Origin: Candidatus Saccharimonadota bacterium
Lineage (GTDB): Bacteria; Patescibacteriota; Saccharimonadia; Saccharimonadales; Saccharimonadaceae
Direction: 5' to 3'
Assembly: GCA_027492255.1 (NCBI GenBank)
Contig: JAPUFB010000003.1
Coordinates: 139,889-203,888 of the forward strand
Length of the DNA stretch: 64,000 nt
The notes under the pieces were generated by a model that saw only the letters and a list, made by a program, of their open reading frames with translations, did no database searches and was not told the DNA's origin. Made by a program: the position numbers and the translations under genes. Below, piece by piece: positions 1 through 64,000 of this stretch (its first letter is position 1; every line of letters starts with the position of its first letter).

Positions 1-2
1 CC

Positions 3-101
3 GTCGTCGGTGCAGGTCTCCAGGAAGTTGTTGATGTTGTCGTAATTATCAATGCACTGCGTGCCCATGGTAGCTGGGGTAAAGAGGATATACTTGCATG
101 A
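3..101 (+). CDS. C-terminal end of a P-type cation ATPase (partial)
   Basis: The window opens inside a frame that stays open from base 3 to a TGA at 99-101 and encodes 32 residues. The stretch EVVDVVVIINALRA matches the last membrane helix of heavy-metal or cation P-type ATPases, which typically end in a 'EVIDVLVILNALR'-like segment. The rest of the gene lies upstream of the window, so the metal cannot be named. Its stop overlaps the ATG of the next gene (ATGA), which suggests co-translation. Confidence 0.6.
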   Translation, partial: VVGAGLQEVVDVVVIINALRAHGSWGKEDILA

Positions 102-889
102 TCGGTGAGTTTATTGTCGATAGATATGCTCCAAAAATCGTCAGCGATCTTTGCGCTCAGCACGGCATTAGTGTCAAAACTTTTTCTGATGATTGGATCG
201 TCAGGATGCAGAAAGATGATCACACGGAGTGGTTGATTGGATACAGTTTTAGCCTTAATAGTGCCGGCGGCAGTCGGATCGCCGAAGATAAGGTTGCCAC
301 ATATCTGATATTACAAGACGCAAACCTCCCTGCTATCGACCACTATCTTACCCGGACATACCCTGGTGAAATGATCACTATGGACTATTTATCTGAAGTA
401 CCAAAAGCCTCGGCATATGTTTTAAAACCACTCATGGGCTCAAGTGGACGCGGCATCATAAAACAGTCTTCGCTAGAGGAGGTTGTAAGCACGGTAAATA
501 AATCTTCTAGCACGCGAGATGCTATTTCACCCTACTATGACATTCGAAGCGAAAAACGTTTTATCATACTTGACGGAGAACTGCTACTTGCAATTGAAAA
601 AATAAATCCCCAAACCATTGATGGAGTCTTGTTCTACAACCTTGGCCAAGGTGCTGTACCCGTCACAATTGAAGCAACTGATTTCGAACTTGATCTTGCG
701 CGCAATGCGGCGAAGGCCTGTTCTTTGCGCGTTGCGGCTGTTGATATCGTAACCTTAGCCGATGGATCGCAGCGCATACTTGAAGTTAATAGCGGATTTA
801 TGCTCGAACATTACATGCGGCATAGCCCTGAAAATCTTGAGCGTGGACGTGATGTCTACGAAAAAATTATCGATCGACTGTTTGCATAG
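98..889 (+). CDS. ATP-grasp carboxylate-amine ligase-like protein
   Basis: A 263-residue protein with the ATP-grasp fold seen in RimK/LysX/glutathione-synthetase-type ligases. Visible marks are the Lys and glycine-rich loop KPLMGSSGRG (K110 to G119), a central EKR...LLAIEK strand pair, and the metal-binding end LEVNS (E229, N231). The N-terminal pre-ATP-grasp region is short. Such enzymes couple a carboxylate to an amine via an acyl-phosphate; the substrate is not evident. The ATG overlaps the stop of the P-type ATPase upstream, so the two are probably in one operon. Confidence 0.72.
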   Translation: MIGEFIVDRYAPKIVSDLCAQHGISVKTFSDDWIVRMQKDDHTEWLIGYSFSLNSAGGSRIAEDKVATYLILQDANLPAIDHYLTRTYPGEMITMDYLSEVPKASAYVLKPLMGSSGRGIIKQSSLEEVVSTVNKSSSTRDAISPYYDIRSEKRFIILDGELLLAIEKINPQTIDGVLFYNLGQGAVPVTIEATDFELDLARNAAKACSLRVAAVDIVTLADGSQRILEVNSGFMLEHYMRHSPENLERGRDVYEKIIDRLFA

Positions 890-910
890 ATTTTACACTC
901 ATGCATCTGA

Positions 911-916
911 TATACT
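911..916 (+). promoter_or_regulatory. -10 box of tRNA-Gly
   Basis: TATACT lies 9 nt upstream of the first base of tRNA-Gly, giving a very short 5' leader. No clear -35 box is seen. Confidence 0.45.
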
Positions 917-925
917 AATTCTCAC

Positions 926-1000
926 GCGGGTGTAGTACAGCGGTTAGTATACAAGTTTTCCAAACTTGGGATCGGAGTTCGATTCTCCGCACCCGCACCA
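926..1000 (+). tRNA. tRNA-Gly (anticodon TCC)
   Basis: A complete cloverleaf: acceptor GCGGGTG pairs CACCCGC, anticodon stem CAAGT/ACTTG encloses loop TTTCCAA (anticodon TCC, reads GGA/GGG), T stem CGGAG/CTCCG encloses TTCGATT. The discriminator is A and the CCA is encoded (998-1000). A terminator hairpin that includes the CCA follows directly. Confidence 0.95.
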
Positions 1001-1037
1001 ATTAAAGAATCGACCTTCTGGTCGGTTTTTTAATTGG
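998..1037. terminator. Terminator hairpin after tRNA-Gly
   Basis: The arm 998-1015 pairs with 1020-1037 around a TTCT loop (core CGACC/GGTCG). T-rich 3' sides occur on both strands, so it could act in both directions. It begins inside the CCA of the tRNA and ends next to a minus-strand tRNA-like 3' fragment. Confidence 0.75.
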
Positions 1038-1152
1038 TATGAGATAAGAATCGAACTCAGATCTTTTTGCGAAGCAAAAATAGATCGGGGTTCGTGTAGC
1101 GAGCGAAGCGAGCGGAAATAGTGAGCGAAGCGACCGCCTTCTCCGCACCTAT
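1036..1152. repeat. tRNA-fragment and palindrome-rich insert behind tRNA-Gly
   Basis: On the minus strand, 1036-1065 reads like a tRNA 3' half: T loop TTCGATT, an acceptor tail, then CCA. On the plus strand, GATCGGGGTTCG (1083-1094) and TTCTCCGCACC (1139-1149) are the two sides of the T arm of tRNA-Gly, split by about 44 nt built from the word AGCGAAGCGA repeated with variations. GATC...GCAAAAA also forms a hairpin. No gene is supported here; the 70-residue reverse frame across the region is a tRNA shadow. Confidence 0.6.
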
Positions 1153-1199
1153 ACAACAGAAGTTACCAAGTACTCCTTTTTATTTGCTATGATTATCCT

Positions 1200-1685
1200 A
1201 TGCCTTATTCGCAAAAATATACCATACTCGCATTCTTACAGCCTAAGATAGTCGGCGATGAATTTCAGATGACCGAATGGCCGCTGCATGTGACACTTGC
1301 AGACGTGTTTGCAATCAACATGACCGAGGATCTAAAAGCCGCATTAAGGACACTGCTCACAAATGAGTTGGCCGTTTCCACAAAAGCCAGTAGAGATACA
1401 ACACTTGGTGAAACATCTGTAGTATTACTTGAAAAAAATAAGGCACTACTTAGCCTCCATACTCGCATAATTGACTTACTGCAGTCTCATGGAGCAATAT
1501 TTAACAGTCCTGAATTTACTCGTGATGGTTTCCTACCTCACTGCACAATACAAAAATCAGCTCGACTACGTGAGGGTGATGTCGTTACTATTTCGACAAT
1601 ATCCCTCATAGATATGTTTCCTGATCGTGATTGGACGAAACGAAAAGTGCTGCAAAATTATACATTGAAACAAGAAAAGCATTAA
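1200..1685 (+). CDS. 2H phosphoesterase superfamily protein (2'-5' RNA ligase-like)
   Basis: A 161-residue protein with the two HxTx motifs that define 2H phosphoesterases: HVTL (H30-L33) and HCTI (H114-I117). The family includes LigT/ThpR and cyclic phosphodiesterases acting on 2'-3' cyclic phosphate or 2'-5' linked RNA ends. Length fits the compact members. An extended -10 box, TGCTATGAT with TATGAT at 1188-1193, lies 6 nt before the ATG and there is no Shine-Dalgarno, so the transcript is probably leaderless. The substrate is unknown. Confidence 0.78.
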   Translation: MPYSQKYTILAFLQPKIVGDEFQMTEWPLHVTLADVFAINMTEDLKAALRTLLTNELAVSTKASRDTTLGETSVVLLEKNKALLSLHTRIIDLLQSHGAIFNSPEFTRDGFLPHCTIQKSARLREGDVVTISTISLIDMFPDRDWTKRKVLQNYTLKQEKH

Positions 1686-1708
1686 TAGCCGGGCTGTCTT
1701 CTGGAGAT

Positions 1709-4087
1709 TTACTTTACAGCTTCAGGTATATCTTTTTCGGTCAGATGAACGATTTCACCTGGTTGAACTTCGCCGGAGAGCATGCGTTTGGCTATCGTAT
1801 TTTCCACGACCTTCTGAACAATGCGGCGCATTGGACGGGCTCCAAGACGAGGATCGTTGCCTTTCGTAACCAGCCAACTACGAAGCGATGCATCAATAGT
1901 CACTTTCACTTTTTGCGGTTCGAGTGTTTCGTTTATACCTTCTAGTATTAGGTCAACGATCTGCTCTAACTCAACCGGCTTCAGTGGACGGAATAGAACA
2001 ATTTCATCAAAACGGTTCAAAAACTCTGGACGGAAGGTCTTTGAGCTAATCAACTCATCAACGAAGCTATCTTCAAATTTCTCAAGATTTTCACCAGCCT
2101 CTATATGATGTCGAATCTGCTGGGCACCTGCATTACTGGTTGCAATAATAATCGTGTCGCGAAAATTAACTTCTCTTCCTCGAATATCCCGTAATATTCC
2201 CTCATCAAGAACTTGCAATAATGTAGTTAATACCTGATCATGGGCCTTTTCAAGCTCATCTAGTAAAATGACTGAGAATGGTTGTTTCATAACCCGAGCC
2301 GTCAGGCTATGTGTATCCTGAGCGCCATCGGCGATGAGTCGTTTCACATCATTTGGGCTCACGAATTCATTCATATCGAGGCGAATGAGATGCTCCTCTC
2401 CACCAAAATAGACTTCAGCAAGGGCTTTTGCGAGTTCTGTCTTCCCTACGCCGGTTGGGCCAAGAAAAAGAAATGTTCCTATGGGTCGTGACTCGTTTCG
2501 CACTCCTGCTCGGGCACGACGAAGCGCATCACTGACAACACTTACGGCTCGTGTTTGGTTAATCATCCGTTCATGGATGAGACTCTCAAGATTTAGTAAT
2601 TTCTGCTTTTCATCTTCACCAGCCGTCGCCCCAACCTTAACTCCTTCGGTTTTCTCAACGGCCTGTCTCACTGAATCAGCCGTCACAATTCCATTGCTCG
2701 CAAAGCGCGATGCGGCATTCAGCAACTGTAATGATTTGCCCGGCTGAGCAAGATCGTAATAGTAACGCTCGCTAAGCCGATACGCTTCTTTAAGCGCCTG
2801 GAACATATAGGTAGTACCCTGCTCCGATTCAAGTCTGACGAGCTTATTTTCCATAACCCGCAGCGATTCCTGTTCGCTGGCTGGCGCAATAGTAAATCGA
2901 CTCAAAGCTGAGGCAATCGCCGGATTCTTCTGGGCAATCTGAAGATACCGCTGTTCATCCATTGTAAATATTGTCATGAGCGAACCACCCTCAAGGATTG
3001 GTAATAGCAGTGTCGAAAGATCAACTGAGCCGACGCCTTCTTCGAAGAAATATTGTGCTTCATCGAAACAAAGAATCGTATTCTTCGCATGATATGCTTC
3101 GATGAGCAGACGATTAATTAACTCTTCAAGTTCTCCCCGCCCACTAGCCGCAGAGATCAGCGAGGATGCATCAAGGCTTAGTACTTGACGGTATTTGAGT
3201 GAGACTGGTACTTTATCTTCACCATATACTATTCGATCGGCAAAGGCCTGTATAACAGCAGTCTTCCCAGCACCGGTTGGACCAACCAATACTGCCCCGC
3301 GACGCCCAGAGCCACCAATTGTCTGCTCTAGAAAATCCAACGCTTCACTGTGCGCCGCAATATCAACTTTAAGGAGTCCACCGGCAACTTGATTACTCAC
3401 ATTGACCGCAAACCGTTCAAGCATTGGTGTATAGCCGAAACTCCAATCCCGTGCAATTCCGCCAGTATTTTTTGGTGCATGCTGCGCTGCAATTAATTCT
3501 TCAAGATGATGCCTCCATACCAAGACCTGTGCGATATCTCTTTCATCAAGTTGCAGATGTGGCAATAATTTCTTTAGATCAGGACTCACTGTTACCATCG
3601 CCGCTATAATATGCGCACCACTCACAATTCCTTCAGGTTGAAGATCAGTTGCAACCTCCCAAATCGATTGCAGCGACACGGTCTCACTCATGCCTATTAA
3701 GAAGCCTGGTGCAAGTCCGGCTCGTACCATCATAAACTGTGCACTGCGTGAATTTATAAGGGCATCGAGAACATCTTTTGGCGATACATTGTCCGGAAGA
3801 TACGCCAGTAGATCACCTTCGAGTCGGTCATGTATCATATTACCGTGCCCTGCTGGTAAAGACGATAAATAGTGCGTATCCCAAAGCACTATGACAAGTG
3901 GCACGAAAGCAAGTGAGAATATAAGCCACCCGATAGCTTCCCGTGCGATGAATAACAGTACGAAACCAGAAATTGCGCATAGAGAAAATAAAACGTAACC
4001 TATGAATTTACCTCTACTTATCATAAAGCGATGAAAACGCGCTTGTTCGGCTCGTGGCGCATGATAAAGAAACAAATTACTATGCAC
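1709..4087 (-). CDS. Membrane-anchored Clp/Hsp100-type AAA+ ATPase
   Basis: Two tandem AAA+ modules as in ClpB/ClpC: Walker A GPTGAGKT (about residue 269) with Walker B ILCFDEA, and Walker A GPTGVGKT (about 543) with Walker B VILLDELEKAH, then a C-terminal D2-small domain. Unlike ClpB/ClpC the N-terminus has two hydrophobic segments (about 28-48 and 53-69), followed by a Clp_N-like helical region. The ClpC region after TSN(V/A)GA that normally carries a ClpP-binding VGF/IGF loop lacks it. The preferred start is GTG at 4087, overlapping the upstream stop as TAGTG; an in-frame ATG at 4183 would overlap the upstream gene by 97 bp. Confidence 0.85.
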   Translation of the reverse strand: MHSNLFLYHAPRAEQARFHRFMISRGKFIGYVLFSLCAISGFVLLFIAREAIGWLIFSLAFVPLVIVLWDTHYLSSLPAGHGNMIHDRLEGDLLAYLPDNVSPKDVLDALINSRSAQFMMVRAGLAPGFLIGMSETVSLQSIWEVATDLQPEGIVSGAHIIAAMVTVSPDLKKLLPHLQLDERDIAQVLVWRHHLEELIAAQHAPKNTGGIARDWSFGYTPMLERFAVNVSNQVAGGLLKVDIAAHSEALDFLEQTIGGSGRRGAVLVGPTGAGKTAVIQAFADRIVYGEDKVPVSLKYRQVLSLDASSLISAASGRGELEELINRLLIEAYHAKNTILCFDEAQYFFEEGVGSVDLSTLLLPILEGGSLMTIFTMDEQRYLQIAQKNPAIASALSRFTIAPASEQESLRVMENKLVRLESEQGTTYMFQALKEAYRLSERYYYDLAQPGKSLQLLNAASRFASNGIVTADSVRQAVEKTEGVKVGATAGEDEKQKLLNLESLIHERMINQTRAVSVVSDALRRARAGVRNESRPIGTFLFLGPTGVGKTELAKALAEVYFGGEEHLIRLDMNEFVSPNDVKRLIADGAQDTHSLTARVMKQPFSVILLDELEKAHDQVLTTLLQVLDEGILRDIRGREVNFRDTIIIATSNAGAQQIRHHIEAGENLEKFEDSFVDELISSKTFRPEFLNRFDEIVLFRPLKPVELEQIVDLILEGINETLEPQKVKVTIDASLRSWLVTKGNDPRLGARPMRRIVQKVVENTIAKRMLSGEVQPGEIVHLTEKDIPEAVK

Positions 4088-4470
4088 TACCACGGCATTA
4101 CCCCTTTGAGTGTCATGATAAGCCCTATAAACGGCATAATAGGGAGTAACGCCCATATCACAAGCCAACATAGACATATACACGCAACAATAAGTAACCC
4201 CGATATGCCAATAAGGATTGTTATTAGGCGTACACTTGCACCAATTGTTCTTGAGATAAGCTTATCAAAAAAGGCGCGTAGATGGTATTCGAGTGGAGCT
4301 GTAGCAGTAACACGCTCAGCACTGATCTGTCGAAATGGTGAAAATAATGTTTTTACTAATAGGCTAATAGAGAAAAAATTACCTATACGAACAAGCTGCA
4401 TCCAGCAGCGTTCGTACTGATCAAGCCAGCCCTGTCCGTACCACCAACTGACAAGTGACGTGATAAACAT
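4087..4470 (-). CDS. Small membrane protein upstream of Clp ATPase
   Basis: A 127-residue protein with two strongly hydrophobic helices in its C-terminal half (about 82-103 and 105-125) and an amphipathic N-terminal part rich in Trp, Phe and Arg. I do not recognise the family. It overlaps the GTG of the Clp-type ATPase by one base, so the two are translationally coupled, and it may help place that ATPase at the membrane (inference). A -10 box, TACAAT, lies 7 nt upstream (4478-4483), so the mRNA looks leaderless. Confidence 0.7.
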   Translation of the reverse strand: MFITSLVSWWYGQGWLDQYERCWMQLVRIGNFFSISLLVKTLFSPFRQISAERVTATAPLEYHLRAFFDKLISRTIGASVRLITILIGISGLLIVACICLCWLVIWALLPIMPFIGLIMTLKGVMPW

Positions 4471-4544
4471 ATGTACTATTGTACCTTACTCTCCCCCTGT
4501 TTTGGTAGACGTAAGCATGATGTCTGGCTTATACTATCTAGCAT

Positions 4545-5834
4545 ATGTTATCGCCAAAACAGACAGCCCGAATTGGTCGCCTCGTCAAAAAAGCTATGAG
4601 GCTTCGTGGAGGCGGCTCCGCACTCCCAGGACTGATTGTCGAAAAGATTCACCCAGGATTTCTTGCTCATGCATTATCTGATCTACCTCACGGTGTCGTC
4701 GTCGTAACTGGCACTAATGGTAAAACAACGACCACCAAGATGGTGACTCAGCTTTTGCGAAGCGAGGGTCTTAAGGTATTCACTAATCCTAGTGGAAGCA
4801 ATTTTACCCGCGGCATAGTCGCAAGTCTTCTTAGCCATGTTAATAAAGACGGTAAACTTGATGCTGATATAGCTGTTATCGAACTAGATGAAGCGTATGC
4901 TGTTCATTTCGCAAAACAAGTAGCACCACGATATACTCTTGTTCTGAATGTTTTCCGTGACCAACTTGATCGTTTTGGCGAAGTCGATTATACCGCCAAA
5001 CTACTCGCAAAAGTTGTTGAAGCAACAACCGGAGGTATTGTCCTGAATCGCGACGACAGTCCCGTAAGAGACTTAGCTACGCTTGTTAATAAAACAAAAA
5101 AAATACAGTATTTCGGCTACGACGAGACTCTTGCCCGCTATTTCCCAAGTGACGCCGACCTGCATGGTATATCGGACGAGAAGATAACCCTTCCACCGCT
5201 CAGCGAAGGAGATGTTGTTCTTAGATCGCTTAGTAATCACTCCGCTACGTTTTCATTCGGTAATCATCTACAGCCTTCAACAAAATTGAGGATTGAGGGA
5301 ATCTATAACGTACTTAACGTAGCCGCGGCGCTAGCCCTCGTCCGGATGATTCGAGGTAAAGCCTGTCAGGAAAGCGCTTTACTACAGGAGGTTGCTACGG
5401 TAAAACCTGCTTTCGGACGCGGAGAAGCGATTGATATTGACGGCAAGCCGCTCGAAATCGTTCTTGTTAAAAACCCAAGCGGCTTTCGATTAGCGATCGA
5501 ATCTTATAAACTGCGTCCAGCTGATACGATGATTGTCATTAATGACCAGTACGCCGACGGTCGAGATATGAGCTGGCTCTGGGATGTTAACTTCGAATCA
5601 TTCCAAAAATCCGGTATAAATGTCGTAAGCGGCATACGAGCATATGACATGGCACTCCGTTTGCAATATGAGGAAGTAACAGTGAGTTATGTTGATACAA
5701 GTATCGAAAATGCTCTGAAAGTATTTTTGAAAGATACTGGCTCCATGCCAAAGCGAATTTTCTGTACTTATACAGCAATGCTTGCCGTTCGACGAAGCTT
5801 GTCACGTCATTATCACCTGGAGCCAATAGAATGA
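4545..5834 (+). CDS. murT: Lipid II isoglutaminyl synthase, MurT subunit
   Basis: A 429-residue Mur-ligase-like protein: P-loop GTNGKTTTT (56-64), central Mur ligase core (NVFRDQLDRFGE around 125-140), and a C-terminal DUF1727 region with NDQYADGRDMSWLWD. With GatD it amidates the D-Glu alpha-carboxyl of lipid II to D-isoGln. The four-cysteine zinc ribbon known from Staphylococcus aureus MurT is not visible. The gene overlaps gatD by 4 bases (ATGA). TATACT at 4530-4535 lies 9 nt before the ATG with no Shine-Dalgarno. Confidence 0.9.
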   Translation: MLSPKQTARIGRLVKKAMRLRGGGSALPGLIVEKIHPGFLAHALSDLPHGVVVVTGTNGKTTTTKMVTQLLRSEGLKVFTNPSGSNFTRGIVASLLSHVNKDGKLDADIAVIELDEAYAVHFAKQVAPRYTLVLNVFRDQLDRFGEVDYTAKLLAKVVEATTGGIVLNRDDSPVRDLATLVNKTKKIQYFGYDETLARYFPSDADLHGISDEKITLPPLSEGDVVLRSLSNHSATFSFGNHLQPSTKLRIEGIYNVLNVAAALALVRMIRGKACQESALLQEVATVKPAFGRGEAIDIDGKPLEIVLVKNPSGFRLAIESYKLRPADTMIVINDQYADGRDMSWLWDVNFESFQKSGINVVSGIRAYDMALRLQYEEVTVSYVDTSIENALKVFLKDTGSMPKRIFCTYTAMLAVRRSLSRHYHLEPIE

Positions 5835-6547
5835 GCAAGCGCATAAAAGTTCTCCACCTCTATCCTCGCGAAATGAATATTTATGGTGACTGGGGTAATG
5901 TTCTTACTATACTTCGCCGCCTCGAATGGCACGGCTATGAATATCAGTTAGTCGAACATCATCCGGGTGGTGTCTTTCCAAAAGGTGTTGATATTGTTAT
6001 TGGTGGAGGCGGTCAAGACTCTGGGCAAAGCAAAGTTCAGCATGACCTGCTTGCGATCGGCGATACTTTACATGCCCTCGCGGATGATAACGTACCGATG
6101 CTTATGATCTGTGGACTATACCAGCTGTTCGGCAGGTTCTTTAAGACGAGCGACGGCGTCACGATTCCAGGGATCGGTATCTTTGCTGCAGAAACCTACG
6201 GAGGCCCAACAAGACTTATTGGCAATACCGTCACAGAAACACCATTCGGTGAAATGATGGGATATGAAAACCACTCAGGCCTCACACTTCTCGATGATAC
6301 CCAGCCAGCTCTCGGAAAGATTCTCATGGGTAAAGGTAATAATGGTGAAGATAAGACAGAGGGCGCGATCTACAAAGCAGTCTTTGGCACATATCTACAT
6401 GGCTCTCTCTTGCCTAAGAATCCTGTTTTTGCTGATGCGCTCATCGAAGCTGCCGTGATCCATAGCGGTCAGAAATTTGAACCGCATGTTATTGACGATC
6501 GTTTTGCACACCTTGCTCGTGACGTTGCGAGCAAACGCCCCCGGTGA
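5831..6547 (+). CDS. gatD: Lipid II isoglutaminyl synthase, GatD glutaminase subunit
   Basis: A 238-residue class I glutamine amidotransferase of the CobB/CobQ type. The nucleophile is Cys94 in LMICGLYQLFG and the catalytic His is His190 in GTYLHGSLLPKNP; these positions closely match S. aureus GatD. It releases ammonia from glutamine for MurT. The start codon overlaps the murT stop, which agrees with an obligate complex. Together the pair modifies peptidoglycan precursors on the inner membrane face. Confidence 0.9.
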   Translation: MSKRIKVLHLYPREMNIYGDWGNVLTILRRLEWHGYEYQLVEHHPGGVFPKGVDIVIGGGGQDSGQSKVQHDLLAIGDTLHALADDNVPMLMICGLYQLFGRFFKTSDGVTIPGIGIFAAETYGGPTRLIGNTVTETPFGEMMGYENHSGLTLLDDTQPALGKILMGKGNNGEDKTEGAIYKAVFGTYLHGSLLPKNPVFADALIEAAVIHSGQKFEPHVIDDRFAHLARDVASKRPR

Positions 6548-6561
6548 TTAACCTTATTTCC

Positions 6562-6813
6562 TTATAGTAAGTCGCCGTACGCTGATTCAGGGAACTTCAT
6601 TGTCCAATAAATAACGCTTTCGAACGTATCCCAGTCCAGTACGTCTGCCCCGAATTTTACTCGTGCAGCCTCTCGTACCTTGTCGTACAAATCGACGACA
6701 TACGCTTCTTCGGTCGCATCTTCGAAGATTACTTTGATGTAATCGTTCGTAAATTCGCCCAGTTCCTGAAGAGTTGGCTTTTTTGCTTGCTGCAGGGAAT
6801 CTACGGTTTCCAT
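6562..6813 (-). CDS. Hypothetical protein
   Basis: An acidic protein of 83 residues when read from the ATG at 6813; the open frame extends to 6852 but that extension is Lys/Tyr-rich and covers an AT-rich promoter-like stretch (TATAAAAT). No signal peptide or membrane helix is seen. It has alternating helix-forming segments and ends in FPESAYGDLL. The family is not recognised. It converges on gatD with a gap of only 14 bases. Confidence 0.6.
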   Translation of the reverse strand: METVDSLQQAKKPTLQELGEFTNDYIKVIFEDATEEAYVVDLYDKVREAARVKFGADVLDWDTFESVIYWTMKFPESAYGDLL

Positions 6814-6918
6814 TGCCTTTATTTTATATCTTTTTTTGACATATATCAACAAATCTTATAAAAAATATTTGGTGTTCAACGATACTTGAGACGCAAGTTC
6901 TCTTCAATCTATACGGCA

Positions 6919-6943
6919 ATAAAAAGGGCTAGACAAGCTAGCC
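6919..6943 (-). terminator. Terminator of tRNA-Pro(TGG)
   Basis: On the minus strand GGCTAG pairs with CTAGCC around a 5-nt loop and is followed by a run of T (6921-6925). It lies just downstream of the CCA of the minus-strand tRNA-Pro. Confidence 0.8.
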
Positions 6944-6952
6944 ATTTTTATA

Positions 6953-7028
6953 TGGTCGGGGAGACAAGATTCGAACTTGCGACCCCGCGGTCCCAAACCG
7001 CGTGCGCTACCAACTGCGCTACTCCCCG
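6953..7028 (-). tRNA. tRNA-Pro (anticodon TGG)
   Basis: A cloverleaf on the minus strand: acceptor CGGGGAG/CTCCCCG, anticodon stem GCGGT/ACCGC with loop TTGGGA-type sequence giving anticodon TGG, T loop TTCGAAT, discriminator A and encoded CCA (6953-6955). It has its own terminator and, unlike the other tRNA-Pro in this window, no duplicated 3' end behind it. Confidence 0.93.
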
Positions 7029-7113
7029 AATGTTAGTCGTATATACACGAAGAACAGAGAGTATTGTAACAGATACCAACAAGTATTGCTAGAATTTGCT
7101 ATGATTGTAGGGT

Positions 7114-7719
7114 ATGGAAAAAGCTTCTGTTTCAAATGGTAAAATTCTAACACTAAAAACTTTGGGTGTTTTAGGGTATCTTGCCTTGACCGTTCAGATG
7201 CTTTGGCTCGTCGTGGCATATTTACCAGATATCATGGCTAGCGATGCCGGACGAAGTATCTTATTGCCTGAACCGCTATCGCAGCACATCACAACAACCC
7301 CACCACCGCAACTCGAAATACCTTCGTCAGTCGCTATTGTTATAGCTATCATAACGGTTATTGGGATTGTCGGTATTACCCTATTTTCTTTATACCGACT
7401 TCCGTCAACGATTGGCAAGGCCGCGAGCAAGACCGTTCATAAGACTTCCGACCTCCTCTTACCGACACTAACACACCATAAAAAAATACCAAAAAAGAGA
7501 CTATTTGTTCTTAACCGAAGAATCGAACTAATTTTAAAGCTCAGTGTTTCACTTCTTCTCACTCTCCCACTTCTCCTCATGCCAGTTACACAACTATATC
7601 TCTCCTCACTTGCAATTCTATATATCGGATTATTCCTGCTTACGGTTACTACTGCTTGGTTTTTGATTCAATTCGCGCTAGCAATTATCTGGAAAATCGA
7701 TCACAAACTTTACTGGTAG
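7114..7719 (+). CDS. Hypothetical membrane protein
   Basis: A 201-residue protein with four hydrophobic segments (about 13-34, 71-94, 141-160 and 165-195), the first pair split by a Pro-rich external-looking loop (TTPPPQLEIP). I recognise no family. TATGAT at 7100-7105, within TTTGCTATGAT, lies 8 nt before the ATG and no Shine-Dalgarno is visible, the same arrangement as at 1200. It stands alone between two tRNA genes. Confidence 0.65.
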   Translation: MEKASVSNGKILTLKTLGVLGYLALTVQMLWLVVAYLPDIMASDAGRSILLPEPLSQHITTTPPPQLEIPSSVAIVIAIITVIGIVGITLFSLYRLPSTIGKAASKTVHKTSDLLLPTLTHHKKIPKKRLFVLNRRIELILKLSVSLLLTLPLLLMPVTQLYLSSLAILYIGLFLLTVTTAWFLIQFALAIIWKIDHKLYW

Positions 7720-7863
7720 TATCGAAAAGAGTAGAATACCTCTGTTGCAATACGGAAATATTCCCGTTATTTCCCGCATCACTTATGGTATATGTGACGT
7801 ATTGTAACCTAGGAAAGAGCAGCCAGAGCGTCGGATTTACTCCGCGCCCGGCGCACCGCAAAG

Positions 7864-7940
7864 CGGGGTGTGGCGCAGCTCGGTAGCGCGCACCGTTCGG
7901 GACGGTGAGGTCGTCCGTTCAAATCGGATCACCCCGACCA
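7864..7940 (+). tRNA. tRNA-Pro (anticodon CGG)
   Basis: A full cloverleaf: acceptor CGGGGTG/CACCCCG, anticodon stem CACCG/CGGTG with loop TTCGGGA (anticodon CGG), T arm TCCG-TTCAAAT-CGGA, discriminator A, encoded CCA (7938-7940). Its last 21 nt plus nine downstream bases occur again 126 bp downstream. Confidence 0.94.
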
Positions 7941-7949
7941 TAAAAAATA
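7920..7949 (+). repeat. Direct repeat copy 1 (tRNA-Pro 3' end)
   Basis: The 3' end of tRNA-Pro from the T loop through CCA plus the following TAAAAAATA. This 30-bp stretch is repeated exactly at 8046-8075. Confidence 0.9.
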
Positions 7950-8045
7950 GCTTATCCACTTAATCTTATTCGTAACATTAAGTTTTGACGACCTTTCTTT
8001 TTACTTACGTAAAAAGAAGTCATCCCTATCGCTCCGCTCCTTCGC

Positions 8046-8075
8046 CAAATCGGATCACCCCGACCATAAAAAATA
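8046..8075 (+). repeat. Direct repeat copy 2 (tRNA-Pro 3' end)
   Basis: An exact 30-bp copy of 7920-7949 without the 5' part of the tRNA. The 96 bp between the copies contain the word TCGCTCCGCTCCTTCGC and no gene. The second copy, not the first, runs into the terminator hairpin. Confidence 0.9.
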
Positions 8076-8103
8076 TTCATGAGTAAACATGAATATTTTT
8101 TAT
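8066..8103. terminator. Bidirectional terminator
   Basis: Arms of 16 bases (8066-8081 and 8088-8103, core TATTCATG/CATGAATA) flanked by A and T runs on both sides. It ends transcripts from the tRNA-Pro side and from the convergent gene at 8113-8439. Confidence 0.8.
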
Positions 8104-8112
8104 TCAGGTATG

Positions 8113-8439
8113 TTACATTCGACGATAATCGTCATCGTCGTCATATGCTTCCTCATGATCACGAATAAAGTCTTCAATATTCTGACAAATATGTTCAAGA
8201 GCTTTTAGTCGAGTATCGAAATCATTCAGCCGCTGAGTTATCTGTTGTGTCGCCTGCTCGCTGCGGGGATCGTGACGGTTGCTTTCTTGCTCAAGACGAT
8301 ACAGGCTTTGCTGAACGTCTTGTCGAAGACCGTATTGTAAAGAGGTAATCTGATTTTCAACACGACGAATTTCTTCATGCGTATTCTGTAGAGCATCTTT
8401 TATCGCTCGTTGGATGTCTTGGTACGTCAAATCTGCCAT
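8113..8439 (-). CDS. Hypothetical coiled-coil protein
   Basis: A 108-residue hydrophilic protein with heptad-like helix over nearly its full length (about 5-95) and an acidic tail with a run of six Asp interrupted only near the end (DDDDDYRRM-like). No enzyme motif or membrane segment is seen. It resembles the small coiled-coil proteins common in this group, but I cannot assign a function. Its promoter abuts the start codon, so the mRNA is probably leaderless. Confidence 0.65.
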   Translation of the reverse strand: MADLTYQDIQRAIKDALQNTHEEIRRVENQITSLQYGLRQDVQQSLYRLEQESNRHDPRSEQATQQITQRLNDFDTRLKALEHICQNIEDFIRDHEEAYDDDDDYRRM

Positions 8440-8445
8440 AGTTTC

Positions 8446-8473
8446 ATCATAGTCTTGTTACCCCTGTTGTCAA
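8446..8473 (-). promoter_or_regulatory. Promoter of the coiled-coil gene
   Basis: On the minus strand TTGACA (8468-8473) and TATGAT (8446-8451) are separated by 16 bp. The -10 box ends 6 nt before the ATG at 8439, which puts the predicted first transcribed base at the start codon. Confidence 0.75.
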
Positions 8474-8486
8474 GACTTTATAGTCA

Positions 8487-8514
8487 CACACCCTCATACA
8501 AGAATGAGGGTGTG
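8487..8514. terminator. Hairpin behind rny
   Basis: CACACCCTCAT and ATGAGGGTGTG form an 11-bp stem with a 6-nt loop, 30 bp after the rny stop. A T run is absent on the rny side, so it may be a weak terminator or a 3' stabilising structure. Confidence 0.5.
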
Positions 8515-8543
8515 TCGTTTTAGGAAAAGATGAAGTAGCTTGA

Positions 8544-10052
8544 CTATTTAGCAAATTCAATCGCGCGAGTTTCTCGGATAACATTCACTTTTATTGTACC
8601 CGGGTATTGCATCGTGCTTTCAATCTTTGTCGCAATATCACGCGCTAACTTGATCGCACTCAGATCATCAATTGACTCTGGGCGAACAATAATTCGTACT
8701 TCGCGGCCCGCACTAATTGCATATGCCTTATCAACACCATCAAAGCTTACCGCAACATTCTCAAGATCACGCATGCGTTCAGAGAAATTCTCTGCCGATA
8801 TATTGCGTGCACCTGGTCGGGCAGCGCTTGCTGCATCGCACACGCGGACGATGAGGGCTTCGGGTGTAGTTGCTTCGATATCATCATGATGAGCCTCGAT
8901 CGCGTGAACGATTCGCTCATCCATACCGTATTTACGGGCTAGCTCGGCACCGATATGATGATGTTTGCCCTCGATACGATGCGTCACAGCCTTACCGACA
9001 TCATGAAGGAGCGTTGCAATCTTCGTAATACGCACATCAGCACCTAGTTCTTCTGCAAGCACGCCGGCCATTTGAGCCATTTCAGTTGAATGCTTCAATA
9101 CGTTCTGGCCATATGAGGTACGGAACTTTAGCTCACCAAGTAAACGCAGCATCTCTGTTGGAATACCAACAACGCCAACTTCGCGCGCAGCATCTTCACC
9201 GGCTCGGTCAATCTCTTTGTCCATCTGCTTTTGCGCTTTATCGACAACTTCTTCGATACGAGCTGGATGAATTCGTCCATCTTTCATGAGGAGTTCAAGT
9301 GCGATGCGAGCAACTTGGCGACGAATCGGATCAAAGCTCGAGAGAATAATCATACCTGGGGTGTCATCGACAAGGATATCGACACCAGTTGCACGCTGTA
9401 GCGCCTGGATATTACGACCCTCTTTACCGATGATGCGTCCTTTCATCTCTTCATCTGTCAGCTTGACGGCGGTGACAGTGCGTTCAGCAGTCACATCACT
9501 ACTCATTCGTTCCATTGCACTGACAAGAATCATCTGCGCTCGCTCTTCAGCATCTTCCATAGCTTCTTTTTGAAGCTTGTTGATAAGACCGAGCATATCA
9601 TTTTTGATATCACGCTCAGTCATCTTCATTAACTTCTCAGCTGCGTCCGTCTTTGATAATTTAGCAATCTTTTCAAGCTTATCTTGTTGTTTGGTGCGGA
9701 TATCGCGAATCTCGTCTTTGAGCGACTCGACTTCAGTTTCCTGTGCTCGGAGTTTCTCGCTCCTTGTATCAAGTTCTTCTAATTTACGGTCAAGGTTTGT
9801 TTCGCGATCTGCAACACGGTTCTCCGCCTTCTTTATCTCGCGTCGACGTTCATCTTCTTCGCCCTTTGCCGCTTCCGCAACCTTGAGCGCCTCGTCTTTT
9901 GCCTTCAGTACAATATCGCTTGCTTTATTCTTCGCATCAGCAACCAGTTTGTCGGCTTTTTCTCCCCCGCTCTTTCCTTTTTGTACGTTATAGACATACG
10001 TACCGCCGGCGCCCAAAACGAGGCCAACAATCGCTACGATGGCTTCTATCAT
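8544..10052 (-). CDS. rny: Ribonuclease Y
   Basis: A 502-residue protein with the RNase Y order: an N-terminal membrane helix (about 2-20, with GLVLGAGGTYVYN), a long charged coiled coil (to about 190), a KH RNA-binding domain (GRIIGKEGRNIQALQ), and an HD phosphohydrolase domain with HDVGKAVTHR and HHIGAE. It starts mRNA decay by endonucleolytic cleavage at the membrane. Length is close to the usual 510-520. The ATG follows an AAAGGAT Shine-Dalgarno. It is separated from tsaB by about 280 bp. Confidence 0.95.
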   Translation of the reverse strand: MIEAIVAIVGLVLGAGGTYVYNVQKGKSGGEKADKLVADAKNKASDIVLKAKDEALKVAEAAKGEEDERRREIKKAENRVADRETNLDRKLEELDTRSEKLRAQETEVESLKDEIRDIRTKQQDKLEKIAKLSKTDAAEKLMKMTERDIKNDMLGLINKLQKEAMEDAEERAQMILVSAMERMSSDVTAERTVTAVKLTDEEMKGRIIGKEGRNIQALQRATGVDILVDDTPGMIILSSFDPIRRQVARIALELLMKDGRIHPARIEEVVDKAQKQMDKEIDRAGEDAAREVGVVGIPTEMLRLLGELKFRTSYGQNVLKHSTEMAQMAGVLAEELGADVRITKIATLLHDVGKAVTHRIEGKHHHIGAELARKYGMDERIVHAIEAHHDDIEATTPEALIVRVCDAASAARPGARNISAENFSERMRDLENVAVSFDGVDKAYAISAGREVRIIVRPESIDDLSAIKLARDIATKIESTMQYPGTIKVNVIRETRAIEFAK

Positions 10053-10159
10053 AGTGTGGATCCTTTCTGTTGCATCGTCCGCTGCTCGACATCGCTATCA
10101 CTTCTCTAGTCAACACGCGCTACGATCATAAACATTTTGAAAATAAATAGGTCAGCCGA

Positions 10160-10297
10160 TGATAAAACGTATTCTTTTCTTACTTCTTATCGGCTATCTA
10201 TTACTATATTACGTCTGCAATGCATACACAATGGTACGTAGCAAAAGATATACCTGCAGTACTTCTAAATCGAGACGTATCATCAAATGAATCATAG
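10160..10297 (+). CDS. Possible small membrane protein (45 residues)
   Basis: A short frame in the gap between rny and tsaB, on the opposite strand, beginning MIKRILFLLLIGYLYYI, a basic start followed by one hydrophobic helix, and ending NRDVSSNES. Only a weak AGG lies about 8 nt upstream of the ATG. Size, signal-like N-terminus and position make it a candidate, but the frame could be chance. The gap around it (10053-10334) holds nothing else I can name. Confidence 0.3.
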
Positions 10298-10334
10298 CAC
10301 GGAAATAAAAAATAAACTCTCTAGTAATTTTGGA

Positions 10335-10727
10335 TTATTTCTTCGGTAAAGTGACTCTCGCCTCAGAACCATAGAGCGGCATAAGAATCTTGTCATTCTT
10401 GCCTTCCTTAAGTTGCGTGAGTGCTGTAAGCTGCCATGCATCACCCGTCCCGCCGATGATCGGAATGTCCCCAGCATAGGCAATAGTATTCGCAACTGTG
10501 AGACCAATACGAAGACCAGTAAAACTACCTGGACCTTTGTATGCAATAATTCCCGTGAGCTGCTGAAGATCAACAGTATGCTCTTCTAGGAAATCCTCGA
10601 TATATTTCAAGAGATAGTGTGCAAGCTCTCGATCAGCTTGCCATTTTTTTTCTGAAATTAATACGTGAGTGTCATCAAAGAGAGAGAGTTCAGCAACTGG
10701 ATTATCTGTCTTGAGTCCTAGAATCAT
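10335..10727 (-). CDS. tsaB: Short TsaB-like protein for t6A tRNA modification
   Basis: A 130-residue ASKHA-fold protein whose start (MILGLKTDNPVAELSLF) and core motif YKGPGSFTGLRIGLT match TsaB/YeaZ, the partner that scaffolds TsaD in making N6-threonylcarbamoyladenosine at tRNA position 37. Usual TsaB has about 220 residues in two lobes; here only the first lobe remains, with a short tail. The stop is clean, with no frameshift seen downstream. It overlaps tsaE by 4 bases. Confidence 0.8.
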   Translation of the reverse strand: MILGLKTDNPVAELSLFDDTHVLISEKKWQADRELAHYLLKYIEDFLEEHTVDLQQLTGIIAYKGPGSFTGLRIGLTVANTIAYAGDIPIIGGTGDAWQLTALTQLKEGKNDKILMPLYGSEARVTLPKK

Positions 10728-11149
10728 ATCTTACTCTCCACGTCGATTTCACGACCGACACCACTAGGTTTATACGCTATAATGATCCTCTGTCTATTTT
10801 CCGGAAGAACGTTTGCTACCGACGCCGCCCACTCAATAACGGTCACGACTTTAGAGTCATTAACAGACTCAGCAACTTCATAACTCATGATACCTGCATC
10901 ATGCAGGCGGTAAAAATCATAATGATGCAGCTGCAACCCATCGCGAGCCTCGTATACGCGAGATAGCGTAAAGCTTGGGCTCTGCACATCATCCTCGACC
11001 CCTAAGCCTATTGCAATTCCTTTTACTAATGTAGTTTTACCAGCCCCAACGTCCCCAACCAACTCCAGTACCTCACCCCCTCGAAAAGTGCGGCCGAGTT
11101 TTTGGCCATAATCCTTCATTTCATCAGTATCAGCGATATAGGTTTTCAT
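10724..11149 (-). CDS. tsaE: tRNA threonylcarbamoyladenosine biosynthesis ATPase TsaE
   Basis: A 141-residue P-loop ATPase of the TsaE/YjeE family: GDVGAGKTT (32-40), switch region SPSFTLSRVYEA, LHHYDFYRL, and the IEWAAS motif near residue 108. It drives turnover of the TsaBDE complex. The gene pairs with tsaB downstream. TACAAT at 11158-11163 is 8 nt upstream of the ATG; the mRNA looks leaderless. The short gap to pilB must hold promoters for both directions. Confidence 0.92.
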   Translation of the reverse strand: MKTYIADTDEMKDYGQKLGRTFRGGEVLELVGDVGAGKTTLVKGIAIGLGVEDDVQSPSFTLSRVYEARDGLQLHHYDFYRLHDAGIMSYEVAESVNDSKVVTVIEWAASVANVLPENRQRIIIAYKPSGVGREIDVESKI

Positions 11150-11209
11150 CTGTTACTATTGTACCTCGCACTCGGTGATTCTAAAAACATAAGGACTATG
11201 CAATAATAA

Positions 11210-13000
11210 GTGGTAGACGTGAAGATTTCAGATAGTACTATCGAAGAGCTGTTGCTTGATAATAATCGTATATCAGGTGATGAGCTCGAAAAGTTACGCG
11301 ATGAAGGAAAAAAGAATCATCGCTCACTTCAAGCGCTCGTCGTACAGTCTGAGATTATTTCAGACAAAGAGCTCACGCAGCTCTATGCAAAATTTGCCGA
11401 CATCCCTTTTGTAGAAATCGACCCAAAATCCGTAGATAAGGAGATATTACTCTCTTTGCCGGAAAAAATTGCTCGCCAGTATAGCGCAGTTGTTTTCAAG
11501 ATAGAGAATGATGTCAAATTCCTTGCAATGGAGGACCCAGACGATGTCCAGGGGGTGAATTTCATTCAAAAACAGCTTGGATCACAATACGAAATATGTA
11601 TTGCTACCCATGACAATATCATGCAGGTCCTTGAGAATTATCGCGACGGAGTAGCGGATGAAATTGATGACGTGATTGCTGTTCAGGAAGAACAAGAAAA
11701 TAAAGAGGAGGTCAGCGAAGAGGATATTGCCGAGAACTCCCCTATCGCTAAAACTGTTAACTTAATTCTTGAATTTGCTATCCGCTCCAATGCTTCAGAT
11801 ATTCACATCGAACCCCGTGATGATTTTCTTCAAATTCGTTACCGTGTTGACGGTGTCCTCCAGGAAGCCAATAAACTACCTCGTAATGTTATGGCCGCAC
11901 TCGTCAGCCGTATTAAAATTCTCTCTAATCTAAAAATTGACGAACGACGTGTTCCGCAAGATGGTCGCTTCAAAGTAACAGTTGCTGGCAAAAAGTTTGC
12001 GCTTCGTGTCTCAACCTTACCGATTACCGAGGGTGAGAAAGTTGTTATGCGTATCCTTGATGAAAGCAATAAAGCCCTTACTCTCGAACAGCTTGGATAT
12101 TGGGGGTGGTCGCTTGAAAAAATTAATAATGCAATCATTCAACCGCACGGTATGATCCTCGTCACAGGGCCAACCGGCTCAGGTAAATCTACGAGCCTCT
12201 ATAGCGCACTCACTCTTCTTAATAAGCCTGATGTCAATATCTCCACCGTCGAGGACCCAGTCGAATACAAAATTACTGGTGCTAATCAAACACAGGTAAA
12301 TCCTGTTGCCGGCATGACATTTGTTGCTGGTCTTCGCGCTCTTCTCCGCCAGGACCCAAATATCATTATGGTGGGAGAGATTCGTGACGGAGAAACTGCA
12401 AATCTGGGAGTTCAAGCAGCACTAACCGGGCATCTTGTTTTCTCGACACTCCACACAAATAATGCAGCCACTTGTTTACCACGCCTCCTTGATATGGGAA
12501 TTGAACCTTTTCTCATCGCTAGTACGGTCCGTATCGTTGTTGGTCAACGCCTTGTACGCACACTATGTAAAGCATGCAAAATATCCTACGAACCAAACGA
12601 CGAAGAGATCGCCAGCATCTGGAAAGTATTTAATGTCTCTGGTGCCGAAGAACGAAAACGTATCCATGATCTCGAAACACAGGCTACAGAACAAGGCATT
12701 GGCAGTGATATAGGCAAGGAACTTTCAAGCACGCCGTCAACAATAACACGGCTCTATCACGCTAATCCCGAAGGTTGCGATGAATGTAACCATATCGGCT
12801 ACAAGGGCCGAATGGGAATCTACGAAGTCCTCAATAATTCCGTTGAAGTCCAGAAGTTAATTGTCAGTAACGCAACCAGTAACACTATCCAAGATCAAGC
12901 AATCAAGGAAGGCATGATGACAATGCAGACTGACGGGCTTATAAAAGCTCTTCGCGGCCAAACCGCTATTGAGGAAATTCTAAGAGTCACACGTGAGTAA
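11210..13000 (+). CDS. pilB: Type IV pilus assembly ATPase PilB
   Basis: A 596-residue GspE/PilB ATPase: N-terminal MshEN-like domain (about 1-145), acidic linker (EEQENKEEVSEED), then the ATPase with DIHIEPR (197-203), Walker A GPTGSGKST (320-328), Asp box, Walker B IIMVGEIRD and the zinc-binding CKACK...CDECNHIGYKGRMG module. It powers pilus extension at the membrane. The start is GTG at 11210, 61 bp from the divergent tsaE. pilC follows after 17 bp. Confidence 0.96.
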   Translation: MVDVKISDSTIEELLLDNNRISGDELEKLRDEGKKNHRSLQALVVQSEIISDKELTQLYAKFADIPFVEIDPKSVDKEILLSLPEKIARQYSAVVFKIENDVKFLAMEDPDDVQGVNFIQKQLGSQYEICIATHDNIMQVLENYRDGVADEIDDVIAVQEEQENKEEVSEEDIAENSPIAKTVNLILEFAIRSNASDIHIEPRDDFLQIRYRVDGVLQEANKLPRNVMAALVSRIKILSNLKIDERRVPQDGRFKVTVAGKKFALRVSTLPITEGEKVVMRILDESNKALTLEQLGYWGWSLEKINNAIIQPHGMILVTGPTGSGKSTSLYSALTLLNKPDVNISTVEDPVEYKITGANQTQVNPVAGMTFVAGLRALLRQDPNIIMVGEIRDGETANLGVQAALTGHLVFSTLHTNNAATCLPRLLDMGIEPFLIASTVRIVVGQRLVRTLCKACKISYEPNDEEIASIWKVFNVSGAEERKRIHDLETQATEQGIGSDIGKELSSTPSTITRLYHANPEGCDECNHIGYKGRMGIYEVLNNSVEVQKLIVSNATSNTIQDQAIKEGMMTMQTDGLIKALRGQTAIEEILRVTRE

Positions 13001-13017
13001 TACGAAAGAGGTGGAAT

Positions 13018-14229
13018 ATGGCAACGTTTAGTTATCAAGTAGTTGACCAAGATGGCAAAGCAAAAAAAGGAACGCTTGACGCAGTTAACCGCAATGAGGT
13101 TGTTGAGGTACTTACTCGTCAAGGTCTTCGTCCGCTCCAAATTAAACTTACGAGCGCAAACGGCCGTAAGAATGGTTTATTCAAGAAAAAAGTGAAACTA
13201 GTCGACATCGTTCTGTTTACACGCCAGCTCTCAACCATGGTCTCCGCTGGAGTCCCTCTTCTTCGCGCACTCAATACACTTCAAGCACAGGCTGAAAATA
13301 AAACAATGCAAGAAGTAATTGGCGTTATCGTCAAGGATGTTCAGGGCGGCTCTCAGCTTGCCGATGCGCTTGCAAAACATCCAGATGTTTTTAGTGACAT
13401 CTATGTCAACATGGTACGCGCTGGTGAAGCCGCAGGAATTGTAGACGATATCCTAAAACGTCTTGCATCACAAGTGGAAAAATCAGCAAGTATCCGTAAA
13501 AAAGTAAAAGGTGCCTCAACGTATCCACTCGTACTGTTAAGTCTCACGGTTGTTGCTTTCTTTGGGCTTATGATTTTTGTTATCCCAAATATCGGCCATA
13601 TTATTAAAGGTATCAACCCGGACGGCGAACTTCCTGCCCTAACTCAAGCAATGCTCGGGATTAGTAGCTTTATGGTCTCATACTGGTACATTGTTGCGGG
13701 TATTATTATTAGTGGCATTATTCTCTTTAAGCGCTACCAAGCTACGAAGGCTGGTCGACTTAACATCGATAGGTTAATTTTGAGACTGCCGGTTGCGGGG
13801 ATGCTCGTGACAAAAATTGCCGTAGCAAGTTTCACGCGTACATTTTCCGCACTTATCGGGGCAGGCGTGAGTGTCGTCGAAGCACTCAACGTTACCTCAC
13901 GGTCTCTTGGTAATGAAGTATTTCGTCTTGAGATTGAAAAAGCTGCCAAAGCAGTAGTAAATGGTAAATTGCTTTCTCAATCATTAGAAGGCAGTACCTT
14001 CTTTCCTGCGATTGTCCCGCAGATGCTTGCTGTCGGTGAGGAAACTGGTCAGACAGATACGGTACTCGTTAAAGTTGCCGAGTTTTACGAAGAAGAGGTA
14101 GATACTGCCATTGACAGCCTTAGTTCTTTACTCGAACCAATCATGATCGTCGTACTAGGAGCTGGTGTCGGCTTGATCGCGGCGAGCGTCATGGGTCCAA
14201 TCGCCAGCATGTCACAAAACGTGCAATAG
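13018..14229 (+). CDS. pilC: Type IV pilus inner membrane platform protein PilC
   Basis: A 403-residue protein with two T2SSF repeats. An N-terminal ATF(S)YQVVDQDGKAKKGTLDA segment is followed by FTRQLSTMVSAGVPLLRAL (repeat 1) and ASFTRTFSALIGAGVSVVEAL (repeat 2), and three membrane segments (about 172-195, 222-243, 375-395). It couples PilB motion to pilin assembly. A good Shine-Dalgarno, AAAGAGGTGG, precedes the ATG. Its length matches the family. Confidence 0.96.
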   Translation: MATFSYQVVDQDGKAKKGTLDAVNRNEVVEVLTRQGLRPLQIKLTSANGRKNGLFKKKVKLVDIVLFTRQLSTMVSAGVPLLRALNTLQAQAENKTMQEVIGVIVKDVQGGSQLADALAKHPDVFSDIYVNMVRAGEAAGIVDDILKRLASQVEKSASIRKKVKGASTYPLVLLSLTVVAFFGLMIFVIPNIGHIIKGINPDGELPALTQAMLGISSFMVSYWYIVAGIIISGIILFKRYQATKAGRLNIDRLILRLPVAGMLVTKIAVASFTRTFSALIGAGVSVVEALNVTSRSLGNEVFRLEIEKAAKAVVNGKLLSQSLEGSTFFPAIVPQMLAVGEETGQTDTVLVKVAEFYEEEVDTAIDSLSSLLEPIMIVVLGAGVGLIAASVMGPIASMSQNVQ

Positions 14230-14232
14230 GCA

Positions 14233-14260
14233 TTGACTCTATACAGCTTATGGTTATAAT
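14233..14260 (+). promoter_or_regulatory. Promoter of the major pilin
   Basis: TTGACT (14233-14238) and TATAAT (14255-14260) are 16 bp apart. The leader of about 75 nt ends in AAGGAGGGTGG (from 14328), the strongest Shine-Dalgarno seen in the window, fitting high pilin expression. Confidence 0.75.
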
Positions 14261-14341
14261 TACAATCAGATACTTTTTATCTCGCCTACGCGCGGTAAAG
14301 TATAACAATTAACAATTTAACATCCTTAAGGAGGGTGGGAA

Positions 14342-14863
14342 ATGATCTCACTTAAGAATAAAGAATCAGGGTTCACAATCGTGGAGCTCTTGATTGTTAT
14401 CGTGATTATCGGTATCCTCGCGGGTCTCGTTATCACACAGTTCCTAGGCGCAAACCAACAGGCACGCGACTCCGAGCGCAAAACTGACCTTAATAGCTTG
14501 GCAAGCCAGCTCGAAGTTTACTTCGCAAAAAGCGCAGGCTATCCAACACTCACTAATGTCAATACGGCTGCATGGCGAACTGGTAACCAGTTTAATGCTG
14601 GTGATAACGGCAAAGCACTTGCAGACCCTGTAAGTGCAAGCTCGGCCGCGCTTGTAGCTGCAGTGGCTCCTAACGAATATTCATATGTTCCTACCCCAGC
14701 CGGCTGTACCGCTATGACAGACGACTCGGGTGCAACTATTTCAAGCACAACACCATGCACAGGCTTCACTCTTACGGCTGTTCTTGAGAACACTAAAGAC
14801 AAGTCAGCAACCATAGTTGGAACACAAGCTCAATACGTAAAGAAGGGTGCAAACGATCAGTAA
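14342..14863 (+). CDS. Type IV major pilin-like protein
   Basis: A 173-residue prepilin. The short basic leader ends in ESG and is cut before FTIVELLIVIVIIGILAGL; the mature protein has Phe1 and Glu5, as in classical type IV pilins. The globular part carries two Cys (in AGCTAM and TPCTGF) that could form the C-terminal disulfide loop. Its own promoter, strong ribosome-binding site and terminator, together with its position after pilC, make it the likely major subunit. Confidence 0.9.
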   Translation: MISLKNKESGFTIVELLIVIVIIGILAGLVITQFLGANQQARDSERKTDLNSLASQLEVYFAKSAGYPTLTNVNTAAWRTGNQFNAGDNGKALADPVSASSAALVAAVAPNEYSYVPTPAGCTAMTDDSGATISSTTPCTGFTLTAVLENTKDKSATIVGTQAQYVKKGANDQ

Positions 14864-14876
14864 TTGATCAACCTTC

Positions 14877-14912
14877 TATATAAAATCGCCCCATATGGGG
14901 CGATTTTATATA
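14877..14912. terminator. Terminator after the major pilin
   Basis: A perfect 18-bp palindrome with GC-rich centre (CGCCCCATATGGGGCG) and A/T flanks, right after the pilin stop; symmetrical, so usable in both directions. The following 170 bp to 15083 hold no gene that I can see. Confidence 0.88.
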
Positions 14913-15082
14913 CTACAATAATTCCAATATTCTAGCTTTTAACCACCATCAGCCTGTAGTGACTATAATCCCCCAGTTTACGGCTTACTAAGCATAGGAT
15001 ACTAGAAAGATGATGCATAGATGATTCACTCTCACTAAGTCGCCAAGTTTCGCGTATACCCCAGGATAACACCATTTAAGCA

Positions 15083-16603
15083 TTAAGGATTAGCAACAAC
15101 TTCTCGCCAAGAAAGAATATCGTATGTACTCGTAACAGGAAAACTCGGTGGTGGTAGGTATCTCAAATTCTCATCATAATTAGTTGACGTGTACCGATAC
15201 CCAGCCCAACAGCCTGCGTTCATAACTGTACCGCACAGCTGGACAGACCATGTCCACTCAAGATTTGAAGCTAGTGAACCAAAGTATACAAGGCCTTGTG
15301 TCGAAAGTGCATATCCTTTTACATAAGTGCTAGTGCCCTTATAGGTCCGACGAATACCAACGCTGCCAGATTTGGCGATAAGCGCGGCATCAACTTCAAC
15401 ATTTGATCCAACATACGGCGCAACTTCGACACTATCCTCAGTAACAAGCCCGATAGTATCCTTACCGCTGTATTTTTCAGTATATAGTAAATTCCCGGCG
15501 ATAATAATATCTGTGTCACCAGGCGCAGCTAATCGAGCAGAAGCAATAGTCACTCGACCATCATATCCACCAGTATTGGAGCGGACCCATACATTATCTT
15601 CAACAAATATAACTCCTGTCGCAGGAACGGCGATATTGTTCGCGACAACCGTACGGGTCAGCGCTGTAGCATAGGTAGTATTGGTATCTTTTTCGTTCGT
15701 CACCTTCTCAAGATTGTATGTATTATCACTATTAAGCGTAATAAGGTATCCCATAGTTGAAGAATATGACGTTGTCGATGTTGGAGGAATATACCCCGCC
15801 GTTCGTGCTGGCATGAGGTTACATGCATTTGACGCTTGGTTCGCTGTTGCAATTTTCTTCATCTGGCAAAGATCAGCCCCAAGTTTATTGAAATCAACAG
15901 CCGGCACCGGGTACGCCCAGCTAGTTTTTAAGCGAGTCGCACACGAAACTGGAGTTGTTATAGCTGAATCGCACCACACGCCAGCTTTTGTCGTATTCGC
16001 ACCAGTACCACTCCAGCTTGGAACAAGGTATGTCGACTGAGCACTTGTAATTTGATCTGTATTGGCACCATCCATCTTTATTCCAACATTTGAATGAATC
16101 GGGCCACTTGTACTCTCAGTGTTTCCAAACCATAAGGCCGTATTACCAGCAACAGCATACGTACTAAATGAAGGGGCTCCAATGGTCACCTCAACACTTC
16201 TGGTAATATCACTTTTCACACCTTTTACAATACCTATGGAGCGGACTGTGACTGTTGTTGCCCCGAGCGCCCCTGGCTTCACCCAGAGCGTAAACTTCCC
16301 TTGTTTATCACCATGAGAATCGTAGTAGTCGTGAGTATAGGGCCCGTACCCCAATGCCTGTTGTGTTGCCGGTGTTGAATTTCCATCCTTAACATCCGCA
16401 TTATTATGATTCATATGCCATAGATAATAATTAGCGCCTGCCTCTGCAATATTAAGTGCCATCTCACTCTCGTGTGTTCTGAGTGTCGACTGAAGTAAGG
16501 TTACTATCATCATACCAACCGCCGATGCTAGAATCGCAAAAGTTACGATAAATACGATAAGGCCCGGTAATAATGATCCTTTTTCTCTCGTATGTAGTCT
16601 CAT
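15083..16603 (-). CDS. Large PilX-like pilus-associated protein
   Basis: A 506-residue protein. The N-terminus has a basic start, EKGSLLPGLIVFIVTFAIL as an atypical pilin-like membrane helix, and the PilX-type segment SEMALNIAEAGANYYLWHM. The rest is beta-rich, with repeated DGRVTIA-, DTDIIIAGNLLY- and VDAALIAKSG-like strands resembling a beta-solenoid. Such proteins are surface-exposed minor pilus components. It overlaps the next upstream gene by 4 bases and forms a three-gene cassette that runs against the pilB-C-M-N-O direction. Confidence 0.7.
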   Translation of the reverse strand: MRLHTREKGSLLPGLIVFIVTFAILASAVGMMIVTLLQSTLRTHESEMALNIAEAGANYYLWHMNHNNADVKDGNSTPATQQALGYGPYTHDYYDSHGDKQGKFTLWVKPGALGATTVTVRSIGIVKGVKSDITRSVEVTIGAPSFSTYAVAGNTALWFGNTESTSGPIHSNVGIKMDGANTDQITSAQSTYLVPSWSGTGANTTKAGVWCDSAITTPVSCATRLKTSWAYPVPAVDFNKLGADLCQMKKIATANQASNACNLMPARTAGYIPPTSTTSYSSTMGYLITLNSDNTYNLEKVTNEKDTNTTYATALTRTVVANNIAVPATGVIFVEDNVWVRSNTGGYDGRVTIASARLAAPGDTDIIIAGNLLYTEKYSGKDTIGLVTEDSVEVAPYVGSNVEVDAALIAKSGSVGIRRTYKGTSTYVKGYALSTQGLVYFGSLASNLEWTWSVQLCGTVMNAGCWAGYRYTSTNYDENLRYLPPPSFPVTSTYDILSWREVVANP

Positions 16604-17205
16604 AAGTTCGTCTTTCTATTTCGCATTAAAACAGTCGTTTTATACTGTAGGTTCACAGAAGCTTTTTCAGCAGTACTCGAGAGATCTACTGTAATTGTCT
16701 TGATGTCTTTATAGGTTGTTGCATCAAACGGTCCACTGTTGCCGTCCGCATCATGATACGAAAATAGTGACGAAGTTGGCGTGAAGTTGCGTAGTAAAAC
16801 CGAGGTCTTTTTATTGGCAATAGGATACGTAAGATTCGGCACCGTCCCTACTGCCTGGATTCTTTCGACTTTAAGACTCTTTGTAGTTGTATCGACATAA
16901 TAGGTGACCTGCGAAAGATTTGAGTCTCCAGGGGAAAAGTAGGCATATACCGTCAGGCGCGTACCTGTTGCTTCGGTTATTGAGCGACCACTTCTTAGGA
17001 CTTGGGCAATTCGCGTCAATGCCTGCTGTCTGTCGACTGCGGTAATTGAAACATTTTGAATCTTTATCATCTGATTTGGAACCGAAACGACAAAAGCCAA
17101 AACTAACGCCGACATTATGCCAATAATAAACATCGTAACGAGTAGTTCCAGTGTCGTAAAACCTTGTTGTTTATGGGGTTGCATTGACACCCCCATTCTT
17201 GCCAC
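16600..17205 (-). CDS. Minor pilin-like protein (PilW/PulJ-type)
   Basis: A 201-residue prepilin-like protein: leader ending KQQG, cleavage before FTTLELLVTMFIIGIMSALVL, with Glu5 of the mature form present. The globular domain is beta-rich with no Cys. It overlaps both neighbours (35 bp with the upstream gene, 4 bp downstream), so the three are tightly coupled. By analogy with PilV-W-X-type minor pilins it may help start pili or carry the tip protein. Confidence 0.75.
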   Translation of the reverse strand: MARMGVSMQPHKQQGFTTLELLVTMFIIGIMSALVLAFVVSVPNQMIKIQNVSITAVDRQQALTRIAQVLRSGRSITEATGTRLTVYAYFSPGDSNLSQVTYYVDTTTKSLKVERIQAVGTVPNLTYPIANKKTSVLLRNFTPTSSLFSYHDADGNSGPFDATTYKDIKTITVDLSSTAEKASVNLQYKTTVLMRNRKTNL

Positions 17206-18664
17206 CAGTTAACACGTGCTGTACGGCAGTGCCATTAGCTGTCTGTACGACTAAATCATATAACCCAACCGAAGCTCCACTTAAGTTAAAACTTCTTGTG
17301 ATTGACGTTGCTGAATCTGTACCAATTTGTGTTCCTGTGATCGATACCCCACCAAGCTTTAATGTTGCAGTTGCACCTGACAGATTACTACCAGTTATAA
17401 CTACCTCACTATTACTTGCATCGGCATCTGAAACAGAGAATGAGGAAGGATCCGCAAGTTTTATTCGTGGCGCATTCGCATTTGTAGTGCTCACTATTTC
17501 TATGGATTGCATTAATGAACCACTGCCTTCCGGCACTATAAACGGCTGATACGAATTCGAACCATTACTTACCGTTACTGTAGCTGGATATTTTCCTGAA
17601 CTACATAATGCTCCTGCACTACACACCGTATACATTCCCGGTACAAGGTTGCCGAGTAATATATTCCCTGACGCATCTGTGGTCGATGCTTGAGAATAGC
17701 TGTAGGTAGTATCAGCTGGGTTAGTGTATAGTTTAATTCCACCCACGACAGTGACGGAGAATCCACTCAGTGGATTTCCTGCACCATCAACCACATGAAT
17801 CGATAAGCTTGATGATGACACCTGACCTATTGTTAGTGTACTATTACTAACCTGCTGGACGATACCGTTAACATTTGGGTAGGTAGGAGTTAATGGGCCG
17901 AATGCATTCGAAGATGCGGCGATAGTTGTCAGCGTACTATAGCCTAGTTTTGATGCTGTTATAACATAATCAGGATTATTATCAGGAATAACATCGAGAA
18001 AAAGCGCATTACCTTCGGCATCAGTTGTCATGCTTTGGTCAACATTAGGCGATGTTGTCATGTTCTTAACAGTGACTGTTGCATCGCTAACCTTGTTACC
18101 CTGTGTATCAATAACTGTAACTGAAATCGCGGTCGAATTGCCGGCGGTTTCAGCTACTCTAGAGGTAAATTGTGTACTTAAGCTTGCGTACTCCTGGCCT
18201 GACGCTTTATCCTTTACGGTAACGTCTCCTAATTTATAATCTCTTGGGTTATTGTCAGCTGGAAGACCGGTTTTTGCGGGTCCATTACGGCAAAGATATG
18301 CCTGTGGTGCACTGTAGACGAGACATCCGTCGTAGGCATCATCAACATATTTTATAGCGGTTGTGACAATAAAATCTCGTCCACCTCTTTTGATCGTAGT
18401 ATTAGGAGGTATAAGAGTACCACTTGAGATAATACTCCCTCCCTGAATTGCGAGCCTATCATACGGTAATGATCTCAAGTACTCAATTTGCTCAGTCGCA
18501 ATACCTAAAGCAACACTCCTAAGTTGGGCTTGGCTTGATGCAGAGATATAGGCGATAAGTATTTGGTATGCAGCAAGAGATATGATTGCAAATACTACAA
18601 TCGTTACCATGAGCTCGGCAATAGTGAATCCTCGAGCATCGTTTTCAAACTTTTTGCCCATCAT
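17171..18664 (-). CDS. Minor pilin fused to Ig-like adhesin modules (PilV-like)
   Basis: A 497-residue protein with a prepilin start (DARG cut before FTIAELMVTIVVFAI) joined to a long extracellular part. That part has two carboxypeptidase-regulatory/Cna-B-like repeats (about 205-250, with DAEGNALFLDVIPD; about 290-370, with GNILLGNLVPGMYTV) and a C-terminal IPT/TIG-like segment (about 405-490). This looks like a pilin-tipped adhesin. Four Cys cluster in short pairs. It is the first gene of the inverted cassette; the promoter likely lies in 18665-18749, shared with divergent pilM. Confidence 0.78.
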   Translation of the reverse strand: MMGKKFENDARGFTIAELMVTIVVFAIISLAAYQILIAYISASSQAQLRSVALGIATEQIEYLRSLPYDRLAIQGGSIISSGTLIPPNTTIKRGGRDFIVTTAIKYVDDAYDGCLVYSAPQAYLCRNGPAKTGLPADNNPRDYKLGDVTVKDKASGQEYASLSTQFTSRVAETAGNSTAISVTVIDTQGNKVSDATVTVKNMTTSPNVDQSMTTDAEGNALFLDVIPDNNPDYVITASKLGYSTLTTIAASSNAFGPLTPTYPNVNGIVQQVSNSTLTIGQVSSSSLSIHVVDGAGNPLSGFSVTVVGGIKLYTNPADTTYSYSQASTTDASGNILLGNLVPGMYTVCSAGALCSSGKYPATVTVSNGSNSYQPFIVPEGSGSLMQSIEIVSTTNANAPRIKLADPSSFSVSDADASNSEVVITGSNLSGATATLKLGGVSITGTQIGTDSATSITRSFNLSGASVGLYDLVVQTANGTAVQHVLTGGKNGGVNATP

Positions 18665-18749
18665 ATATCAGAGATAATGATACCACGAAACATAGGAAAG
18701 AATAAGCGTGATCGTGCTATAATACCATTAACGCAAGCAGTGGGCACAC

Positions 18750-19805
18750 ATGAACAAGTATTTCCATAAAGACCAACCAATCCTCGGCCTCGACATATCA
18801 CCTACAAGTATTAAGATTATGTCTGTTGATACTCGGAAGTGGACTGTGTTAGGGTACGGCTCCATCGATGTTGACCCCTCAAAGATGCAACAAAGTTTTG
18901 ATTCTGATGGTGCCTATATCGCTGAACAGATAGGTATATTATTGGACAAAAAGACCGTTGGAAAATTCCATAGCAACGATGTCATCATGGGGCTACCAAC
19001 CTCAAGAACCTACTTGCGTAGTGTTACGGTACCGCGCAAGATTAGGGGTTCAACACTACTTGACGCTATTCGCCTCGAGGCCGAACAGTATGTGCCGATT
19101 GCACTTAATCAATTGTATCTTGATTATGAAATTACAAATGAGGACGATAAAAATACGACTGCGTTAATGTGTGCTGTTGCGCAAAAAATCGTCGACAACT
19201 GTGTGTTAGCTGCTCAGAAAGCCGGCCTTACCGTTATGGCGATTGAGCCAAGTATTCTTGCAGTCGCACGTCTATTGAAGGCTACTGAAGAAGGAGAATT
19301 GCCTACTGTCGTCGTTGATATGGGACCCGCTGCAACCGACATAGCGATTCTCGATAAGACGATCAAGGTGACTGGTGGTCTTACTACTGGAGGTAATACC
19401 TTTACATTAGCTATTGCCGACAAACTTAAGGTATCGCTTGAAAAGGCACATCAACTTAAGGTACTAAACGGCCTTTCTACAAGCCCTAAGCAAAAACAAA
19501 TTGCTGAAGCGCTTGATGCAGACCTCAAAAAAATAGTGCAAGAGGTTAAAAAAGTAATACGCTACTATACCGAGCGTATTGACGGTGCAAAGAAGATTGA
19601 ACAGGTTATTATCGTTGGAGGCGGATCGAATATACCAGGAATTGGTGATTACTTTACTGAAAATCTCGTCATCGCTTCCCGTGTCGCTAGTCCTTGGCAA
19701 GAACTTGACTTTGCAAAACTTCCCCAACCAGCCCGACAATTTAAGGCTCGCTACCTCACTGTCGCCGGGCTTGCAAGCGTAAAACCGGAGGACATCTGGA
19801 AATGA
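18750..19805 (+). CDS. pilM: Type IV pilus actin-like ATPase PilM
   Basis: A 351-residue actin-fold protein: LGLDISPTSIKIM (phosphate 1), VVVDMGPAATDIAIL (phosphate 2), IIVGGGSNIPG (adenosine motif). It links the cytoplasm to PilN/PilO at the pilus base. TATAAT at 18718-18723 drives a leader of about 25 nt. The stop overlaps the pilN start (ATGA). Confidence 0.93.
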   Translation: MNKYFHKDQPILGLDISPTSIKIMSVDTRKWTVLGYGSIDVDPSKMQQSFDSDGAYIAEQIGILLDKKTVGKFHSNDVIMGLPTSRTYLRSVTVPRKIRGSTLLDAIRLEAEQYVPIALNQLYLDYEITNEDDKNTTALMCAVAQKIVDNCVLAAQKAGLTVMAIEPSILAVARLLKATEEGELPTVVVDMGPAATDIAILDKTIKVTGGLTTGGNTFTLAIADKLKVSLEKAHQLKVLNGLSTSPKQKQIAEALDADLKKIVQEVKKVIRYYTERIDGAKKIEQVIIVGGGSNIPGIGDYFTENLVIASRVASPWQELDFAKLPQPARQFKARYLTVAGLASVKPEDIWK

Positions 19806-20392
19806 TCAATCTCCTTAGTCCAGATTCACAGCGTTCCCTGCAAGCCGCACGACTCAATGTCATACTAAGACGTTATATTGTAGCGGTACTATTTGCCGCG
19901 CTCGCAATTATCTCGACCTATGGTGTTGGATTTTGGTTGTCCTTCAGCGAAAGAAATACCGCCAAGGTCAACTTTGACGCAGCAGAAGCAAAACTAGCCC
20001 AGTCACAATCCACAATCGATACCGCCGCTACATATGCTGCAAACCTAAAAATTGCAAAACAGATCCTTGGAAGCGAAATAACCTACAGTGATTTTCTTGT
20101 CAAAACCGCGCAACTTCTTCCAGCCGGAACGATTATCTCTAATATTACTCTCACAAGCAGTAAAACCGTCACAAAAGATACGCGAATCGAAGTAAGAGGA
20201 AAAAGTTATGGGGATATATTGAATCTCAAGGAAAAATTAGGAAGCTCTGATCTATTTAGTGAGGTGCAGCTCGTTAATTCAACACGTCCTCAAGATTTCT
20301 CTAAGCTCTCCGGTATTCAAGCTACCTACCCATTTCAGGCAATCTTATCAGTAGTTATTAACCCTACTAAAATAGCGGGGGCGACGCGATGA
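19802..20392 (+). CDS. pilN: Type IV pilus assembly protein PilN-like
   Basis: A 196-residue one-helix membrane protein. The start MINLL(S)PDSQR is the PilN signature that binds PilM; a helix at about 29-50 is followed by a coiled coil and a ferredoxin-like periplasm-side domain (NITLTSS..., FSEVQLVNS). It lies between pilM and pilO with 4-bp overlaps on both sides, so the order M-N-O is conserved. Confidence 0.85.
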   Translation: MINLLSPDSQRSLQAARLNVILRRYIVAVLFAALAIISTYGVGFWLSFSERNTAKVNFDAAEAKLAQSQSTIDTAATYAANLKIAKQILGSEITYSDFLVKTAQLLPAGTIISNITLTSSKTVTKDTRIEVRGKSYGDILNLKEKLGSSDLFSEVQLVNSTRPQDFSKLSGIQATYPFQAILSVVINPTKIAGATR

Positions 20393-20955
20393 TTAAACTA
20401 CAGCGAAACGCGGTGACTGTAAGCTGGGTGCTTATAGCCCTGCTCTTTATAGCGTTCACTGGGATCGTAGCAGGTGGATTATTCTTACAAAGCATCCTTA
20501 CGTTACAGGTCGAAGAGACAAACGGAATGAAACTGAAGGCTATGCAGAGTACGCGTGATGCCGAAAAAGCCAATGAACTTAAAGCATATCTCGAATCACA
20601 CACTGATGATGTACAACGAGCAGCTGCGATCGTCGGCGAAACAAAGACGTACCAATATCAAAATCAGATAATTGAAGATATTAACCGCTACGCCAACTCG
20701 GCTGGGGTAACTGTTCTTGGTTTTGATTTTCCAACTAGCACCACCGCTCCAAAAAATACCGCTGGACTTAAATCTATTGCTGCGGTTATTACTTTACAGA
20801 ACCCTGTTTCTTATACTAACTATCTCAAATTTCTTAAATTAATCGAACAGAATCTCACAAAGATGCAGATTACTGACATATCTGTTGCACCAGACCCTAA
20901 AGCCTCAGGCGAGATTAGTACACCAACAATAGGATTACAGGTATACGTAAAATGA
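20389..20955 (+). CDS. pilO: Type IV pilus assembly protein PilO-like
   Basis: A 188-residue protein with a single N-terminal membrane helix (about 10-34), a coiled-coil stretch and a C-terminal alpha/beta domain (TNYLKFLKLIEQNLTKMQI), the plan of PilO. It would pair with PilN in the inner alignment complex. It overlaps pilN and the following gene by 4 bases each. Confidence 0.8.
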   Translation: MIKLQRNAVTVSWVLIALLFIAFTGIVAGGLFLQSILTLQVEETNGMKLKAMQSTRDAEKANELKAYLESHTDDVQRAAAIVGETKTYQYQNQIIEDINRYANSAGVTVLGFDFPTSTTAPKNTAGLKSIAAVITLQNPVSYTNYLKFLKLIEQNLTKMQITDISVAPDPKASGEISTPTIGLQVYVK

Positions 20956-21278
20956 TAGACGATCAGTCAAATACACCTTCTATTAAGTCTGGACTTACTC
21001 TTGATTCATTAAATGCAACCCTAAAATCGACCAGCAAGTCATTGCAACTTCACCTTGGATTCATCATCACAGTGATATTACTTTTAGTACTTGTCTACAA
21101 TGTGTATGCCGTTAATAGCGCTCTCTTAAACCAGTCGTCAAATATTTCTACAGCAGATAGTACTGTTGTACAGAATTTTGACAAAGCGACTGTTATAAAA
21201 ATTCAAACTTTGCGTAATACGACGTCTCCGAATGATATCTCCCTACCAAGCGGACGCATTAACCCATTCTCGGAATAG
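20952..21278 (+). CDS. PilP-like small membrane protein of the pilus cluster
   Basis: A 108-residue protein with one membrane helix (about 36-55) and a short low-complexity tail that ends SGRINPFSE. PilP proteins carry an R(D/N)PF motif; the position after pilO and this ending suggest a reduced PilP equivalent, without the secretin-binding domain. That fits a cell without an outer membrane. The call rests on position and one motif only. Confidence 0.6.
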   Translation: MIDDQSNTPSIKSGLTLDSLNATLKSTSKSLQLHLGFIITVILLLVLVYNVYAVNSALLNQSSNISTADSTVVQNFDKATVIKIQTLRNTTSPNDISLPSGRINPFSE

Positions 21279-21293
21279 CGCTATACTGTAGAT

Positions 21294-21860
21294 ATGCTAC
21301 TCCCGAGTGAACACCTCATTGGCACCCCAGTCATGAGCCTCCAGACAGGACTTGAACTCGCACGCACGAGCGGTGTCATTATTGATCCACGACAGCTGGT
21401 TGTTGTCGCATTTACGCTTAGAGGTCCCCGGCTCGATAATCCAAATGCAGTGCTTCACCCTGATGATATTCGAGAAATCGGCACTCTTGGTTTTATCGTC
21501 AACGACAGTGATGCGCTTATGGATACCAATGATCTCGTGCGGCTGAAAGAAATTATAGAATTTCACTTTGGACTAGTCGGACTAAAAGTCGTGGACGAAA
21601 ATCATCGTAAACTTGGCAAGGTATCGAGTTATACTATTGATCCTGAGACATTTAGCATTCAACAGCTATACACTAAACAAACTGGTCTCCGTAGCCTTAA
21701 TACTGTCGGTGCAATCGTTCATCGCTCACAGATCATTTCGATTACAAACGAACAGATCGTTGTTTCCAGCCCAACTATTCGTGAAGGAGTAGCCGAAAAG
21801 GCTGAGGAAGTAGCAAGTGCATTCGTTAATCCATTTAGGGGCACTCAAGAAGGTGTGTAG
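21294..21860 (+). CDS. PRC-barrel domain protein
   Basis: A 188-residue protein with two consecutive PRC-barrel-like units (about 5-85 and 90-165): HLIGTPVMSLQTGLELA... and GLKVVDENHRKLGKVSSYTID. PRC barrels mediate protein or RNA contacts (RimM, photosynthetic H subunit). The C-terminal helix is Ala/Glu-rich. The -10 box TATACT (21282-21287) is 6 nt before the ATG, so this gene has its own leaderless transcript and is separate from the pil operon. Confidence 0.78.
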   Translation: MLLPSEHLIGTPVMSLQTGLELARTSGVIIDPRQLVVVAFTLRGPRLDNPNAVLHPDDIREIGTLGFIVNDSDALMDTNDLVRLKEIIEFHFGLVGLKVVDENHRKLGKVSSYTIDPETFSIQQLYTKQTGLRSLNTVGAIVHRSQIISITNEQIVVSSPTIREGVAEKAEEVASAFVNPFRGTQEGV

Positions 21861-21874
21861 TGTTTAGAGATTTC

Positions 21875-22540
21875 TTAGCTCATTTGATCAAGATTTGAAG
21901 ATTTCAAAATATCTCGAACATCATCATATGGAAAGCCTTGTCTTAGTAGATAGGCGATGAGTTTCTTTTCGTCGTCGTATTTATTCTTCTTTTTTTCATA
22001 CATTTTCAATAATTCACTTTTTTGATCACGTGTGCTATTTTGTAGATTTTTCTGTATTAACTCCTGAAATACCCCTTTGGTACGAAGTTCATTTTCAAGC
22101 TTTCGAAAACTTGTCCCTTTGCGCAAATTTCGATTCTCTACCCAATATCGAGCAAACTTCTCGTCATCAATATACCCCTTCTGGATCAACCGCTCGAAGA
22201 CCCTATCGGCGACTGCTTGGCTGACGCCTTTTTTCTCACGCAGCTCTCCTGTCGTTCGACTGCGTACTTTTGTGTCGCGTGTTTTTCGCCATAAGTAATC
22301 CCTTACTTCCTTAGCGCTATGTGGTCGAATCATCGTGTACTCAAGTGCTCTCGCATACAACTTTCCGAAAGTACTCTCCTCTTCCAGCTCTACGAGCTCT
22401 TTCTCTGTATAGTCTTTGCCGACACGAATGCCAAGATCAGAAACCTGATAGACATCTAAGCTAAACCGGTACACGCCGTCCACCATAACGTTCACGCGGT
22501 TCGGCAACTTCTGCTGAGCAGTGAGTGCCGTAATTTTCAT
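21875..22540 (-). CDS. recX: Regulatory protein RecX
   Basis: A 221-residue protein with three helical RecX repeats (ALEYTMIRPHSAKEVRDYLW; RLIQKGYIDDEKFARYWVENR; LLRQGFPYDDVRDIL). RecX binds RecA filaments and limits their activity. An N-terminal beta-rich extension (KITALTAQQKLPNRVNVMVDG) is typical of the Gram-positive form. It follows recA after 8 bp, in the same operon. Confidence 0.9.
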   Translation of the reverse strand: MKITALTAQQKLPNRVNVMVDGVYRFSLDVYQVSDLGIRVGKDYTEKELVELEEESTFGKLYARALEYTMIRPHSAKEVRDYLWRKTRDTKVRSRTTGELREKKGVSQAVADRVFERLIQKGYIDDEKFARYWVENRNLRKGTSFRKLENELRTKGVFQELIQKNLQNSTRDQKSELLKMYEKKKNKYDDEKKLIAYLLRQGFPYDDVRDILKSSNLDQMS

Positions 22541-22548
22541 AAGTAGAG

Positions 22549-23589
22549 TTAGTCCTCTTTGGTTTCTTCGACTTTTTTACGAACCGCAGCCTCAATCTCG
22601 TCAAGAACTTTTGGATTATCTTTGAGGTACACCTTAGTGGCTTCACGGCCTTGGCCAATTTTGCCGTCTTTGTAATCAAACCAGGCACCAGCCTTGCCGA
22701 CAACCCCATGAATGACCGCAAGATCGAGTACATCTCCAGTACGCGCGATCCCTTCGTTATACATGATATCGAATTCGGCCGTACGAAATGGTGGTGCAAT
22801 TTTATTTTTAACAACCTTTACTTTCGTTCGATTGCCTGTCACCTCTTCACCAACCTTAATCTGACCAGTACGACGAATATCAAGACGGACTGATGCATAG
22901 AATTTCAGCGCATTACCACCGGTCGTTGTTTCAGGATTACCGAACATAACCCCAATCTTCATGCGGATCTGATTGATAAAGATAACCGTCGCTTTACTCT
23001 TATTGATAATACCTGTCAATTTACGAAGTGCTTGGCTCATAAGGCGAGCTTGTAAGCCCATATGACTATCACCCATATCACCCTCAATTTCAGCTTGTGG
23101 AACAAGTGCAGCAACAGAGTCGACAACGATAATATCTACAGCATTGGATCGGACAAGTGTCTCGGCAATTTCTAGCGCCTGCTCACCGTTGTCTGGCTGA
23201 CTTACGAGAAGATTCGCAGTATCAACGCCAAGCTTTTTTGCGTATGCAGGATCAAGCGCATGCTCGGCATCGATAAATGCAGCAGTGCCACCACGCCTTT
23301 GAACTTCAGCGATCGCATGTAGCGTCAGTGTTGTTTTACCACTTGATTCTGGTCCGTAGATCTCAATAATGCGTCCTTTTGGATAGCCGCCACCAAGTGC
23401 AATATCAAGTGACAGAGCGCCTGAAGGGATTAGCTCTACATCAACCTTATGCGATTCACCTAGCTTCATGATTGAACCGTCACCAAACTGTTTGGTAATC
23501 TGATCCATTGCAAGGCCTAAGGCTTTTTGCTTACCGTCTTCTTTAGTATTTGATTCAGTAGTATCAGTCTTTTTCGTCTTATCAGCCAT
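22549..23589 (-). CDS. recA: Recombinase RecA
   Basis: A 346-residue RecA: Walker [10 protein letters not shown] (about 76-84), Walker [12 protein letters not shown]1/L2 loops ([34 protein letters not shown]), and the C-terminal domain ending in an acidic tail. It carries out strand exchange and DNA-damage signalling. The ATG follows AGAGAGGAAAAC, and TATAAT lies about 30 bp upstream, so this gene has a normal leader. No LexA-box-like palindrome was seen. Confidence 0.97.
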
Positions 23590-23645
23590 ATGTTTTCCTC
23601 TCTTATTAGCTATCTCTATTATACCCTCTTTGGTACAATGAATAC

Positions 23646-24035
23646 ATGCAAAAACAACATGGCTTTACCGCTCTCGAACTTATTGTCGCAATCATCGTAC
23701 TTATCACAATCGGTACTGTTTTCTGGATGCAGAAGGACGCGCTTAACTCTGAGCATCGTGATACTCAGAGAAAAACCGCTATCAATACTATGGCAGCAAA
23801 CCTCGAGGAGCTTATATATCCCGCGATGAATGGATATCCTCAAACACTCGATTTGAGCCAATTCAAAGCAATGGACCCTGATATGCTCAAGGATCCGAGC
23901 GGTATAAAAATCGGCGAGCAGGACTCAACCTACCGCTATACCCCGACTGACTGTTCTGGAAGTGTTTGTAAACACTTTACACTGCGCGCTGATCTTGAGC
24001 GTGAAGCTGATTACGAAAAGAAAAGTGCTCGTTAA
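23646..24035 (+). CDS. Type IV pilin-like protein
   Basis: A 129-residue prepilin: leader MQKQHG, then [17 protein letters not shown] with Glu5. The globular domain is small and has a Cys pair ([11 protein letters not shown]). It stands outside the main pilus cluster, divergent from recA, and could be a competence pseudopilin or a second subunit. TACAAT (23634-23639) is 6 nt before the ATG, giving a probable leaderless transcript. Confidence 0.8.
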
Positions 24036-24808
24036 GTTTCGTCCGTATCTATAGGACGATAATTCTTGAATGCTTCAACAGCGTTATTGAGTAATCGTAA
24101 TTGTTCTTGCGGATTAGCAACGAAATTAAACCGATAGGTCGTCTCGTCACCTTCTGTCGAAAGCCTTAGTGCCCCATAGTTAAATATTGTCTGCAAGATG
24201 CCGCGTTGCCTATAGCTTGCATCTTCAATATTGCCAAGACTGATTGTTTGAGATTTCTTCGCAAAAAGACTTGTTTGAATATGCTGCATAACACTTTCGT
24301 TAGTAAGATAAAATCTATTTGCTTCATAGATAGTAGTCGCAATTACTGCGCCAAGAACGACAAGAACAGCAATCATAACAAGCACGATAAAACCGCTTAG
24401 TAGCGAATCTGGCGATAAATTCACACGGAAGACACTACCGGGTCCGAATAAAAACAAAGGAAATGCAAAAACAACAGCTAGGGCAAATACAGCAACTCCC
24501 CAAATAGATAGTAGTCCTATCGGATGACGCTTAACGGCGCTAATAACAAACTCACCTTCACTCAAATTCAATTCAGGATATTGTCGTAGCGAAATATCAT
24601 GTTTTTCTTTCACTTCCGGCGATATATCTTGCTTATGCGGATCAATAGCACGAGTAATATAAACGACCTGAGGATTTTGGTCCGATGAAACAGTACTACT
24701 AGCCGCAGCCTGCGAAACCTGCGGAGCAGCATAGAGCGGTCGTCCATACTCATCATACGCAATAGGTTTATTTGGATTAGGCGAAACCTCTGGATCTTGT
24801 GGACTCAT
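24032..24808 (-). CDS. Membrane protein with bacterial PH (YdbS-like) domain
   Basis: A 258-residue protein when read from the second ATG (24808). It has a Pro/Ser-rich disordered N-terminus (about 1-75), two membrane helices (about 95-120 and 133-160), and a bPH_2-type domain (YEANRFYLTNESVMQH...KSQTISLGNIEDASYRQRG). TATAAT (24815-24820) sits 6 nt upstream of this ATG; the ATG at 24814 would touch the -10 box and is unlikely. Function is unknown. The 3' end overlaps the convergent pilin gene by 4 bases. Confidence 0.72.
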   Translation of the reverse strand: MSPQDPEVSPNPNKPIAYDEYGRPLYAAPQVSQAAASSTVSSDQNPQVVYITRAIDPHKQDISPEVKEKHDISLRQYPELNLSEGEFVISAVKRHPIGLLSIWGVAVFALAVVFAFPLFLFGPGSVFRVNLSPDSLLSGFIVLVMIAVLVVLGAVIATTIYEANRFYLTNESVMQHIQTSLFAKKSQTISLGNIEDASYRQRGILQTIFNYGALRLSTEGDETTYRFNFVANPQEQLRLLNNAVEAFKNYRPIDTDET

Positions 24809-24838
24809 ACCCATATTATACCAGCAATGTTCACCAGA

Positions 24839-25846
24839 TTATGACAGCTTTTTACCAAGATGACGGGCCGCTTTTGCAGTCACACGGCGTCCACGCGGTG
24901 TCCGTTCAATAAAACCAATTTGCAATAAGTATGGTTCGTAAAAATCTTCAATCGTCGTTGCTTCATCCCCTGTTAGCGCGGCAATCGTCGTAAGTCCGAC
25001 CGGTCGATCAGCATACGCTTCAATCATACTATTTAAAAGATTTCTGTCAGCTGGATCAAGTCCGAGTTCGTCAATCTCCATCATCTCGAGCGCTTTCTTA
25101 GTAATACTAGTGTCAATAATTCCATCACCATTAACGTCAGCGTAGTCCCGTACCCGTTTTAGAAGACGGTTTGCAATGCGCGGCGTCAGACGTGCGCGCG
25201 TCGACAATGAGTCAGCCGAATCATCGGTAATTTCTGTATTTAGTATTCCCGCTGCCCGACGAATAATCTTACCTATCTCCTCCGGTGTATAAAATTCCAG
25301 CCGATAGATATGCCCGAAACGATCACGAAGCGGTGCTGCAAGGCTACCTGTTCTTGTCGTGGCGCCGATAACCGTAAACTTCGGCAGATCAAGTCGAACA
25401 CTCCGAGCCGCTGGACCTTTGCCTATGACGATATCCAGCTTGAAATCTTCCATTGCTGCGTAGAGAACTTCCTCGACCGTCCGACTTAACCGGTGAATTT
25501 CATCAATAAACAATATGTCGCCGTCCTGAAGATTTGTAAGAATACTCGCAAGATCACCGGCCCGTTCAATCGCTGGCCCAGCTGTTATACGAAGTCCTGC
25601 ACTCATCTCATTAGCAATCACTGTTGCCATGGTTGTCTTGCCGAGCCCCGGAGGGCCATAGAGCAATACATGATCAATCGGCTCACCTCGTTTTTTCGCC
25701 GCTGCAATCGCAAGCTTCAGATTCTTCTTGAGCCGTTCTTGTCCGACATAATCAGAAAAATTTTGAGGCCGAAGAGTAATTTCGATAATCTTTTCTTCAT
25801 TATCATCCTCACCTATTTTCGTATCAACAATTCGTTCAACGGCCAT
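24839..25846 (-). CDS. ruvB: Holliday junction helicase RuvB
   Basis: A 335-residue AAA+ motor: [18 protein letters not shown], Walker [10 protein letters not shown], Walker [10 protein letters not shown], sensor [16 protein letters not shown], and a winged-helix C-terminus ([15 protein letters not shown]). It drives branch migration with RuvA. The start at 25846 ([12 protein letters not shown]) is preferred; it overlaps the nudix gene by 11 bases. The longer frame to 25882 adds 12 non-conserved residues. Confidence 0.95.
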
Positions 25847-26399
25847 TAACAGCTCGCTCTCTCGAGAGTAGAATTGTTTCAATAAAATGTTTTAGTGTTC
25901 CAGTTATCTGAGAATCAGCAAGATAATACATATCTATGAGTTCTTCTTCCGTCATCCATATGGTTTCATCCACTTCGCTTCTATCAGGCTCCACTACTAG
26001 ACTACTGGCATCTCCTTCTGCGAAAAATATTTTGAAGTGGCGATTAAATTTTCGTTGAGCACCTGCTGAAAACGCCTCCCTACTTGTGTGGTAATAACTA
26101 CATTCAGCAAGCAATAGCCCTTTTATGCCCATCTCCTCTATAAGCTCTCTTTCGGCAGCTTGGATATATGTCTCGCCCTCATCAACATGGCCAGTTGATG
26201 TAAGGTTCCACTTACCCCCACTGTAATATGGATTCGGTGCAATTTTTTGTAGCAAATAAAGTTTTCGCCTAGGATCGCAAACCATTACACCTGTTACGCG
26301 ATGCCAGAGACCTTGAAACTGTGCCTCATCCATAGATGCACCACGTAGTGGATTATCCAGCTCATCAGTAATCTGAATTGGAGGATGCATAGTGCTCAT
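25836..26399 (-). CDS. Nudix hydrolase (isopentenyl-diphosphate isomerase-like subgroup)
   Basis: A 187-residue Nudix protein. The Nudix box is visible as [23 protein letters not shown] (near residues 69-91), with the REx2EE core present. The start [23 protein letters not shown] resembles the IPP isomerase-like Nudix group, whose members often hydrolyse other nucleoside diphosphates, so the substrate is open. It sits between ruvA and ruvB and overlaps both by a few bases, which is an unusual placement. Confidence 0.82.
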
Positions 26400-26971
26400 A
26401 CTCTTCCCCCCTTTAAAGCCTGAGTGACTCGCTGGGCGGTCGTTAGTTTCGCATCCACACCCTCAAGCGCCTTAGTTGCATCAGCTAGTGTATACCCGAG
26501 CGCCATCAGTGCTTCAAGTGCCTCGTCGGCTGTATTGAGCTCAGTTTGAATCGGCGTGTCGTACTTTGTTGGGAGGCCAACTTTATCTTGAAGATCAACA
26601 ATCACACGCTCAGCTGTCTTTTTGCCTACACCACTCGCCTGGGTTATGTAGGCACTATCACCATTGGCGATCGCATTGCGTACCTGCTCAGCGGTACCAA
26701 GACTCAAGATCGCGAGTGCGGCTTTTGGACCAACACCTTGAACTGTAATTAGCATCTCAAACAACTTTTTCGCAGCCAGCGTCGAAAAGCCAAATAGCTC
26801 CTGTGACTGTTCGCGAATATGATGATAGGTATAAAATTTCACTTCTGTATCAAGATGAGTCGATTCGAAGTCACTTAATGCAACTGCTATTTCATACCCA
26901 ACGCCAGCAACATCAACGATAATGCTTCCGTTGAACTTTTCTGCAACCTTCCCGACAACATGTGCGATCAT
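26396..26971 (-). CDS. ruvA: Holliday junction-binding protein RuvA
   Basis: A 191-residue protein: OB-fold domain I (MIAHVVGKVAEKFNGSIIV), tandem helix-hairpin-helix motifs in domain II (VQGVGPKAALAIL, ASGVGKKTAERVI), and a C-terminal domain III that touches RuvB (EALEALMALGYTLADATKAL). It recognises four-way junctions. TATAAT (26979-26984) lies 7 nt before the ATG, so the ruvA-nudix-ruvB unit has its own leaderless start. Confidence 0.95.
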   Translation of the reverse strand: MIAHVVGKVAEKFNGSIIVDVAGVGYEIAVALSDFESTHLDTEVKFYTYHHIREQSQELFGFSTLAAKKLFEMLITVQGVGPKAALAILSLGTAEQVRNAIANGDSAYITQASGVGKKTAERVIVDLQDKVGLPTKYDTPIQTELNTADEALEALMALGYTLADATKALEGVDAKLTTAQRVTQALKGGRV

Positions 26972-26979
26972 AGATTTAA

Positions 26980-27453
26980 TTATACCCTGCTCATTAGGGA
27001 ATGCGTAATTGCAGCCGCAAGCGCGTCTGCAGCATCGTCAGGCTTTGGTATGACTTTCAAGCCTAATTGTAGTCGCACCATTTCCTGAACTTGTTTTTTA
27101 TCGGCCTTACCATAGCCTGTTAGCGTTTGTTTGATCTGCAGGGGCGTGTACTCAGCGATTGGCAACTTGCCTTTTTTGCCCGCCAACATCGCGACACCAC
27201 GCGCATGTGATACGCTCATTGCCGTCGTCACATTGCGCGCAAAAAACAATTTCTCAATCGACATAACCGCCGGTTTTGTCTCAGCAATAATTTCCGTTAA
27301 GCTGTCGTAAATTTCTTCCAGGCGTTCATCAAGAGGGGTATGCGGTGGTGTCTTGACGACACCAGCATCAACCAATGTCATTTTATTACCCTCAACATCA
27401 ATAACACCAAAACCTAAAATTCCCGTACCTGGATCGATTCCGATTATTCTCAT
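26980..27453 (-). CDS. ruvC: Holliday junction resolvase RuvC
   Basis: A 157-residue resolvase with the RNase H-like fold: IGIDPGTGILGFG (catalytic Asp7), SIEKLFF (Glu), YGKADKKQVQEMV, and PDDAADALAAAI with the final acidic residues. It nicks Holliday junctions symmetrically. AGTATA/TATACT at 27460-27465 is 6 nt upstream of the ATG. The ruvA promoter lies within the short gap between ruvC and ruvA. Confidence 0.95.
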   Translation of the reverse strand: MRIIGIDPGTGILGFGVIDVEGNKMTLVDAGVVKTPPHTPLDERLEEIYDSLTEIIAETKPAVMSIEKLFFARNVTTAMSVSHARGVAMLAGKKGKLPIAEYTPLQIKQTLTGYGKADKKQVQEMVRLQLGLKVIPKPDDAADALAAAITHSLMSRV

Positions 27454-27466
27454 AGTCTTAGTATAC

Positions 27467-28957
27467 CTACTTTACTCGCCCACGCGAGGCAATCTTACGC
27501 ACTACACCCAGGAGCTCACTACGCCATTCATAAATACCGTAGCCGATCGCACCGAGACCAACCACTGAGCCAATCCCCCACCCAAGCCATGTTAAATTCG
27601 GGTCACTTGCTCCAGTTGTCGTGTTGTCATTCGTCCCATTTCCACTCGTACTCACGCCGAGGACTTTTCGACATCGATTAGTAGCAGGGTTACGCTCGTA
27701 GCCTTCATCGCACGGTAATAGTTCTGCTACTGCACTGGCGATACTTCGACAGCGATTCGTAAGGGGGTTGCGCTCCTGACCCTCGCCGCAGGCAACCAGT
27801 GAAGCAGTGGTGGCAACAATTTTTCGGCAACGATTCGTCTCAGGGTTACGAATTTCACCTTCAGCGCAGGCTGCGAGCGCGTTAATCGTCTCTTCGATAG
27901 TTCGGCAACGATTTGTGTCGGGATTGAGGTACTTGCCAGTCGGACATACTGTTATTTCCTCGACCGGGGGAGTGATACGATTTGCTGCGTTCGGCATAGG
28001 AGTTGTTGTCCATGACCATGTATCGCTGTGATCTCGCGCCCACGCATACCCTTGCTCACTTGTTCCCGCAGATTCATACCGCGTCATCGTCTTGTCGTAC
28101 AGCTTCTCACCGTACATATCTTCAATCCAGATATATCCTCCAGAATTAGTCAGACTGATTTTCTCTCCATCGTCGTTGAGATATACAGTTATATAGCCGT
28201 TGTCATCGGGCTGATAGGCGCCAAGCCAGAAGCTATTCGAGCTTGTTCTAGATGACGAGCTACTATCTGTTCTTAGGACATAATTTTCAATATTTTGTAC
28301 ATTTTTGTCTACGTGTACTTTTATGTAGTCTCCACAGAGAATAGACGTGTCTGTCGGTGTACAGTCGCTCGCATAGGGATAAATTTCATCAATTTGAAAG
28401 TCTGCAGTTTCAGGCGGTGTATATAGCCCATCATCATAGAGCTTCAGAGGCGCACTCAAGGAGCCATTCATCGTACTCGTATAGCCTTCACCGGTTGTAC
28501 TGAATGATCTTTGCCAGTTTGTGAAAGTCGTTTTAAGTTCATACTCGCTGCTTCGATAGATCTCTGGACTTATCTTTGAGCTAAGAATTAATTTCGATTT
28601 TGCTATCGGCAATATACTATCCTGCGATGTATATGTTGCGTTTTGTACTACGTTATGAAATGAGATAATCACATGCTTATGAGGTTCAAGTTTTCCGTTA
28701 AACAAGGTATCAATTGAGATAACTGCGGTGTCGTATGCTAATTGCCAATCGTTTACATTAAGTAATTGATCTCCGTCGTTATATAGCTGGACATAGGAAA
28801 ATCCGTTCGTATCCCACCCATAGGCAGAAATTTGCAATGGAATTTCTTGAAGGAATTGTGTAGGAATCGTATCGATGGCCTGTGCCCCGTACGAAAACAT
28901 GCCTGACAGAAACAGACTTGCGCCCACCGCAAGGATATGCCACTTACCTCGCTTCAT
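27467..28957 (-). CDS. Surface protein with lamin-tail-like domains and TNRCR repeats
   Basis: A 496-residue exported protein: signal peptide (1 to about 27, ending GAQA), a lamin-tail-like domain (about 35-190, with YVQLYNDGDQLLNVNDWQL), a second similar domain (about 190-335), four 26-residue repeats with the core NPxTNRCR and a Cys at each end (about 343-440), a Thr/Asn-rich linker and a C-terminal membrane helix (about 453-475) with a basic tail. It is probably anchored on the outside with the Cys pairs disulfide-bonded. Function is unknown; adhesion or wall contact is plausible. Confidence 0.75.
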   Translation of the reverse strand: MKRGKWHILAVGASLFLSGMFSYGAQAIDTIPTQFLQEIPLQISAYGWDTNGFSYVQLYNDGDQLLNVNDWQLAYDTAVISIDTLFNGKLEPHKHVIISFHNVVQNATYTSQDSILPIAKSKLILSSKISPEIYRSSEYELKTTFTNWQRSFSTTGEGYTSTMNGSLSAPLKLYDDGLYTPPETADFQIDEIYPYASDCTPTDTSILCGDYIKVHVDKNVQNIENYVLRTDSSSSSRTSSNSFWLGAYQPDDNGYITVYLNDDGEKISLTNSGGYIWIEDMYGEKLYDKTMTRYESAGTSEQGYAWARDHSDTWSWTTTPMPNAANRITPPVEEITVCPTGKYLNPDTNRCRTIEETINALAACAEGEIRNPETNRCRKIVATTASLVACGEGQERNPLTNRCRSIASAVAELLPCDEGYERNPATNRCRKVLGVSTSGNGTNDNTTTGASDPNLTWLGWGIGSVVGLGAIGYGIYEWRSELLGVVRKIASRGRVK

Positions 28958-28998
28958 CTATTTTTAGCATACGATGAAAAGCTAAGCTATGTAAAGAA

Positions 28999-29727
28999 TT
29001 ATTCTATTGTAATATCGTCAGCAATATCAGCATTTGTATGAACGTCAACAACATCGTCAACATCATCAATTGCATCTAGGAGATTCATAACTTTTCGAGC
29101 AGTTTCAGGATTATCTATACGAACCTCAGCGGCTGGTACATAGGTCAGGCCCGCTTCTGTAATCTTGAGGCCTGCCTCCTTAAGTGCCTTAAGGACATTG
29201 TGTAGTTCACGCTGGTCGGTGTAAACGAGCATTTCACCATCCTCTTCACGCGCATCCTCGGCGCCGGCATCAAGAGCTGTTAGTAGTGCATCGTCTCCAG
29301 TTTCATTAAGAATAATTTGACCCTTGCGCGTAAACTGAAACGCCACACTGCCCGCATCGGCCATTGTGCCGCCGTGTTTCGTAACTGCCGTACGAACTTC
29401 TGGATACGTACGGTTTTTATTGTCAGTTGCTGTCTCAATAAGCAGTGCGATACCGCCTGGACCATACGCTTCGTAGGTAATCTCTTCGAGTACTGCTTGG
29501 CTTTTGTCTGATACCCTGTCGATTGCACGCTGAATATTTGCAACCGGCATATTTGCCATACGAGCCTTCTCGACAGCCATTGCGAGAGTAGGGTTCATTG
29601 TCGGATCAGCGCCACCGCGCGCAGCGATCGCAATCATATTACCCAGCTTCGTGAAAACAGCACCACGCTTCGCGTCTTTAGCGCCTTTTTCGCGTTTGAT
29701 CGTCGACCATTTGCTGTGTCCTGACAT
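28999..29727 (-). CDS. yebC: YebC/PmpR family protein
   Basis: A 242-residue protein starting MSGHSKWSTIKREKGAKDAKRG, the hallmark of YebC/TACO1. Other family blocks are GGADPTMNPTLAMAVEKARMANMP (given here only in part) and YEAYGPGGIALLIE. Members act as transcription regulators or, as shown for YebC2/TACO1, help ribosomes through proline-rich stretches. It has a normal Shine-Dalgarno (GGGAG). Proximity to ruvC is common in bacteria; here the surface protein gene lies between them. Confidence 0.93.
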   Translation of the reverse strand: MSGHSKWSTIKREKGAKDAKRGAVFTKLGNMIAIAARGGADPTMNPTLAMAVEKARMANMPVANIQRAIDRVSDKSQAVLEEITYEAYGPGGIALLIETATDNKNRTYPEVRTAVTKHGGTMADAGSVAFQFTRKGQIILNETGDDALLTALDAGAEDAREEDGEMLVYTDQRELHNVLKALKEAGLKITEAGLTYVPAAEVRIDNPETARKVMNLLDAIDDVDDVVDVHTNADIADDITIE

Positions 29728-29776
29728 AAAAATCTCCCAATTAGTTTCTATCTGTTATTTACGCTTATTATAGCAT

Positions 29777-31243
29777 TTATTCGATTATAGAGGAATCATC
29801 AAGTGACATACGTTTCTTTCGATAAATACCAAACCCCAGAAGCGCCAATAGGCCATACCATAGCCATGCGATCCAAGGCTGTATCGTAAGTTCAATTCGA
29901 GAAAAGCTAATGTCGGCAAACCACTTAACAATCGATACGACATACGCAACAACAATTGATGATGGCGCGGCCAGCAGATCAAAATACGGAATACACATAC
30001 CGACAATTCCAGCGATGAGAGTTGCCAACATAGCAAATGGTAGAATCGGCCCAACGAGCATATTTGTGATTAGCGCGAAAACAGGCACATACCCAAATAC
30101 CACCATAACGATTGGTAATGTCATACATTCTGCTGACAATGTCTCAATCAGTAGCTGGACGAATGCACCGGGCTCTTTTTTCGTAAATAATAATTTAGTG
30201 AGAATCGGAGCAACCACTAGTACACCTGTAAAGGCAGCGAACGACAGCAACCACCCGATATCCGACCAGAGATACACTGGGTACATAAGTGCACTCGCTG
30301 CCGCCACATACACGATCAGTTGCACTGGATGGAAGCGGCGACCATAATACCAAGCTAACAAACTCAGTCCTGTTACCACGGCTGCCCGGTTCATACTTGG
30401 ACTAAATCCCGAGAAAAAGACGAAGCCGGTTGCTAGTCCAAGAGATGTCACAAACGCAATATATTTTGAGATGCGCCGGAATATTCGTCGCGCAAAACGC
30501 ACAAGAATTGTTAAGTTATAGCCACTCGCTACAACAATATGCGTAAGACCAACTGTCTGCAGTTGTTCATCAAATTTTGGCGGTAATGACGAGCGCTGAC
30601 CGACAACAAACCCGACACCAAGACTCGCTTCTGGTTCAGGCACAACCCGCCTAACGCCTGCCGAAAAGTTTTCCCGTAAATCTTGTAGCGCATTCGACTG
30701 ACGCTCCAAACTGATAAGTTTTGCACTACTTATTTTAGCCTGAAAACTTCCAAACCCATCCAGTAGTTCATCACTCGTAACTACACTATCTCCGCGTTTG
30801 AGCTCATTGGTTGTCGAGATAGTAGCAAAGATTTCACCTGGTAGCTTTGTATTATTAATCACGACACTTGAGAGCTGGAGCTGCCATAAACTAGCCGCCG
30901 TGCGTACTGGATCATTGTTCACGACAGCTCGCATGGTAACTTTTTGACCAATAAATTGATCGTAGGCGCTTGTCTCTGCGAGATAGGCACTCCCTCTTGC
31001 GCCGCCTACTAGGATTCCCGCGAGCACAAGCCCTGCACAGGCAATGTACGTGCGTTTATAGAGTGAAAAAATGATAGCAAGCAGCGCGATACTACCACAA
31101 AAAAGTACTGGGAAACCAATATATTGTGAGGCAAGTATGCCTGCGAGTACCCCGCCTGCAAACCAGCCGAGTAGAAATGAAAAATGATACCGTCGAAAAC
31201 GCCAACCGTTCGTTACGATATGTTTTTCGTGTCTTCTATGCAT
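29777..31243 (-). CDS. comEC: ComEC/Rec2-type DNA uptake channel, lacking the lactamase-like domain
   Basis: A 488-residue polytopic protein. It has several N-terminal helices, a DUF4131-like soluble region (about 95-195), and the Competence domain with GVGFVVGQRSSLP, LQTVGLTHIVVASGYNL and FSGFSPSMNRAAV. It ends about 20 residues after the last helix, so the metallo-beta-lactamase-like nuclease domain of long ComEC proteins is missing. The start at 31243 avoids overlap with the divergent esterase gene. With the pili and RecA it supports natural DNA uptake. Confidence 0.88.
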   Translation of the reverse strand: MHRRHEKHIVTNGWRFRRYHFSFLLGWFAGGVLAGILASQYIGFPVLFCGSIALLAIIFSLYKRTYIACAGLVLAGILVGGARGSAYLAETSAYDQFIGQKVTMRAVVNNDPVRTAASLWQLQLSSVVINNTKLPGEIFATISTTNELKRGDSVVTSDELLDGFGSFQAKISSAKLISLERQSNALQDLRENFSAGVRRVVPEPEASLGVGFVVGQRSSLPPKFDEQLQTVGLTHIVVASGYNLTILVRFARRIFRRISKYIAFVTSLGLATGFVFFSGFSPSMNRAAVVTGLSLLAWYYGRRFHPVQLIVYVAAASALMYPVYLWSDIGWLLSFAAFTGVLVVAPILTKLLFTKKEPGAFVQLLIETLSAECMTLPIVMVVFGYVPVFALITNMLVGPILPFAMLATLIAGIVGMCIPYFDLLAAPSSIVVAYVVSIVKWFADISFSRIELTIQPWIAWLWYGLLALLGFGIYRKKRMSLDDSSIIE

Positions 31244-31286
31244 GTCGATAGAAAATGTACTGCGACCGAGGTATAATTGCAAGTAG

Positions 31287-32153
31287 ATGAAATCACTTCG
31301 AAGCTCGCTCGCACTCCCCATGCTCAACAAAGCTCGCACTAAGCTTCTAGCCCTACCTCAAAAAGACGCTTCTAGTTATTTCGAATCAATCACTGGTTCG
31401 CCAAAGTTACCTATACTCCCACTTGTTGCCGATGATACGGTTGCTAATATTCCTATCCGCGTCTATTCAAACAAGGCCCCGAAAGGGGTGATGATCTATG
31501 CTCATGGCGGAGGATTTATTCATGGTAGTCTCAATAGCCATGACCAGCTCGCCCGATTGCTTGCGAAGAAGACTGGACGATTTGTTATATCGGTTGGGTA
31601 TAGCTTAGCACCCAAATATAAGCACCCGGTGCCAGTTAATGAGATGGTGACTATTATCGATTATTTGGCTGATATCGGAAAGAAATACGCCATCGACACT
31701 GCAGACCTTACACTTTGTGGCGACAGCGCCGGAGGATTTATCGCGCTTCATGCTGCACAGAAAAGTCCTATAAAAATTCATAGTCTTATTCTTCTGTATC
31801 CATGTATAAAACCGTATGCAACAACCGACTCAATGAAACTCTATAGCAAGAAGTATTTTTTACATGCAAAAGATATGCGAACATTTTGGAAACAATACCT
31901 CGGCAGCGCCGAAGTTCCGACCTATACCGAAAAATGGCTCGAGCCATTGCCTCCAACCCTTATCCTGACAGCAGAATACGATATCCTTCGCGATGAAGCG
32001 AAAGAGCTTCATAATAAACTACGTAATGCCGGTAAAACGAGTCAGTATAAGAAATTCAAAGGTATGTGGCATGGTTTCATGCAGACCCCTAGTCCCATCA
32101 GTGACCGCGCAAAAGCCTTCAAAGTCATTAAACATTTTATCGATTTGTACTAG
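31287..32153 (+). CDS. Alpha/beta hydrolase, hormone-sensitive-lipase family esterase
   Basis: A 288-residue alpha/beta hydrolase: oxyanion motif HGGGFIHGS (about 74-82), nucleophile GDSAGGF (Ser about 147), acid in AEYDILRDE and His in MWHGFM. This is the HSL/arylacetamide-deacetylase pattern; short-chain acyl esters are likely substrates, the physiological one unknown. TATAAT at 31272-31277 is 9 nt before the ATG, so the transcript is nearly or fully leaderless. Confidence 0.85.
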   Translation: MKSLRSSLALPMLNKARTKLLALPQKDASSYFESITGSPKLPILPLVADDTVANIPIRVYSNKAPKGVMIYAHGGGFIHGSLNSHDQLARLLAKKTGRFVISVGYSLAPKYKHPVPVNEMVTIIDYLADIGKKYAIDTADLTLCGDSAGGFIALHAAQKSPIKIHSLILLYPCIKPYATTDSMKLYSKKYFLHAKDMRTFWKQYLGSAEVPTYTEKWLEPLPPTLILTAEYDILRDEAKELHNKLRNAGKTSQYKKFKGMWHGFMQTPSPISDRAKAFKVIKHFIDLY

Positions 32154-32211
32154 GGATACTTGCCAAAACAGAGGTATTTTGCTAAAATTTGTCCGTTGTC
32201 CTGCGATTTCC

Positions 32212-32247
32212 CAGTTTGAGCTACGCCGAAGGCTATAGCGAAAACTG
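32212..32247 (+). ncRNA. Leader hairpin upstream of tRNA-Lys
   Basis: CAGTTT (32212-32217) pairs with AAACTG (32242-32247), and inside it GCTA-GCC pairs with GGC-TAGC around a GAA loop. A -10-like TGCTAAAAT lies about 20 nt upstream. The hairpin ends right before the ribosome-binding site of a 24-codon frame that runs into tRNA-Lys. Confidence 0.4.
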
Positions 32248-32255
32248 AAGAGGAG

Positions 32256-32330
32256 ATGGCACGCAGAGTGAAGGTTTTCAAACTTGTTTGGAAACTGGAA
32301 CTCGAAGTCGACATCGACGTGGGACCATAG
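32256..32330 (+). CDS. Possible 24-residue leader peptide overlapping tRNA-Lys
   Basis: The frame starts MARRVKVFKLVWKLELEV and ends in DVGP, with the stop TAG inside the tRNA-Lys acceptor and D region (32328-32330). AAGAGGAG precedes the ATG, but with almost no spacing. The peptide is basic at the start and amphipathic afterwards. It could be a leader that ties translation to tRNA expression, or chance. Confidence 0.3.
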   Translation: MARRVKVFKLVWKLELEVDIDVGP

Positions 32331-32397
32331 CTCAGCTGGTTAGAGCACCTGCCTTTTAAGCAGGGTGTCGTGGGTTCAAGCCCCACTGGTCCCTCCA
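32321..32397 (+). tRNA. tRNA-Lys (anticodon TTT)
   Basis: A full cloverleaf: acceptor GGGACCA/TGGTCCC, anticodon stem CCTGC/GCAGG with loop CTTTTAA (anticodon TTT), T arm GTGGG-TTCAAGC-CCCAC, encoded CCA at 32395-32397. The discriminator base is T (32394); lysine tRNAs normally have A or G there. Confidence 0.94.
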
Positions 32398-32435
32398 AGT
32401 AAAATACCGATCCTAGTGGTCGGTGTTTTACTTGG
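32395..32435 (+). terminator. Terminator of tRNA-Lys
   Basis: CCAAGTAAAATACCGATC pairs with GGTCGGTGTTTTACTTGG (two small mismatches) around a CTAGT loop. The hairpin starts at the CCA of the tRNA, as at the tRNA-Gly locus. Confidence 0.75.
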
Positions 32436-32568
32436 AAAGCCTCGTAGCCTGAATTCACGACACCCGGAGGGTGGAGTGGGTGAGAACTGCCGGTGGCAGT
32501 TCGGAAACGAATCTTCCGATGAAAGCCGTGCTTTCAATCGTGAAGTTCGGGGGTCGCGGAACGTGACT
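32436..32568. other. Structured insert between tRNA-Lys and its 3' copy
   Basis: A 133-bp segment with several hairpins: GAACTGCC/GGCAGTTC, GAAAGC/GCTTTC, and long-range pairs such as GAATTCACGA with TCGTGAAGTTC and CGACACCC with GGGGGTCG. No coding frame is supported on either strand. The nested pairings suggest a folded RNA or a small insertion element. Confidence 0.5.
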
Positions 32569-32589
32569 AAGCCCCACTGGTCCCTCCAA
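32569..32589 (+). repeat. Second copy of the tRNA-Lys 3' end
   Basis: An exact 21-bp copy of 32378-32398 (T loop end, 3' T stem, acceptor, CCA and one base more), 191 bp downstream of the original. No 5' half of a tRNA precedes it. Confidence 0.9.
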
Positions 32590-32628
32590 AGAAAAAGCCC
32601 CACTTCTTGTGGGGTCTTTTCTTTGGAG
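32584..32628. terminator. Terminator after the tRNA-Lys 3' copy
   Basis: Arms CTCCAAAGA...GCCCCAC and GTGGGGTCTTTTCTTTGGAG form a 20-bp near-perfect stem with a T-rich side, usable in both directions; it faces the convergent gene at 32643. Confidence 0.8.
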
Positions 32629-32642
32629 ATTTTCTGTTTATC

Positions 32643-33125
32643 TTACTCTTTTTTCTTCTTATGAGACGGGTGGAGTGTATGCGTCAACCATACATCGACT
32701 ACAGCAAGCGATATCGCTACTGCAAGAATCGAACTTTGATACTTAGCTATTTCATTAAAAAAACCGCGTAAAGAAAGTTCGATCGGCAAACTCGTCGTTA
32801 ACGGGCCGAGTAGTAGTAGTGTTCCCATGAGGGCAAAGGCCAAGGACCCGAAAATCGCATGGGAGCGTTGACTATACTTTGGACCACTTATCAGCAAGAC
32901 AAGTGCAGGCAGAAGCGTAAGCAGCATACTGGCTACGGCAAGTGATGTCAGTGGGGCAACTGGTATATCATTCTGATCCAGAAGCAACGACACGCTGCGC
33001 GTAAGCTGTGTTGCGAGCAATGCACCCGCAGCGAGACCGAGCCCAAGAATGCCAAATCGACGCTTGGTTAAAAATGCCAACGCAAACAACGCAAGCAAAA
33101 TAACAATAATTATCATAAGCGCCAT
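32643..33125 (-). CDS. Hypothetical membrane protein
   Basis: A 160-residue protein with four or five hydrophobic helices and a His/Lys-rich C-terminal tail (HTLHPSHKKKKE). The family is not recognised. The ATG at 33125 is preferred; a TTG at 33143 is also in frame. It lies alone, downstream of rimK, with the tRNA-Lys repeat terminator behind it. Confidence 0.62.
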   Translation of the reverse strand: MALMIIIVILLALFALAFLTKRRFGILGLGLAAGALLATQLTRSVSLLLDQNDIPVAPLTSLAVASMLLTLLPALVLLISGPKYSQRSHAIFGSLAFALMGTLLLLGPLTTSLPIELSLRGFFNEIAKYQSSILAVAISLAVVDVWLTHTLHPSHKKKKE

Positions 33126-33143
33126 GTACTTATCATAGGACAA

Positions 33144-33242
33144 ACCGACGGTTTTTCCTATCGCGCGGTGCGACGGAGTGAATCCGCTCGCTCCGGCTTG
33201 GCTTTTCCCTTAGTAACACTTGAGCACTAAACCCTGTCTAAT
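33144..33242. other. Gap with a GC-rich palindromic stretch
   Basis: The segment 33158-33206 contains GACGGAGTGAA and CCGCTCGCTCCGG, where CGGAG can pair with CTCCG. Its words resemble those in the tRNA-linked inserts, but no tRNA copy flanks it. There is no gene. Confidence 0.4.
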
Positions 33243-34154
33243 CTATGCACCGATCTTATCTTTTTTCTGGCTGCGTTTCGCGTTAATTTCGATATAGTCG
33301 ATAATTGCCGTCGCAACGTCGCGACCAGTTACTTTTTCAATCCCAAAACCTGGACTTGAATTCACTTCCAGTACAAGTGGACCACGATCAGAACGCATCA
33401 AGTCGACACCGCAGAGACTAAGTCCCATTGATTTAGCCGCCTTCAGGGCAGTCTTGCGTTCTTCGTCGGTTAATTTAATTTTTTCACCTTCGCCGCCCTG
33501 GTGCAGATTTGAACGAAAATCATCATCAAGACTTTGTCGTTTCATACTGGCAATAACCTTGCCGCCGACAATAAAGACACGAATGTCCATACCAGCCGAT
33601 TCTTTCACGAATTCCTGCAACAGGATGTTTGTCCCGTCGCTGTCCATAACATGGAAGGCTTGTAGTACTGACTTGGCTGCTTTACGACTTTCTGCAAGAA
33701 CAACGCCATTGCCATGTGTTCCACGCGCAAGCTTGATGATAATTGGTGCACCACCGAGGTGTCCGATCAGGTCATCACTGTCAACGCCACCACGCGACAC
33801 AACTGTTTTTGGAATCCCAACACCAGCACGAGCAAGCAGCTGCATACTACGAAGCTTATCGCGTGAACGAACGATAGCAAGCGAGCTCGTAATCGTATAT
33901 ACGCCCTGCATCTCAAATTGTCGCACGATCATTGAGCCGTACTTCGTCATACTACTGGCGATACGTGGAATAATCGCGTCATAACCAACGAGTGGCTGAC
34001 CATCATACCACACCATTGGCTGTGATTTTTCAATGCTCGCATAGCAATCGCGGTACTTAATAATATCTACTTCATGCCCACGCTCCAGAGCAACTTGCTT
34101 TAGGCGTTTGGTGGAATAATTTCCTGGACCATTCGATAAAATAGCAATTTTCAT
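33243..34154 (-). CDS. rimK: RimK-family alpha-L-glutamate ligase
   Basis: A 303-residue ATP-grasp ligase that aligns over its length with RimK: start MKIAILSNGPGNYSTKRL, IIPRIASSMTKYG, KLARGTHGNGVVL (ATP loop), DIRVFIVGGKVIASMKR, and LEVNSSPGFGIEKVTG (metal site). RimK adds glutamates to the C-terminus of ribosomal protein S6 and can make poly-Glu. Its ATG overlaps the stop of the RimB-like gene, and a third gene upstream is a DUF1704 metallopeptidase, forming one operon. Confidence 0.92.
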   Translation of the reverse strand: MKIAILSNGPGNYSTKRLKQVALERGHEVDIIKYRDCYASIEKSQPMVWYDGQPLVGYDAIIPRIASSMTKYGSMIVRQFEMQGVYTITSSLAIVRSRDKLRSMQLLARAGVGIPKTVVSRGGVDSDDLIGHLGGAPIIIKLARGTHGNGVVLAESRKAAKSVLQAFHVMDSDGTNILLQEFVKESAGMDIRVFIVGGKVIASMKRQSLDDDFRSNLHQGGEGEKIKLTDEERKTALKAAKSMGLSLCGVDLMRSDRGPLVLEVNSSPGFGIEKVTGRDVATAIIDYIEINAKRSQKKDKIGA

Positions 34155-34573
34155 AGGCCTGCCTCCGCTTCGTGGTCGTCTTCGACCGTTAGTGTTACAT
34201 CAACAAGGATGTTATTTTCAAGTAAAAATTTCCGGCCAAGCAACATTTCGCGGCGCATAAGCTCACGGTCACTTAGCCCTACTACGGTATCATATTTTTT
34301 ACCACGTAGAATAATTTGCATAGGAACTATGTAGCGCCTAATGACATCGCCGTGGGCGCTTCGCACTAGACGTGTATCGAAATCGCGAGTTGACGTCCTG
34401 AGCGACTGAATACCCATAGGTGTAAAATTTAAAACCCCGTCCTTCTCCTCGATATCAGTACAGTGTAGTGTTCCTGACCATGCTCCAGTATCGACTTTCG
34501 CAATCACCGAATCAATCCCAAGCGCCGGGATAGCTACTGATTCAATGCTGCCGAGTGTAGTTCTTATGCTCAT
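34151..34573 (-). CDS. RimB-like retropepsin-fold protein (putative Zn_protease family, PF05618)
   Basis: A 140-residue protein with the family start GSIESVAIPALGIDSVIAKV and the DTGA motif (Asp about 29) of aspartic/retropepsin-like folds, followed by FTPMGIQSLRTSTRDFDTRLV and VGLSDRELMRREMLLGRKFL. In Pseudomonas the RimB relative works with RimK and trims glutamate residues. Translational coupling to rimK here supports the same partnership. AGAGAGG precedes the ATG by a normal distance. Confidence 0.85.
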   Translation of the reverse strand: MSIRTTLGSIESVAIPALGIDSVIAKVDTGAWSGTLHCTDIEEKDGVLNFTPMGIQSLRTSTRDFDTRLVRSAHGDVIRRYIVPMQIILRGKKYDTVVGLSDRELMRREMLLGRKFLLENNILVDVTLTVEDDHEAEAGL

Positions 34574-34591
34574 AGTATTCCTCTCTTAATT

Positions 34592-36184
34592 TTACTGTAT
34601 TCGAACTGGATATCCATGTTTTGCTGACATTTCTCGTTGACGGCGATTAGTGGGGTCAATCTTTGTCGCTAGTAAATTTCTAAAACTTTCAGCGTCGTTA
34701 TTCCTAGCTATTGCCGTCAACACGCTGATAGCAGATGGTTTACCTCCAGTGTATGCAAGATCTTTATGGAAGCCGATTCGTCCAACACTCGCTGGCATCT
34801 GCCTGGGGATTGATCGTTTGTAGCGAACCTGAATAGCTGCCACAGTTTTACGAGCCGTCCTCATCTTTTTGTCATCAATGTCTTCTCCGGGCTTCAGACT
34901 CAATAAAGCTTCGTAACGCGACATGATTTCGCTCACTTCTACCTCGCTAAACTGGCACAGGCTACTAAGTGAAATCATCATATAATTACGATATCGCTCA
35001 GGATTCCACTGAGTCTTAGTTCTGTCGTCCATCTCGCCATTCACAATTCCTTCGATCAACGATAGCACCGCCTCTTCGAATGTCAGATAATCAGGTCTCT
35101 CGCCGATCGCCGTATCCGCCTCAGAAAAAACGCCCATACCCAATACTGGTACATTCGTGGAGAGACCCTTAACTGCCTTGCCGCCATGACCGATTAACTC
35201 GTGGAATACTTTGCCGAATGCTTTTTCGGGTCCATTAATAATCGTTTGACGTGGTGACATACCAACATCGACCGACACGGTCGGTGTATTCCAGGCAAGA
35301 ACGGAACTGTTTTTGATTTCTCGAATCTCCATAGATGAACTAAATCCATACATGAGATATTTTGACTCTTGCATGAGTCCCGCTAAATGTACGTTAGTAT
35401 ATCTAGGTTTTACCCCAAGAAGAGCTGTTTTCGCCAATACGGCATTATTCCAGTATCTTTTACATAAAGAGTAGATCTCAGGAAACATTGCGAAAGCTTG
35501 CTGCTTCACCCATTCAACCGTGTTGGTATCTACAATAGGTAGTCGTCGCTCACTCCTTGGCAAGCAGTGCATTTCTCTGCCTCTCGCCGTAAATCCATTT
35601 TGTAATTCCTCGTATATAGCTTGCGCCTTCGGTCCAAGCTCTTTAGAATCGAGCTCACTCCAAATCTCACCACAAATTTGCTCAAATATTTCTGGATTTG
35701 GAGCCCCATATAGCGCTTCATTTTGTGAACGATACACCTCAGACAGTGCGGACTTATCTTCATCTGTCTGGGCTTCATTGAGACGCTGAACGGTACGCAA
35801 AAATTGAACCTCTTTATAGCGAAAGAGTGCTGTTTCATATGTTATTTTCGCAGTCTCATCATCGGTTTCGGTATTAAATGGGTTGCGCATACGAAGCATG
35901 ACATCCTCGAGCGACTTTTCCATTTCGTCGAGTGAGGGCATATCAGGACGATCAAACAGCTTGGTATACTCAAGATCTATCGTGTCGGTGATACCATCAA
36001 CAAAGGCGTCTATTGCTCGACTTCGGGCAGCCTTATCAGACTCAAAATATTCATAGGTTTGCACGGCCATAGCCGGAGTTCGGCGTGGATCCAGTGCTTC
36101 TCGCAAAGATTTTTGCCTATCAAAAGCGTCCTCCCCTACGTAGAAGGCTTCAAAATCATTCCTAGGTTGACTGATTGTTGCCAT
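34592..36184 (-). CDS. DUF1704/MATCAP-type zinc metallopeptidase
   Basis: A 530-residue protein with FHELIGHGGKAVKG, an HExxxH zinc motif (about residue 330), followed by SEADTAIGERPDYLTFEEA with the expected acidic residues. This is the DUF1704 pattern ('QEGLA motif' proteins in bacteria, tyrosine/glutamate carboxypeptidases MATCAP in animals). The start at 36184 (MATISQPRNDF) is preferred because TATAAT (36194-36199) lies inside the longer frame. It is the first gene of the operon with the RimB-like and rimK genes. Confidence 0.8.
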   Translation of the reverse strand: MATISQPRNDFEAFYVGEDAFDRQKSLREALDPRRTPAMAVQTYEYFESDKAARSRAIDAFVDGITDTIDLEYTKLFDRPDMPSLDEMEKSLEDVMLRMRNPFNTETDDETAKITYETALFRYKEVQFLRTVQRLNEAQTDEDKSALSEVYRSQNEALYGAPNPEIFEQICGEIWSELDSKELGPKAQAIYEELQNGFTARGREMHCLPRSERRLPIVDTNTVEWVKQQAFAMFPEIYSLCKRYWNNAVLAKTALLGVKPRYTNVHLAGLMQESKYLMYGFSSSMEIREIKNSSVLAWNTPTVSVDVGMSPRQTIINGPEKAFGKVFHELIGHGGKAVKGLSTNVPVLGMGVFSEADTAIGERPDYLTFEEAVLSLIEGIVNGEMDDRTKTQWNPERYRNYMMISLSSLCQFSEVEVSEIMSRYEALLSLKPGEDIDDKKMRTARKTVAAIQVRYKRSIPRQMPASVGRIGFHKDLAYTGGKPSAISVLTAIARNNDAESFRNLLATKIDPTNRRQREMSAKHGYPVRIQ

Positions 36185-36237
36185 AACATAGCTATTATAG
36201 CACAAACGTTATAAAAAATCAATGGTTATCTCTCTGT

Positions 36238-37344
36238 TTAGTGATTAAACAAAGTGCTTTTGCTTGCGTCGAATTCCTCGAGAAGTTCGCGCTGCTTTTT
36301 GCTAAGTTTCGTCGGTATATCAACGATAATACTCACGATATGCGCACCTCGAGAGTCATTTTTCAGATGTGGAACACCATGACCAGATAATTTGAAGTCT
36401 GTACCGCTCTGAGTACCAGCTGGAATCTTCATACGTATCTCGCCATCTACTGTTTCAACATCGATCTCGGTTCCGAGCGCAGCATCAATCATCGATATGT
36501 GCTCTTCGCTCAAAATAATGGTACCTTCTCGGGTAAACTTCTTGTGCGGCTTTACGCGAATATGAACATAGAGGTCTCCCTTTGTGCCATCAGCAATAGC
36601 CTCGCCGCGTTCACGGAGGCGGATTGTCGCCCCATCGTCAACACCAGCAGGTACCTTGAGTGTTATTTCTTGTTTTTTCCGTTCCGTACCCTTGCCTCGG
36701 CAGACAGAACAGACTTTTTCTGGCACTTTTCCGCGTCCACGGCATGTCTCGCATGTTACTGCTTGCTGCATTGGACCAAAGATCGTATTCATCACACGCA
36801 TTTGCTGACCAGCACCTTTGCAGGTATCGCAAGTTTTCATATTATAGCCCGGCTCAACGGTACTACCTTTACAATGTGAGCACTCGTCATCAAGCGTCAG
36901 ATCGATCGTTTTCTCAACACCAAATACTGCCTCTTCAAACACAAGGCTAATTTGAGTCTCAACATCCCTACCGCGGCGCGGACCTTGATTGTTCCCTCGT
37001 CCTCCGCCAAAAAATGACCCGAAAAGATCACCGAGTCCGCCATCACCAAAGTCAAAATTGAAACTTTGCGAGCCATTGCCTTGGAATCCTTCAAAAGGAT
37101 TTGCACCTCCATAGCCACCACCCGAACCACCGACGCCGGCGTGACCGAATTGATCGTAGCGCTGACGTTTTTGTTTGTCTTTGAGAACTTCATATGCCTC
37201 ATTAATCTCTTTGAATTTCGCCTCATCACCACCTTCTTTATCGGGATGATGTTGCACGGCAGCCTTACGAAAGGCTTTTTTTATCTCATCGTCACTGGCA
37301 TTTTTACCAACGCCAAGGACTTCGTAATAATCTCGTTTAGTCAT
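36238..37344 (-). CDS. dnaJ: Chaperone DnaJ
   Basis: A 368-residue class A J-protein: J domain with HHPDK (about 32-36), Gly/Phe-rich linker (about 75-120), four CxxCxGxG-type zinc repeats (CSHCKGS, CDTCKGA, CETCRGR, CSVCRGK), and the client-binding C-terminal domains. It stimulates DnaK. The -10 TATAAT (37352-37357) is 7 nt before the ATG and a CIRCE site sits directly upstream, so it is heat-shock controlled with a leaderless transcript. Confidence 0.96.
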
Positions 37345-37362
37345 CGCTTCTATTATAATCTG

Positions 37363-37389
37363 CTAGCACTCGAAGTACAAGAGTGCTAA
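37363..37389. promoter_or_regulatory. CIRCE operator of dnaJ
   Basis: CTAGCACTC-N9-GAGTGCTAA, one mismatch from the HrcA-binding consensus. It ends 5 bp upstream of the dnaJ -10 box and overlaps the last codon of the gene at 37386-37673. Confidence 0.93.
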
Positions 37390-37673
37390 AGTATCGGTTC
37401 ACGACTGTATCGCTGAACAAAAATTGCCTGTATATCAGCATCTTCACACGGATAACGAACTGGACGAATACCGCGATTAACTTGCGACTGATACGCTGCG
37501 TCACATTCCGCTTTTATTGCATCATACACCATCTGATCTTCACCCTGTTTTTTGTCATTTTTATTCGTATTTGACCATGTATTCAATTGTGTATATATAA
37601 TTCCTATAGTGATCGCTATGAGTAATAACACGATCAACCGTGTCTTGGGCAAGCTTCGCTTCTTCTTCACCAT
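37386..37673 (-). CDS. Hypothetical one-helix membrane protein
   Basis: A 95-residue protein from the ATG at 37673: basic start MVKKKRSLPKTR, one membrane helix (about 12-30), then a hydrophilic outer part with two Cys and an Arg/Tyr-rich end (IFVQRYSREPIL). The family is unknown. It lies upstream of dnaJ on the same strand; its stop overlaps the CIRCE site, so dnaJ may also receive read-through from here. Confidence 0.6.
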   Translation of the reverse strand: MVKKKRSLPKTRLIVLLLIAITIGIIYTQLNTWSNTNKNDKKQGEDQMVYDAIKAECDAAYQSQVNRGIRPVRYPCEDADIQAIFVQRYSREPIL

Positions 37674-37749
37674 AGTAATTTTAGTGTACCATAAGCAAGT
37701 TGAGTGATTCCCTTGAATCATGTTTCAAAAGAGAGGAAAATAAATATCG

Positions 37750-38880
37750 ATGAGTAAATCCCTCAAACAAATTCTGCTAGAACACCCGTCTAGGCCAGTA
37801 CACGCCGGACCAACAAAGGCAGCTGTCGATATCTTGTATCATCGATATTTTAAACGATCGAAAGAGCTCAAAGGCAATGCGGAAGAGATCTGTCGACAAA
37901 TTGTTGAAAAATGCTGGAATGGAACTTTCTATAGTACGAGTCTCGGACACTTCTCGTATTTCTGGGTACGTGATTTTGGCGCAGTCTCAAAGTCACTCGT
38001 CAAGCTTGGCTATGAAGAGAACGTTCGCAAAACGATGCAGTGGGCGTTGAGACATTATATCGAACATGATACTGTCACTCTCTGTATCATGCCAAATGGA
38101 CAGATTTTCGATGCACCCGAAGAATCAATCGATGCCCTTCCCTGGCTCCTCCATAGCCTCACAGTCTGCGATTACACGTTATCTCCTCAGGAAAAATTAT
38201 TTTTAAACAAAGAATTGAAATATTTTATCGACACCTTTCTCGATCCAGACACGGGGATGCTATATCCTCGTACGTTTGCGGAATTACGAGATGGTGCACT
38301 GTATGACCGAAGTGCCTATGCCGTCACATTGGTCGAAAGACTGGTATGGTGCACTGAAGAATTGGGCCTAGGGCCATTTCCTTATACACCAGAAAAGTAT
38401 CAGATTGAATTACTGCAGAATTACTGGAATGGTGAGTATTATAGTGCTGATATCTCCAATAAGGCATTCAGTGCTGAATGCGCTCTCATGCCATTCGTTC
38501 TTCATGCCGACAATGATGCGCGTCGCCTGTCAAAAACACTTGACTACATCGCTGCCCGGCGTATCCTCACGAAACCGTACCCGATTCGCTACACCCATAC
38601 GCCAAAAGCCTTCCGCTACCGGTGGTGGGCAAAGACGATTATGCGCAACTACGCCGGCACTACGATCTGGACCTGGCATGGCACGTATTACCTGCGGCTA
38701 TTGGCTCGCAACTCACGACCAGAACTGGCCGACGCTCAAAAGGATTTTAAAGCTATGATTGAGCGCTACAAAACATTCCCTGAACTTCTCAATCCAGACG
38801 GCAGTCTCTATAAGTCAATCGCGTACAAAAGTGACGATGGCATGCTCTGGGCAGCTATCTACCTCGCGATCAATCAATAA
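37750..38880 (+). CDS. Six-hairpin glycosidase-like protein (amylo-1,6-glucosidase/GH15-type fold)
   Basis: A 376-residue soluble protein with the sequence style of an alpha/alpha-six barrel: FSYFWVRDFGAVSKSL early on, YDRSAYAVTLVERL in the middle, NYAGTTIWTWHGTYYLRLLA late, and acidic residues after aromatic runs. These features match glucoamylase- or debranching-enzyme-like glycosidases, often used on alpha-glucans. The substrate is not clear, and no signal peptide is present, so it works in the cytoplasm. Shine-Dalgarno AGAGAGGA precedes the ATG. Confidence 0.65.
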   Translation: MSKSLKQILLEHPSRPVHAGPTKAAVDILYHRYFKRSKELKGNAEEICRQIVEKCWNGTFYSTSLGHFSYFWVRDFGAVSKSLVKLGYEENVRKTMQWALRHYIEHDTVTLCIMPNGQIFDAPEESIDALPWLLHSLTVCDYTLSPQEKLFLNKELKYFIDTFLDPDTGMLYPRTFAELRDGALYDRSAYAVTLVERLVWCTEELGLGPFPYTPEKYQIELLQNYWNGEYYSADISNKAFSAECALMPFVLHADNDARRLSKTLDYIAARRILTKPYPIRYTHTPKAFRYRWWAKTIMRNYAGTTIWTWHGTYYLRLLARNSRPELADAQKDFKAMIERYKTFPELLNPDGSLYKSIAYKSDDGMLWAAIYLAINQ

Positions 38881-38888
38881 GTATCCAG

Positions 38889-39344
38889 CTACACCCTTGG
38901 CTGCGGAAAACGCGCAAGATACCCAAGTGCACGTGAGTATTTTTCGATATTTTTGATTCGTTTTAGTGACGGATTTGCAAGCCCCGTAAGATCAAGATTG
39001 TCGAACAAATCAGCTTTTTTAACAGCCCGGGCGCAGGCATTCACCGCTAGTCGCTGCACGTACAACTCGTAATCGATGCCCGCCTCCGGTTTTGTCAGAA
39101 GCTCAAGAGGAAAGATGATGTCGTCGTCAAAACCCTCGACGCGTAGGTCCTCGAATGTTAGTGCGCTGTCTTCGACGGTGTCATGTAGTACACCGACAAT
39201 TTGCGCGCGTATCGAGTGACCCTGCGTCTCCACTGTATGCATGACGCGCAAAGGATGGTTAATATAAGGGCTGCCGTCAAAGCGTGTTTGTCCGCGGTGC
39301 GCCTCGTGCGCAATTGCGATAGCTCGCTCTAGTGTTGCTGCCAT
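38889..39344 (-). CDS. HD-domain small alarmone hydrolase (SpoT/MESH1-like)
   Basis: A 151-residue protein covering only the HD_4 hydrolase domain of RelA/SpoT: AIAIAHEAHRGQTRFDG, YINHPLRV, VLHDTVEDS (HDxxED metal motif) and AVKKADLFDNLDL. It probably hydrolyses (p)ppGpp or a related molecule; no synthetase domain is attached. The start at 39344 is chosen because AGAGAGGAGA lies just upstream; the longer frame to 39401 would enter the leader. Its leader has attenuator-like structure. Confidence 0.8.
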   Translation of the reverse strand: MAATLERAIAIAHEAHRGQTRFDGSPYINHPLRVMHTVETQGHSIRAQIVGVLHDTVEDSALTFEDLRVEGFDDDIIFPLELLTKPEAGIDYELYVQRLAVNACARAVKKADLFDNLDLTGLANPSLKRIKNIEKYSRALGYLARFPQPRV

Positions 39345-39463
39345 AGTATCTCCTCTCTGTTTGTGAGGGAGATAAAAAACCGGCCCTTCACAAACAAACA
39401 TTACATTTGTTTATGAAGTAACCGCAATGGACGAGCCCGAAGGCCCCGCTGAACCTACTTCTA
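39345..39463 (-). promoter_or_regulatory. Structured leader of the alarmone hydrolase (possible attenuator)
   Basis: About 118 nt between the predicted start of transcription and the ATG. On the minus strand GAAGTA...TTACTTC closes a branched element containing GGGCC-TTC-GGGCTC, followed by a 13-bp stem CTTCATAAACAAA/TTTGTTTGTGAAG and then GGCCGG with six T. The T run after a stem is terminator-like, inside the leader. Confidence 0.5.
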
Positions 39464-39469
39464 TAATGA

Positions 39470-39497
39470 ATTATAGTATCATTTATATATTTTGCAA
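39470..39497 (-). promoter_or_regulatory. Promoter of the alarmone hydrolase gene
   Basis: On the minus strand TTGCAA (39492-39497) and TATAAT (39470-39475) are 16 bp apart. It sits directly behind the dnaK terminator. Confidence 0.65.
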
Positions 39498-39498
39498 G

Positions 39499-39528
39499 AA
39501 AAACCACCGCTAGGTAGCGGTGGTTTTT
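39499..39528. terminator. Terminator of dnaK
   Basis: AAAAACCACCGC and GCGGTGGTTTTT form a perfect 12-bp stem with a 6-nt loop and T runs on both strands, 17 bp after the dnaK stop. Confidence 0.9.
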
Positions 39529-39544
39529 CAATTTCTATGAAGTA

Positions 39545-41434
39545 CTACTTTTCGTCGACGACTTCGCCTTCGACTGGCTCGTCCTTCTTACTTTCGTCTT
39601 TACTCTTATCAGCAGACTCTTGGCTCTCCTTCGACGCTGCTTCGTACATCTTGGCACCAATTGGCATAATCGTATCATTGAGTGCCTTAATAGCAGCCTC
39701 TAATTCGTCCTTATCCTCAGACTCCTTGTGTTTCTCGGCTTCAGTAACTGCGTCTTCAATTACTTTTTTATCGTCATCAGAGATCTTGTCTTTGAATTCA
39801 TCCGGCATTTTCTTTGCCTGATAGATAGCGTTTTCGAGCTGATTCTTCGCATCAACTGCTTCGCGCTTCTTCTTATCTTCATCAGCGTGAGCCTCAGCTT
39901 CTTTTTGAGCCTTTTCGATATCTTCTTTGCTCATGTTACCAGAGTTTTGAATCGTAATTGACTGTTCCTTGCCTGTGCCCTTATCTTTGGCGGTAACGTT
40001 GAGAATGCCGTTGGCATCAAGGTTGAAGGTCACTTCAATCTGCGGAACACCTCGTGGAGCAGGAGCAATACCGTCAAGTACGAATTTCCCAAGCGACTTA
40101 TTGTCATTGGCAAATTCACGCTCACCCTGCAATACATGAATCTCAACCTGTGGTTGATTATCAGCAGCCGTCGAGAATGTTTCACTCTTGCTTGTAGGGA
40201 TTGTTGTATTGCGCTCAATTAATTTAGTCGTCACATTGCCCATGGTTTCAATACCGAGGCTTAGTGGCGTCACATCAAGCAGGAGTACATCTTTGACATC
40301 ACCCGCGAGTACGCCACCCTGGATAGCTGCGCCAATCGCAACAACTTCATCAGGGTTCACGCCTTGCATAGGTTCTTTACCGAAGATTTTCTTTACTTTC
40401 TCAATCACAGCAGGCATACGAGTCATACCACCGACAAGCACAACCTCATCGATTTCACTCGCTTTGAGTCCAGCATCCTTGAGAGCTTTTTCGCATGGTT
40501 CGACAGTCTTATCAACAAGGTCAGCCACAAGCTCTTCAAGCTTAGAGCGAGTAAGCGTGTACTCAAAGTGTTTTGGACCATCAGCGTCAGCCGTTAGGAA
40601 TGGAAGATTAATTTCAACCTGTGGTGTACTTGAAAGCTCTTTTTTAGCTTTTTCGGCTTCGTCCTTAAGGCGTTGCATCGCGGCGTTATCGCCCTTCAGA
40701 TCAATACCTTCGTTTTTCTTAAACTCCTCAAGGAAGAAATTAACGATTCGGTTATCAAAGTCTTCACCGCCAAGGTGAGTGTCACCGTTGGTACTCTTCA
40801 CTTCAAAGACACCGTCACCAAGTTCAAGAATTGAAACGTCAAAAGTACCACCACCTAGGTCGAAAACGACAATCTTTTCATCCTTTTTCTTATCAAGTCC
40901 ATAAGCAAGCGCGGCAGCGGTTGGCTCATTGATAATACGCTTCACTTCGAGTCCAGCAATCTTGCCGGCATCCTTTGTAGCCTGACGCTGTGAGTCGTCA
41001 AAATAAGCCGGTACAGTAATAATTGCTTCTGTGACCTTTTCGCCCAGAAATGCCTCAGCATCTGCTTTGAGCTTACTCAAAATCATTGCCGAAACTTCCT
41101 CTGGTGTGTAATCTTTGTCACCCATCGTGACCGCCACGCCATTAGCATGCTTAACAATTGCAAACGGCATAATATCGATATCTTTTTGGACTTCTTTGTC
41201 GCTAAACTTGCGACCAATAAGACGTTTGACGCTGTAAATTGTGTTCTTAGCGTTAGTAACACGCTGACGTTGAGCAATCTGCCCAACAATTCGCTCACCT
41301 TTTTTAGTGAGCGCTACAACACTTGGTGTTGTGCGGTTGCCCTCGGCATTGGCGATGACTTCCGGCTTGCCTGCAACCATATAAGCAACGGCGCTATTTG
41401 TAGTACCGAGATCAATTCCGATAATTTTACCCAT
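39545..41434 (-). CDS. dnaK: Chaperone DnaK (Hsp70)
   Basis: A 629-residue Hsp70: phosphate motif [39 protein letters not shown], the linker [13 protein letters not shown], the substrate-binding domain, and an acidic Lys/Glu-rich lid ending VEGEVVDEK. It folds and protects proteins in the cytoplasm. GGAGGAATATA precedes the ATG. Two CIRCE-like sites lie upstream (41483-41509 and 41532-41558). The cluster order hrcA, a small membrane gene, grpE, a membrane gene, then dnaK is slightly loosened from the usual. Confidence 0.97.
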
Positions 41435-41482
41435 TATATTCCTCCATTTTGCTATTAATGATAGTTAAATTCGATAAATTGC

Positions 41483-41509
41483 TTGGCACTCCTCGCAGGA
41501 CAGTGCCAA
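41483..41509. promoter_or_regulatory. Second, divergent CIRCE-like operator of dnaK
   Basis: TTGGCACTC-N9-CAGTGCCAA: a perfect inverted repeat with the same arm length and spacing as CIRCE but with altered arms, 49 bp upstream of the dnaK start. It may bind HrcA more weakly. Confidence 0.7.
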
Positions 41510-41531
41510 ATCATGTTTCCAGTATAGTAAG

Positions 41532-41558
41532 TTAGCACTCTCATGTCAAGAGTGCTAA
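41532..41558. promoter_or_regulatory. CIRCE operator of dnaK
   Basis: TTAGCACTC-N9-GAGTGCTAA, an exact match to the HrcA operator consensus, about 100 bp upstream of dnaK. Confidence 0.96.
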
Positions 41559-41585
41559 CAAAAATCGTACCTCTGTTTTTAGAAA

Positions 41586-42344
41586 TTATTTACTAATTTT
41601 TGCCAGTTTTACATAATTCACGATCGACTGCACGAGGACGATACCACCAATAAGAACGGGACCCCAGGCGATAAAGTATGTCCCGCCGAGCTGATCAGCA
41701 AACATGAATGTAATATAGGTAACAACCGCTCCCGCTAGAGGTGCAATTGACGCAAATGCAACACCTTTTTTCGCTTTCTTCAGCTCTTCGTTTACGTTTT
41801 TATCTTGTAAGAAGAATGCCCAAACAAATCCTCCGGCCGAAACGGCTGCCGTCGCCAAGACGAGCCATAAGTAGCCGTTACCCTCACTTGCGGTCTTGTT
41901 GTCAACAGCTTTATTGAAATTAGCCGTCTGTTTATCGTACGCTTGTAATTTTTCATTGTAGGCTGCCTCGAATTCGGAAAGCTTTGCCTCGTCTTTCGTT
42001 TCAACAATAGTCGGCAGCGTATCCATAACTGACTTTAGATCTGTAGCAGCAGACTTTAGAGTTCCTGCTTCTTTCGTATACTCATCACTAATTGACGTAT
42101 TAAATGATAGAGCGATGAGCTCACCAAGAACGGTACTAACGGCCGCCCCCTTTTCTCCAACACTTTCGAGTGTACTATCCTCTTTAGCGTATTCGGTATT
42201 AAAGGCTTCGGTTGCCGTAAATACCTTATCGATAGCATCGATATCTGCTTGATTTATATACCCACTCTCTGCGTGCACTAACGGTACAAAAAACAGAGTC
42301 GCCAGCGAACATGCGGCTACGATTCCTGATAAAAGTTTATTCAT
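41586..42344 (-). CDS. Hypothetical membrane protein with signal peptide
   Basis: A 252-residue protein: signal peptide (1 to about 25, ending VHA), a helical exterior domain of about 125 residues (heptad-like, Glu/Lys/Ala-rich), then three membrane helices (about 155-177, 195-217, 222-245). I recognise no family. It lies between grpE and dnaK, 33 bp after grpE on the same strand, so it may share the heat-shock transcript. Confidence 0.68.
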   Translation of the reverse strand: MNKLLSGIVAACSLATLFFVPLVHAESGYINQADIDAIDKVFTATEAFNTEYAKEDSTLESVGEKGAAVSTVLGELIALSFNTSISDEYTKEAGTLKSAATDLKSVMDTLPTIVETKDEAKLSEFEAAYNEKLQAYDKQTANFNKAVDNKTASEGNGYLWLVLATAAVSAGGFVWAFFLQDKNVNEELKKAKKGVAFASIAPLAGAVVTYITFMFADQLGGTYFIAWGPVLIGGIVLVQSIVNYVKLAKISK

Positions 42345-42376
42345 AATAAAACTATATCGTTTAAGAAAAAATAAAG

Positions 42377-42838
42377 CTACTGTCTTGTCACCTTAACCAT
42401 CGCGTGTCGCAGAACGTCATTACCTAGCATATAACCGGACTGTAGTTCTTCTGCAATCACTTCATGCTCTCCATCGGATTCATCAAACTGAACAGCTTCG
42501 TGAAATTCAGGATTAAATAGTGTTCCTGGAGTAGCATCAATACGGTTCACCCCAAGATCATGCAGGGCTTTGTCTAATTTCTTTGTCAACCCCACGATTC
42601 CCTGTACCCATGAATTATCCTTTAAATCTTCTGGGGTATGCAACGTAGCGCGCTCAATCGTGTCAATAACCGGCAGTAGCTGCTCAATCGCACTTACCCG
42701 CCCACTAGCGCGCGACATTGATTTCTCGATCTCAGCGCGTTTCCGATAATTTTCAAAGTCAGCGCGCGTTCGCTGCAGATCAAGAGTAAGTTCTGTGATT
42801 TTCTGTTCATGACCCATCTGTTGACTATTTTTTGCCAT
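42377..42838 (-). CDS. grpE: Nucleotide exchange factor GrpE
   Basis: A 153-residue GrpE from the ATG at 42838 (MAKNSQQMGHEQ): N-terminal coiled coil (ITELTLDLQRTRADFENYRKR, quoted in part) and beta-wing domain with FNPEFHEAVQ, VIAEELQSGYMLGNDVLRHAMVKV. It releases ADP from DnaK. The reading frame continues upstream to 42955 but those residues overlap another small gene and do not look like GrpE. GGAAGAAG serves as Shine-Dalgarno. The protein is at the short end for the family. Confidence 0.93.
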   Translation of the reverse strand: MAKNSQQMGHEQKITELTLDLQRTRADFENYRKRAEIEKSMSRASGRVSAIEQLLPVIDTIERATLHTPEDLKDNSWVQGIVGLTKKLDKALHDLGVNRIDATPGTLFNPEFHEAVQFDESDGEHEVIAEELQSGYMLGNDVLRHAMVKVTRQ

Positions 42839-42839
42839 A

Positions 42840-43016
42840 TTACTTCTTCCGTTTTTTACTCGATATACTAAATTTATGACCAGTGATCCTCCCATAGACA
42901 AGCGCATCTCCAAAAGCATAAAGGATCCATAATATGGAAATAATACTAACAACAATAATTATCGCCCATGTAGGCCATCCATCCATATGGCTACCAAGCC
43001 ACTGAGCACTATCCAT
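42840..43016 (-). CDS. Small membrane protein between hrcA and grpE
   Basis: A 58-residue protein starting MDSAQWLGSHMDGWPTWA, followed by one membrane helix (about 18-40, IIIVVSIISILWILYAF) and a basic tail ending SSKKRKK. The ATG directly follows the hrcA stop (TAGATG), and grpE starts one base after its stop, so it is tightly packed in the operon and probably real. The family is unknown. Confidence 0.65.
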   Translation of the reverse strand: MDSAQWLGSHMDGWPTWAIIIVVSIISILWILYAFGDALVYGRITGHKFSISSKKRKK

Positions 43017-43730
43017 CTATAATACCTCTTCGAGCATTGCTCCCGTATGGCGAACGAGACGCATCACTCGCGCGTAATCCTGACGAGTCGGCCCAAGTAC
43101 CCCTATGTAGCTGCGATCACTGTAGGGAGATTCAAAACGGCTAATAATAAGGCTTGCTTGAGAACTTTTACCGATTGGATTCTCTGCGCCAATAAAAACA
43201 TTAAGCGGTTCGTTCGGTGCTACTTCACGTAACCATGGCTCAAGATTATCGAGTAGCTTTGCAATCTGCTGAACATTGCCTGGATTTGTCAAAAACTCTG
43301 GTTGTGAAAATAGGTTGCCTATGCCGCTCATATAGAGCTGGTCACCAATCGTCGCAAGACCAAGATTACGGGTTACTTCAGCAAGACTATCGACAGCACT
43401 TCTAATTGCGCGGTCAGTCCGATCTCCTTGGGTTGCAACGCGGGCATCAATCGCTCGAGTGCTTCGATCAGGCAGCTGAGGTTGTTCTGTATCGCGAAGA
43501 TCACCAAGTTGATTGACATAAAAACGGTACCCACGATCAGTCGGTACTCGCCCGGCACTTGTGTGCGGCTGAGTAATAAGACCCATCTCTTCGAGCTGCA
43601 CCATCTCGCTCCGGATTGTTGCGCTTGAAACTCCAAACAATTTGGCAAGCGTCACACTTCCAACAGGAACAGCTATTTCAGCGTATTGCTCCACTATTGC
43701 TTCGAGTATCTTTACCTGTCGCTCGGTCAT
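43017..43730 (-). CDS. hrcA: Heat-inducible repressor HrcA (short form)
   Basis: A 237-residue protein: winged-helix DNA-binding domain (MTERQVKILEAIVEQY, GVSSATIRSEMVQLEEMGLI, TSAGRVPTDRGYRFYV) and a reduced GAF-like C-terminal part ending GVLGPTRQDYARVMRLVRHTGAMLEEVL-like (quoted in pieces: YIGVLGPTRQDYARVM). HrcA proteins usually have about 340 residues; the middle dimerisation insert is shortened. The start at 43730 lies 10 nt after TATAAT (43741-43746). A CIRCE site at 43754-43780 implies self-repression. Confidence 0.9.
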   Translation of the reverse strand: MTERQVKILEAIVEQYAEIAVPVGSVTLAKLFGVSSATIRSEMVQLEEMGLITQPHTSAGRVPTDRGYRFYVNQLGDLRDTEQPQLPDRSTRAIDARVATQGDRTDRAIRSAVDSLAEVTRNLGLATIGDQLYMSGIGNLFSQPEFLTNPGNVQQIAKLLDNLEPWLREVAPNEPLNVFIGAENPIGKSSQASLIISRFESPYSDRSYIGVLGPTRQDYARVMRLVRHTGAMLEEVL

Positions 43731-43753
43731 ATTACTGCCCATTATAGTGCAGA

Positions 43754-43780
43754 CTGGCACTCTGAGTCAATGAGTGCTAG
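43754..43780. promoter_or_regulatory. CIRCE operator of hrcA
   Basis: CTGGCACTC-N9-GAGTGCTAG, close to consensus, 8 bp upstream of the hrcA -10 box and thus overlapping the -35 region. Confidence 0.9.
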
Positions 43781-43799
43781 ATGCCGATACTGCCCTTGA

Positions 43800-45578
43800 T
43801 TAGTCACGTTTCAGCATGACAGTAAATGCTTCTGATGGAATATCGACTTTTCCAAAACGTTTCATACGCTTTTTGCCCTTAGCTTGTTTCGCGAGGACTT
43901 TTTTCTTACGTGACACATCACCACCATATAATCCAGTCGTGACATCTTTACGATAAGCAGAGATATCTTCACGCGCGATAAAGCGCCCACCAATTGCGGC
44001 TTGAATTGCTACCTGGAAATTTTGTCGTGGAATCACCTCTTTAAGCTTTTTAACGACATCGCGCCCAACCCGCTCCGCTTCTGAGCGGTGGACCATGATA
44101 CTAAGCGCATCAACAATTGCACTCGACACGTAGAAATCAACTTTCACGAGATCTTCATGTCGATACTCATCAAGCTCATAGTTAAAGCTTCCATAGCCGC
44201 TCGTGACACTCTTGAGTTGATCGTAGAAGTCGGTGAGAAGATTTGCAAGCGGGGCTTCAAAACTGACGAGCGCACGCTCATCGATATAACTGAGATTTTT
44301 TTGGATACCCCGTTTACTGACGATAAGTTGAATGACTTGGCCAACAAATGTCTGTGGTACGACAATCTCACCCTTTATCCATGGCTCACGAATCTCGGCT
44401 ATTTTACTGATATCTGGCAAATCTGCCGCGCTTTTTATATCCAATTCATCACCATTATTTAAGGTGACTTGATAATCCGTTGAAGGGTTAGTAACCACAA
44501 GATCAAGATTGTATTCCCGCTCAAGACGCTCGCGGATAATATCCATATGAAGCAGTCCAAGAAAACCAATTCTCACGCCGAACCCAAGCACTGGCGAATT
44601 TTCCGGCTCAAACTGCAATGCAGAGTCGCTCATGCTAAGTTTTTCGACCGCATCTTTAAGGTCTTGATAAAACTCATTCGATACGGGAAAAAAGCCCGCG
44701 TACACGAATGGTTGAATATGCTTATACCCAGGTAACGGCGAAGTTGCTGAATGCACAGGAATCGTCACTGTATCGCCCACGCGAGCATCCCGGGTCGTTT
44801 TGAGATTTGTCACAATATAGCCGATCTCACCGGTTTCAAGTGTTTCTCGCGCATGCATGTGCGGCTCGAGGGCCCCCACTTCAAGCGCAATACCTTCGGC
44901 GTTTGTTGCCATCATCTTAAGGGCAACATTCTTGCTGATTATTCCATCAATAACGCGAACATAGAGAATAACTCCGCGGTAGTCGTCATAATAACTATCA
45001 AAGATAAGTGCGCGGGTTGGATTGTCCACTTCGCCGTGTGGAGGAGGTACAAGGTCGACAACCGTATTAAGAAGCTCTACGACACCCTCGCCAGTCTTTG
45101 CGCTGATCTTGAGAATGTCATCCTCATTACATCCGAGCAAGCTAATAATTTCTGCTGAGACGCGTGGCACATCGGCTGCGGGCAGGTCAATTTTATTAAG
45201 AACTGGGATAATAGTGAGATCTGCCGCAAGTGCAAGATACACATTGGCAAGCGTCTGAGCCTGAATGCCCTGCGAAGCATCAACAACCAAGATCGCTCCT
45301 TCACATGCTTGAAGGCTTCGGGACACCTCATACGAAAAATCAACATGACCGGGTGTATCGATAAGATTAAGATCATAGTCTCGATAACGCATTCGTACTG
45401 GTGCTAGCTTAATCGTAATCCCACGCTCTCGCTCCAGGTCCATACTATCCAGTAACTGGCTCTTCATGTCTCGTTTCTCAACCGTGCCAGTTACCTCCAG
45501 CATACGGTCAGCAAGAGTCGATTTGCCATGATCGATGTGCGCAATAATACAAAAATTTCGTATATGATCTTGTTTCAT
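43800..45578 (-). CDS. lepA: Elongation factor 4 (LepA)
   Basis: A 592-residue translational GTPase: IAHIDHGKSTLADRM (P-loop), RERGITIKLAPV (switch), DTPGHVDFSYEV, NKIDLPAADV, and the LepA-specific C-terminal domain (SYGSFNYELDEYRHEDLVKVDFY in part; MKRFGKVDIPSEAF). It acts on ribosomes, with roles proposed in initiation and back-translocation. It follows murJ by 4 bases on the same strand. Confidence 0.96.
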   Translation of the reverse strand: MKQDHIRNFCIIAHIDHGKSTLADRMLEVTGTVEKRDMKSQLLDSMDLERERGITIKLAPVRMRYRDYDLNLIDTPGHVDFSYEVSRSLQACEGAILVVDASQGIQAQTLANVYLALAADLTIIPVLNKIDLPAADVPRVSAEIISLLGCNEDDILKISAKTGEGVVELLNTVVDLVPPPHGEVDNPTRALIFDSYYDDYRGVILYVRVIDGIISKNVALKMMATNAEGIALEVGALEPHMHARETLETGEIGYIVTNLKTTRDARVGDTVTIPVHSATSPLPGYKHIQPFVYAGFFPVSNEFYQDLKDAVEKLSMSDSALQFEPENSPVLGFGVRIGFLGLLHMDIIRERLEREYNLDLVVTNPSTDYQVTLNNGDELDIKSAADLPDISKIAEIREPWIKGEIVVPQTFVGQVIQLIVSKRGIQKNLSYIDERALVSFEAPLANLLTDFYDQLKSVTSGYGSFNYELDEYRHEDLVKVDFYVSSAIVDALSIMVHRSEAERVGRDVVKKLKEVIPRQNFQVAIQAAIGGRFIAREDISAYRKDVTTGLYGGDVSRKKKVLAKQAKGKKRMKRFGKVDIPSEAFTVMLKRD

Positions 45579-45582
45579 GGCA

Positions 45583-47217
45583 TTAGCTCCACAGATTCCG
45601 GATCGGACTAAACACGATTTTCTTTAGACGTGAGATAATTGGTCTTACTTCTTTTAGTTTCATGCGATGTGATATATACAGATACGCACTCATACTAATA
45701 CCAGCGATAAGCGCAAATTTTGGAAAGGTCGAAAGAAAACTCTGATCGCTTGCGCTAAGTTCGAATACCTTCACGCTAATATACGCCACAATCCCTGTGA
45801 GGATCGAAGCGACCAGCATTCTCGATATGGCCGACACAAACGCAACGTCAAATAGTTTGGGAATTCGCCGCGACATGATCGTAAAGAGAATAACTACCTC
45901 CACCAGCGCTACCGTCGACTGAGCCATCGCGAGTCCCCATAATTGCATATTGAGCACGACACTAAAGAGGATTGCCAGCGTAATATTGAGCCCAATTGTA
46001 AATAGTGAGATATACAAAGGCGTCTTCGTGTCTTGTTGAGCGTAAAATGACCGCGATGCGATGTGATATATAGAACGAAATAATATTGCCGTTGCAAGTA
46101 CACCTAAGGTATCTGCGACAACCGCCTCACCACCATTGAAGAGGAAGTTGACAAGGTATCCGCGAGCAAAGTAGGTAATAACCGCTGTTGGCATCGCAAG
46201 CCAGATAATCACTCGTAGAATTGTTTGCAACTCCTGGCGGAATAAATCCGGACGGCCCTGTGTTAAACGTTCAGTCATCTTTGGGAAGGCGGCTGTCGAG
46301 ATAGCCACTCCGATAAGATTAATCGGTACCGAATGAAGTGTCAGTGCTTGATTGTACGCACGGATAGCCCCTTGACTGATACGGGATGCAAGATTCGTCT
46401 CGACGATACTATTTACATAATCAATACCTTGATCAAGAGAGCGTGCAGGCAATAGTCCGAGCACACTTCGAAAACCATGATTCTTCCAGTGAATCTTAAA
46501 ATCATAATCAAAACCTAGTCCCACAAGACCGATAATACTGACCAGCAGCTGCATAACACTTCCTAGTACGACGCCGAGCGCCACGCCCATGATTCCTCCA
46601 TCGAATACTTGCCAGCCGAAGATATTAATACCGTTCGTAAAGAAGACGAGACCGATAATAATCCCGATATTGTAAATCATTGGCGCAAGTGTATAGAAAG
46701 TGAAACGTCCAACTGCTTGCTGCATACTAGCGATGACGCTAGAGATCGCGAACAAGAATGGGTTAATTGCAATAACGCGCATCATACTTGCCGCAAGTCC
46801 TCGCCCCTCTTCATGAAGACCTGGCCCTACGACATATTGAACAAGTTGGTCGGCAAAAATAATAATGAGCAGGCTGGCAACGAGAGTTATAAGTGCCATA
46901 AAGTTTATCATGCTGGAACTAAGTTCCCAGGCAGATTTCTTGTTACCGGCTTGCATACGATCAGTAAAGACAGGAATAAAGGTGACGCTGAGTGCACCCG
47001 ACACAAGCAAAAAGAATATGAAATCAGGTATTAAAAAGGCTGCCGTATATGCGTCGAGATAATCTGGCAGTGTCCCGTAATAATTGCTATTTAAAAGACG
47101 GTCACGGAGCAAGCCTAAAAGACTCGAGAATAAACTCGAGCTCGCCAGTAGTACAGCGGCCATTTTGACGTTGAGGCGAGAATTCGCCTTGGCCATGACA
47201 TTGGAAACGCGTCCCAT
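45583..47217 (-). CDS. murJ: Lipid II flippase MurJ
   Basis: A 544-residue polytopic protein of the MATE/MOP superfamily with about 14 helices. Family marks: SSLFSSLLGLLRDRLL, FIPDFIFFLLVSGALSVTFIPVF (in part), RSLDQGIDYVNSIVETN, and RGYLVNFLFNGG. It flips lipid II across the membrane for wall synthesis. TATAAT (47226-47231) is 8 nt before the ATG, indicating a leaderless murJ-lepA transcript. Confidence 0.92.
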   Translation of the reverse strand: MGRVSNVMAKANSRLNVKMAAVLLASSSLFSSLLGLLRDRLLNSNYYGTLPDYLDAYTAAFLIPDFIFFLLVSGALSVTFIPVFTDRMQAGNKKSAWELSSSMINFMALITLVASLLIIIFADQLVQYVVGPGLHEEGRGLAASMMRVIAINPFLFAISSVIASMQQAVGRFTFYTLAPMIYNIGIIIGLVFFTNGINIFGWQVFDGGIMGVALGVVLGSVMQLLVSIIGLVGLGFDYDFKIHWKNHGFRSVLGLLPARSLDQGIDYVNSIVETNLASRISQGAIRAYNQALTLHSVPINLIGVAISTAAFPKMTERLTQGRPDLFRQELQTILRVIIWLAMPTAVITYFARGYLVNFLFNGGEAVVADTLGVLATAILFRSIYHIASRSFYAQQDTKTPLYISLFTIGLNITLAILFSVVLNMQLWGLAMAQSTVALVEVVILFTIMSRRIPKLFDVAFVSAISRMLVASILTGIVAYISVKVFELSASDQSFLSTFPKFALIAGISMSAYLYISHRMKLKEVRPIISRLKKIVFSPIRNLWS

Positions 47218-47262
47218 CAGGGATCATTATACCCTTTTGAGAGGGTCGTGAACAGATGATGA

Positions 47263-49140
47263 TTAGTATAGTTTCGCAGCCGCAGGCTGTTTGGCGCCAG
47301 CAAGTACTTCTTCGACAATTTCCTCATCAATCGTCTCTTCTTTAAGGAGGCGTTCAGCAAGCTTATCGAGATACGAGCGATTGGCTTTTATGACTTCACG
47401 GGCACGAAGCGAAGCTTCATTCATAAGCGTAGCCACTTCCTTATCGATAATCGCCGCTGTTCCCTCGCTATATGGACGCTCGTGCGTCATACGATCAAAC
47501 ATCATACCACCGTTATCCTCATGAAATACCTGGTCACGTAGTTCGCTACCCATACCCTGCTCAATAACCATATCACGAGCAATCTCAGTTGCTTTTCTAA
47601 GGTCACTGCCAGCCCCAGTCGTTACCTTATCTGAACCGTAAACGACCTCTTCGGCAATACGTCCGCCAAGAGCCCGTGCTAGGACATCTTTAAACTCAAC
47701 GATACTGGTATAACTCTTGTCTTCAGGAGGTAAGAACCATGTCACCCCACCAGTACCACCACGAGGAATAATCGTCACCTTGTGTACTGGATCACTATCG
47801 GGAAGTACATATCCAACGAGAGCATGACCCGCCTCGTGGTAGGCCGTAAGCTCTTTTTCTTTATCATTCATTACTCTGGTTTTACGCTCTGGACCGATCG
47901 CAACTTTTTCAAATGCGGCCGTGACATCAGCATTTGTAATTTTTTTACGGTCATCACGAGCGGCAATGATTGCTGATTCATTTGCGATATTCGCAAGATC
48001 CGCACCACTCGAGCCCGCCGTCTTGGCAGCAAGCTTATCAAGATTCACGTCATCTGCTGTTGGCTTGTCTTTAAAGTGAACCTCAAGGATTGCTTCACGA
48101 TCGCGTCGTTCTGGTAAATTAATATTCACGCGTCGATCAAATCGTCCAGGACGAAGCAATGCTGGATCAAGGACATCCGCACGGTTAGTAGCAGCCAGTA
48201 CGATAACGTTGGTGCCTGTCTCAAATCCGTCCATCTCGACTAATATCTGGTTAAGTGTCTGTTCTCGCTCATCATGCCCACCGCCCATGCCGGAGCCGCG
48301 ACGACGTCCTACTGCGTCAATTTCGTCGATGAAGATGATGCATGGTGCATTTTTCTTGGCCTTCTCAAAGAGGTCCCTCACGCGAGATGCACCGACACCG
48401 ACAAACATTTCTACAAATTCAGAACCGGAAATACTGAAAAACGGTACTTCAGCTTCACCCGCAACAGCACGTGCCAACATTGTTTTACCAGTACCTGGAG
48501 GGCCTATCAGAAGGACGCCCTTTGGAATCTTTGCACCAACATCTTCAAACTTTTTCGGATGTTTGAGGAAATCGACGACTTCGACAAGATCCTGCTTTGC
48601 TTCATCATTCCCGGCAACATCAGAAAAGGTAACTTTACTTTTTTCGTTGCCATATAGACGAGCCTTACTCTTGCCGAAGCCCATTGCCTGATTATTCTGC
48701 CCCTGAGCCTGACGCATCATAAATATAATAATTCCCGCAAACAACAACACCGATACTAAGATTGGCGCAAAACTCATGAGCATGTTACTTGTCTGGTCCT
48801 CGGGAACAACCGTCACCTCTACTTTTGCGTCCTTATTAAGTCCCTGTTCATAGATACTACTGCTTCCTTCTTTGTAGGATTTTTCAGTCGGCTTCTTCGC
48901 ATTAGCCGCATCTTTCGGTGTAATAAAGAGATCATTACCCTGAACTTCGATTTTTGATATGTCACCAGCATTTGCGCGACGGATAACATCCGAAAACGCA
49001 ACATCTTTTAGATTTTGCTGCGGGAATGCCCAAAAGATAAATAAAAAGCTAATCGCAGCAACAAACAGTATGAATGCACCAGTTCGCATTGTTTGCGACG
49101 TAGGTTTTTTAGGAGCATTATTCGGAGCTTTCAATGGCAT
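47263..49140 (-). CDS. ftsH: ATP-dependent zinc metalloprotease FtsH
   Basis: A 625-residue membrane protease: N-terminal helix (about 20-38), outside domain, second helix (about 122-142), AAA+ domain with GPPGTGKT and [15 protein letters not shown], and a peptidase domain with the zinc motif HEAGH. It degrades membrane and regulatory proteins. AAAAAAGGAAAG precedes the ATG. Length and domain order are typical. Confidence 0.97.
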
Positions 49141-49229
49141 AGACTTTCCTTTTTTACATAATTCATTGGGTTACAAAAAGACAAAACACGTATTAATATA
49201 CCCTTTCTAGCTTAACAGCCCGGGGCCTA

Positions 49230-50075
49230 TCAGACAATGAGATGCTTTTTTGTTGCCCTGGCTGTCACGTTATAACCAGCGGTATGCTCGCTGCCAGCCC
49301 TAGCGGTTTTCGCAAACCATAGAAGCCGGCGAAGCTGATCAGGCTCAAGTTTTCCGTGCGTTGCGTGCCGCAATACTTCAAATGCTGTTTCGTCCGGCAT
49401 CATCGTTAGCTGGTACCGATTAATACCTTCAGGGAGTACAACTTTTTCTACGATTTTTTCAAGCTCATTTTCTAATTCGCTCCGTACCTCATGCTGCTTC
49501 TTGATAATATCTATAAATATACTTTTTTGATCACGTGATAATCTAGGCATAATTCCCTGGCGAATTCGATTACGAAGGTATCTCATATCATCGTTAGTCG
49601 TATCTTCACGCCACGTAATACCGTTTTCGATCGCATAACGTACAAGCTCAACCTTAGGAACATTCAGGAGTGGCCTGAGGCGAGCGTCTGTATTTCTCAG
49701 GCTCGCGATCCCCCGCCATCCTGTTCCACGAATGAGATTGAGAATCGCCGTTTCGAGTAGGTCATCCTGATGATGAGCAGTAACAATGCCCTCCGCGCCA
49801 TGCCGCTGCTTAATCCCGTCCAGCCAACGATAGCGGTAATCACGTGCCTTCTCCTCACTGCATTCTTTGCCAAGTTGAAAACACGTAGACTCATGAACGA
49901 GTCCGTACGTGTCGGCCGTATCACGCACAAGACGTGCGTCAACATGACTGTCCTCCCGAATACCATGGTCAACGTGAGCCACAACGAGTTCATGATCGGC
50001 GTGTTTTTTAAGAATATCGAGGAGTACCATCGAATCAAGCCCGCCGGACACAGCAACCACAAGTTTTTTCATCAT
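49230..50075 (-). CDS. tilS: tRNA(Ile)-lysidine synthase TilS
   Basis: A 281-residue N-type ATP pyrophosphatase: PP-loop SGGLDSMVL (10-18), VDHGIREDS, TAHHQDDLLETAILNLIRG (in part) and RPLLNVPKVELVRYA. It converts C34 of the CAU anticodon of tRNA-Ile2 to lysidine. It is the short form, lacking the full C-terminal domain of E. coli TilS (about 430 residues). CATACT is 5 nt before the ATG. A CAT-anticodon tRNA-Met gene lies just upstream. Confidence 0.93.
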   Translation of the reverse strand: MMKKLVVAVSGGLDSMVLLDILKKHADHELVVAHVDHGIREDSHVDARLVRDTADTYGLVHESTCFQLGKECSEEKARDYRYRWLDGIKQRHGAEGIVTAHHQDDLLETAILNLIRGTGWRGIASLRNTDARLRPLLNVPKVELVRYAIENGITWREDTTNDDMRYLRNRIRQGIMPRLSRDQKSIFIDIIKKQHEVRSELENELEKIVEKVVLPEGINRYQLTMMPDETAFEVLRHATHGKLEPDQLRRLLWFAKTARAGSEHTAGYNVTARATKKHLIV

Positions 50076-50188
50076 CTTCTAGTATGCAACCTCATCTATT
50101 AATACACAACCATTACAACTAATTGTTGTACCAACCTTACTGACTAATGGTCGAATAATGTGCAATTGTTAGACAATTTTTTCCCAGT

Positions 50189-50212
50189 AAAAAAGGCTAT
50201 CTTCCGATAACC
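50189..50212 (-). terminator. Terminator of tRNA-Met
   Basis: On the minus strand GGTTATC-GGAA-GATAGCC followed by six T (50189-50194), 10 bp past the CCA of the tRNA. The remaining gap to tilS (50076-50188) holds only short AATTGTT repeats and the tilS promoter region. Confidence 0.85.
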
Positions 50213-50221
50213 ATCTTTACT

Positions 50222-50298
50222 TGGTAGCACCGACAGGGAACGATCCTGTGACCTCAGGCTTATGAGTCCTGCGCTCTAACCAACTGAGCTACGGTGCC
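50222..50298 (-). tRNA. tRNA-Met, elongator type (anticodon CAT)
   Basis: A minus-strand cloverleaf: acceptor GGCACCG/CGGTGCT (G1-T72 wobble), D arm GTAGCTCAGTTGGTTAGAGC as in elongator tRNA-Met, anticodon stem CAGGA/GCCTG-like with loop CTCATAA, T stem ACAGG/CCTGT, discriminator A, encoded CCA (50222-50224). The T loop reads ATCGTTC instead of TTCGATC: the conserved T54 and A58 are exchanged. Confidence 0.9.
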
Positions 50299-50367
50299 TT
50301 AGCTGATATACCCTAGGGTAATCATAGAAATTGCACAGATGATTGTAGCAGATAACAGATGAGATTT

Positions 50368-50517
50368 CTAGACTTCTTCAAGCTCAACTTCTTCAAGCTC
50401 AACAAGACGACGAAGAGCACGACCGCCAAGAAAGTTTGTGATACGTGACTGGTCGGGTGTCGTCCATGTGTCTAATGTTTTGCTAGTGATCTGTTCTTCA
50501 AATTCCGTAGATGACAT
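50368..50517 (-). CDS. Hypothetical small acidic-tailed protein
   Basis: A 49-residue frame from the ATG at 50517 (MSSTEFEEQITSKTLDTW), ending in a duplicated LEEV motif encoded by a tandem DNA repeat of ACTTCTTCAAGCTCA (read on the plus strand at 50373-50402). The frame extends to 50640 through very AT-rich sequence that is unlikely to be coding. No family is recognised; confidence is limited by size. Confidence 0.45.
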   Translation of the reverse strand: MSSTEFEEQITSKTLDTWTTPDQSRITNFLGGRALRRLVELEEVELEEV

Positions 50518-50707
50518 AGTAGTTATATTTACCTTTTTGTTTTTATTGATGTATGTGATTATCATAGCAAAAAACTTATGTTTTGTCAATACATATAGCC
50601 ATAAATTATTGATTTTGTATATAGATCCATAGTTACACAAGAAGAACTGCTTGCGTATCTCTTGACGCGTGCGGTATAATCCTTATGTATAACGAAAGAA
50701 AACTAAC
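50518..50707. other. AT-rich intergenic region with promoter
   Basis: A strongly AT-rich stretch. TATAAT at 50676-50681 (from GCGGTATAATCC) drives the gene at 50708 with a leader of about 20-25 nt. No other gene is supported. Confidence 0.55.
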
Positions 50708-51424
50708 ATGCAAAATATCTTCGGCCCTGAATCTCAGCCATATTTGCTGCTTGTCATAGGCGCAGTATTCGTGCATATGTGTTATCAAGTAAGTGTCAGT
50801 GTGTTAACCCTACTTAGCTCGCACACTATTGGGCGAGGACATACCTTTGGTCGACTATTTTGGCTCGGACTTTTCTATACGTTCGGAGTTATCATAGCAA
50901 GTACAACCATCCTACTGATCATAACGGCGTTACTGAGCTGGCTCTGGGAGCCGACTCGCCATACGCTCTCGCTTATCGTTATGGCTCTGTTACCAGTTGT
51001 CGGACTTATGACAATGCTGTATTACTACCGTGAAGGCAAAGGTACGAAGTTATGGCTTCCCCGTCCGTTCGTAAGCTACCTTACTGAGCGTGCGAAGAAA
51101 ACACGCTCCGGTGTTGAGGCGCTCATGCTTGGTATCGCGACAGTTATCGGCGAAATACCTTTTGTGATTGCTCCTCTAGCAATTATCGCCTTGCTTATTC
51201 AACCGCTCAGCACACATGCATGGCTGGCAGGCAGCATGCTCTACGGTATTGTCGTGAGCCTTCCGCTCGTCTTCATACTTTTTTACCTGACAAGCGGTCA
51301 TAGTCTCGCGCGAATTCAGAAATGGCGTGAGGACAACAAAACATTCCTACAGCTCACGAGCGGTGCGGCGCTTATTCTCCTCACCGGCTACATGCTAACG
51401 CTTCAGTTAGGATGGGGAGTATGA
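50708..51424 (+). CDS. Six-helix membrane protein
   Basis: A 238-residue protein with six hydrophobic segments (about 12-38, 45-75, 82-105, 138-160, 165-190, 212-232) and a charged cytoplasmic loop (about 108-137). The arrangement of 3+3 helices is reminiscent of the LysE/CcdA (DsbD-like) superfamily, but no Cys pair is seen in the expected helices, so the family is uncertain. It overlaps the ATP-cone gene by 4 bases and belongs to an operon with a disulfide reductase-like enzyme. Confidence 0.7.
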   Translation: MQNIFGPESQPYLLLVIGAVFVHMCYQVSVSVLTLLSSHTIGRGHTFGRLFWLGLFYTFGVIIASTTILLIITALLSWLWEPTRHTLSLIVMALLPVVGLMTMLYYYREGKGTKLWLPRPFVSYLTERAKKTRSGVEALMLGIATVIGEIPFVIAPLAIIALLIQPLSTHAWLAGSMLYGIVVSLPLVFILFYLTSGHSLARIQKWREDNKTFLQLTSGAALILLTGYMLTLQLGWGV

Positions 51425-51699
51425 ATGACACGTTTGTTATAAAAAGGGCTACAAAAAACACGGAACTCTTTGATCCCTTAAAACTCCACGCAAGTATCGT
51501 TGCAGCCTGCCGTTCTGTTCGTGCGTTTGAAGGCGAAGCACATATAACAGCTGAACATGTATGTAAACATGTCATCGATTGGCTAATAAACAAAACTGAG
51601 GTGACTAGCGAAGATATCCGCCGCGTTGCCGCTAACCACCTAGCCGTCTATCACCCCGAAGCTGCATATCTCTATGAAAATGTAGGAATGATGGTCTAA
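51421..51699 (+). CDS. Stand-alone ATP-cone domain protein
   Basis: A 92-residue protein from the ATG at 51421: FVIKRATKNTELFDPLKLHASI, then SEDIRRVAANHLAVYHPEAAYLYENV (quoted in pieces elsewhere), the ATP-cone fold that senses ATP/dATP in ribonucleotide reductase and NrdR. Here the domain is the whole protein, without a reductase or zinc finger. It overlaps the membrane gene by ATGA and is followed by the reductase 15 bp later. Confidence 0.82.
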   Translation: MNDTFVIKRATKNTELFDPLKLHASIVAACRSVRAFEGEAHITAEHVCKHVIDWLINKTEVTSEDIRRVAANHLAVYHPEAAYLYENVGMMV

Positions 51700-51714
51700 A
51701 GGAAAAGGATATAT

Positions 51715-53091
51715 ATGGCAAAACAAAAATACGACTATGATCTCATCGTTATCGGAAGCGGAGCCGGAGGTAGTATCGCAGCAGATATTATTGCCGCTCA
51801 GAAAAAACGTGTCGCAATTATTGAACATGACACTCTGGGGGGTGAATGCCCTAACTGGGGATGCATTCCTACCAAAGCTCTCCTCTATGCCGCGCACATC
51901 TATGACCAAGCAAAGAATGCCGGTCCGGCACTTGGTCTACGAAGCGGGGCTCTGAGCTATAATTACCCTTCTGTCAAAGCATGGAAGGATTTGGCCGTAC
52001 AACGAACTGGTGCTGCAAATGGCACACGCTATTACCAATCAAAGGGTATCTCCGTGTTCCGTGGCAATGCACGCTTCATCTCACCGCATGAAATCAGCGT
52101 AGAGCGCCGTCATCTCAGTGCTGAGCATTTCTTGATTGCCACTGGGTCAACATGGACAGTCCCGAATATTCAAGGATTAAGCTCTGTTCCCTATCTCAAT
52201 GCCCGCACGGCACTTGAACTTATGCGTCCGCCAAAATCGGTCTTTATCCTCGGTGGAGGAGCTGTTGGATGTGAATTTGCTGAATTATTCAGCGTCTTTG
52301 GCTCAAAGGTATATATCGCTGAGGCGACCACCCGTCTCCTTCCGAAAGAAGATCAAGAAACAAGCGAACTTGTTGAGAAAATATTCCGCACAAAACGCGG
52401 TATGGACGTCCTCTCTCATACAAAAGTACTCAGTGTCACCAAAGATGGACTCGGTGTCCGCGTCAATTATCTTCGTGGCGGTGAGGAACGATCAGTCCGT
52501 GTTGAAAAACTACTTATTGCTGCCGGAAAACGCCCATCGCTTGATTTGGGCCTTGAAAATGCTGGAGTTGAATACTCTGATACGGGACTTGAAATTAATG
52601 AATATTTACAGACAACAGCGCCGCACATCTATGCAGCAGGTGACGTACTGGGACGTAATTTCTTTACTCATACCGCCGTCTATGAAAGCCGAGTTGTTGC
52701 TCATAACCTCATGGCACGTCAGAAAATCACGCCAGACTACTCCGCGGTGCCACGTACCACTTTCGTTAACCCCGAGATATCAAGTGTTGGGATGAGTGAA
52801 GAGCAGTGCTTAAAACGTGATCTCCCGATCAAAATCGGATTAGCACCGATCAGTATCATCGGGCGCGCCAGTCTCGAAGATGTCCGCGATGGATTTGTTA
52901 AAGTTATCACTGACAAAAAAGGTATTCTTATAGGCGCAACAGTCGTGTCGCCACATGCTGGTGAAATGATTCATGAGTTGACGCTTGCTATTCAGCATGG
53001 GTTCAGTGCTTTCGAGGTAGCAAACACCCTTCACGCCTTTCCGAGCTGGAGCGAGGCAATCCGTGTTGCCTGTGCAAAGATTAAAGTATAA
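51715..53091 (+). CDS. FAD-dependent pyridine nucleotide-disulfide oxidoreductase (mercuric reductase/lipoamide dehydrogenase-like)
   Basis: A 458-residue flavoprotein: FAD motif IVIGSGAGGSIAAD, redox-active disulfide GGECPNWGCIPTK (Cys about 43 and 48), NAD(P)H motif FILGGGAVGCEFAE, AAGDVLGRNFFTHTAVYE, and the C-terminal dimer domain HAFPSWSEAIR. The His-Pro pair of lipoamide dehydrogenase is replaced by HAFPS, as in the mercuric-reductase-like group. No N-terminal metal-binding domain. The electron acceptor is unknown. GGAAAAGGAT precedes the ATG. Confidence 0.9.
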   Translation: MAKQKYDYDLIVIGSGAGGSIAADIIAAQKKRVAIIEHDTLGGECPNWGCIPTKALLYAAHIYDQAKNAGPALGLRSGALSYNYPSVKAWKDLAVQRTGAANGTRYYQSKGISVFRGNARFISPHEISVERRHLSAEHFLIATGSTWTVPNIQGLSSVPYLNARTALELMRPPKSVFILGGGAVGCEFAELFSVFGSKVYIAEATTRLLPKEDQETSELVEKIFRTKRGMDVLSHTKVLSVTKDGLGVRVNYLRGGEERSVRVEKLLIAAGKRPSLDLGLENAGVEYSDTGLEINEYLQTTAPHIYAAGDVLGRNFFTHTAVYESRVVAHNLMARQKITPDYSAVPRTTFVNPEISSVGMSEEQCLKRDLPIKIGLAPISIIGRASLEDVRDGFVKVITDKKGILIGATVVSPHAGEMIHELTLAIQHGFSAFEVANTLHAFPSWSEAIRVACAKIKV

Positions 53092-53095
53092 AACG

Positions 53096-53782
53096 CTAGA
53101 CTTCGTGTGCAGCTTGAACGAGATCATGTAGTTTACTAGGGATATATATACCCGAGTACGGCCCTGTTTCTACACTGCTTGCCGCAAGCACATAACTAAC
53201 GCCTTTGTAACTTGCTATGTTGTCTACCGAGACACCGCTCGCAAGGGCAAGTGGCGTATTACCGATTGCTTCTTTCATCGCCGCAACTTTTTCTGGTGTT
53301 GCAGGACTCCCCGTCGCAGACCCACTCGTCGTCATGACGTCTACATCGCCTATGTGCTCACGAGCACAGACTGCAGCTAACTCTGGATCACTAGTATAAG
53401 AACGGGTATATTTAAACGCTACACCGCCAAAGAATCGCACACGCCTTATCTCAAGCGCTTCTTTAAGTTGAAGAATATTATGCGTTCTTGCATGAGTCAC
53501 TGCATCATCCGACCAAAATGCGTCCGGTAATTGGTTCCCTAGATGTGCTGCGATGTACTCAGCCGATTCACTAGGTGTAAGTCCAAGAAAATTAAGCCCG
53601 ATAAACGCACTTGAGCCAAGTTCACCCCGAACAGCTGCGTATGCTTCAGCCAACTTATCCGGCCGCCCTGAAGTTAAATGGTCTATGACGAATATGCCGT
53701 CAGCACCAGCCTCCATTGCTTGGTTGCTTAGTCGAAGAGCATGGTCTGGAGATTGCATGTGTACAACGGGAAGTAATTTCAT
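53096..53782 (-). CDS. BtpA/SgcQ-family TIM-barrel protein
   Basis: A 228-residue TIM-barrel protein from the ATG at 53782 (MKLLPVVHMQS): ADGIFVIDHLTSG, FIGLNFLGL, DVDVMTTSGSATGSPA and LALASGVSVDNI match BtpA/SgcQ proteins. BtpA is linked to photosystem I stability in cyanobacteria, but the family is wide and its reaction unknown. The -10 TATACT (53789-53794) is 6 nt before the ATG. It converges on the reductase gene with a 4-bp gap. Confidence 0.75.
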   Translation of the reverse strand: MKLLPVVHMQSPDHALRLSNQAMEAGADGIFVIDHLTSGRPDKLAEAYAAVRGELGSSAFIGLNFLGLTPSESAEYIAAHLGNQLPDAFWSDDAVTHARTHNILQLKEALEIRRVRFFGGVAFKYTRSYTSDPELAAVCAREHIGDVDVMTTSGSATGSPATPEKVAAMKEAIGNTPLALASGVSVDNIASYKGVSYVLAASSVETGPYSGIYIPSKLHDLVQAAHEV

Positions 53783-53841
53783 ATCATCAGTATACATGAG
53801 AAATAATTTCTTATTTCCACTGGATAGTTAGGAGAAATATA

Positions 53842-54105
53842 CTATTTGCGCTTCATACCGTAGCGAAACTTGAGATACAATACCGAGCATGCCATCAAAA
53901 ATGTAATACTACTCATAATGATCAGTGAAGGGCTACTGATCATCCAACCGTACATAATCCATATGAGCTGTCCCGCGAGGCTAGTAACGCTCCATCCTAG
54001 TGATATATCATGTGTCGATTTTGTCTTCCAGGATTTAATAACTTGCGGCAACAATGCTACTGCAACTAATATTCCTGCAACAAATCCAATTAATTCAGTG
54101 TTCAT
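53842..54105 (-). CDS. SemiSWEET-type PQ-loop transporter
   Basis: An 87-residue protein with three helices and the PQ motif in VALLPQVIKSWKTKST, then SLGWSVTSLAGQLIWIMYGW and a third helix. SemiSWEETs are three-helix units that dimerise to pass sugars across the membrane by facilitated diffusion. The length and the position of the PQ motif fit well; the sugar is unknown. Confidence 0.88.
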   Translation of the reverse strand: MNTELIGFVAGILVAVALLPQVIKSWKTKSTHDISLGWSVTSLAGQLIWIMYGWMISSPSLIIMSSITFLMACSVLYLKFRYGMKRK

Positions 54106-54120
54106 ACCACTACTATAACA

Positions 54121-54150
54121 AAAACTACCTCACTTTACTGAGGTAGTTTT
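54121..54150. terminator. Terminator of tRNA-fMet
   Basis: AAAACTACCTCA/TGAGGTAGTTTT, a perfect 12-bp stem with a 6-nt loop; symmetric A/T flanks. It lies between the initiator tRNA (minus strand) and the SemiSWEET gene. Confidence 0.88.
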
Positions 54151-54163
54151 CATAATTCTATCG

Positions 54164-54241
54164 TGGTAGCGGGGGCAAGATTTGAACTTGCGACCTCTTG
54201 GTTATGAGCCAAGCGAGCTGACCAGGCTGCTCCACCCCGCG
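54164..54241 (-). tRNA. Initiator tRNA-fMet (anticodon CAT)
   Basis: A minus-strand cloverleaf with the initiator mark of an unpaired first base: C1 faces T72, the rest of the acceptor (GCGGGG/CCCCGC) pairs. D arm TGGAGCAGCCTGGTCAGCTC is the initiator type. The anticodon stem is CTTGG/CCAAG, so only two of the three usual G-C pairs are present (29:41 is T:A). T loop TTCAAAT; encoded CCA 54164-54166. Confidence 0.93.
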
Positions 54242-54280
54242 GCAAAGCAATGTCAATTCTACTCTATTTTACAGATACGG

Positions 54281-54721
54281 TCAAGATGAGGGGGAGTTAT
54301 TGCCGAAGAAAAATTGCATCCAGCGGGAAAAATTACTCTGTGTATCAACCGATTTCTGAACAACTACTTCTGTATCTTTAATGTTTGCGGAGGACGGTAA
54401 GATCACCATTTTCTCCCCAGGACTGGCAAGTCCGAGCCGCTCACGAGCACTGAGTTCGAGAAATTCGTCACTCTTATAATATTCCTGTTGATAGGCGGCA
54501 TTTTCATTTTGTAATTTCATCACTTCTATTTGTTGCGCATTTAAGTCAACCTGTCGCTGATAGGTATAGTTTTTCTGCAAGGTCGTCGATGCACCCCATA
54601 CCCATGACAACGCAATAAGCAAGCCTATAGCAACACCAACATTTTGTATAGTTACAAGATGTTGGTTGCGACGGTAGAGGTGTACTATTTTTTGATAGAT
54701 CTTAGACGCAAGCATTTTCAT
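54281..54721 (-). CDS. FtsB/DivIC-like septum formation protein
   Basis: A 146-residue bitopic protein: basic N-terminus, one membrane helix (about 28-45), a coiled coil (about 50-85, VDLNAQQIEVMKLQNENAA), then SARERLGLASPGEKMVIL, the FtsB/DivIC end motif ('ARE.LG...PGE'). It would join FtsL-like partners at the division site. TATAGT and AGGAG overlap just before the ATG. Confidence 0.85.
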   Translation of the reverse strand: MKMLASKIYQKIVHLYRRNQHLVTIQNVGVAIGLLIALSWVWGASTTLQKNYTYQRQVDLNAQQIEVMKLQNENAAYQQEYYKSDEFLELSARERLGLASPGEKMVILPSSANIKDTEVVVQKSVDTQSNFSRWMQFFFGNNSPSS

Positions 54722-54791
54722 CTCCTACTATACGTGCTTGATGGGTATTTTTCTAGAGCAGTACCTCTGGTATACTAGCTAGCGTAACCTT

Positions 54792-54857
54792 GGGGGTATA
54801 GCTCAGTGGTTAGAGTAGCGGGCTCGCGAAGAAGTCCGAAGGGCGCTTAACCTGTTG
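54792..54857 (+). pseudogene. Pseudo-tRNA with a 21-nt insert in the anticodon loop
   Basis: Bases 54792-54825 copy the 5' half of the following CAT tRNA (one change), then 21 nt of foreign sequence (54826-54846, starting GCGAAGAAGTCC) replace the point before the anticodon's second base, then TTAACCTGTTG resumes the tRNA. The T arm and 3' acceptor side are missing, so no cloverleaf can form. Confidence 0.8.
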
Positions 54858-54878
54858 ATTTTCACAATTTTTCTGTGT

Positions 54879-54954
54879 GGGGGTATAGCTCAGTGGTTAG
54901 AGCAGCGGGCTCATAACCTGTTGGTCCTCGGTTCAAGTCCAAGTACCCCCACCA
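54879..54954 (+). tRNA. tRNA with CAT anticodon, probably tRNA-Ile2
   Basis: Cloverleaf: acceptor GGGGGTA/TACCCCC, D arm GCTCAGTGGTTAGAGC identical to that of tRNA-Ile2 in E. coli, anticodon stem GCGGG/CCTGT with loop CTCATAA, T stem CTCGG/CCAAG (one C-A mismatch at 51:63), T loop TTCAAGT, encoded CCA. With an initiator and an elongator Met tRNA already present, this third CAT tRNA is the best candidate for the lysidine-modified isoleucine tRNA made by TilS. Confidence 0.85.
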
Positions 54955-55027
54955 CAGATAAATCGTGAAATACACATATTCTGTGTGTCCTCGCTATCGC
55001 TTGCGCTCCTTCGCTTCGCTACGCCAG

Positions 55028-55045
55028 GTCCAAGTACCCCCACCA
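55028..55045 (+). repeat. Second copy of the tRNA-Ile2 3' end
   Basis: An exact 18-bp copy of 54937-54954 (3' T stem, acceptor, CCA). The 73 bp between the copies contain TCGCTTGCGCTCCTTCGC, related in wording to the inserts at the Gly and Pro loci. Confidence 0.88.
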
Positions 55046-55054
55046 GCAATATTA

Positions 55055-55090
55055 CAAGAAATACCTCCCCTATTTGGGAGGTATTTCTTG
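55055..55090. terminator. Terminator after the tRNA-Ile2 3' copy
   Basis: CAAGAAATACCTCCC/GGGAGGTATTTCTTG, a perfect 15-bp stem with a 6-nt loop, flanked by T-rich sequence; it also faces the convergent gene at 55107. Confidence 0.88.
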
Positions 55091-55106
55091 ATATTTTTAT
55101 GGGTCA

Positions 55107-55511
55107 TTATACTTCTGCTGCGTGATTTGAGCCGAGAGTGAAAAGCTTAGCGATACCCCAACCGAGTAATCCATAGATTGCGATCGCTACAAGCGTGCTG
55201 ATCTCAAAATAGCTTTGCCCATAACTAGGCGTGTAACTAAACATACCGAAGAACGGTGCCGCAAAGACGCCGCTGAGAGCATAAATAAAATCAACAAATC
55301 CATTGCCTTGATTTGCTCCCATGAGTTGAAGTAGCAATCTCAGCGCTAAGAGAACGATAATTACCCCTATGGCATACCACACTACACGTCCTGCGACGAC
55401 CCCTGCAGATACAGAAGTTGTTTGTGATACCGTTTGCCTCTGGACAGTCGTATTGCCAACTTGCGCATCCGTTGTCTGCACTTCATTTACTTGTTGTTCT
55501 GTATCCGCCAT
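55107..55511 (-). CDS. YggT-like membrane protein
   Basis: A 134-residue protein: Thr/Gln/Val-rich hydrophilic N-terminus (1 to about 38), then a YggT-type pair of helices (VWYAIGVIIVLLALRLLLQL, about 45-64; a second about 105-125) separated by GNGFVDFIYALSGVFAAPFFGMF in pieces. YggT proteins are linked to membrane and division functions, without a defined reaction. It stands alone. Confidence 0.72.
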   Translation of the reverse strand: MADTEQQVNEVQTTDAQVGNTTVQRQTVSQTTSVSAGVVAGRVVWYAIGVIIVLLALRLLLQLMGANQGNGFVDFIYALSGVFAAPFFGMFSYTPSYGQSYFEISTLVAIAIYGLLGWGIAKLFTLGSNHAAEV

Positions 55512-55613
55512 GCCGAAATACTCCTCATACTATGTGATGTTTCAAGTGTAGCAAAAAATAATACCCGAAAGTGGGCTTATGTATATATATGTGAAAAATA
55601 TTACGTAAAAATT

Positions 55614-56102
55614 CTATATTCTGTCGCCTGAACGAAGGCGTGCTACATCAAGCACGGTCCTGCCATTTTTTGCAGTCCGCTCATACCATTCATCGATCAT
55701 CCGATTGAGTTCGGCTCGTTTCTCGTCAGTTATATAGTTAATTGATGCTAAATAATCTCGAACTTTCATATCCGCATGATGTATCCATGGATTGGCCCAG
55801 CCCATACTTCCCGCTTCTTCAAGCGCACTCTCAATCATCCCTGTGACTCGCCTTCCGTTCAGCTTTAGTCCAAGTTCATCTTCAGCGGTCATAGGAGCTG
55901 GAGCTTCAAGTGTCAACGGCTTCTGATTTGGGTCAAATGGAGGCAATTCAAATGATTCAAAATCATCGGGATCATCATCTTCACCGGTATCTGCAACCTC
56001 TCCCGGTTTTTCTGTATCTATCTCGGCTCGTCCATAAAAAGGAATATGATCATCGGGATCTCCTAGATATGGCGCGAGGGTTTCATTTGTTTGGGTGATC
56101 AT
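55614..56102 (-). CDS. Hypothetical acidic protein
   Basis: A 162-residue soluble protein. The first half is disordered and acidic (DTGEDDDPDDFESFELPPFDP), and the second half is helical (about 75-160), with repeated Trp-containing segments (MGWANPWIHHADMKVRDYL). The family is not recognised. It has its own full promoter, with the -10 box 8 nt before the ATG. Confidence 0.68.
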   Translation of the reverse strand: MITQTNETLAPYLGDPDDHIPFYGRAEIDTEKPGEVADTGEDDDPDDFESFELPPFDPNQKPLTLEAPAPMTAEDELGLKLNGRRVTGMIESALEEAGSMGWANPWIHHADMKVRDYLASINYITDEKRAELNRMIDEWYERTAKNGRTVLDVARLRSGDRI

Positions 56103-56110
56103 TTGGGATT

Positions 56111-56139
56111 ATTCTACCACAAGCATTATAAAAAGTCAA
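56111..56139 (-). promoter_or_regulatory. Promoter of the acidic hypothetical gene
   Basis: On the minus strand TTGACT (56134-56139) and TAGAAT (56111-56116) are 17 bp apart; the start codon is at 56102, so the transcript is predicted to be leaderless. Confidence 0.75.
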
Positions 56140-56153
56140 TACAAGGATACCAA

Positions 56154-56187
56154 AAACCGCCTGAACCAGAGAGGAAACAGGCGGTTT
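56154..56187. terminator. Hairpin, possible second terminator
   Basis: AAACCGCCTG/CAGGCGGTTT, 10-bp stem with a 14-nt loop and T runs on both sides, in the gap between two minus-strand genes. It may back up the terminator at 56262. Confidence 0.6.
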
Positions 56188-56261
56188 GTTTTGGCACCTG
56201 TTTGTTTGCGTATAGAGTACCATAATACTGCTTGTGTTTGCAAAGTTTTCATTACAACAAA

Positions 56262-56287
56262 ACCCGGCCATCAGATGACAGCCGGGT
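56262..56287 (-). terminator. Terminator of the 70-residue protein gene
   Basis: ACCCGGC/GCCGGGT stem with a 12-nt loop, then TTTTGTTGT on the minus strand, 24 bp after the stop at 56311. The rest of the gap 56103-56310 holds only this, the hairpin at 56154 and a promoter. Confidence 0.75.
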
Positions 56288-56310
56288 AATGCTCGTACTA
56301 AAAGACTTAA

Positions 56311-56523
56311 TTAGTCTTTGCGAATTTTGCGAATTGTCAAGAACCCGTTGCGTGGGTTTTCAGTTACTTCGTAACCTGCTGGAAGACCAGTTGGTTCACC
56401 TTTACCGCCCTCTACCTTTGCGAAAAAGTAGATAGTTTGGTTTTTGCCGCCGCGTAGAACGACGTCTTTCTTGTGCAAGAAGTACTGTACCCCTTTTGAG
56501 TTGGTGTGTGCGTAAGCTGCCAT
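56311..56523 (-). CDS. Conserved-looking small hypothetical protein
   Basis: A 70-residue basic protein, MAAYAHTNSKGVQYFLHKKD, with YFFAKVEGGKGEPTGLPAGY and a basic end IRKIRKD. It has an excellent Shine-Dalgarno (GGAGGAGAAAAC) and its own terminator, so it is probably well expressed. The mix of beta-prone segments and Lys suggests a nucleic acid-binding fold (inference). I do not recognise the family. Confidence 0.7.
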   Translation of the reverse strand: MAAYAHTNSKGVQYFLHKKDVVLRGGKNQTIYFFAKVEGGKGEPTGLPAGYEVTENPRNGFLTIRKIRKD

Positions 56524-56588
56524 AGACTGTTTTCTCCTCCTTTAATGACTTACGTTTCTAAGATACCCCTGTTTGACAGGGGTGTCAA

Positions 56589-57251
56589 CTACTCTGCGCG
56601 TTGATATCGCTTTTTTACAAGAAAACTGAGGGTGATTCTCGAGATAATCTTCCAAAATAGCATAAGAAAAATAATAAACCAGACTACAACGGAAAGACCG
56701 GCAAGATCCCATGATAACAGTGGTGACTTGAAATTTACTTTATAAAGACTCTGGTCAGGTAATCTTAATTCTGTTGATAGATTATTCTGTCCGGAAAGGG
56801 CACTCACGCGGTCAATCACACATCGAACATAATCATTCCTAAATGATGCGACTCCGCCCTGCCACTTTGCCCGACACTCGATTGATGCGTCATAGTATAC
56901 CTGGCTATTAGGGTTGGTATCAGCTCCTGCCGCCTCAATCGCCGCTGCTTTGTCACGCTCATAGGCTTTCACGAGGTAAAAACCATCACCAAGACTCGTG
57001 TTCATATGGTGTGTAACGTATGTCTGTAGATCTGCAAGTGACTTCTGCAAGGAGGTCTTATCCTCTTTTTCATCTGCCTGGATAACAGCGCTACGGCGTT
57101 CTATCATACCAAGATTATTGATGCGCAGGAAAGTTGCGGTTAGGATAGTCATTAAAAATAAAACTATCACAAGCTGCCAAATCTTCACCTCTGAAAATTT
57201 CTTGCTTTTGTGTCGAAGTCGAGCTACAACGCTATGTGTGTCCCACCGCAT
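56589..57251 (-). CDS. Hypothetical membrane protein
   Basis: A 220-residue protein with an N-terminal helix (about 25-43), a hydrophilic outer region with two Cys (IECRAKW, YVRCVIDR), and a C-terminal hairpin of hydrophobic residues (about 182-210) with a Lys/Arg tail. No family is recognised. It lies 23 bp downstream of the MFS gene on the same strand and may share its transcript. Confidence 0.65.
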   Translation of the reverse strand: MRWDTHSVVARLRHKSKKFSEVKIWQLVIVLFLMTILTATFLRINNLGMIERRSAVIQADEKEDKTSLQKSLADLQTYVTHHMNTSLGDGFYLVKAYERDKAAAIEAAGADTNPNSQVYYDASIECRAKWQGGVASFRNDYVRCVIDRVSALSGQNNLSTELRLPDQSLYKVNFKSPLLSWDLAGLSVVVWFIIFLMLFWKIISRITLSFLVKKRYQRAE

Positions 57252-57273
57252 AATTACTTACAAGTATATCACC

Positions 57274-58515
57274 CTAGCGTGTAAAGATTGCGTTCATAAC
57301 AGGCTTGAAGACCCTAAAACCATTCGCGAGGATAAAGAGCACTGCTATAGCGGCAACGATGAAGCCCACCGCAAGACCCGTAACATCACCGTAGACATAT
57401 GCAAGACATGCAGTAACAAGTGCCGCGAGGCAACTCCCAGTTGCAGCAGCAAGATTCATGACTGACATATACGCAACCCGAAAACCAGGTAGAGAGTCAG
57501 CTGTATCGTACTGTCCTTTTGCAAATGGCATATTATACCCACTTGTTGTCATCTCGTTACCGATATTAAGCATCCCTACCCCAACTGGCGTCGTCACGAA
57601 GAGTCGCGTAAAGTGAATGATTGAATTTGCAATCACTGCAGTCTGCAAAAGTTGCTTGCCTTTTCGCCGATCGATTAAGATACCAAACAGCTTACTGCCA
57701 ACGATTGAAGTAAGGAGTGTTACTGACATCAGAACGCCGAGCTCAGCATAGATAAGGCTTGACCCGATTCCGAAAATCGCGAGGGCCACATAGAGGGACC
57801 ATAGACTTCCTGAGCTAACAATATCGTATCCTACCGCCATTTGTGCAATAACCTGTCTCCAGATTTTTTTCCAGGCAAGTCCACGAAATGTAATATGCTG
57901 ATGTAGCCGGATTGGCTCTGGGCTCATGAGAAGCGGGTAGGCTGAGAGAAATACCATCGTTGCTCCCACCCACATCGTATATTGAGGGCCCCAGAGATAC
58001 GCGATAATACCACCAATAAGAGGCGCAAGACCCGCTCCGATCTTTTCGATAATATGCATATACCCAATTTCCTTGCCGACATGAGAATTGTGTTTAATTT
58101 TTGAAAAATCAACATCAAAAGCAATTGCATAACTTGTTACTGATAGCGCCTGCAGGAAAAAGAAAGCCGTCAGTATCACAGGTTGACGGATATCAGAGGC
58201 AGCGATAACAATCAGACAGCCAATATAGGCAAGATTACTAAAGAGCGTCGCGTGTTTAGGGCCGATACTGGCAACTAAATGCCCCATCGGAAATGACAAT
58301 AACCCTCGTATAGCGAAGTATGCCGCAAGAATAAGTAGTATTTCCACCATACGATAGCCGCTTTGATACAGATAGACAACGACGAATACGCCAGTCATAT
58401 TGACCGCCATTGCACGAAGCAAGCGCGAGGTGTAGAGTTCGGCGAGTTCACTAAATGACACCGTGCGCCAGTAATGCCGGCCTTCAAAGAGATAATGTAT
58501 TAAGCGAGAGAGCAT
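57274..58515 (-). CDS. Major facilitator superfamily transporter
   Basis: A 413-residue protein with about 12 membrane helices. MFS-like turns are present: the helix 2-3 loop with GHLVASIGPKHATLF, and its counterpart KLFGILIDRRKGKQLL in the second half, matching the GxxxDRxGRR motif. The substrate cannot be told; the sequence is diverged from sugar or drug exporters I know. It is divergent from murC. Confidence 0.78.
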   Translation of the reverse strand: MLSRLIHYLFEGRHYWRTVSFSELAELYTSRLLRAMAVNMTGVFVVVYLYQSGYRMVEILLILAAYFAIRGLLSFPMGHLVASIGPKHATLFSNLAYIGCLIVIAASDIRQPVILTAFFFLQALSVTSYAIAFDVDFSKIKHNSHVGKEIGYMHIIEKIGAGLAPLIGGIIAYLWGPQYTMWVGATMVFLSAYPLLMSPEPIRLHQHITFRGLAWKKIWRQVIAQMAVGYDIVSSGSLWSLYVALAIFGIGSSLIYAELGVLMSVTLLTSIVGSKLFGILIDRRKGKQLLQTAVIANSIIHFTRLFVTTPVGVGMLNIGNEMTTSGYNMPFAKGQYDTADSLPGFRVAYMSVMNLAAATGSCLAALVTACLAYVYGDVTGLAVGFIVAAIAVLFILANGFRVFKPVMNAIFTR

Positions 58516-58583
58516 ATTGTTTATGTTTACCTTTGCTCTATTTAACCATAATTCTCACGCCAAAGATAGGATATACTGGGGGT

Positions 58584-59843
58584 ATGCATATATATTTTTC
58601 GGGTATTGGCGGTGTCGGTATCGGCCCACTGGCTGAAATTGCCCGTGACGCCGGTTATGATGTGTCTGGCTCAGATCAGATTCAAAGTCTTATGACCGAT
58701 CAGCTCATACGCAAAGGTATCCGGGTTGCAATAGGACAAGATGGCTCGCAGATTATGCGCGAGCATTCAGCCAACCCAATCGACTGGTTCGTCTACACCG
58801 CAGCGCTGCCTCAGGATCACCCTGAGCTTGTCTTTGCTAAGCAAAACGGTATCAGAACCGCAAAACGCGACGAGCTATTAGCAGAAATTATCCGCGAGAA
58901 GAACCTGAAGCTCATCGCCGTTGCTGGCACTCATGGTAAAACGACAACGAGCGGACTATTAGTATGGGTCTTTAAACAGCTCGGTATCCCCGTGAGTTAT
59001 TCAGTCGGAACAACACTTGAGTTTGGGCCGAGCGGCCGCTATGACCCACAGAGTGAATACTTCATCTACGAATGTGATGAATACGACCGCAATTTTCTCC
59101 ATTTTCAGCCATATCTTTCCCTGATACCGGCCATTGATTATGATCATCCAGACACGTATCCAACACGTCGTAGTTATCAAGATGCTTTCGTGGAATTTCT
59201 CAGCCAATCAGACTACTCACTTCTTTGGGAAAAAGATATTCGAGCTCTTGAAACACCTGATATCTCGGCAAATTACGAAGCCTATGACGAATTAATGGAC
59301 CTCTCATCTATATCTTTACCTGGCGATCACCTGCGCCACAATGCCTATCTTGTAGAGAGGGCTCTAGAGCGGCTATTGGGAGAGTCGTTTGCAGCGTTTG
59401 ACGCTATTAATTCCTTCCCTGGCACAGGCAGACGATTCGAAAAACTTGCCAATAATCTCTACAGTGACTACGGTCATCATCCAGCTGAGATTGCCGCGAC
59501 ATTGCAGATGGCTCGTGAATTGTCCGATCACGTCGTGCTCGTCTATCAGCCGCACCAAAATATCCGCCAACATGAAGTGAAGAACCAATACACTGATTGT
59601 ATGCAGCTGGCGGAAACGGTTTACTGGCTTCCGACATATCTAAGCCGAGAAGATCCGAATCTTGAAGTTTTAACACCTGAACAGCTGTCTGAAAATCTCG
59701 TCAATAAAGAATCCGTTCACGTCTCCGATCTCAACGAATCGCTTTGGCATGAAATTCAGAGCCACTGCAACAATGGTCATCTCGTCCTCTGTATGGGTGC
59801 CGGAACAATTGATACCTGGCTCCGCTCGAAATTGACAAAATAG
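58584..59843 (+). CDS. murC: UDP-N-acetylmuramate--L-alanine ligase MurC
   Basis: A 419-residue Mur ligase: Rossmann-like start MHIYFSGIGGVGIGPLAEIA with SGSD, P-loop GTHGKTTTSG (115-124), IYECDEYDRNFL with metal-binding acidic and His pair, HLRHNAYL, and C-terminal DYGHHPAEI. It adds L-Ala to UDP-MurNAc, the first peptide step of wall synthesis. The ATG at 58584 lies 6 nt after TATACT (58572-58577); a longer frame from 58455 crosses the promoter. Mpl is an alternative, but the length and motifs fit MurC. Confidence 0.88.
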   Translation: MHIYFSGIGGVGIGPLAEIARDAGYDVSGSDQIQSLMTDQLIRKGIRVAIGQDGSQIMREHSANPIDWFVYTAALPQDHPELVFAKQNGIRTAKRDELLAEIIREKNLKLIAVAGTHGKTTTSGLLVWVFKQLGIPVSYSVGTTLEFGPSGRYDPQSEYFIYECDEYDRNFLHFQPYLSLIPAIDYDHPDTYPTRRSYQDAFVEFLSQSDYSLLWEKDIRALETPDISANYEAYDELMDLSSISLPGDHLRHNAYLVERALERLLGESFAAFDAINSFPGTGRRFEKLANNLYSDYGHHPAEIAATLQMARELSDHVVLVYQPHQNIRQHEVKNQYTDCMQLAETVYWLPTYLSREDPNLEVLTPEQLSENLVNKESVHVSDLNESLWHEIQSHCNNGHLVLCMGAGTIDTWLRSKLTK

Positions 59844-59860
59844 TCGTATTTTGCTATAAT
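59832..59860 (+). promoter_or_regulatory. Consensus promoter inside the murC 3' end
   Basis: TTGACA (59832-59837), 17-bp spacer, then TATAAT (59855-59860) preceded by TG (TTTGCTATAAT). This is a full consensus sigma-70-type promoter with an extended -10, the best in the window. The -35 box is read as codons of the last murC residues. Confidence 0.88.
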
Positions 59861-59873
59861 ATATCTATTCCGT

Positions 59874-59974
59874 AGAGAATATGTCTCCGGAGGTAATTTT
59901 ATAGTTCTCTGGTAGAGACACGTTTTGTTTGACGAAATGTTTGCGTATATCGCTAATATTTCGTCAAACAAAAC
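59874..59974 (+). ncRNA. Structured leader RNA before the nucleotidyltransferase gene
   Basis: AGAGAA (59874-59879) can pair with TTCTCT (59905-59910), and TGTCTC (59882-59887) with GAGACA (59915-59920). The order 1-2-1'-2' is that of a pseudoknot. It is followed by a perfect 17-bp stem, 59922-59938 with 59958-59974 (core TTTGACGAAAT/ATTTCGTCAAA), with a 19-nt loop. CCGGAGG lies inside the knot but no start codon follows. It could be a riboswitch-like leader, a processed small RNA, or a terminator and leader pair. Confidence 0.55.
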
Positions 59975-59994
59975 TCGACTCAGAAAGGCTTCAC

Positions 59995-60477
59995 ATGTTT
60001 TGGAGAGATCCTGAAGGTGTCTACACCTGGGCAAGAGTCCTCGCTGGAGATCTGATCAGTGTTGCTCCTGTCGAGAAGATTGAAGTGTTCGGCTCCATCT
60101 CGAGAGGTATGGCTCTCGGTTGCTCGGACATCGACATGATCGTCGTTGTCGATACTGCGTTGGCCAAGGAGTGGCTCGAGCGGTGTCAGTTCGGTTTCGC
60201 GGAAGATGAACTCTACACGAATCGAAGACGAGATCGTCTCGTCCATGCCGCAAGCGTTCTTGAAACCCCATGGCTTGGGGAAGGATGGGACGCAGCTCTG
60301 GACATCTTCCTCTTCCCGCCCGACTGGCGGAGTCGTCTTGTGGAGCTCCAGACAGCCGGCAACCATAGCGACCCCGACTTCATGCTCAACATTGCGCATG
60401 ATGCAACCGCGTTCGATCCTGTACTCCAGACGTTCCCGATGGTGGAGCAGTACCGAGCTCAGAGGATCGACGCCTGA
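59995..60477 (+). CDS. Minimal nucleotidyltransferase-fold protein, GC-rich
   Basis: A 160-residue protein with the pol-beta-type nucleotidyltransferase motif VFGSISRGMALGCSDIDMIV (GSxxRG...SDID) near residues 31-50; a possible third acidic residue lies in ALDIFLFP. The start at 59995 follows AGAAAGG; the frame upstream to 59929 crosses the hairpin. Codon choice and base composition are clearly richer in G+C than in the neighbours, which points to recent transfer. No HEPN-type partner lies beside it. It could be an MNT-type antitoxin relative or an antibiotic nucleotidyltransferase relative; the substrate is unknown. Confidence 0.72.
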   Translation: MFWRDPEGVYTWARVLAGDLISVAPVEKIEVFGSISRGMALGCSDIDMIVVVDTALAKEWLERCQFGFAEDELYTNRRRDRLVHAASVLETPWLGEGWDAALDIFLFPPDWRSRLVELQTAGNHSDPDFMLNIAHDATAFDPVLQTFPMVEQYRAQRIDA

Positions 60478-60493
60478 ACAGAGAACTACTACA

Positions 60494-60534
60494 CCGAGAG
60501 GCGGAGTGCGGCTACCAAGCCCCTCCGCCCTCGG
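60494..60534. terminator. GC-rich hairpin after the nucleotidyltransferase
   Basis: CCGAGAGGCGGAG pairs with CTCCGCCCTCGG (one bulge) around a 16-nt loop. There is no T run. It marks the end of the GC-rich segment. Confidence 0.6.
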
Positions 60535-60571
60535 CGGTTCCCAAAGTTGATAAAGATTTTATCTGTTTTGG

Positions 60572-60898
60572 TTACCGGTAATCACCCGTACTTGCAATCG
60601 CTCCGCGCTCTTTTCGATCGGAAAGTTTTTCGAGATTAGTAGTCACAACATCATCAAGCTCAAGTCCAAGCTCACGGCTAAGAGTGGCAATATACCAAAG
60701 TACGTCGCCAAGTTCACGCTTCAGGTCATCCCGATCTAGTTTTGAGAAGTCCGAGTTGTGATTCCGAATGGCCTTCTTTATCTTCTCTGCAACTTCACCG
60801 GCCTCACCGACAAGCCCTAACGCAAGATATGGAATTTTCATCTCTCCCTCAACAATAAATGTTGCAGCAGCTTTTAGTTGGTACTCATTGCACGTCAT
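60572..60898 (-). CDS. MazG-like nucleotide pyrophosphohydrolase
   Basis: A 108-residue all-alpha protein with LGLVGEAGEVAEKIKKAI (ExxE) and KRELGDVLWYIATL (ExxD), the two metal-binding motifs of MazG/NTP-PPase folds. These enzymes remove pyrophosphate from NTPs or from non-canonical nucleotides. It overlaps trmB by 4 bases. Confidence 0.88.
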   Translation of the reverse strand: MTCNEYQLKAAATFIVEGEMKIPYLALGLVGEAGEVAEKIKKAIRNHNSDFSKLDRDDLKRELGDVLWYIATLSRELGLELDDVVTTNLEKLSDRKERGAIASTGDYR

Positions 60899-61560
60899 AC
60901 TGATTCTCCTTTTATAGCTTTTACAAAATTAGTTTTTATTCCCTCACTAAGCCAGCGTTTTTCATAGGTAGTCAGAATCTTATAATCATCAGATAAATTC
61001 GAGTCATGGAGATCAAAAGAGAGCTCGGTAATAGACAAGCCAGAACCTATGAGCTGCTCAAGCGACCAATCAAAGAGGGCATGGTTATCTGTCTTCTGAT
61101 AAAATACACCATTGTCCACGAGTGCAGATTTGTATATTTCTAAAAATTTTGCGTGAGTGAGTCGTCGTTTTGCATCTCGCTTCTTCGGAAATGGGTCAGA
61201 AAATGTCAGCCATACTGCTCGCACGCTATGCTCTTTCACGACCTCAAGGAGCTGGTCAGCACGTGCTCGGACGAAATTGATATTATCTACTCCCATTTCA
61301 AGTGCCAAACGAGCACCTTTTTGTAAACGATCCGCCTTCACGTCAAGAGCTAAGAAGGTTTTATCGGGATAACGATGTGCCATCTCAACCAAGAATAGGC
61401 CTGTTCCTGAGCCGATCTCAACAATATCTTGTGGAATCTCTCTAAAATTTGCCCATTCCTCAAGCTCAAAACAATTCTTGGCATTGGCAAAATGAGCGAA
61501 ACGATATTTTTTTCGCTTACGTGTGATTATGAAATCATCTGGGTTAAGTGGTGACGTCAT
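60895..61560 (-). CDS. trmB: tRNA (guanine-N7-)-methyltransferase TrmB
   Basis: A 221-residue SAM-dependent methyltransferase: IVEIGSGTGLFLVEMA (SAM loop), LALDVKADRLQKGA, VWLTFSDPFPKKRDAKRRLTH (the TrmB DPFPKKRH-type motif, quoted in part), and YQKTDN. It makes m7G46 in tRNA. It is sandwiched between the mazG-like gene and a membrane gene with 4-bp overlaps on both sides. Confidence 0.93.
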   Translation of the reverse strand: MTSPLNPDDFIITRKRKKYRFAHFANAKNCFELEEWANFREIPQDIVEIGSGTGLFLVEMAHRYPDKTFLALDVKADRLQKGARLALEMGVDNINFVRARADQLLEVVKEHSVRAVWLTFSDPFPKKRDAKRRLTHAKFLEIYKSALVDNGVFYQKTDNHALFDWSLEQLIGSGLSITELSFDLHDSNLSDDYKILTTYEKRWLSEGIKTNFVKAIKGESV

Positions 61561-61928
61561 GGGTTTGGAGCGGCTATATCCGGTGCTGCAACGCGCAATT
61601 GTTCATCATTAAGTGAGTCGCTGTCGTAATGCCCCAGCGCCTTGAGATCTTTGAGTGAGCTGTCGTAAATTGCCTTAAACTCATCAACTGTCGTGGCATC
61701 CATAGAGCCTGTCGAGCTGAAATTTGGTTTTGTGGATATTTTTTCAACTTGCCCACGAGCTTTCTCGTAGCCAGGGCGGCTAAAGTCGAGCATGGCAACG
61801 CCCTGAACGCGATAGAGGATCATGCTAATTGTCGTCAAAACCAGCGTGATACATAACGCAGCTGCCAGTGCAAACAAAGGCTTACGATGATTTATATAGA
61901 CATATACTTTGTGTAAAAACTGTTTCAT
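61557..61928 (-). CDS. Hypothetical one-helix membrane protein
   Basis: A 123-residue protein: basic N-terminus, one membrane helix (about 18-38), and an extracytoplasmic helical tail without Cys. The family is unknown. It overlaps both trmB and the next upstream gene by 4 bases, in a run of five coupled genes. Confidence 0.62.
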   Translation of the reverse strand: MKQFLHKVYVYINHRKPLFALAAALCITLVLTTISMILYRVQGVAMLDFSRPGYEKARGQVEKISTKPNFSSTGSMDATTVDEFKAIYDSSLKDLKALGHYDSDSLNDEQLRVAAPDIAAPNP

Positions 61929-62446
61929 TGATTGCCCCCAGCAAGAGATGTCCGTACGCCATTCACAAGCGTCCCGAATTGATCGAGTTGTGCATCCATA
62001 TCCTTAATATCTTGATTAATGACCGTACGCTGATCCCTAAGAGCTGTGAGCGAATTATAGAATTTTACAGGATCACTTGAGCAATTTATCGATACGATAT
62101 CACCGAGCATCTCATCGTAATGCTTGTAGTCGACCTGCCGGAACGTATTGAGTTTGGCCTCGAACTGACTAACAAGGAGTGTTTGATCACTGATATTGAT
62201 CTTGTTGATGCTCGCTCTGGCATTGAACGCTGCCATAAGTCGCAAGATATCTTCGTATTTATTGCTTCGGTTACTGCGCGTAACAAGTTCAGTACGGCGA
62301 AAGGCTTGGATATCCTGCTGGGCGGCGCTGCAGTTTGCCCGAATAACAGCGATATGCTGTTCGCTGAGCGGTACGGCGTCAGCACTTACGAGTGGCGATA
62401 ACAGCGCCACAAATATCAGTGCGAGGAAAGGTAATATCCGTTTCAT
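61925..62446 (-). CDS. Hypothetical exported helical protein
   Basis: A 173-residue protein with a signal peptide (1 to about 22, LSPLVSADA) and a helical body of about 150 residues that contains two Cys (ANCSAAQQ and SINCSSDP), which could pair. No family is recognised. It is coupled by overlap to the membrane protein gene downstream; the two may act as a pair at the cell surface (inference). Confidence 0.65.
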   Translation of the reverse strand: MKRILPFLALIFVALLSPLVSADAVPLSEQHIAVIRANCSAAQQDIQAFRRTELVTRSNRSNKYEDILRLMAAFNARASINKINISDQTLLVSQFEAKLNTFRQVDYKHYDEMLGDIVSINCSSDPVKFYNSLTALRDQRTVINQDIKDMDAQLDQFGTLVNGVRTSLAGGNQ

Positions 62447-62476
62447 GTACTCACTATTATCTCTGTTTTTGCCCCG

Positions 62477-63292
62477 TTATGTCAAACGAATAACATCACC
62501 GTCGCTCACTACCATATTTTCGGCAATCAAAGCACTGAGAGCCGGCTCATATCGATCGTCAGCTAACACAGTATGCTGCAGTTCTTGGTTGGTATATGAG
62601 CCACTGATAAGTGCTCTGAGGATTCGTCCACGCATTTCACGCAAAGAACCGCTCAGAGCAGATTGTTTCTTGTAATGTTTACTCAGCCCAAGCTTTCCGC
62701 CCGCTGTTTTCTTGAGGTGTGTACCGTAATCCATCAACGCCCAGTACCACTTTCGCGGATCATGTGCAGGCAGGGTTTGGTTGAGCAAGTCAATAATTTC
62801 TGTATCGTGTACTTCTGTGACGCCTATGAAAAAATGATGAAAAAAGACGGTGCGGATATTTGTTTCAACGAAAAGAGACGGTTGGTTAAACGCATACGCC
62901 AGAATTGCCCCGGCGGTATTTTGGCCAACACCTGGTAGTGTGACAAGTGCTTCACGGGTATCTGGCGGAACTCCATCGTATTGTTCGACGACCATTCGCG
63001 CGGCTTGCCATAAAAACTTAGCTCGGCGGTTATAGCCAAGACCACTCCAGAGACGCAAGACATCAGAAAGTTCGGCCGCAGCAAGCGCCGGAATATCGGG
63101 GAACCAGGCAATAAATTCGTTGAATTTCGGTATGACACGCTCAACCTGCGTTTGCTGTAGCATGATCTCCGAGACAAGGACATAGTACGGTGAGGGTTCA
63201 AGGCGCCATGGCATATCATGACGGCCATGATCAGCATAATACCGCAATACGGTGTCTTGAAAATTTGTGATTTCTTGATCAGAAATTGTCAT
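62477..63292 (-). CDS. mutY: MutY-like adenine DNA glycosylase lacking the iron-sulfur cluster
   Basis: A 271-residue HhH-GPD glycosylase: start MPWR, SEIMLQQTQVERVIPKF with the catalytic Glu42, hairpin LPGVGQNTAGAIL, and ETNIRTVFFHHFF. In E. coli MutY the last segment carries the catalytic Asp138 in DGN; here it reads ETN. The four Cys that hold the 4Fe-4S cluster are absent (the region reads YGTHLKKTAGGKLGLS), and there is no MutT-like C-terminal domain. It probably removes adenine opposite 8-oxoG, but specificity may differ. Confidence 0.82.
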   Translation of the reverse strand: MTISDQEITNFQDTVLRYYADHGRHDMPWRLEPSPYYVLVSEIMLQQTQVERVIPKFNEFIAWFPDIPALAAAELSDVLRLWSGLGYNRRAKFLWQAARMVVEQYDGVPPDTREALVTLPGVGQNTAGAILAYAFNQPSLFVETNIRTVFFHHFFIGVTEVHDTEIIDLLNQTLPAHDPRKWYWALMDYGTHLKKTAGGKLGLSKHYKKQSALSGSLREMRGRILRALISGSYTNQELQHTVLADDRYEPALSALIAENMVVSDGDVIRLT

Positions 63293-63534
63293 TAGCCGAG
63301 AAGTATATCTAGCTTGTGAGCGAATTTGTGATAGCGACCATCGGTATCTTCACCGAGAGTAATAGTCAACTCTTCGCTGTTGAGCGTTACTTCCGGCTCG
63401 ATGCCGAATTCTTCTGCGGCGGCTGCGATGAGAACAAGTTTTTCAACCCCCTCATGAAAGCCAAAGATTGGCTCAACCCGTACAAGTCCTACGCCGTCGA
63501 TATCTGACCAAGAAACGTCGAGATCGTTTTCCAT
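63292..63534 (-). CDS. Hypothetical small acidic protein
   Basis: An 80-residue acidic protein, MENDLDVSWSDIDGVGLVRV, with alternating beta and helix segments and no Cys or membrane helix. The stop overlaps the mutY start by one base, so the two are coupled. The family is not recognised. Confidence 0.6.
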   Translation of the reverse strand: MENDLDVSWSDIDGVGLVRVEPIFGFHEGVEKLVLIAAAAEEFGIEPEVTLNSEELTITLGEDTDGRYHKFAHKLDILLG

Positions 63535-63602
63535 GGATTCTATAGTACACCTTTTGTGAAAATTTTTATGCTACTTATCGCTCATAACTATGAAATAAAT
63601 AA

Positions 63603-64000
63603 CTAATCCGTAATTGTATAGCCAGGAATGAAATCAGGAAGAGCCTTGAGACTACCACACACCCCAGCCACGGATTCATTATCGGTACTTATATTTATTG
63701 TGCATGATGTTTTTGGGCTACTGAAGGATATCTGAATAAATCTTTTGCCCATCTCTTCAACTGGCACTGTTCGCGTAAGCACATAGTCGCCTGGAACATC
63801 TTCTTTGAATGAGTCTTGAAGTTTGTTAATTTCTTGAATCTTGGTCGCTTCCATAGCCACTGAGCACATAATTGGCCCTTGAGAGTATTTAGTATTTAAT
63901 CTTGCACACGATTTATTTACTGACGCCGTTTCTCCTAGCAGCTTTTTAAAATGATTAGCAAAAATATCTAGTGATGATTTTACCTCTACTAACGTTTTTT
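63603..64000 (-). CDS. Hypothetical protein, 5' end outside the window
   Basis: A frame that ends at 63603 and stays open, without a stop, to the right edge of the window (about 131 codons visible). An internal ATG at 63869 could be a start, but the reading frame continues upstream with coding-like composition, and no Shine-Dalgarno or -10 box sits before that ATG. Visible sequence has SCTINIST and GVCGSLK with two Cys, and looks like the C-terminal domain of an exported protein. No family is recognised. Confidence 0.55.
   Translation of the reverse strand, partial: KTLVEVKSSLDIFANHFKKLLGETASVNKSCARLNTKYSQGPIMCSVAMEATKIQEINKLQDSFKEDVPGDYVLTRTVPVEEMGKRFIQISFSSPKTSCTINISTDNESVAGVCGSLKALPDFIPGYTITD

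Follow-up and report, generated by a model that had tools for sequence, protein, structure and literature searches.

An insertion next to murC as a member of a proposed family of RNA-framed gene cassettes in tiny host-dependent bacteria

The inserted segment between murC and mazG/trmB

The window, by which we mean the whole stretch of 64,000 nt that was analyzed, belongs to a small CPR-type genome of 854,584 bases in six contigs (G000), probably of the class Saccharimonadia, and all genome-wide statistics for it were computed over the six contigs. Inspection of the murC locus reveals about 730 bp inserted between murC and mazG/trmB, comprising a promoter, a structured leader, a gene, and a 3' hairpin. 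Both other genomes of the same genus lack the insertion, with murC followed directly by a convergent trmB, and in several more distant genomes a convergent mazG lies directly after murC; the genomes compared are probably mostly metagenome assemblies. The preliminary description of this DNA had proposed one transferred, self-contained module, a view supported by the empty murC site in the two same-genus genomes and several others, and by the recurrence of the frame as a unit in 19 genomes. The features of the segment, in window positions, are as follows.

59832..59860, plus strand: promoter TTGACA-N17-TATAAT, read from the sequence (TTGACA 59832-59837, TATAAT 59855-59860)
59868..59892, plus strand: P1, 5' hairpin UUCCG-UA-GAGA-AUAUG-UCUC-CGGAG, predicted to fold alone (-7.5 kcal/mol)
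59893..59901, plus strand: linker GUAAUUUUA, conserved and single-stranded by alignment A5 and model R3; family form ACnUUnACAAG, running into P3a
59902..59911, plus strand: P3a UAGUUCUCUG, 5' strand of a helix spanning the ORF; 10-nt perfect complement to 60479-60488, in the same place in 42 copies
59922..59974, plus strand: P2, long hairpin before the ribosome-binding site (-29.2 kcal/mol)
59980..59988, plus strand: likely ribosome-binding site TCAGAAAGG, judged from sequence, 6 nt upstream of the ATG
59995..60477, plus strand: cargo ORF, a 160-aa small nucleotidyltransferase (Pfam NTP_transf_2)
60479..60488, plus strand: P3b CAGAGAACUA, perfect complement of P3a, with which it pairs; abuts the stop codon
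60494..60534, plus strand: P4, GC-rich 3' hairpin (-29.3 kcal/mol), without a U-run

The promoter is the perfect one that had been reported within the murC end, and its -35 box coincides in part with the region of the murC stop codon. The further claim that nothing else in the window has such a promoter is correct, this being the sole exact match there; in the genome it is one of 10 exact TTGACA-N16..18-TATAAT sites (against 0 in a reversed control); one exact promoter per 64 kb is therefore ordinary. P1 begins at most about 8 nt from the predicted transcription start. The perfect 17-bp leader hairpin described earlier is P2, which reaches 20 bp with one G-U pair, the GC-rich hairpin noted after the gene is P4, and the leader as a whole folds with a z-score of -5.6. 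The P3 helix of the window copy is short (10 bp), a length equaled by 12 of 20,000 shuffles of the tail. A proposed H-type pseudoknot was not supported: the crossing stems are present, but 1.35% of shuffles of this post-hoc-chosen stretch equal their score and the family conserves something else, so that the shuffle test and the family alignment led us to reject it as a conserved feature. The UUCUCU formerly taken as its second half belongs to the pairing with sequence 3' of the stop codon. Within the 5' part of the window copy, nested and crossing folds do compete, and no tandem RNA repeats were detected in the leader with Tandem Repeats Finder.

Perfect hairpins with arms of at least 17 number 11 in G000, and most of those other than P2 have an A-rich 5' arm and a T-rich 3' arm in a terminator-like arrangement, the reverse of P2. 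Long perfect stems of this A-rich/T-rich kind, with arms of 15-20 bp, are frequent in the genome (for example, C6:23448-23490 and C3:131932-131982) and look like an unusual long-stem type of terminator.

The cargo protein scores 24.2 bits against NTP_transf_2 (PF01909; cut-off 21) and carries the GS and DxD motifs, with GS 33-34, D45, D47, and D103 invariant in alignment A1; judged from these retained catalytic residues, the enzyme looks catalytically intact. The GS...DxD...D motif and the predicted secondary structure are common to it and the small nucleotidyltransferases of the NTP_transf_2/MNT type, whereas it falls far below the curated cut-offs of the MntA antitoxins and the ANT(4') resistance enzymes. 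Its MntA (type VII antitoxin) score is 13.6 bits against a cut-off of 60, which places it outside that family, and no MntA-type partner gene lies inside the inserted segment; nor does the protein have a ToxN-type Pfam match. A check of base composition bore out the higher G+C claimed for the gene (56.1% against 45.9 +/- 4.1% for the ORFs of the genome), and its GC3 is 62%, compared with 43 +/- 8% for the genome ORFs; among ORFs of comparable length, 3-4% are richer still. Searches of 61 relatives, of phages and plasmids, and of viral contigs turned up no close relative of the gene, and an alignment-based scan of the viral contigs likewise returned no relative. The sole genome-contig match of the protein, at L006, was set aside as a coiled-coil chance match, and a fold search with a weak AlphaFold model (pLDDT 67) gave no significant match. 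The same class contains three full-length homologues, about 27% identical to it, all with other, short leaders in which model R3 finds no frame. Among the nucleotidyltransferase homologues at L050, L052, and L053, those at L050 and L052 each possess a promoter of their own as well as a GC-rich hairpin downstream of the stop codon, again with no frame.

A family of copies built on the same frame

Searching other genomes with covariance models yielded homologous leaders, the opposite of the outcome that the preliminary description had named as refuting its idea. A model from the single window leader (R1) matched genome G226 (E = 7e-9), where the leader precedes a quite different gene of 213 aa; a two-sequence model (R2) revealed further clear copies in about 10 of the 373 genomes from the class that were searched; and a third model (R3) was built from the -10 box, P1, and linker only of 17 copies, with the window copy as one of the 17 rows. 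R3 scores true copies at 34-67 bits and background at 24 bits or less, leaving a small grey zone between, and gives the window copy, from which the family was reached via R1, 52.4 bits as compared with 19.4 for the next match in its genome. With R3, copies were found in 17 of the 49 genomes of G226's family and in none of about 50 genomes of other classes. Parsing by custom scripts, in which the cargo start codons are guesses, gave a total of 57 copies in 19 genomes, all from the same class, ranging from a single copy in G000 to at least 16 in G226, where several stand in same-strand arrays. The leader does not always precede the nucleotidyltransferase gene: many unrelated genes follow it.

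Several candidates were discarded in the course of these searches. The weak R2 matches L131, L133, L164, L166, L168, and others were dropped since R3 places them in the background, and a pattern scan of viral contigs with CTCCGAAGNACNTTNACA returned 30 exact matches that we attribute to chance because R2 backs none of them. The leader DNA had no match in phages or plasmids, the 4,227 covariance models of Rfam returned only tRNA, hammerhead, and sub-threshold chance matches for the leader and frame, with no riboswitch, and the Rfam models of group I and group II introns gave no match in the cassette loci. In the literature we found nothing on hammerheads in these bacteria and nothing describing such a frame, and a family of portable RNA-framed gene units in tiny host-dependent bacteria appears to be undescribed.

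The frame runs in the order promoter, P1, linker ACnUUnACAAG, P3a, P2, ribosome-binding site, cargo ORF or ORFs, P4, and P3b. Two arrangements of its 3' part occur: in type a, to which the window copy, G226 C1:241350, and others belong, P3b adjoins the stop codon and P4 lies beyond it, while type b has P4 ahead of P3b, which forms the end of the unit. A -10 box matching at least four of six positions lies directly before P1 in all 57 copies (at least five of six in 47), and a -35 box of at least four of six is present in 23 of the 57, spaced by 17 nt in 20 of these 23.

P1 and the linker form the most conserved part. Across the family, P1 has the form ACUUCG-UU-GAG...CUC-CGAAGU and starts a few bases from the expected transcription start; over 45 copies, 90.6% of its cells are paired in an alignment fitted to the model (82.4% in an unfitted alignment of 17), whereas slid partners reach at most 63%. 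Changes on both sides of a P1 pair number 27 against 12.4 in shuffles, and the changes are of the RNA type, with many U-G pairs. Between the window and the G226 copy, P2 keeps 20 of 20 main-stem pairs, several of them via changes on both sides, and a P2-like hairpin scoring at least 20 is present in 42 of the 57 copies. Counts of A-C mismatches and G-U pairs are 38 and 54 in P2 and 9 and 4 in P3; since A-C is nearly as common as G-U in P2, this ratio does not prove an RNA-level role for that helix.

The ORF-spanning helix P3 was detected without any 3' sequence in the models. It scores at least 22 in 33 of 57 copies as compared with 1 of 57 in a reversed-tail control. Covariation in P3 is strong. 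In 42 copies, P3a pairs at 98% with its own tail and at a mean of 61% (maximum, 71%; 1,000 permutations) with the tails of other copies, although the own-tail value is partly so by construction, because the tail was chosen for pairing, and the reversed-tail control is the cleaner test. By its P1, linker, P2, P3, and P4, the window copy is on sequence grounds a member of this family, though divergent in P1 register, being one column out relative to most other copies, and without a hammerhead.

Hammerhead ribozymes, cargo turnover, and known systems

Many sister copies end in type III hammerheads (RF00008), and 17 distinct complete ones were identified by a rule that requires the core together with stems I, II, and III. 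Their core CUGANGA...GAAA and three stems, with stem III open, agree with type III hammerheads, and cleavage is predicted, the cut falling 7-11 nt after the end of P3b in 13 copies. Rfam scores two sister cassettes at 42.2 and 45.0 bits (E = 3.9e-7 and 9.2e-7), slightly short of its gathering threshold of 48.5. The P3 figures and the hammerhead counts derive from custom rules applied to copies that had been detected with models whose training covered only the 5' part. In the window copy, neither an Rfam search of 59700-60700 that allowed E values up to 10 nor the core rule detects a hammerhead; in it and in the other copies of this kind, a hairpin or an undefined stretch stands in the hammerhead's place. 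At L161, L287, and L212:17920, all without a hammerhead, the sequence after P3b forms a hairpin whose closing strands are CUUAACC/GGUUAAG or similar and whose inner part varies; this hairpin may be another 3' end-forming element. A hammerhead-like element with a very long stem II insertion follows P3b at L157:2218 (G155), and this large domain could be a regulatory insert.

The cargo ORFs are nearly all mutually unrelated and share no pathway. The 55 that have a ribosome-binding site average 59.5% GC and 77% GC3; the overall GC content of G226 is 53.6% (0.8 Mb examined). A Pfam search of 21 cargoes gave few matches (the window nucleotidyltransferase, an ion channel, and a DUF2807 protein), and PHROGs gave almost none. 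Two of the few cargoes with a known domain, at L228:18002 and L274:13312 in G226, are a two-helix ion channel (PF07885) and the DUF2807 protein. Copies within one genome are alike only over about 90 nt at the 5' end and about 125 nt at the 3' end (for example, 77% and 92% identity) and have unrelated middles, the pattern expected from cargo exchange within a kept frame; near-identical copies at different places were not found. Same-strand tandem arrays lie at L212:14687-19284 (G226 contig 1, minus strand), L275:2397-4341, and L273:1432-2266 and 13323-16985, and each of their units has its own promoter and hairpins and a different cargo, reminiscent of integron arrays. In a sister species of the window organism, a different cassette occupies the rnhB-rplS interval (L160, G002 contig 26), where G000 has other sequence, so that cassette sites vary within a genus.

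Comparison with known systems brings out both likenesses and differences. Hammerheads flanking varying genes have been reported in bacterial prophages and were proposed to cut transcripts into gene-length RNAs (PMC3088659); that report concerns hammerheads only, whereas here the hammerhead is an optional part of a conserved frame, absent from the window copy, and the cassettes adjoin core genes with no evident prophage. Integron gene cassettes resemble the present units in their tandem arrays of small unrelated genes within a repeated frame and in their cargo turnover, yet the integron cassette is a promoterless ORF, and each unit here has its own promoter (the -10 box present throughout the family), a structured 5' leader, and a common part at both gene ends. 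Type III toxin-antitoxin loci (ToxIN) likewise combine, under a single promoter, a structured RNA and a hairpin with a gene downstream of them but differ by the tandem RNA repeats and ToxN family member that are missing here, and by the freely varying cargo. Obelisks, viroid-like RNAs of about 1 kb for which type III hammerheads are mentioned (PMC11922315), are of similar size and also combine an ORF with such ribozymes; the units described here are DNA-encoded, with sigma-70-type promoters.

Readings of the frame

Given the structures, covariation, hammerhead cores, recurrence, and variable cargo that can be read from these genomes, our working proposal, which we hold with evenly balanced confidence, is that the window segment is one copy of an RNA-framed cassette family that gives accessory mRNAs closed and precisely set ends. 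A strong promoter would start the RNA just upstream of P1, and the P1 hairpin would guard the 5' end of the mRNA. P3 would tie the two mRNA ends together across the coding region, with P2 standing between P3a and the ribosome-binding site, and hammerhead self-cleavage or a hairpin would set the 3' end. With its ends closed and set in this way, any framed accessory gene could plausibly become a stable, insulated message, independent of its neighbors, and recombination between the conserved frame ends may replace the cargo inside the kept frame.

Features of the frame also bear on other readings. In one, akin to the signal-sensing RNA that the preliminary description had raised, P1 and the linker would be a sensor for a ligand, protein, or temperature, and a P3/P2 switch would open or close translation of the accessory gene. 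In its favor, P1 and the linker are the most conserved part, P2 lies directly before the ribosome-binding site, and competing nested and crossing folds occur in the 5' part of the window copy. A responsive leader of this sort is nevertheless unlikely, though it deserves serious attention, as the cargo genes lack a common pathway, a leader switch would need neither an ORF-spanning P3 nor a downstream hammerhead, and no Rfam riboswitch matched. The patchy distribution, the tandem arrays, the unrelated cargo, and the insertion at murC would also suit a non-autonomous mobile element, in which P3 represents terminal inverted repeats, P2 and P4 are subterminal hairpins that a recombinase or transposase encoded at another site reads as DNA, and the cassettes move as DNA. 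Such a DNA-level reading is kept alive by the weak excess of G-U over A-C in P2 (54 against 38), but we regard it as rather improbable: the promoter and P1 lie outside P3 and are still conserved and inserted with it, P4 lies outside P3b in type-a copies, the changes in P1 and its many U-G pairs are RNA-like, hammerheads work only as RNA and keep a fixed distance from P3b, and near-identical copies have not turned up at different places. What leads us to favor a function at the RNA level is the constant spacing of the hammerheads, together with the conservation of the promoter and P1 beyond the limits of P3.

The preliminary description had further suggested that the RNA might be the partner of the nucleotidyltransferase; such a pair could, for example, be akin to a type III toxin-antitoxin. 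The order of promoter, structured RNA, hairpin, and gene does resemble such loci, and the enzyme's apparently intact catalytic residues would fit; against this, the same RNA precedes many other, unrelated genes, none of the enzyme's three full-length homologues carries the leader, and neither tandem RNA repeats nor a ToxN-type Pfam match was found, so that the idea of a dedicated pair retains hardly any probability. Equally far-fetched is the view that this is just a gene gained by horizontal transfer, with a strong promoter and leader structures that arose by chance; these genomes do contain GC-rich genes that have promoters of their own, and in this one neither perfect promoters nor long hairpins are rare, yet the comparison of 57 copies, in which three helices covary and hammerheads often sit at a fixed place, refutes it. 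A bolder extension, on which we would place little weight, is that the hammerhead-trimmed, panhandle-closed discrete RNAs are RNA agents with swappable coding cargo, which might be circularized, spread via an RNA intermediate, or be handed on to the GC-rich bacterial host on which these epibionts live and be translated there, this last idea being tied to the mean cargo GC3 of 77%. If this were true, the cassettes would be a DNA-encoded counterpart of obelisk-like RNAs.

Structured RNA halves that bracket unrelated genes, joined by a helix across the coding region and often accompanied by a ribozyme at fixed distance, are not among the RNA families tested. On our preferred reading of framed accessory mRNAs, the family would offer poorly known, host-dependent bacteria a general route to acquire and express accessory genes, would explain part of their GC-rich orphan genes, and would link bacterial hammerhead ribozymes to a repeated and testable architecture.

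As a separate observation on the window genome, contig 4 of G000 contains, at about 118165-124692, a run of GC-rich genes (55-64% GC, in a genome of 46% GC) that is possibly an acquired island.
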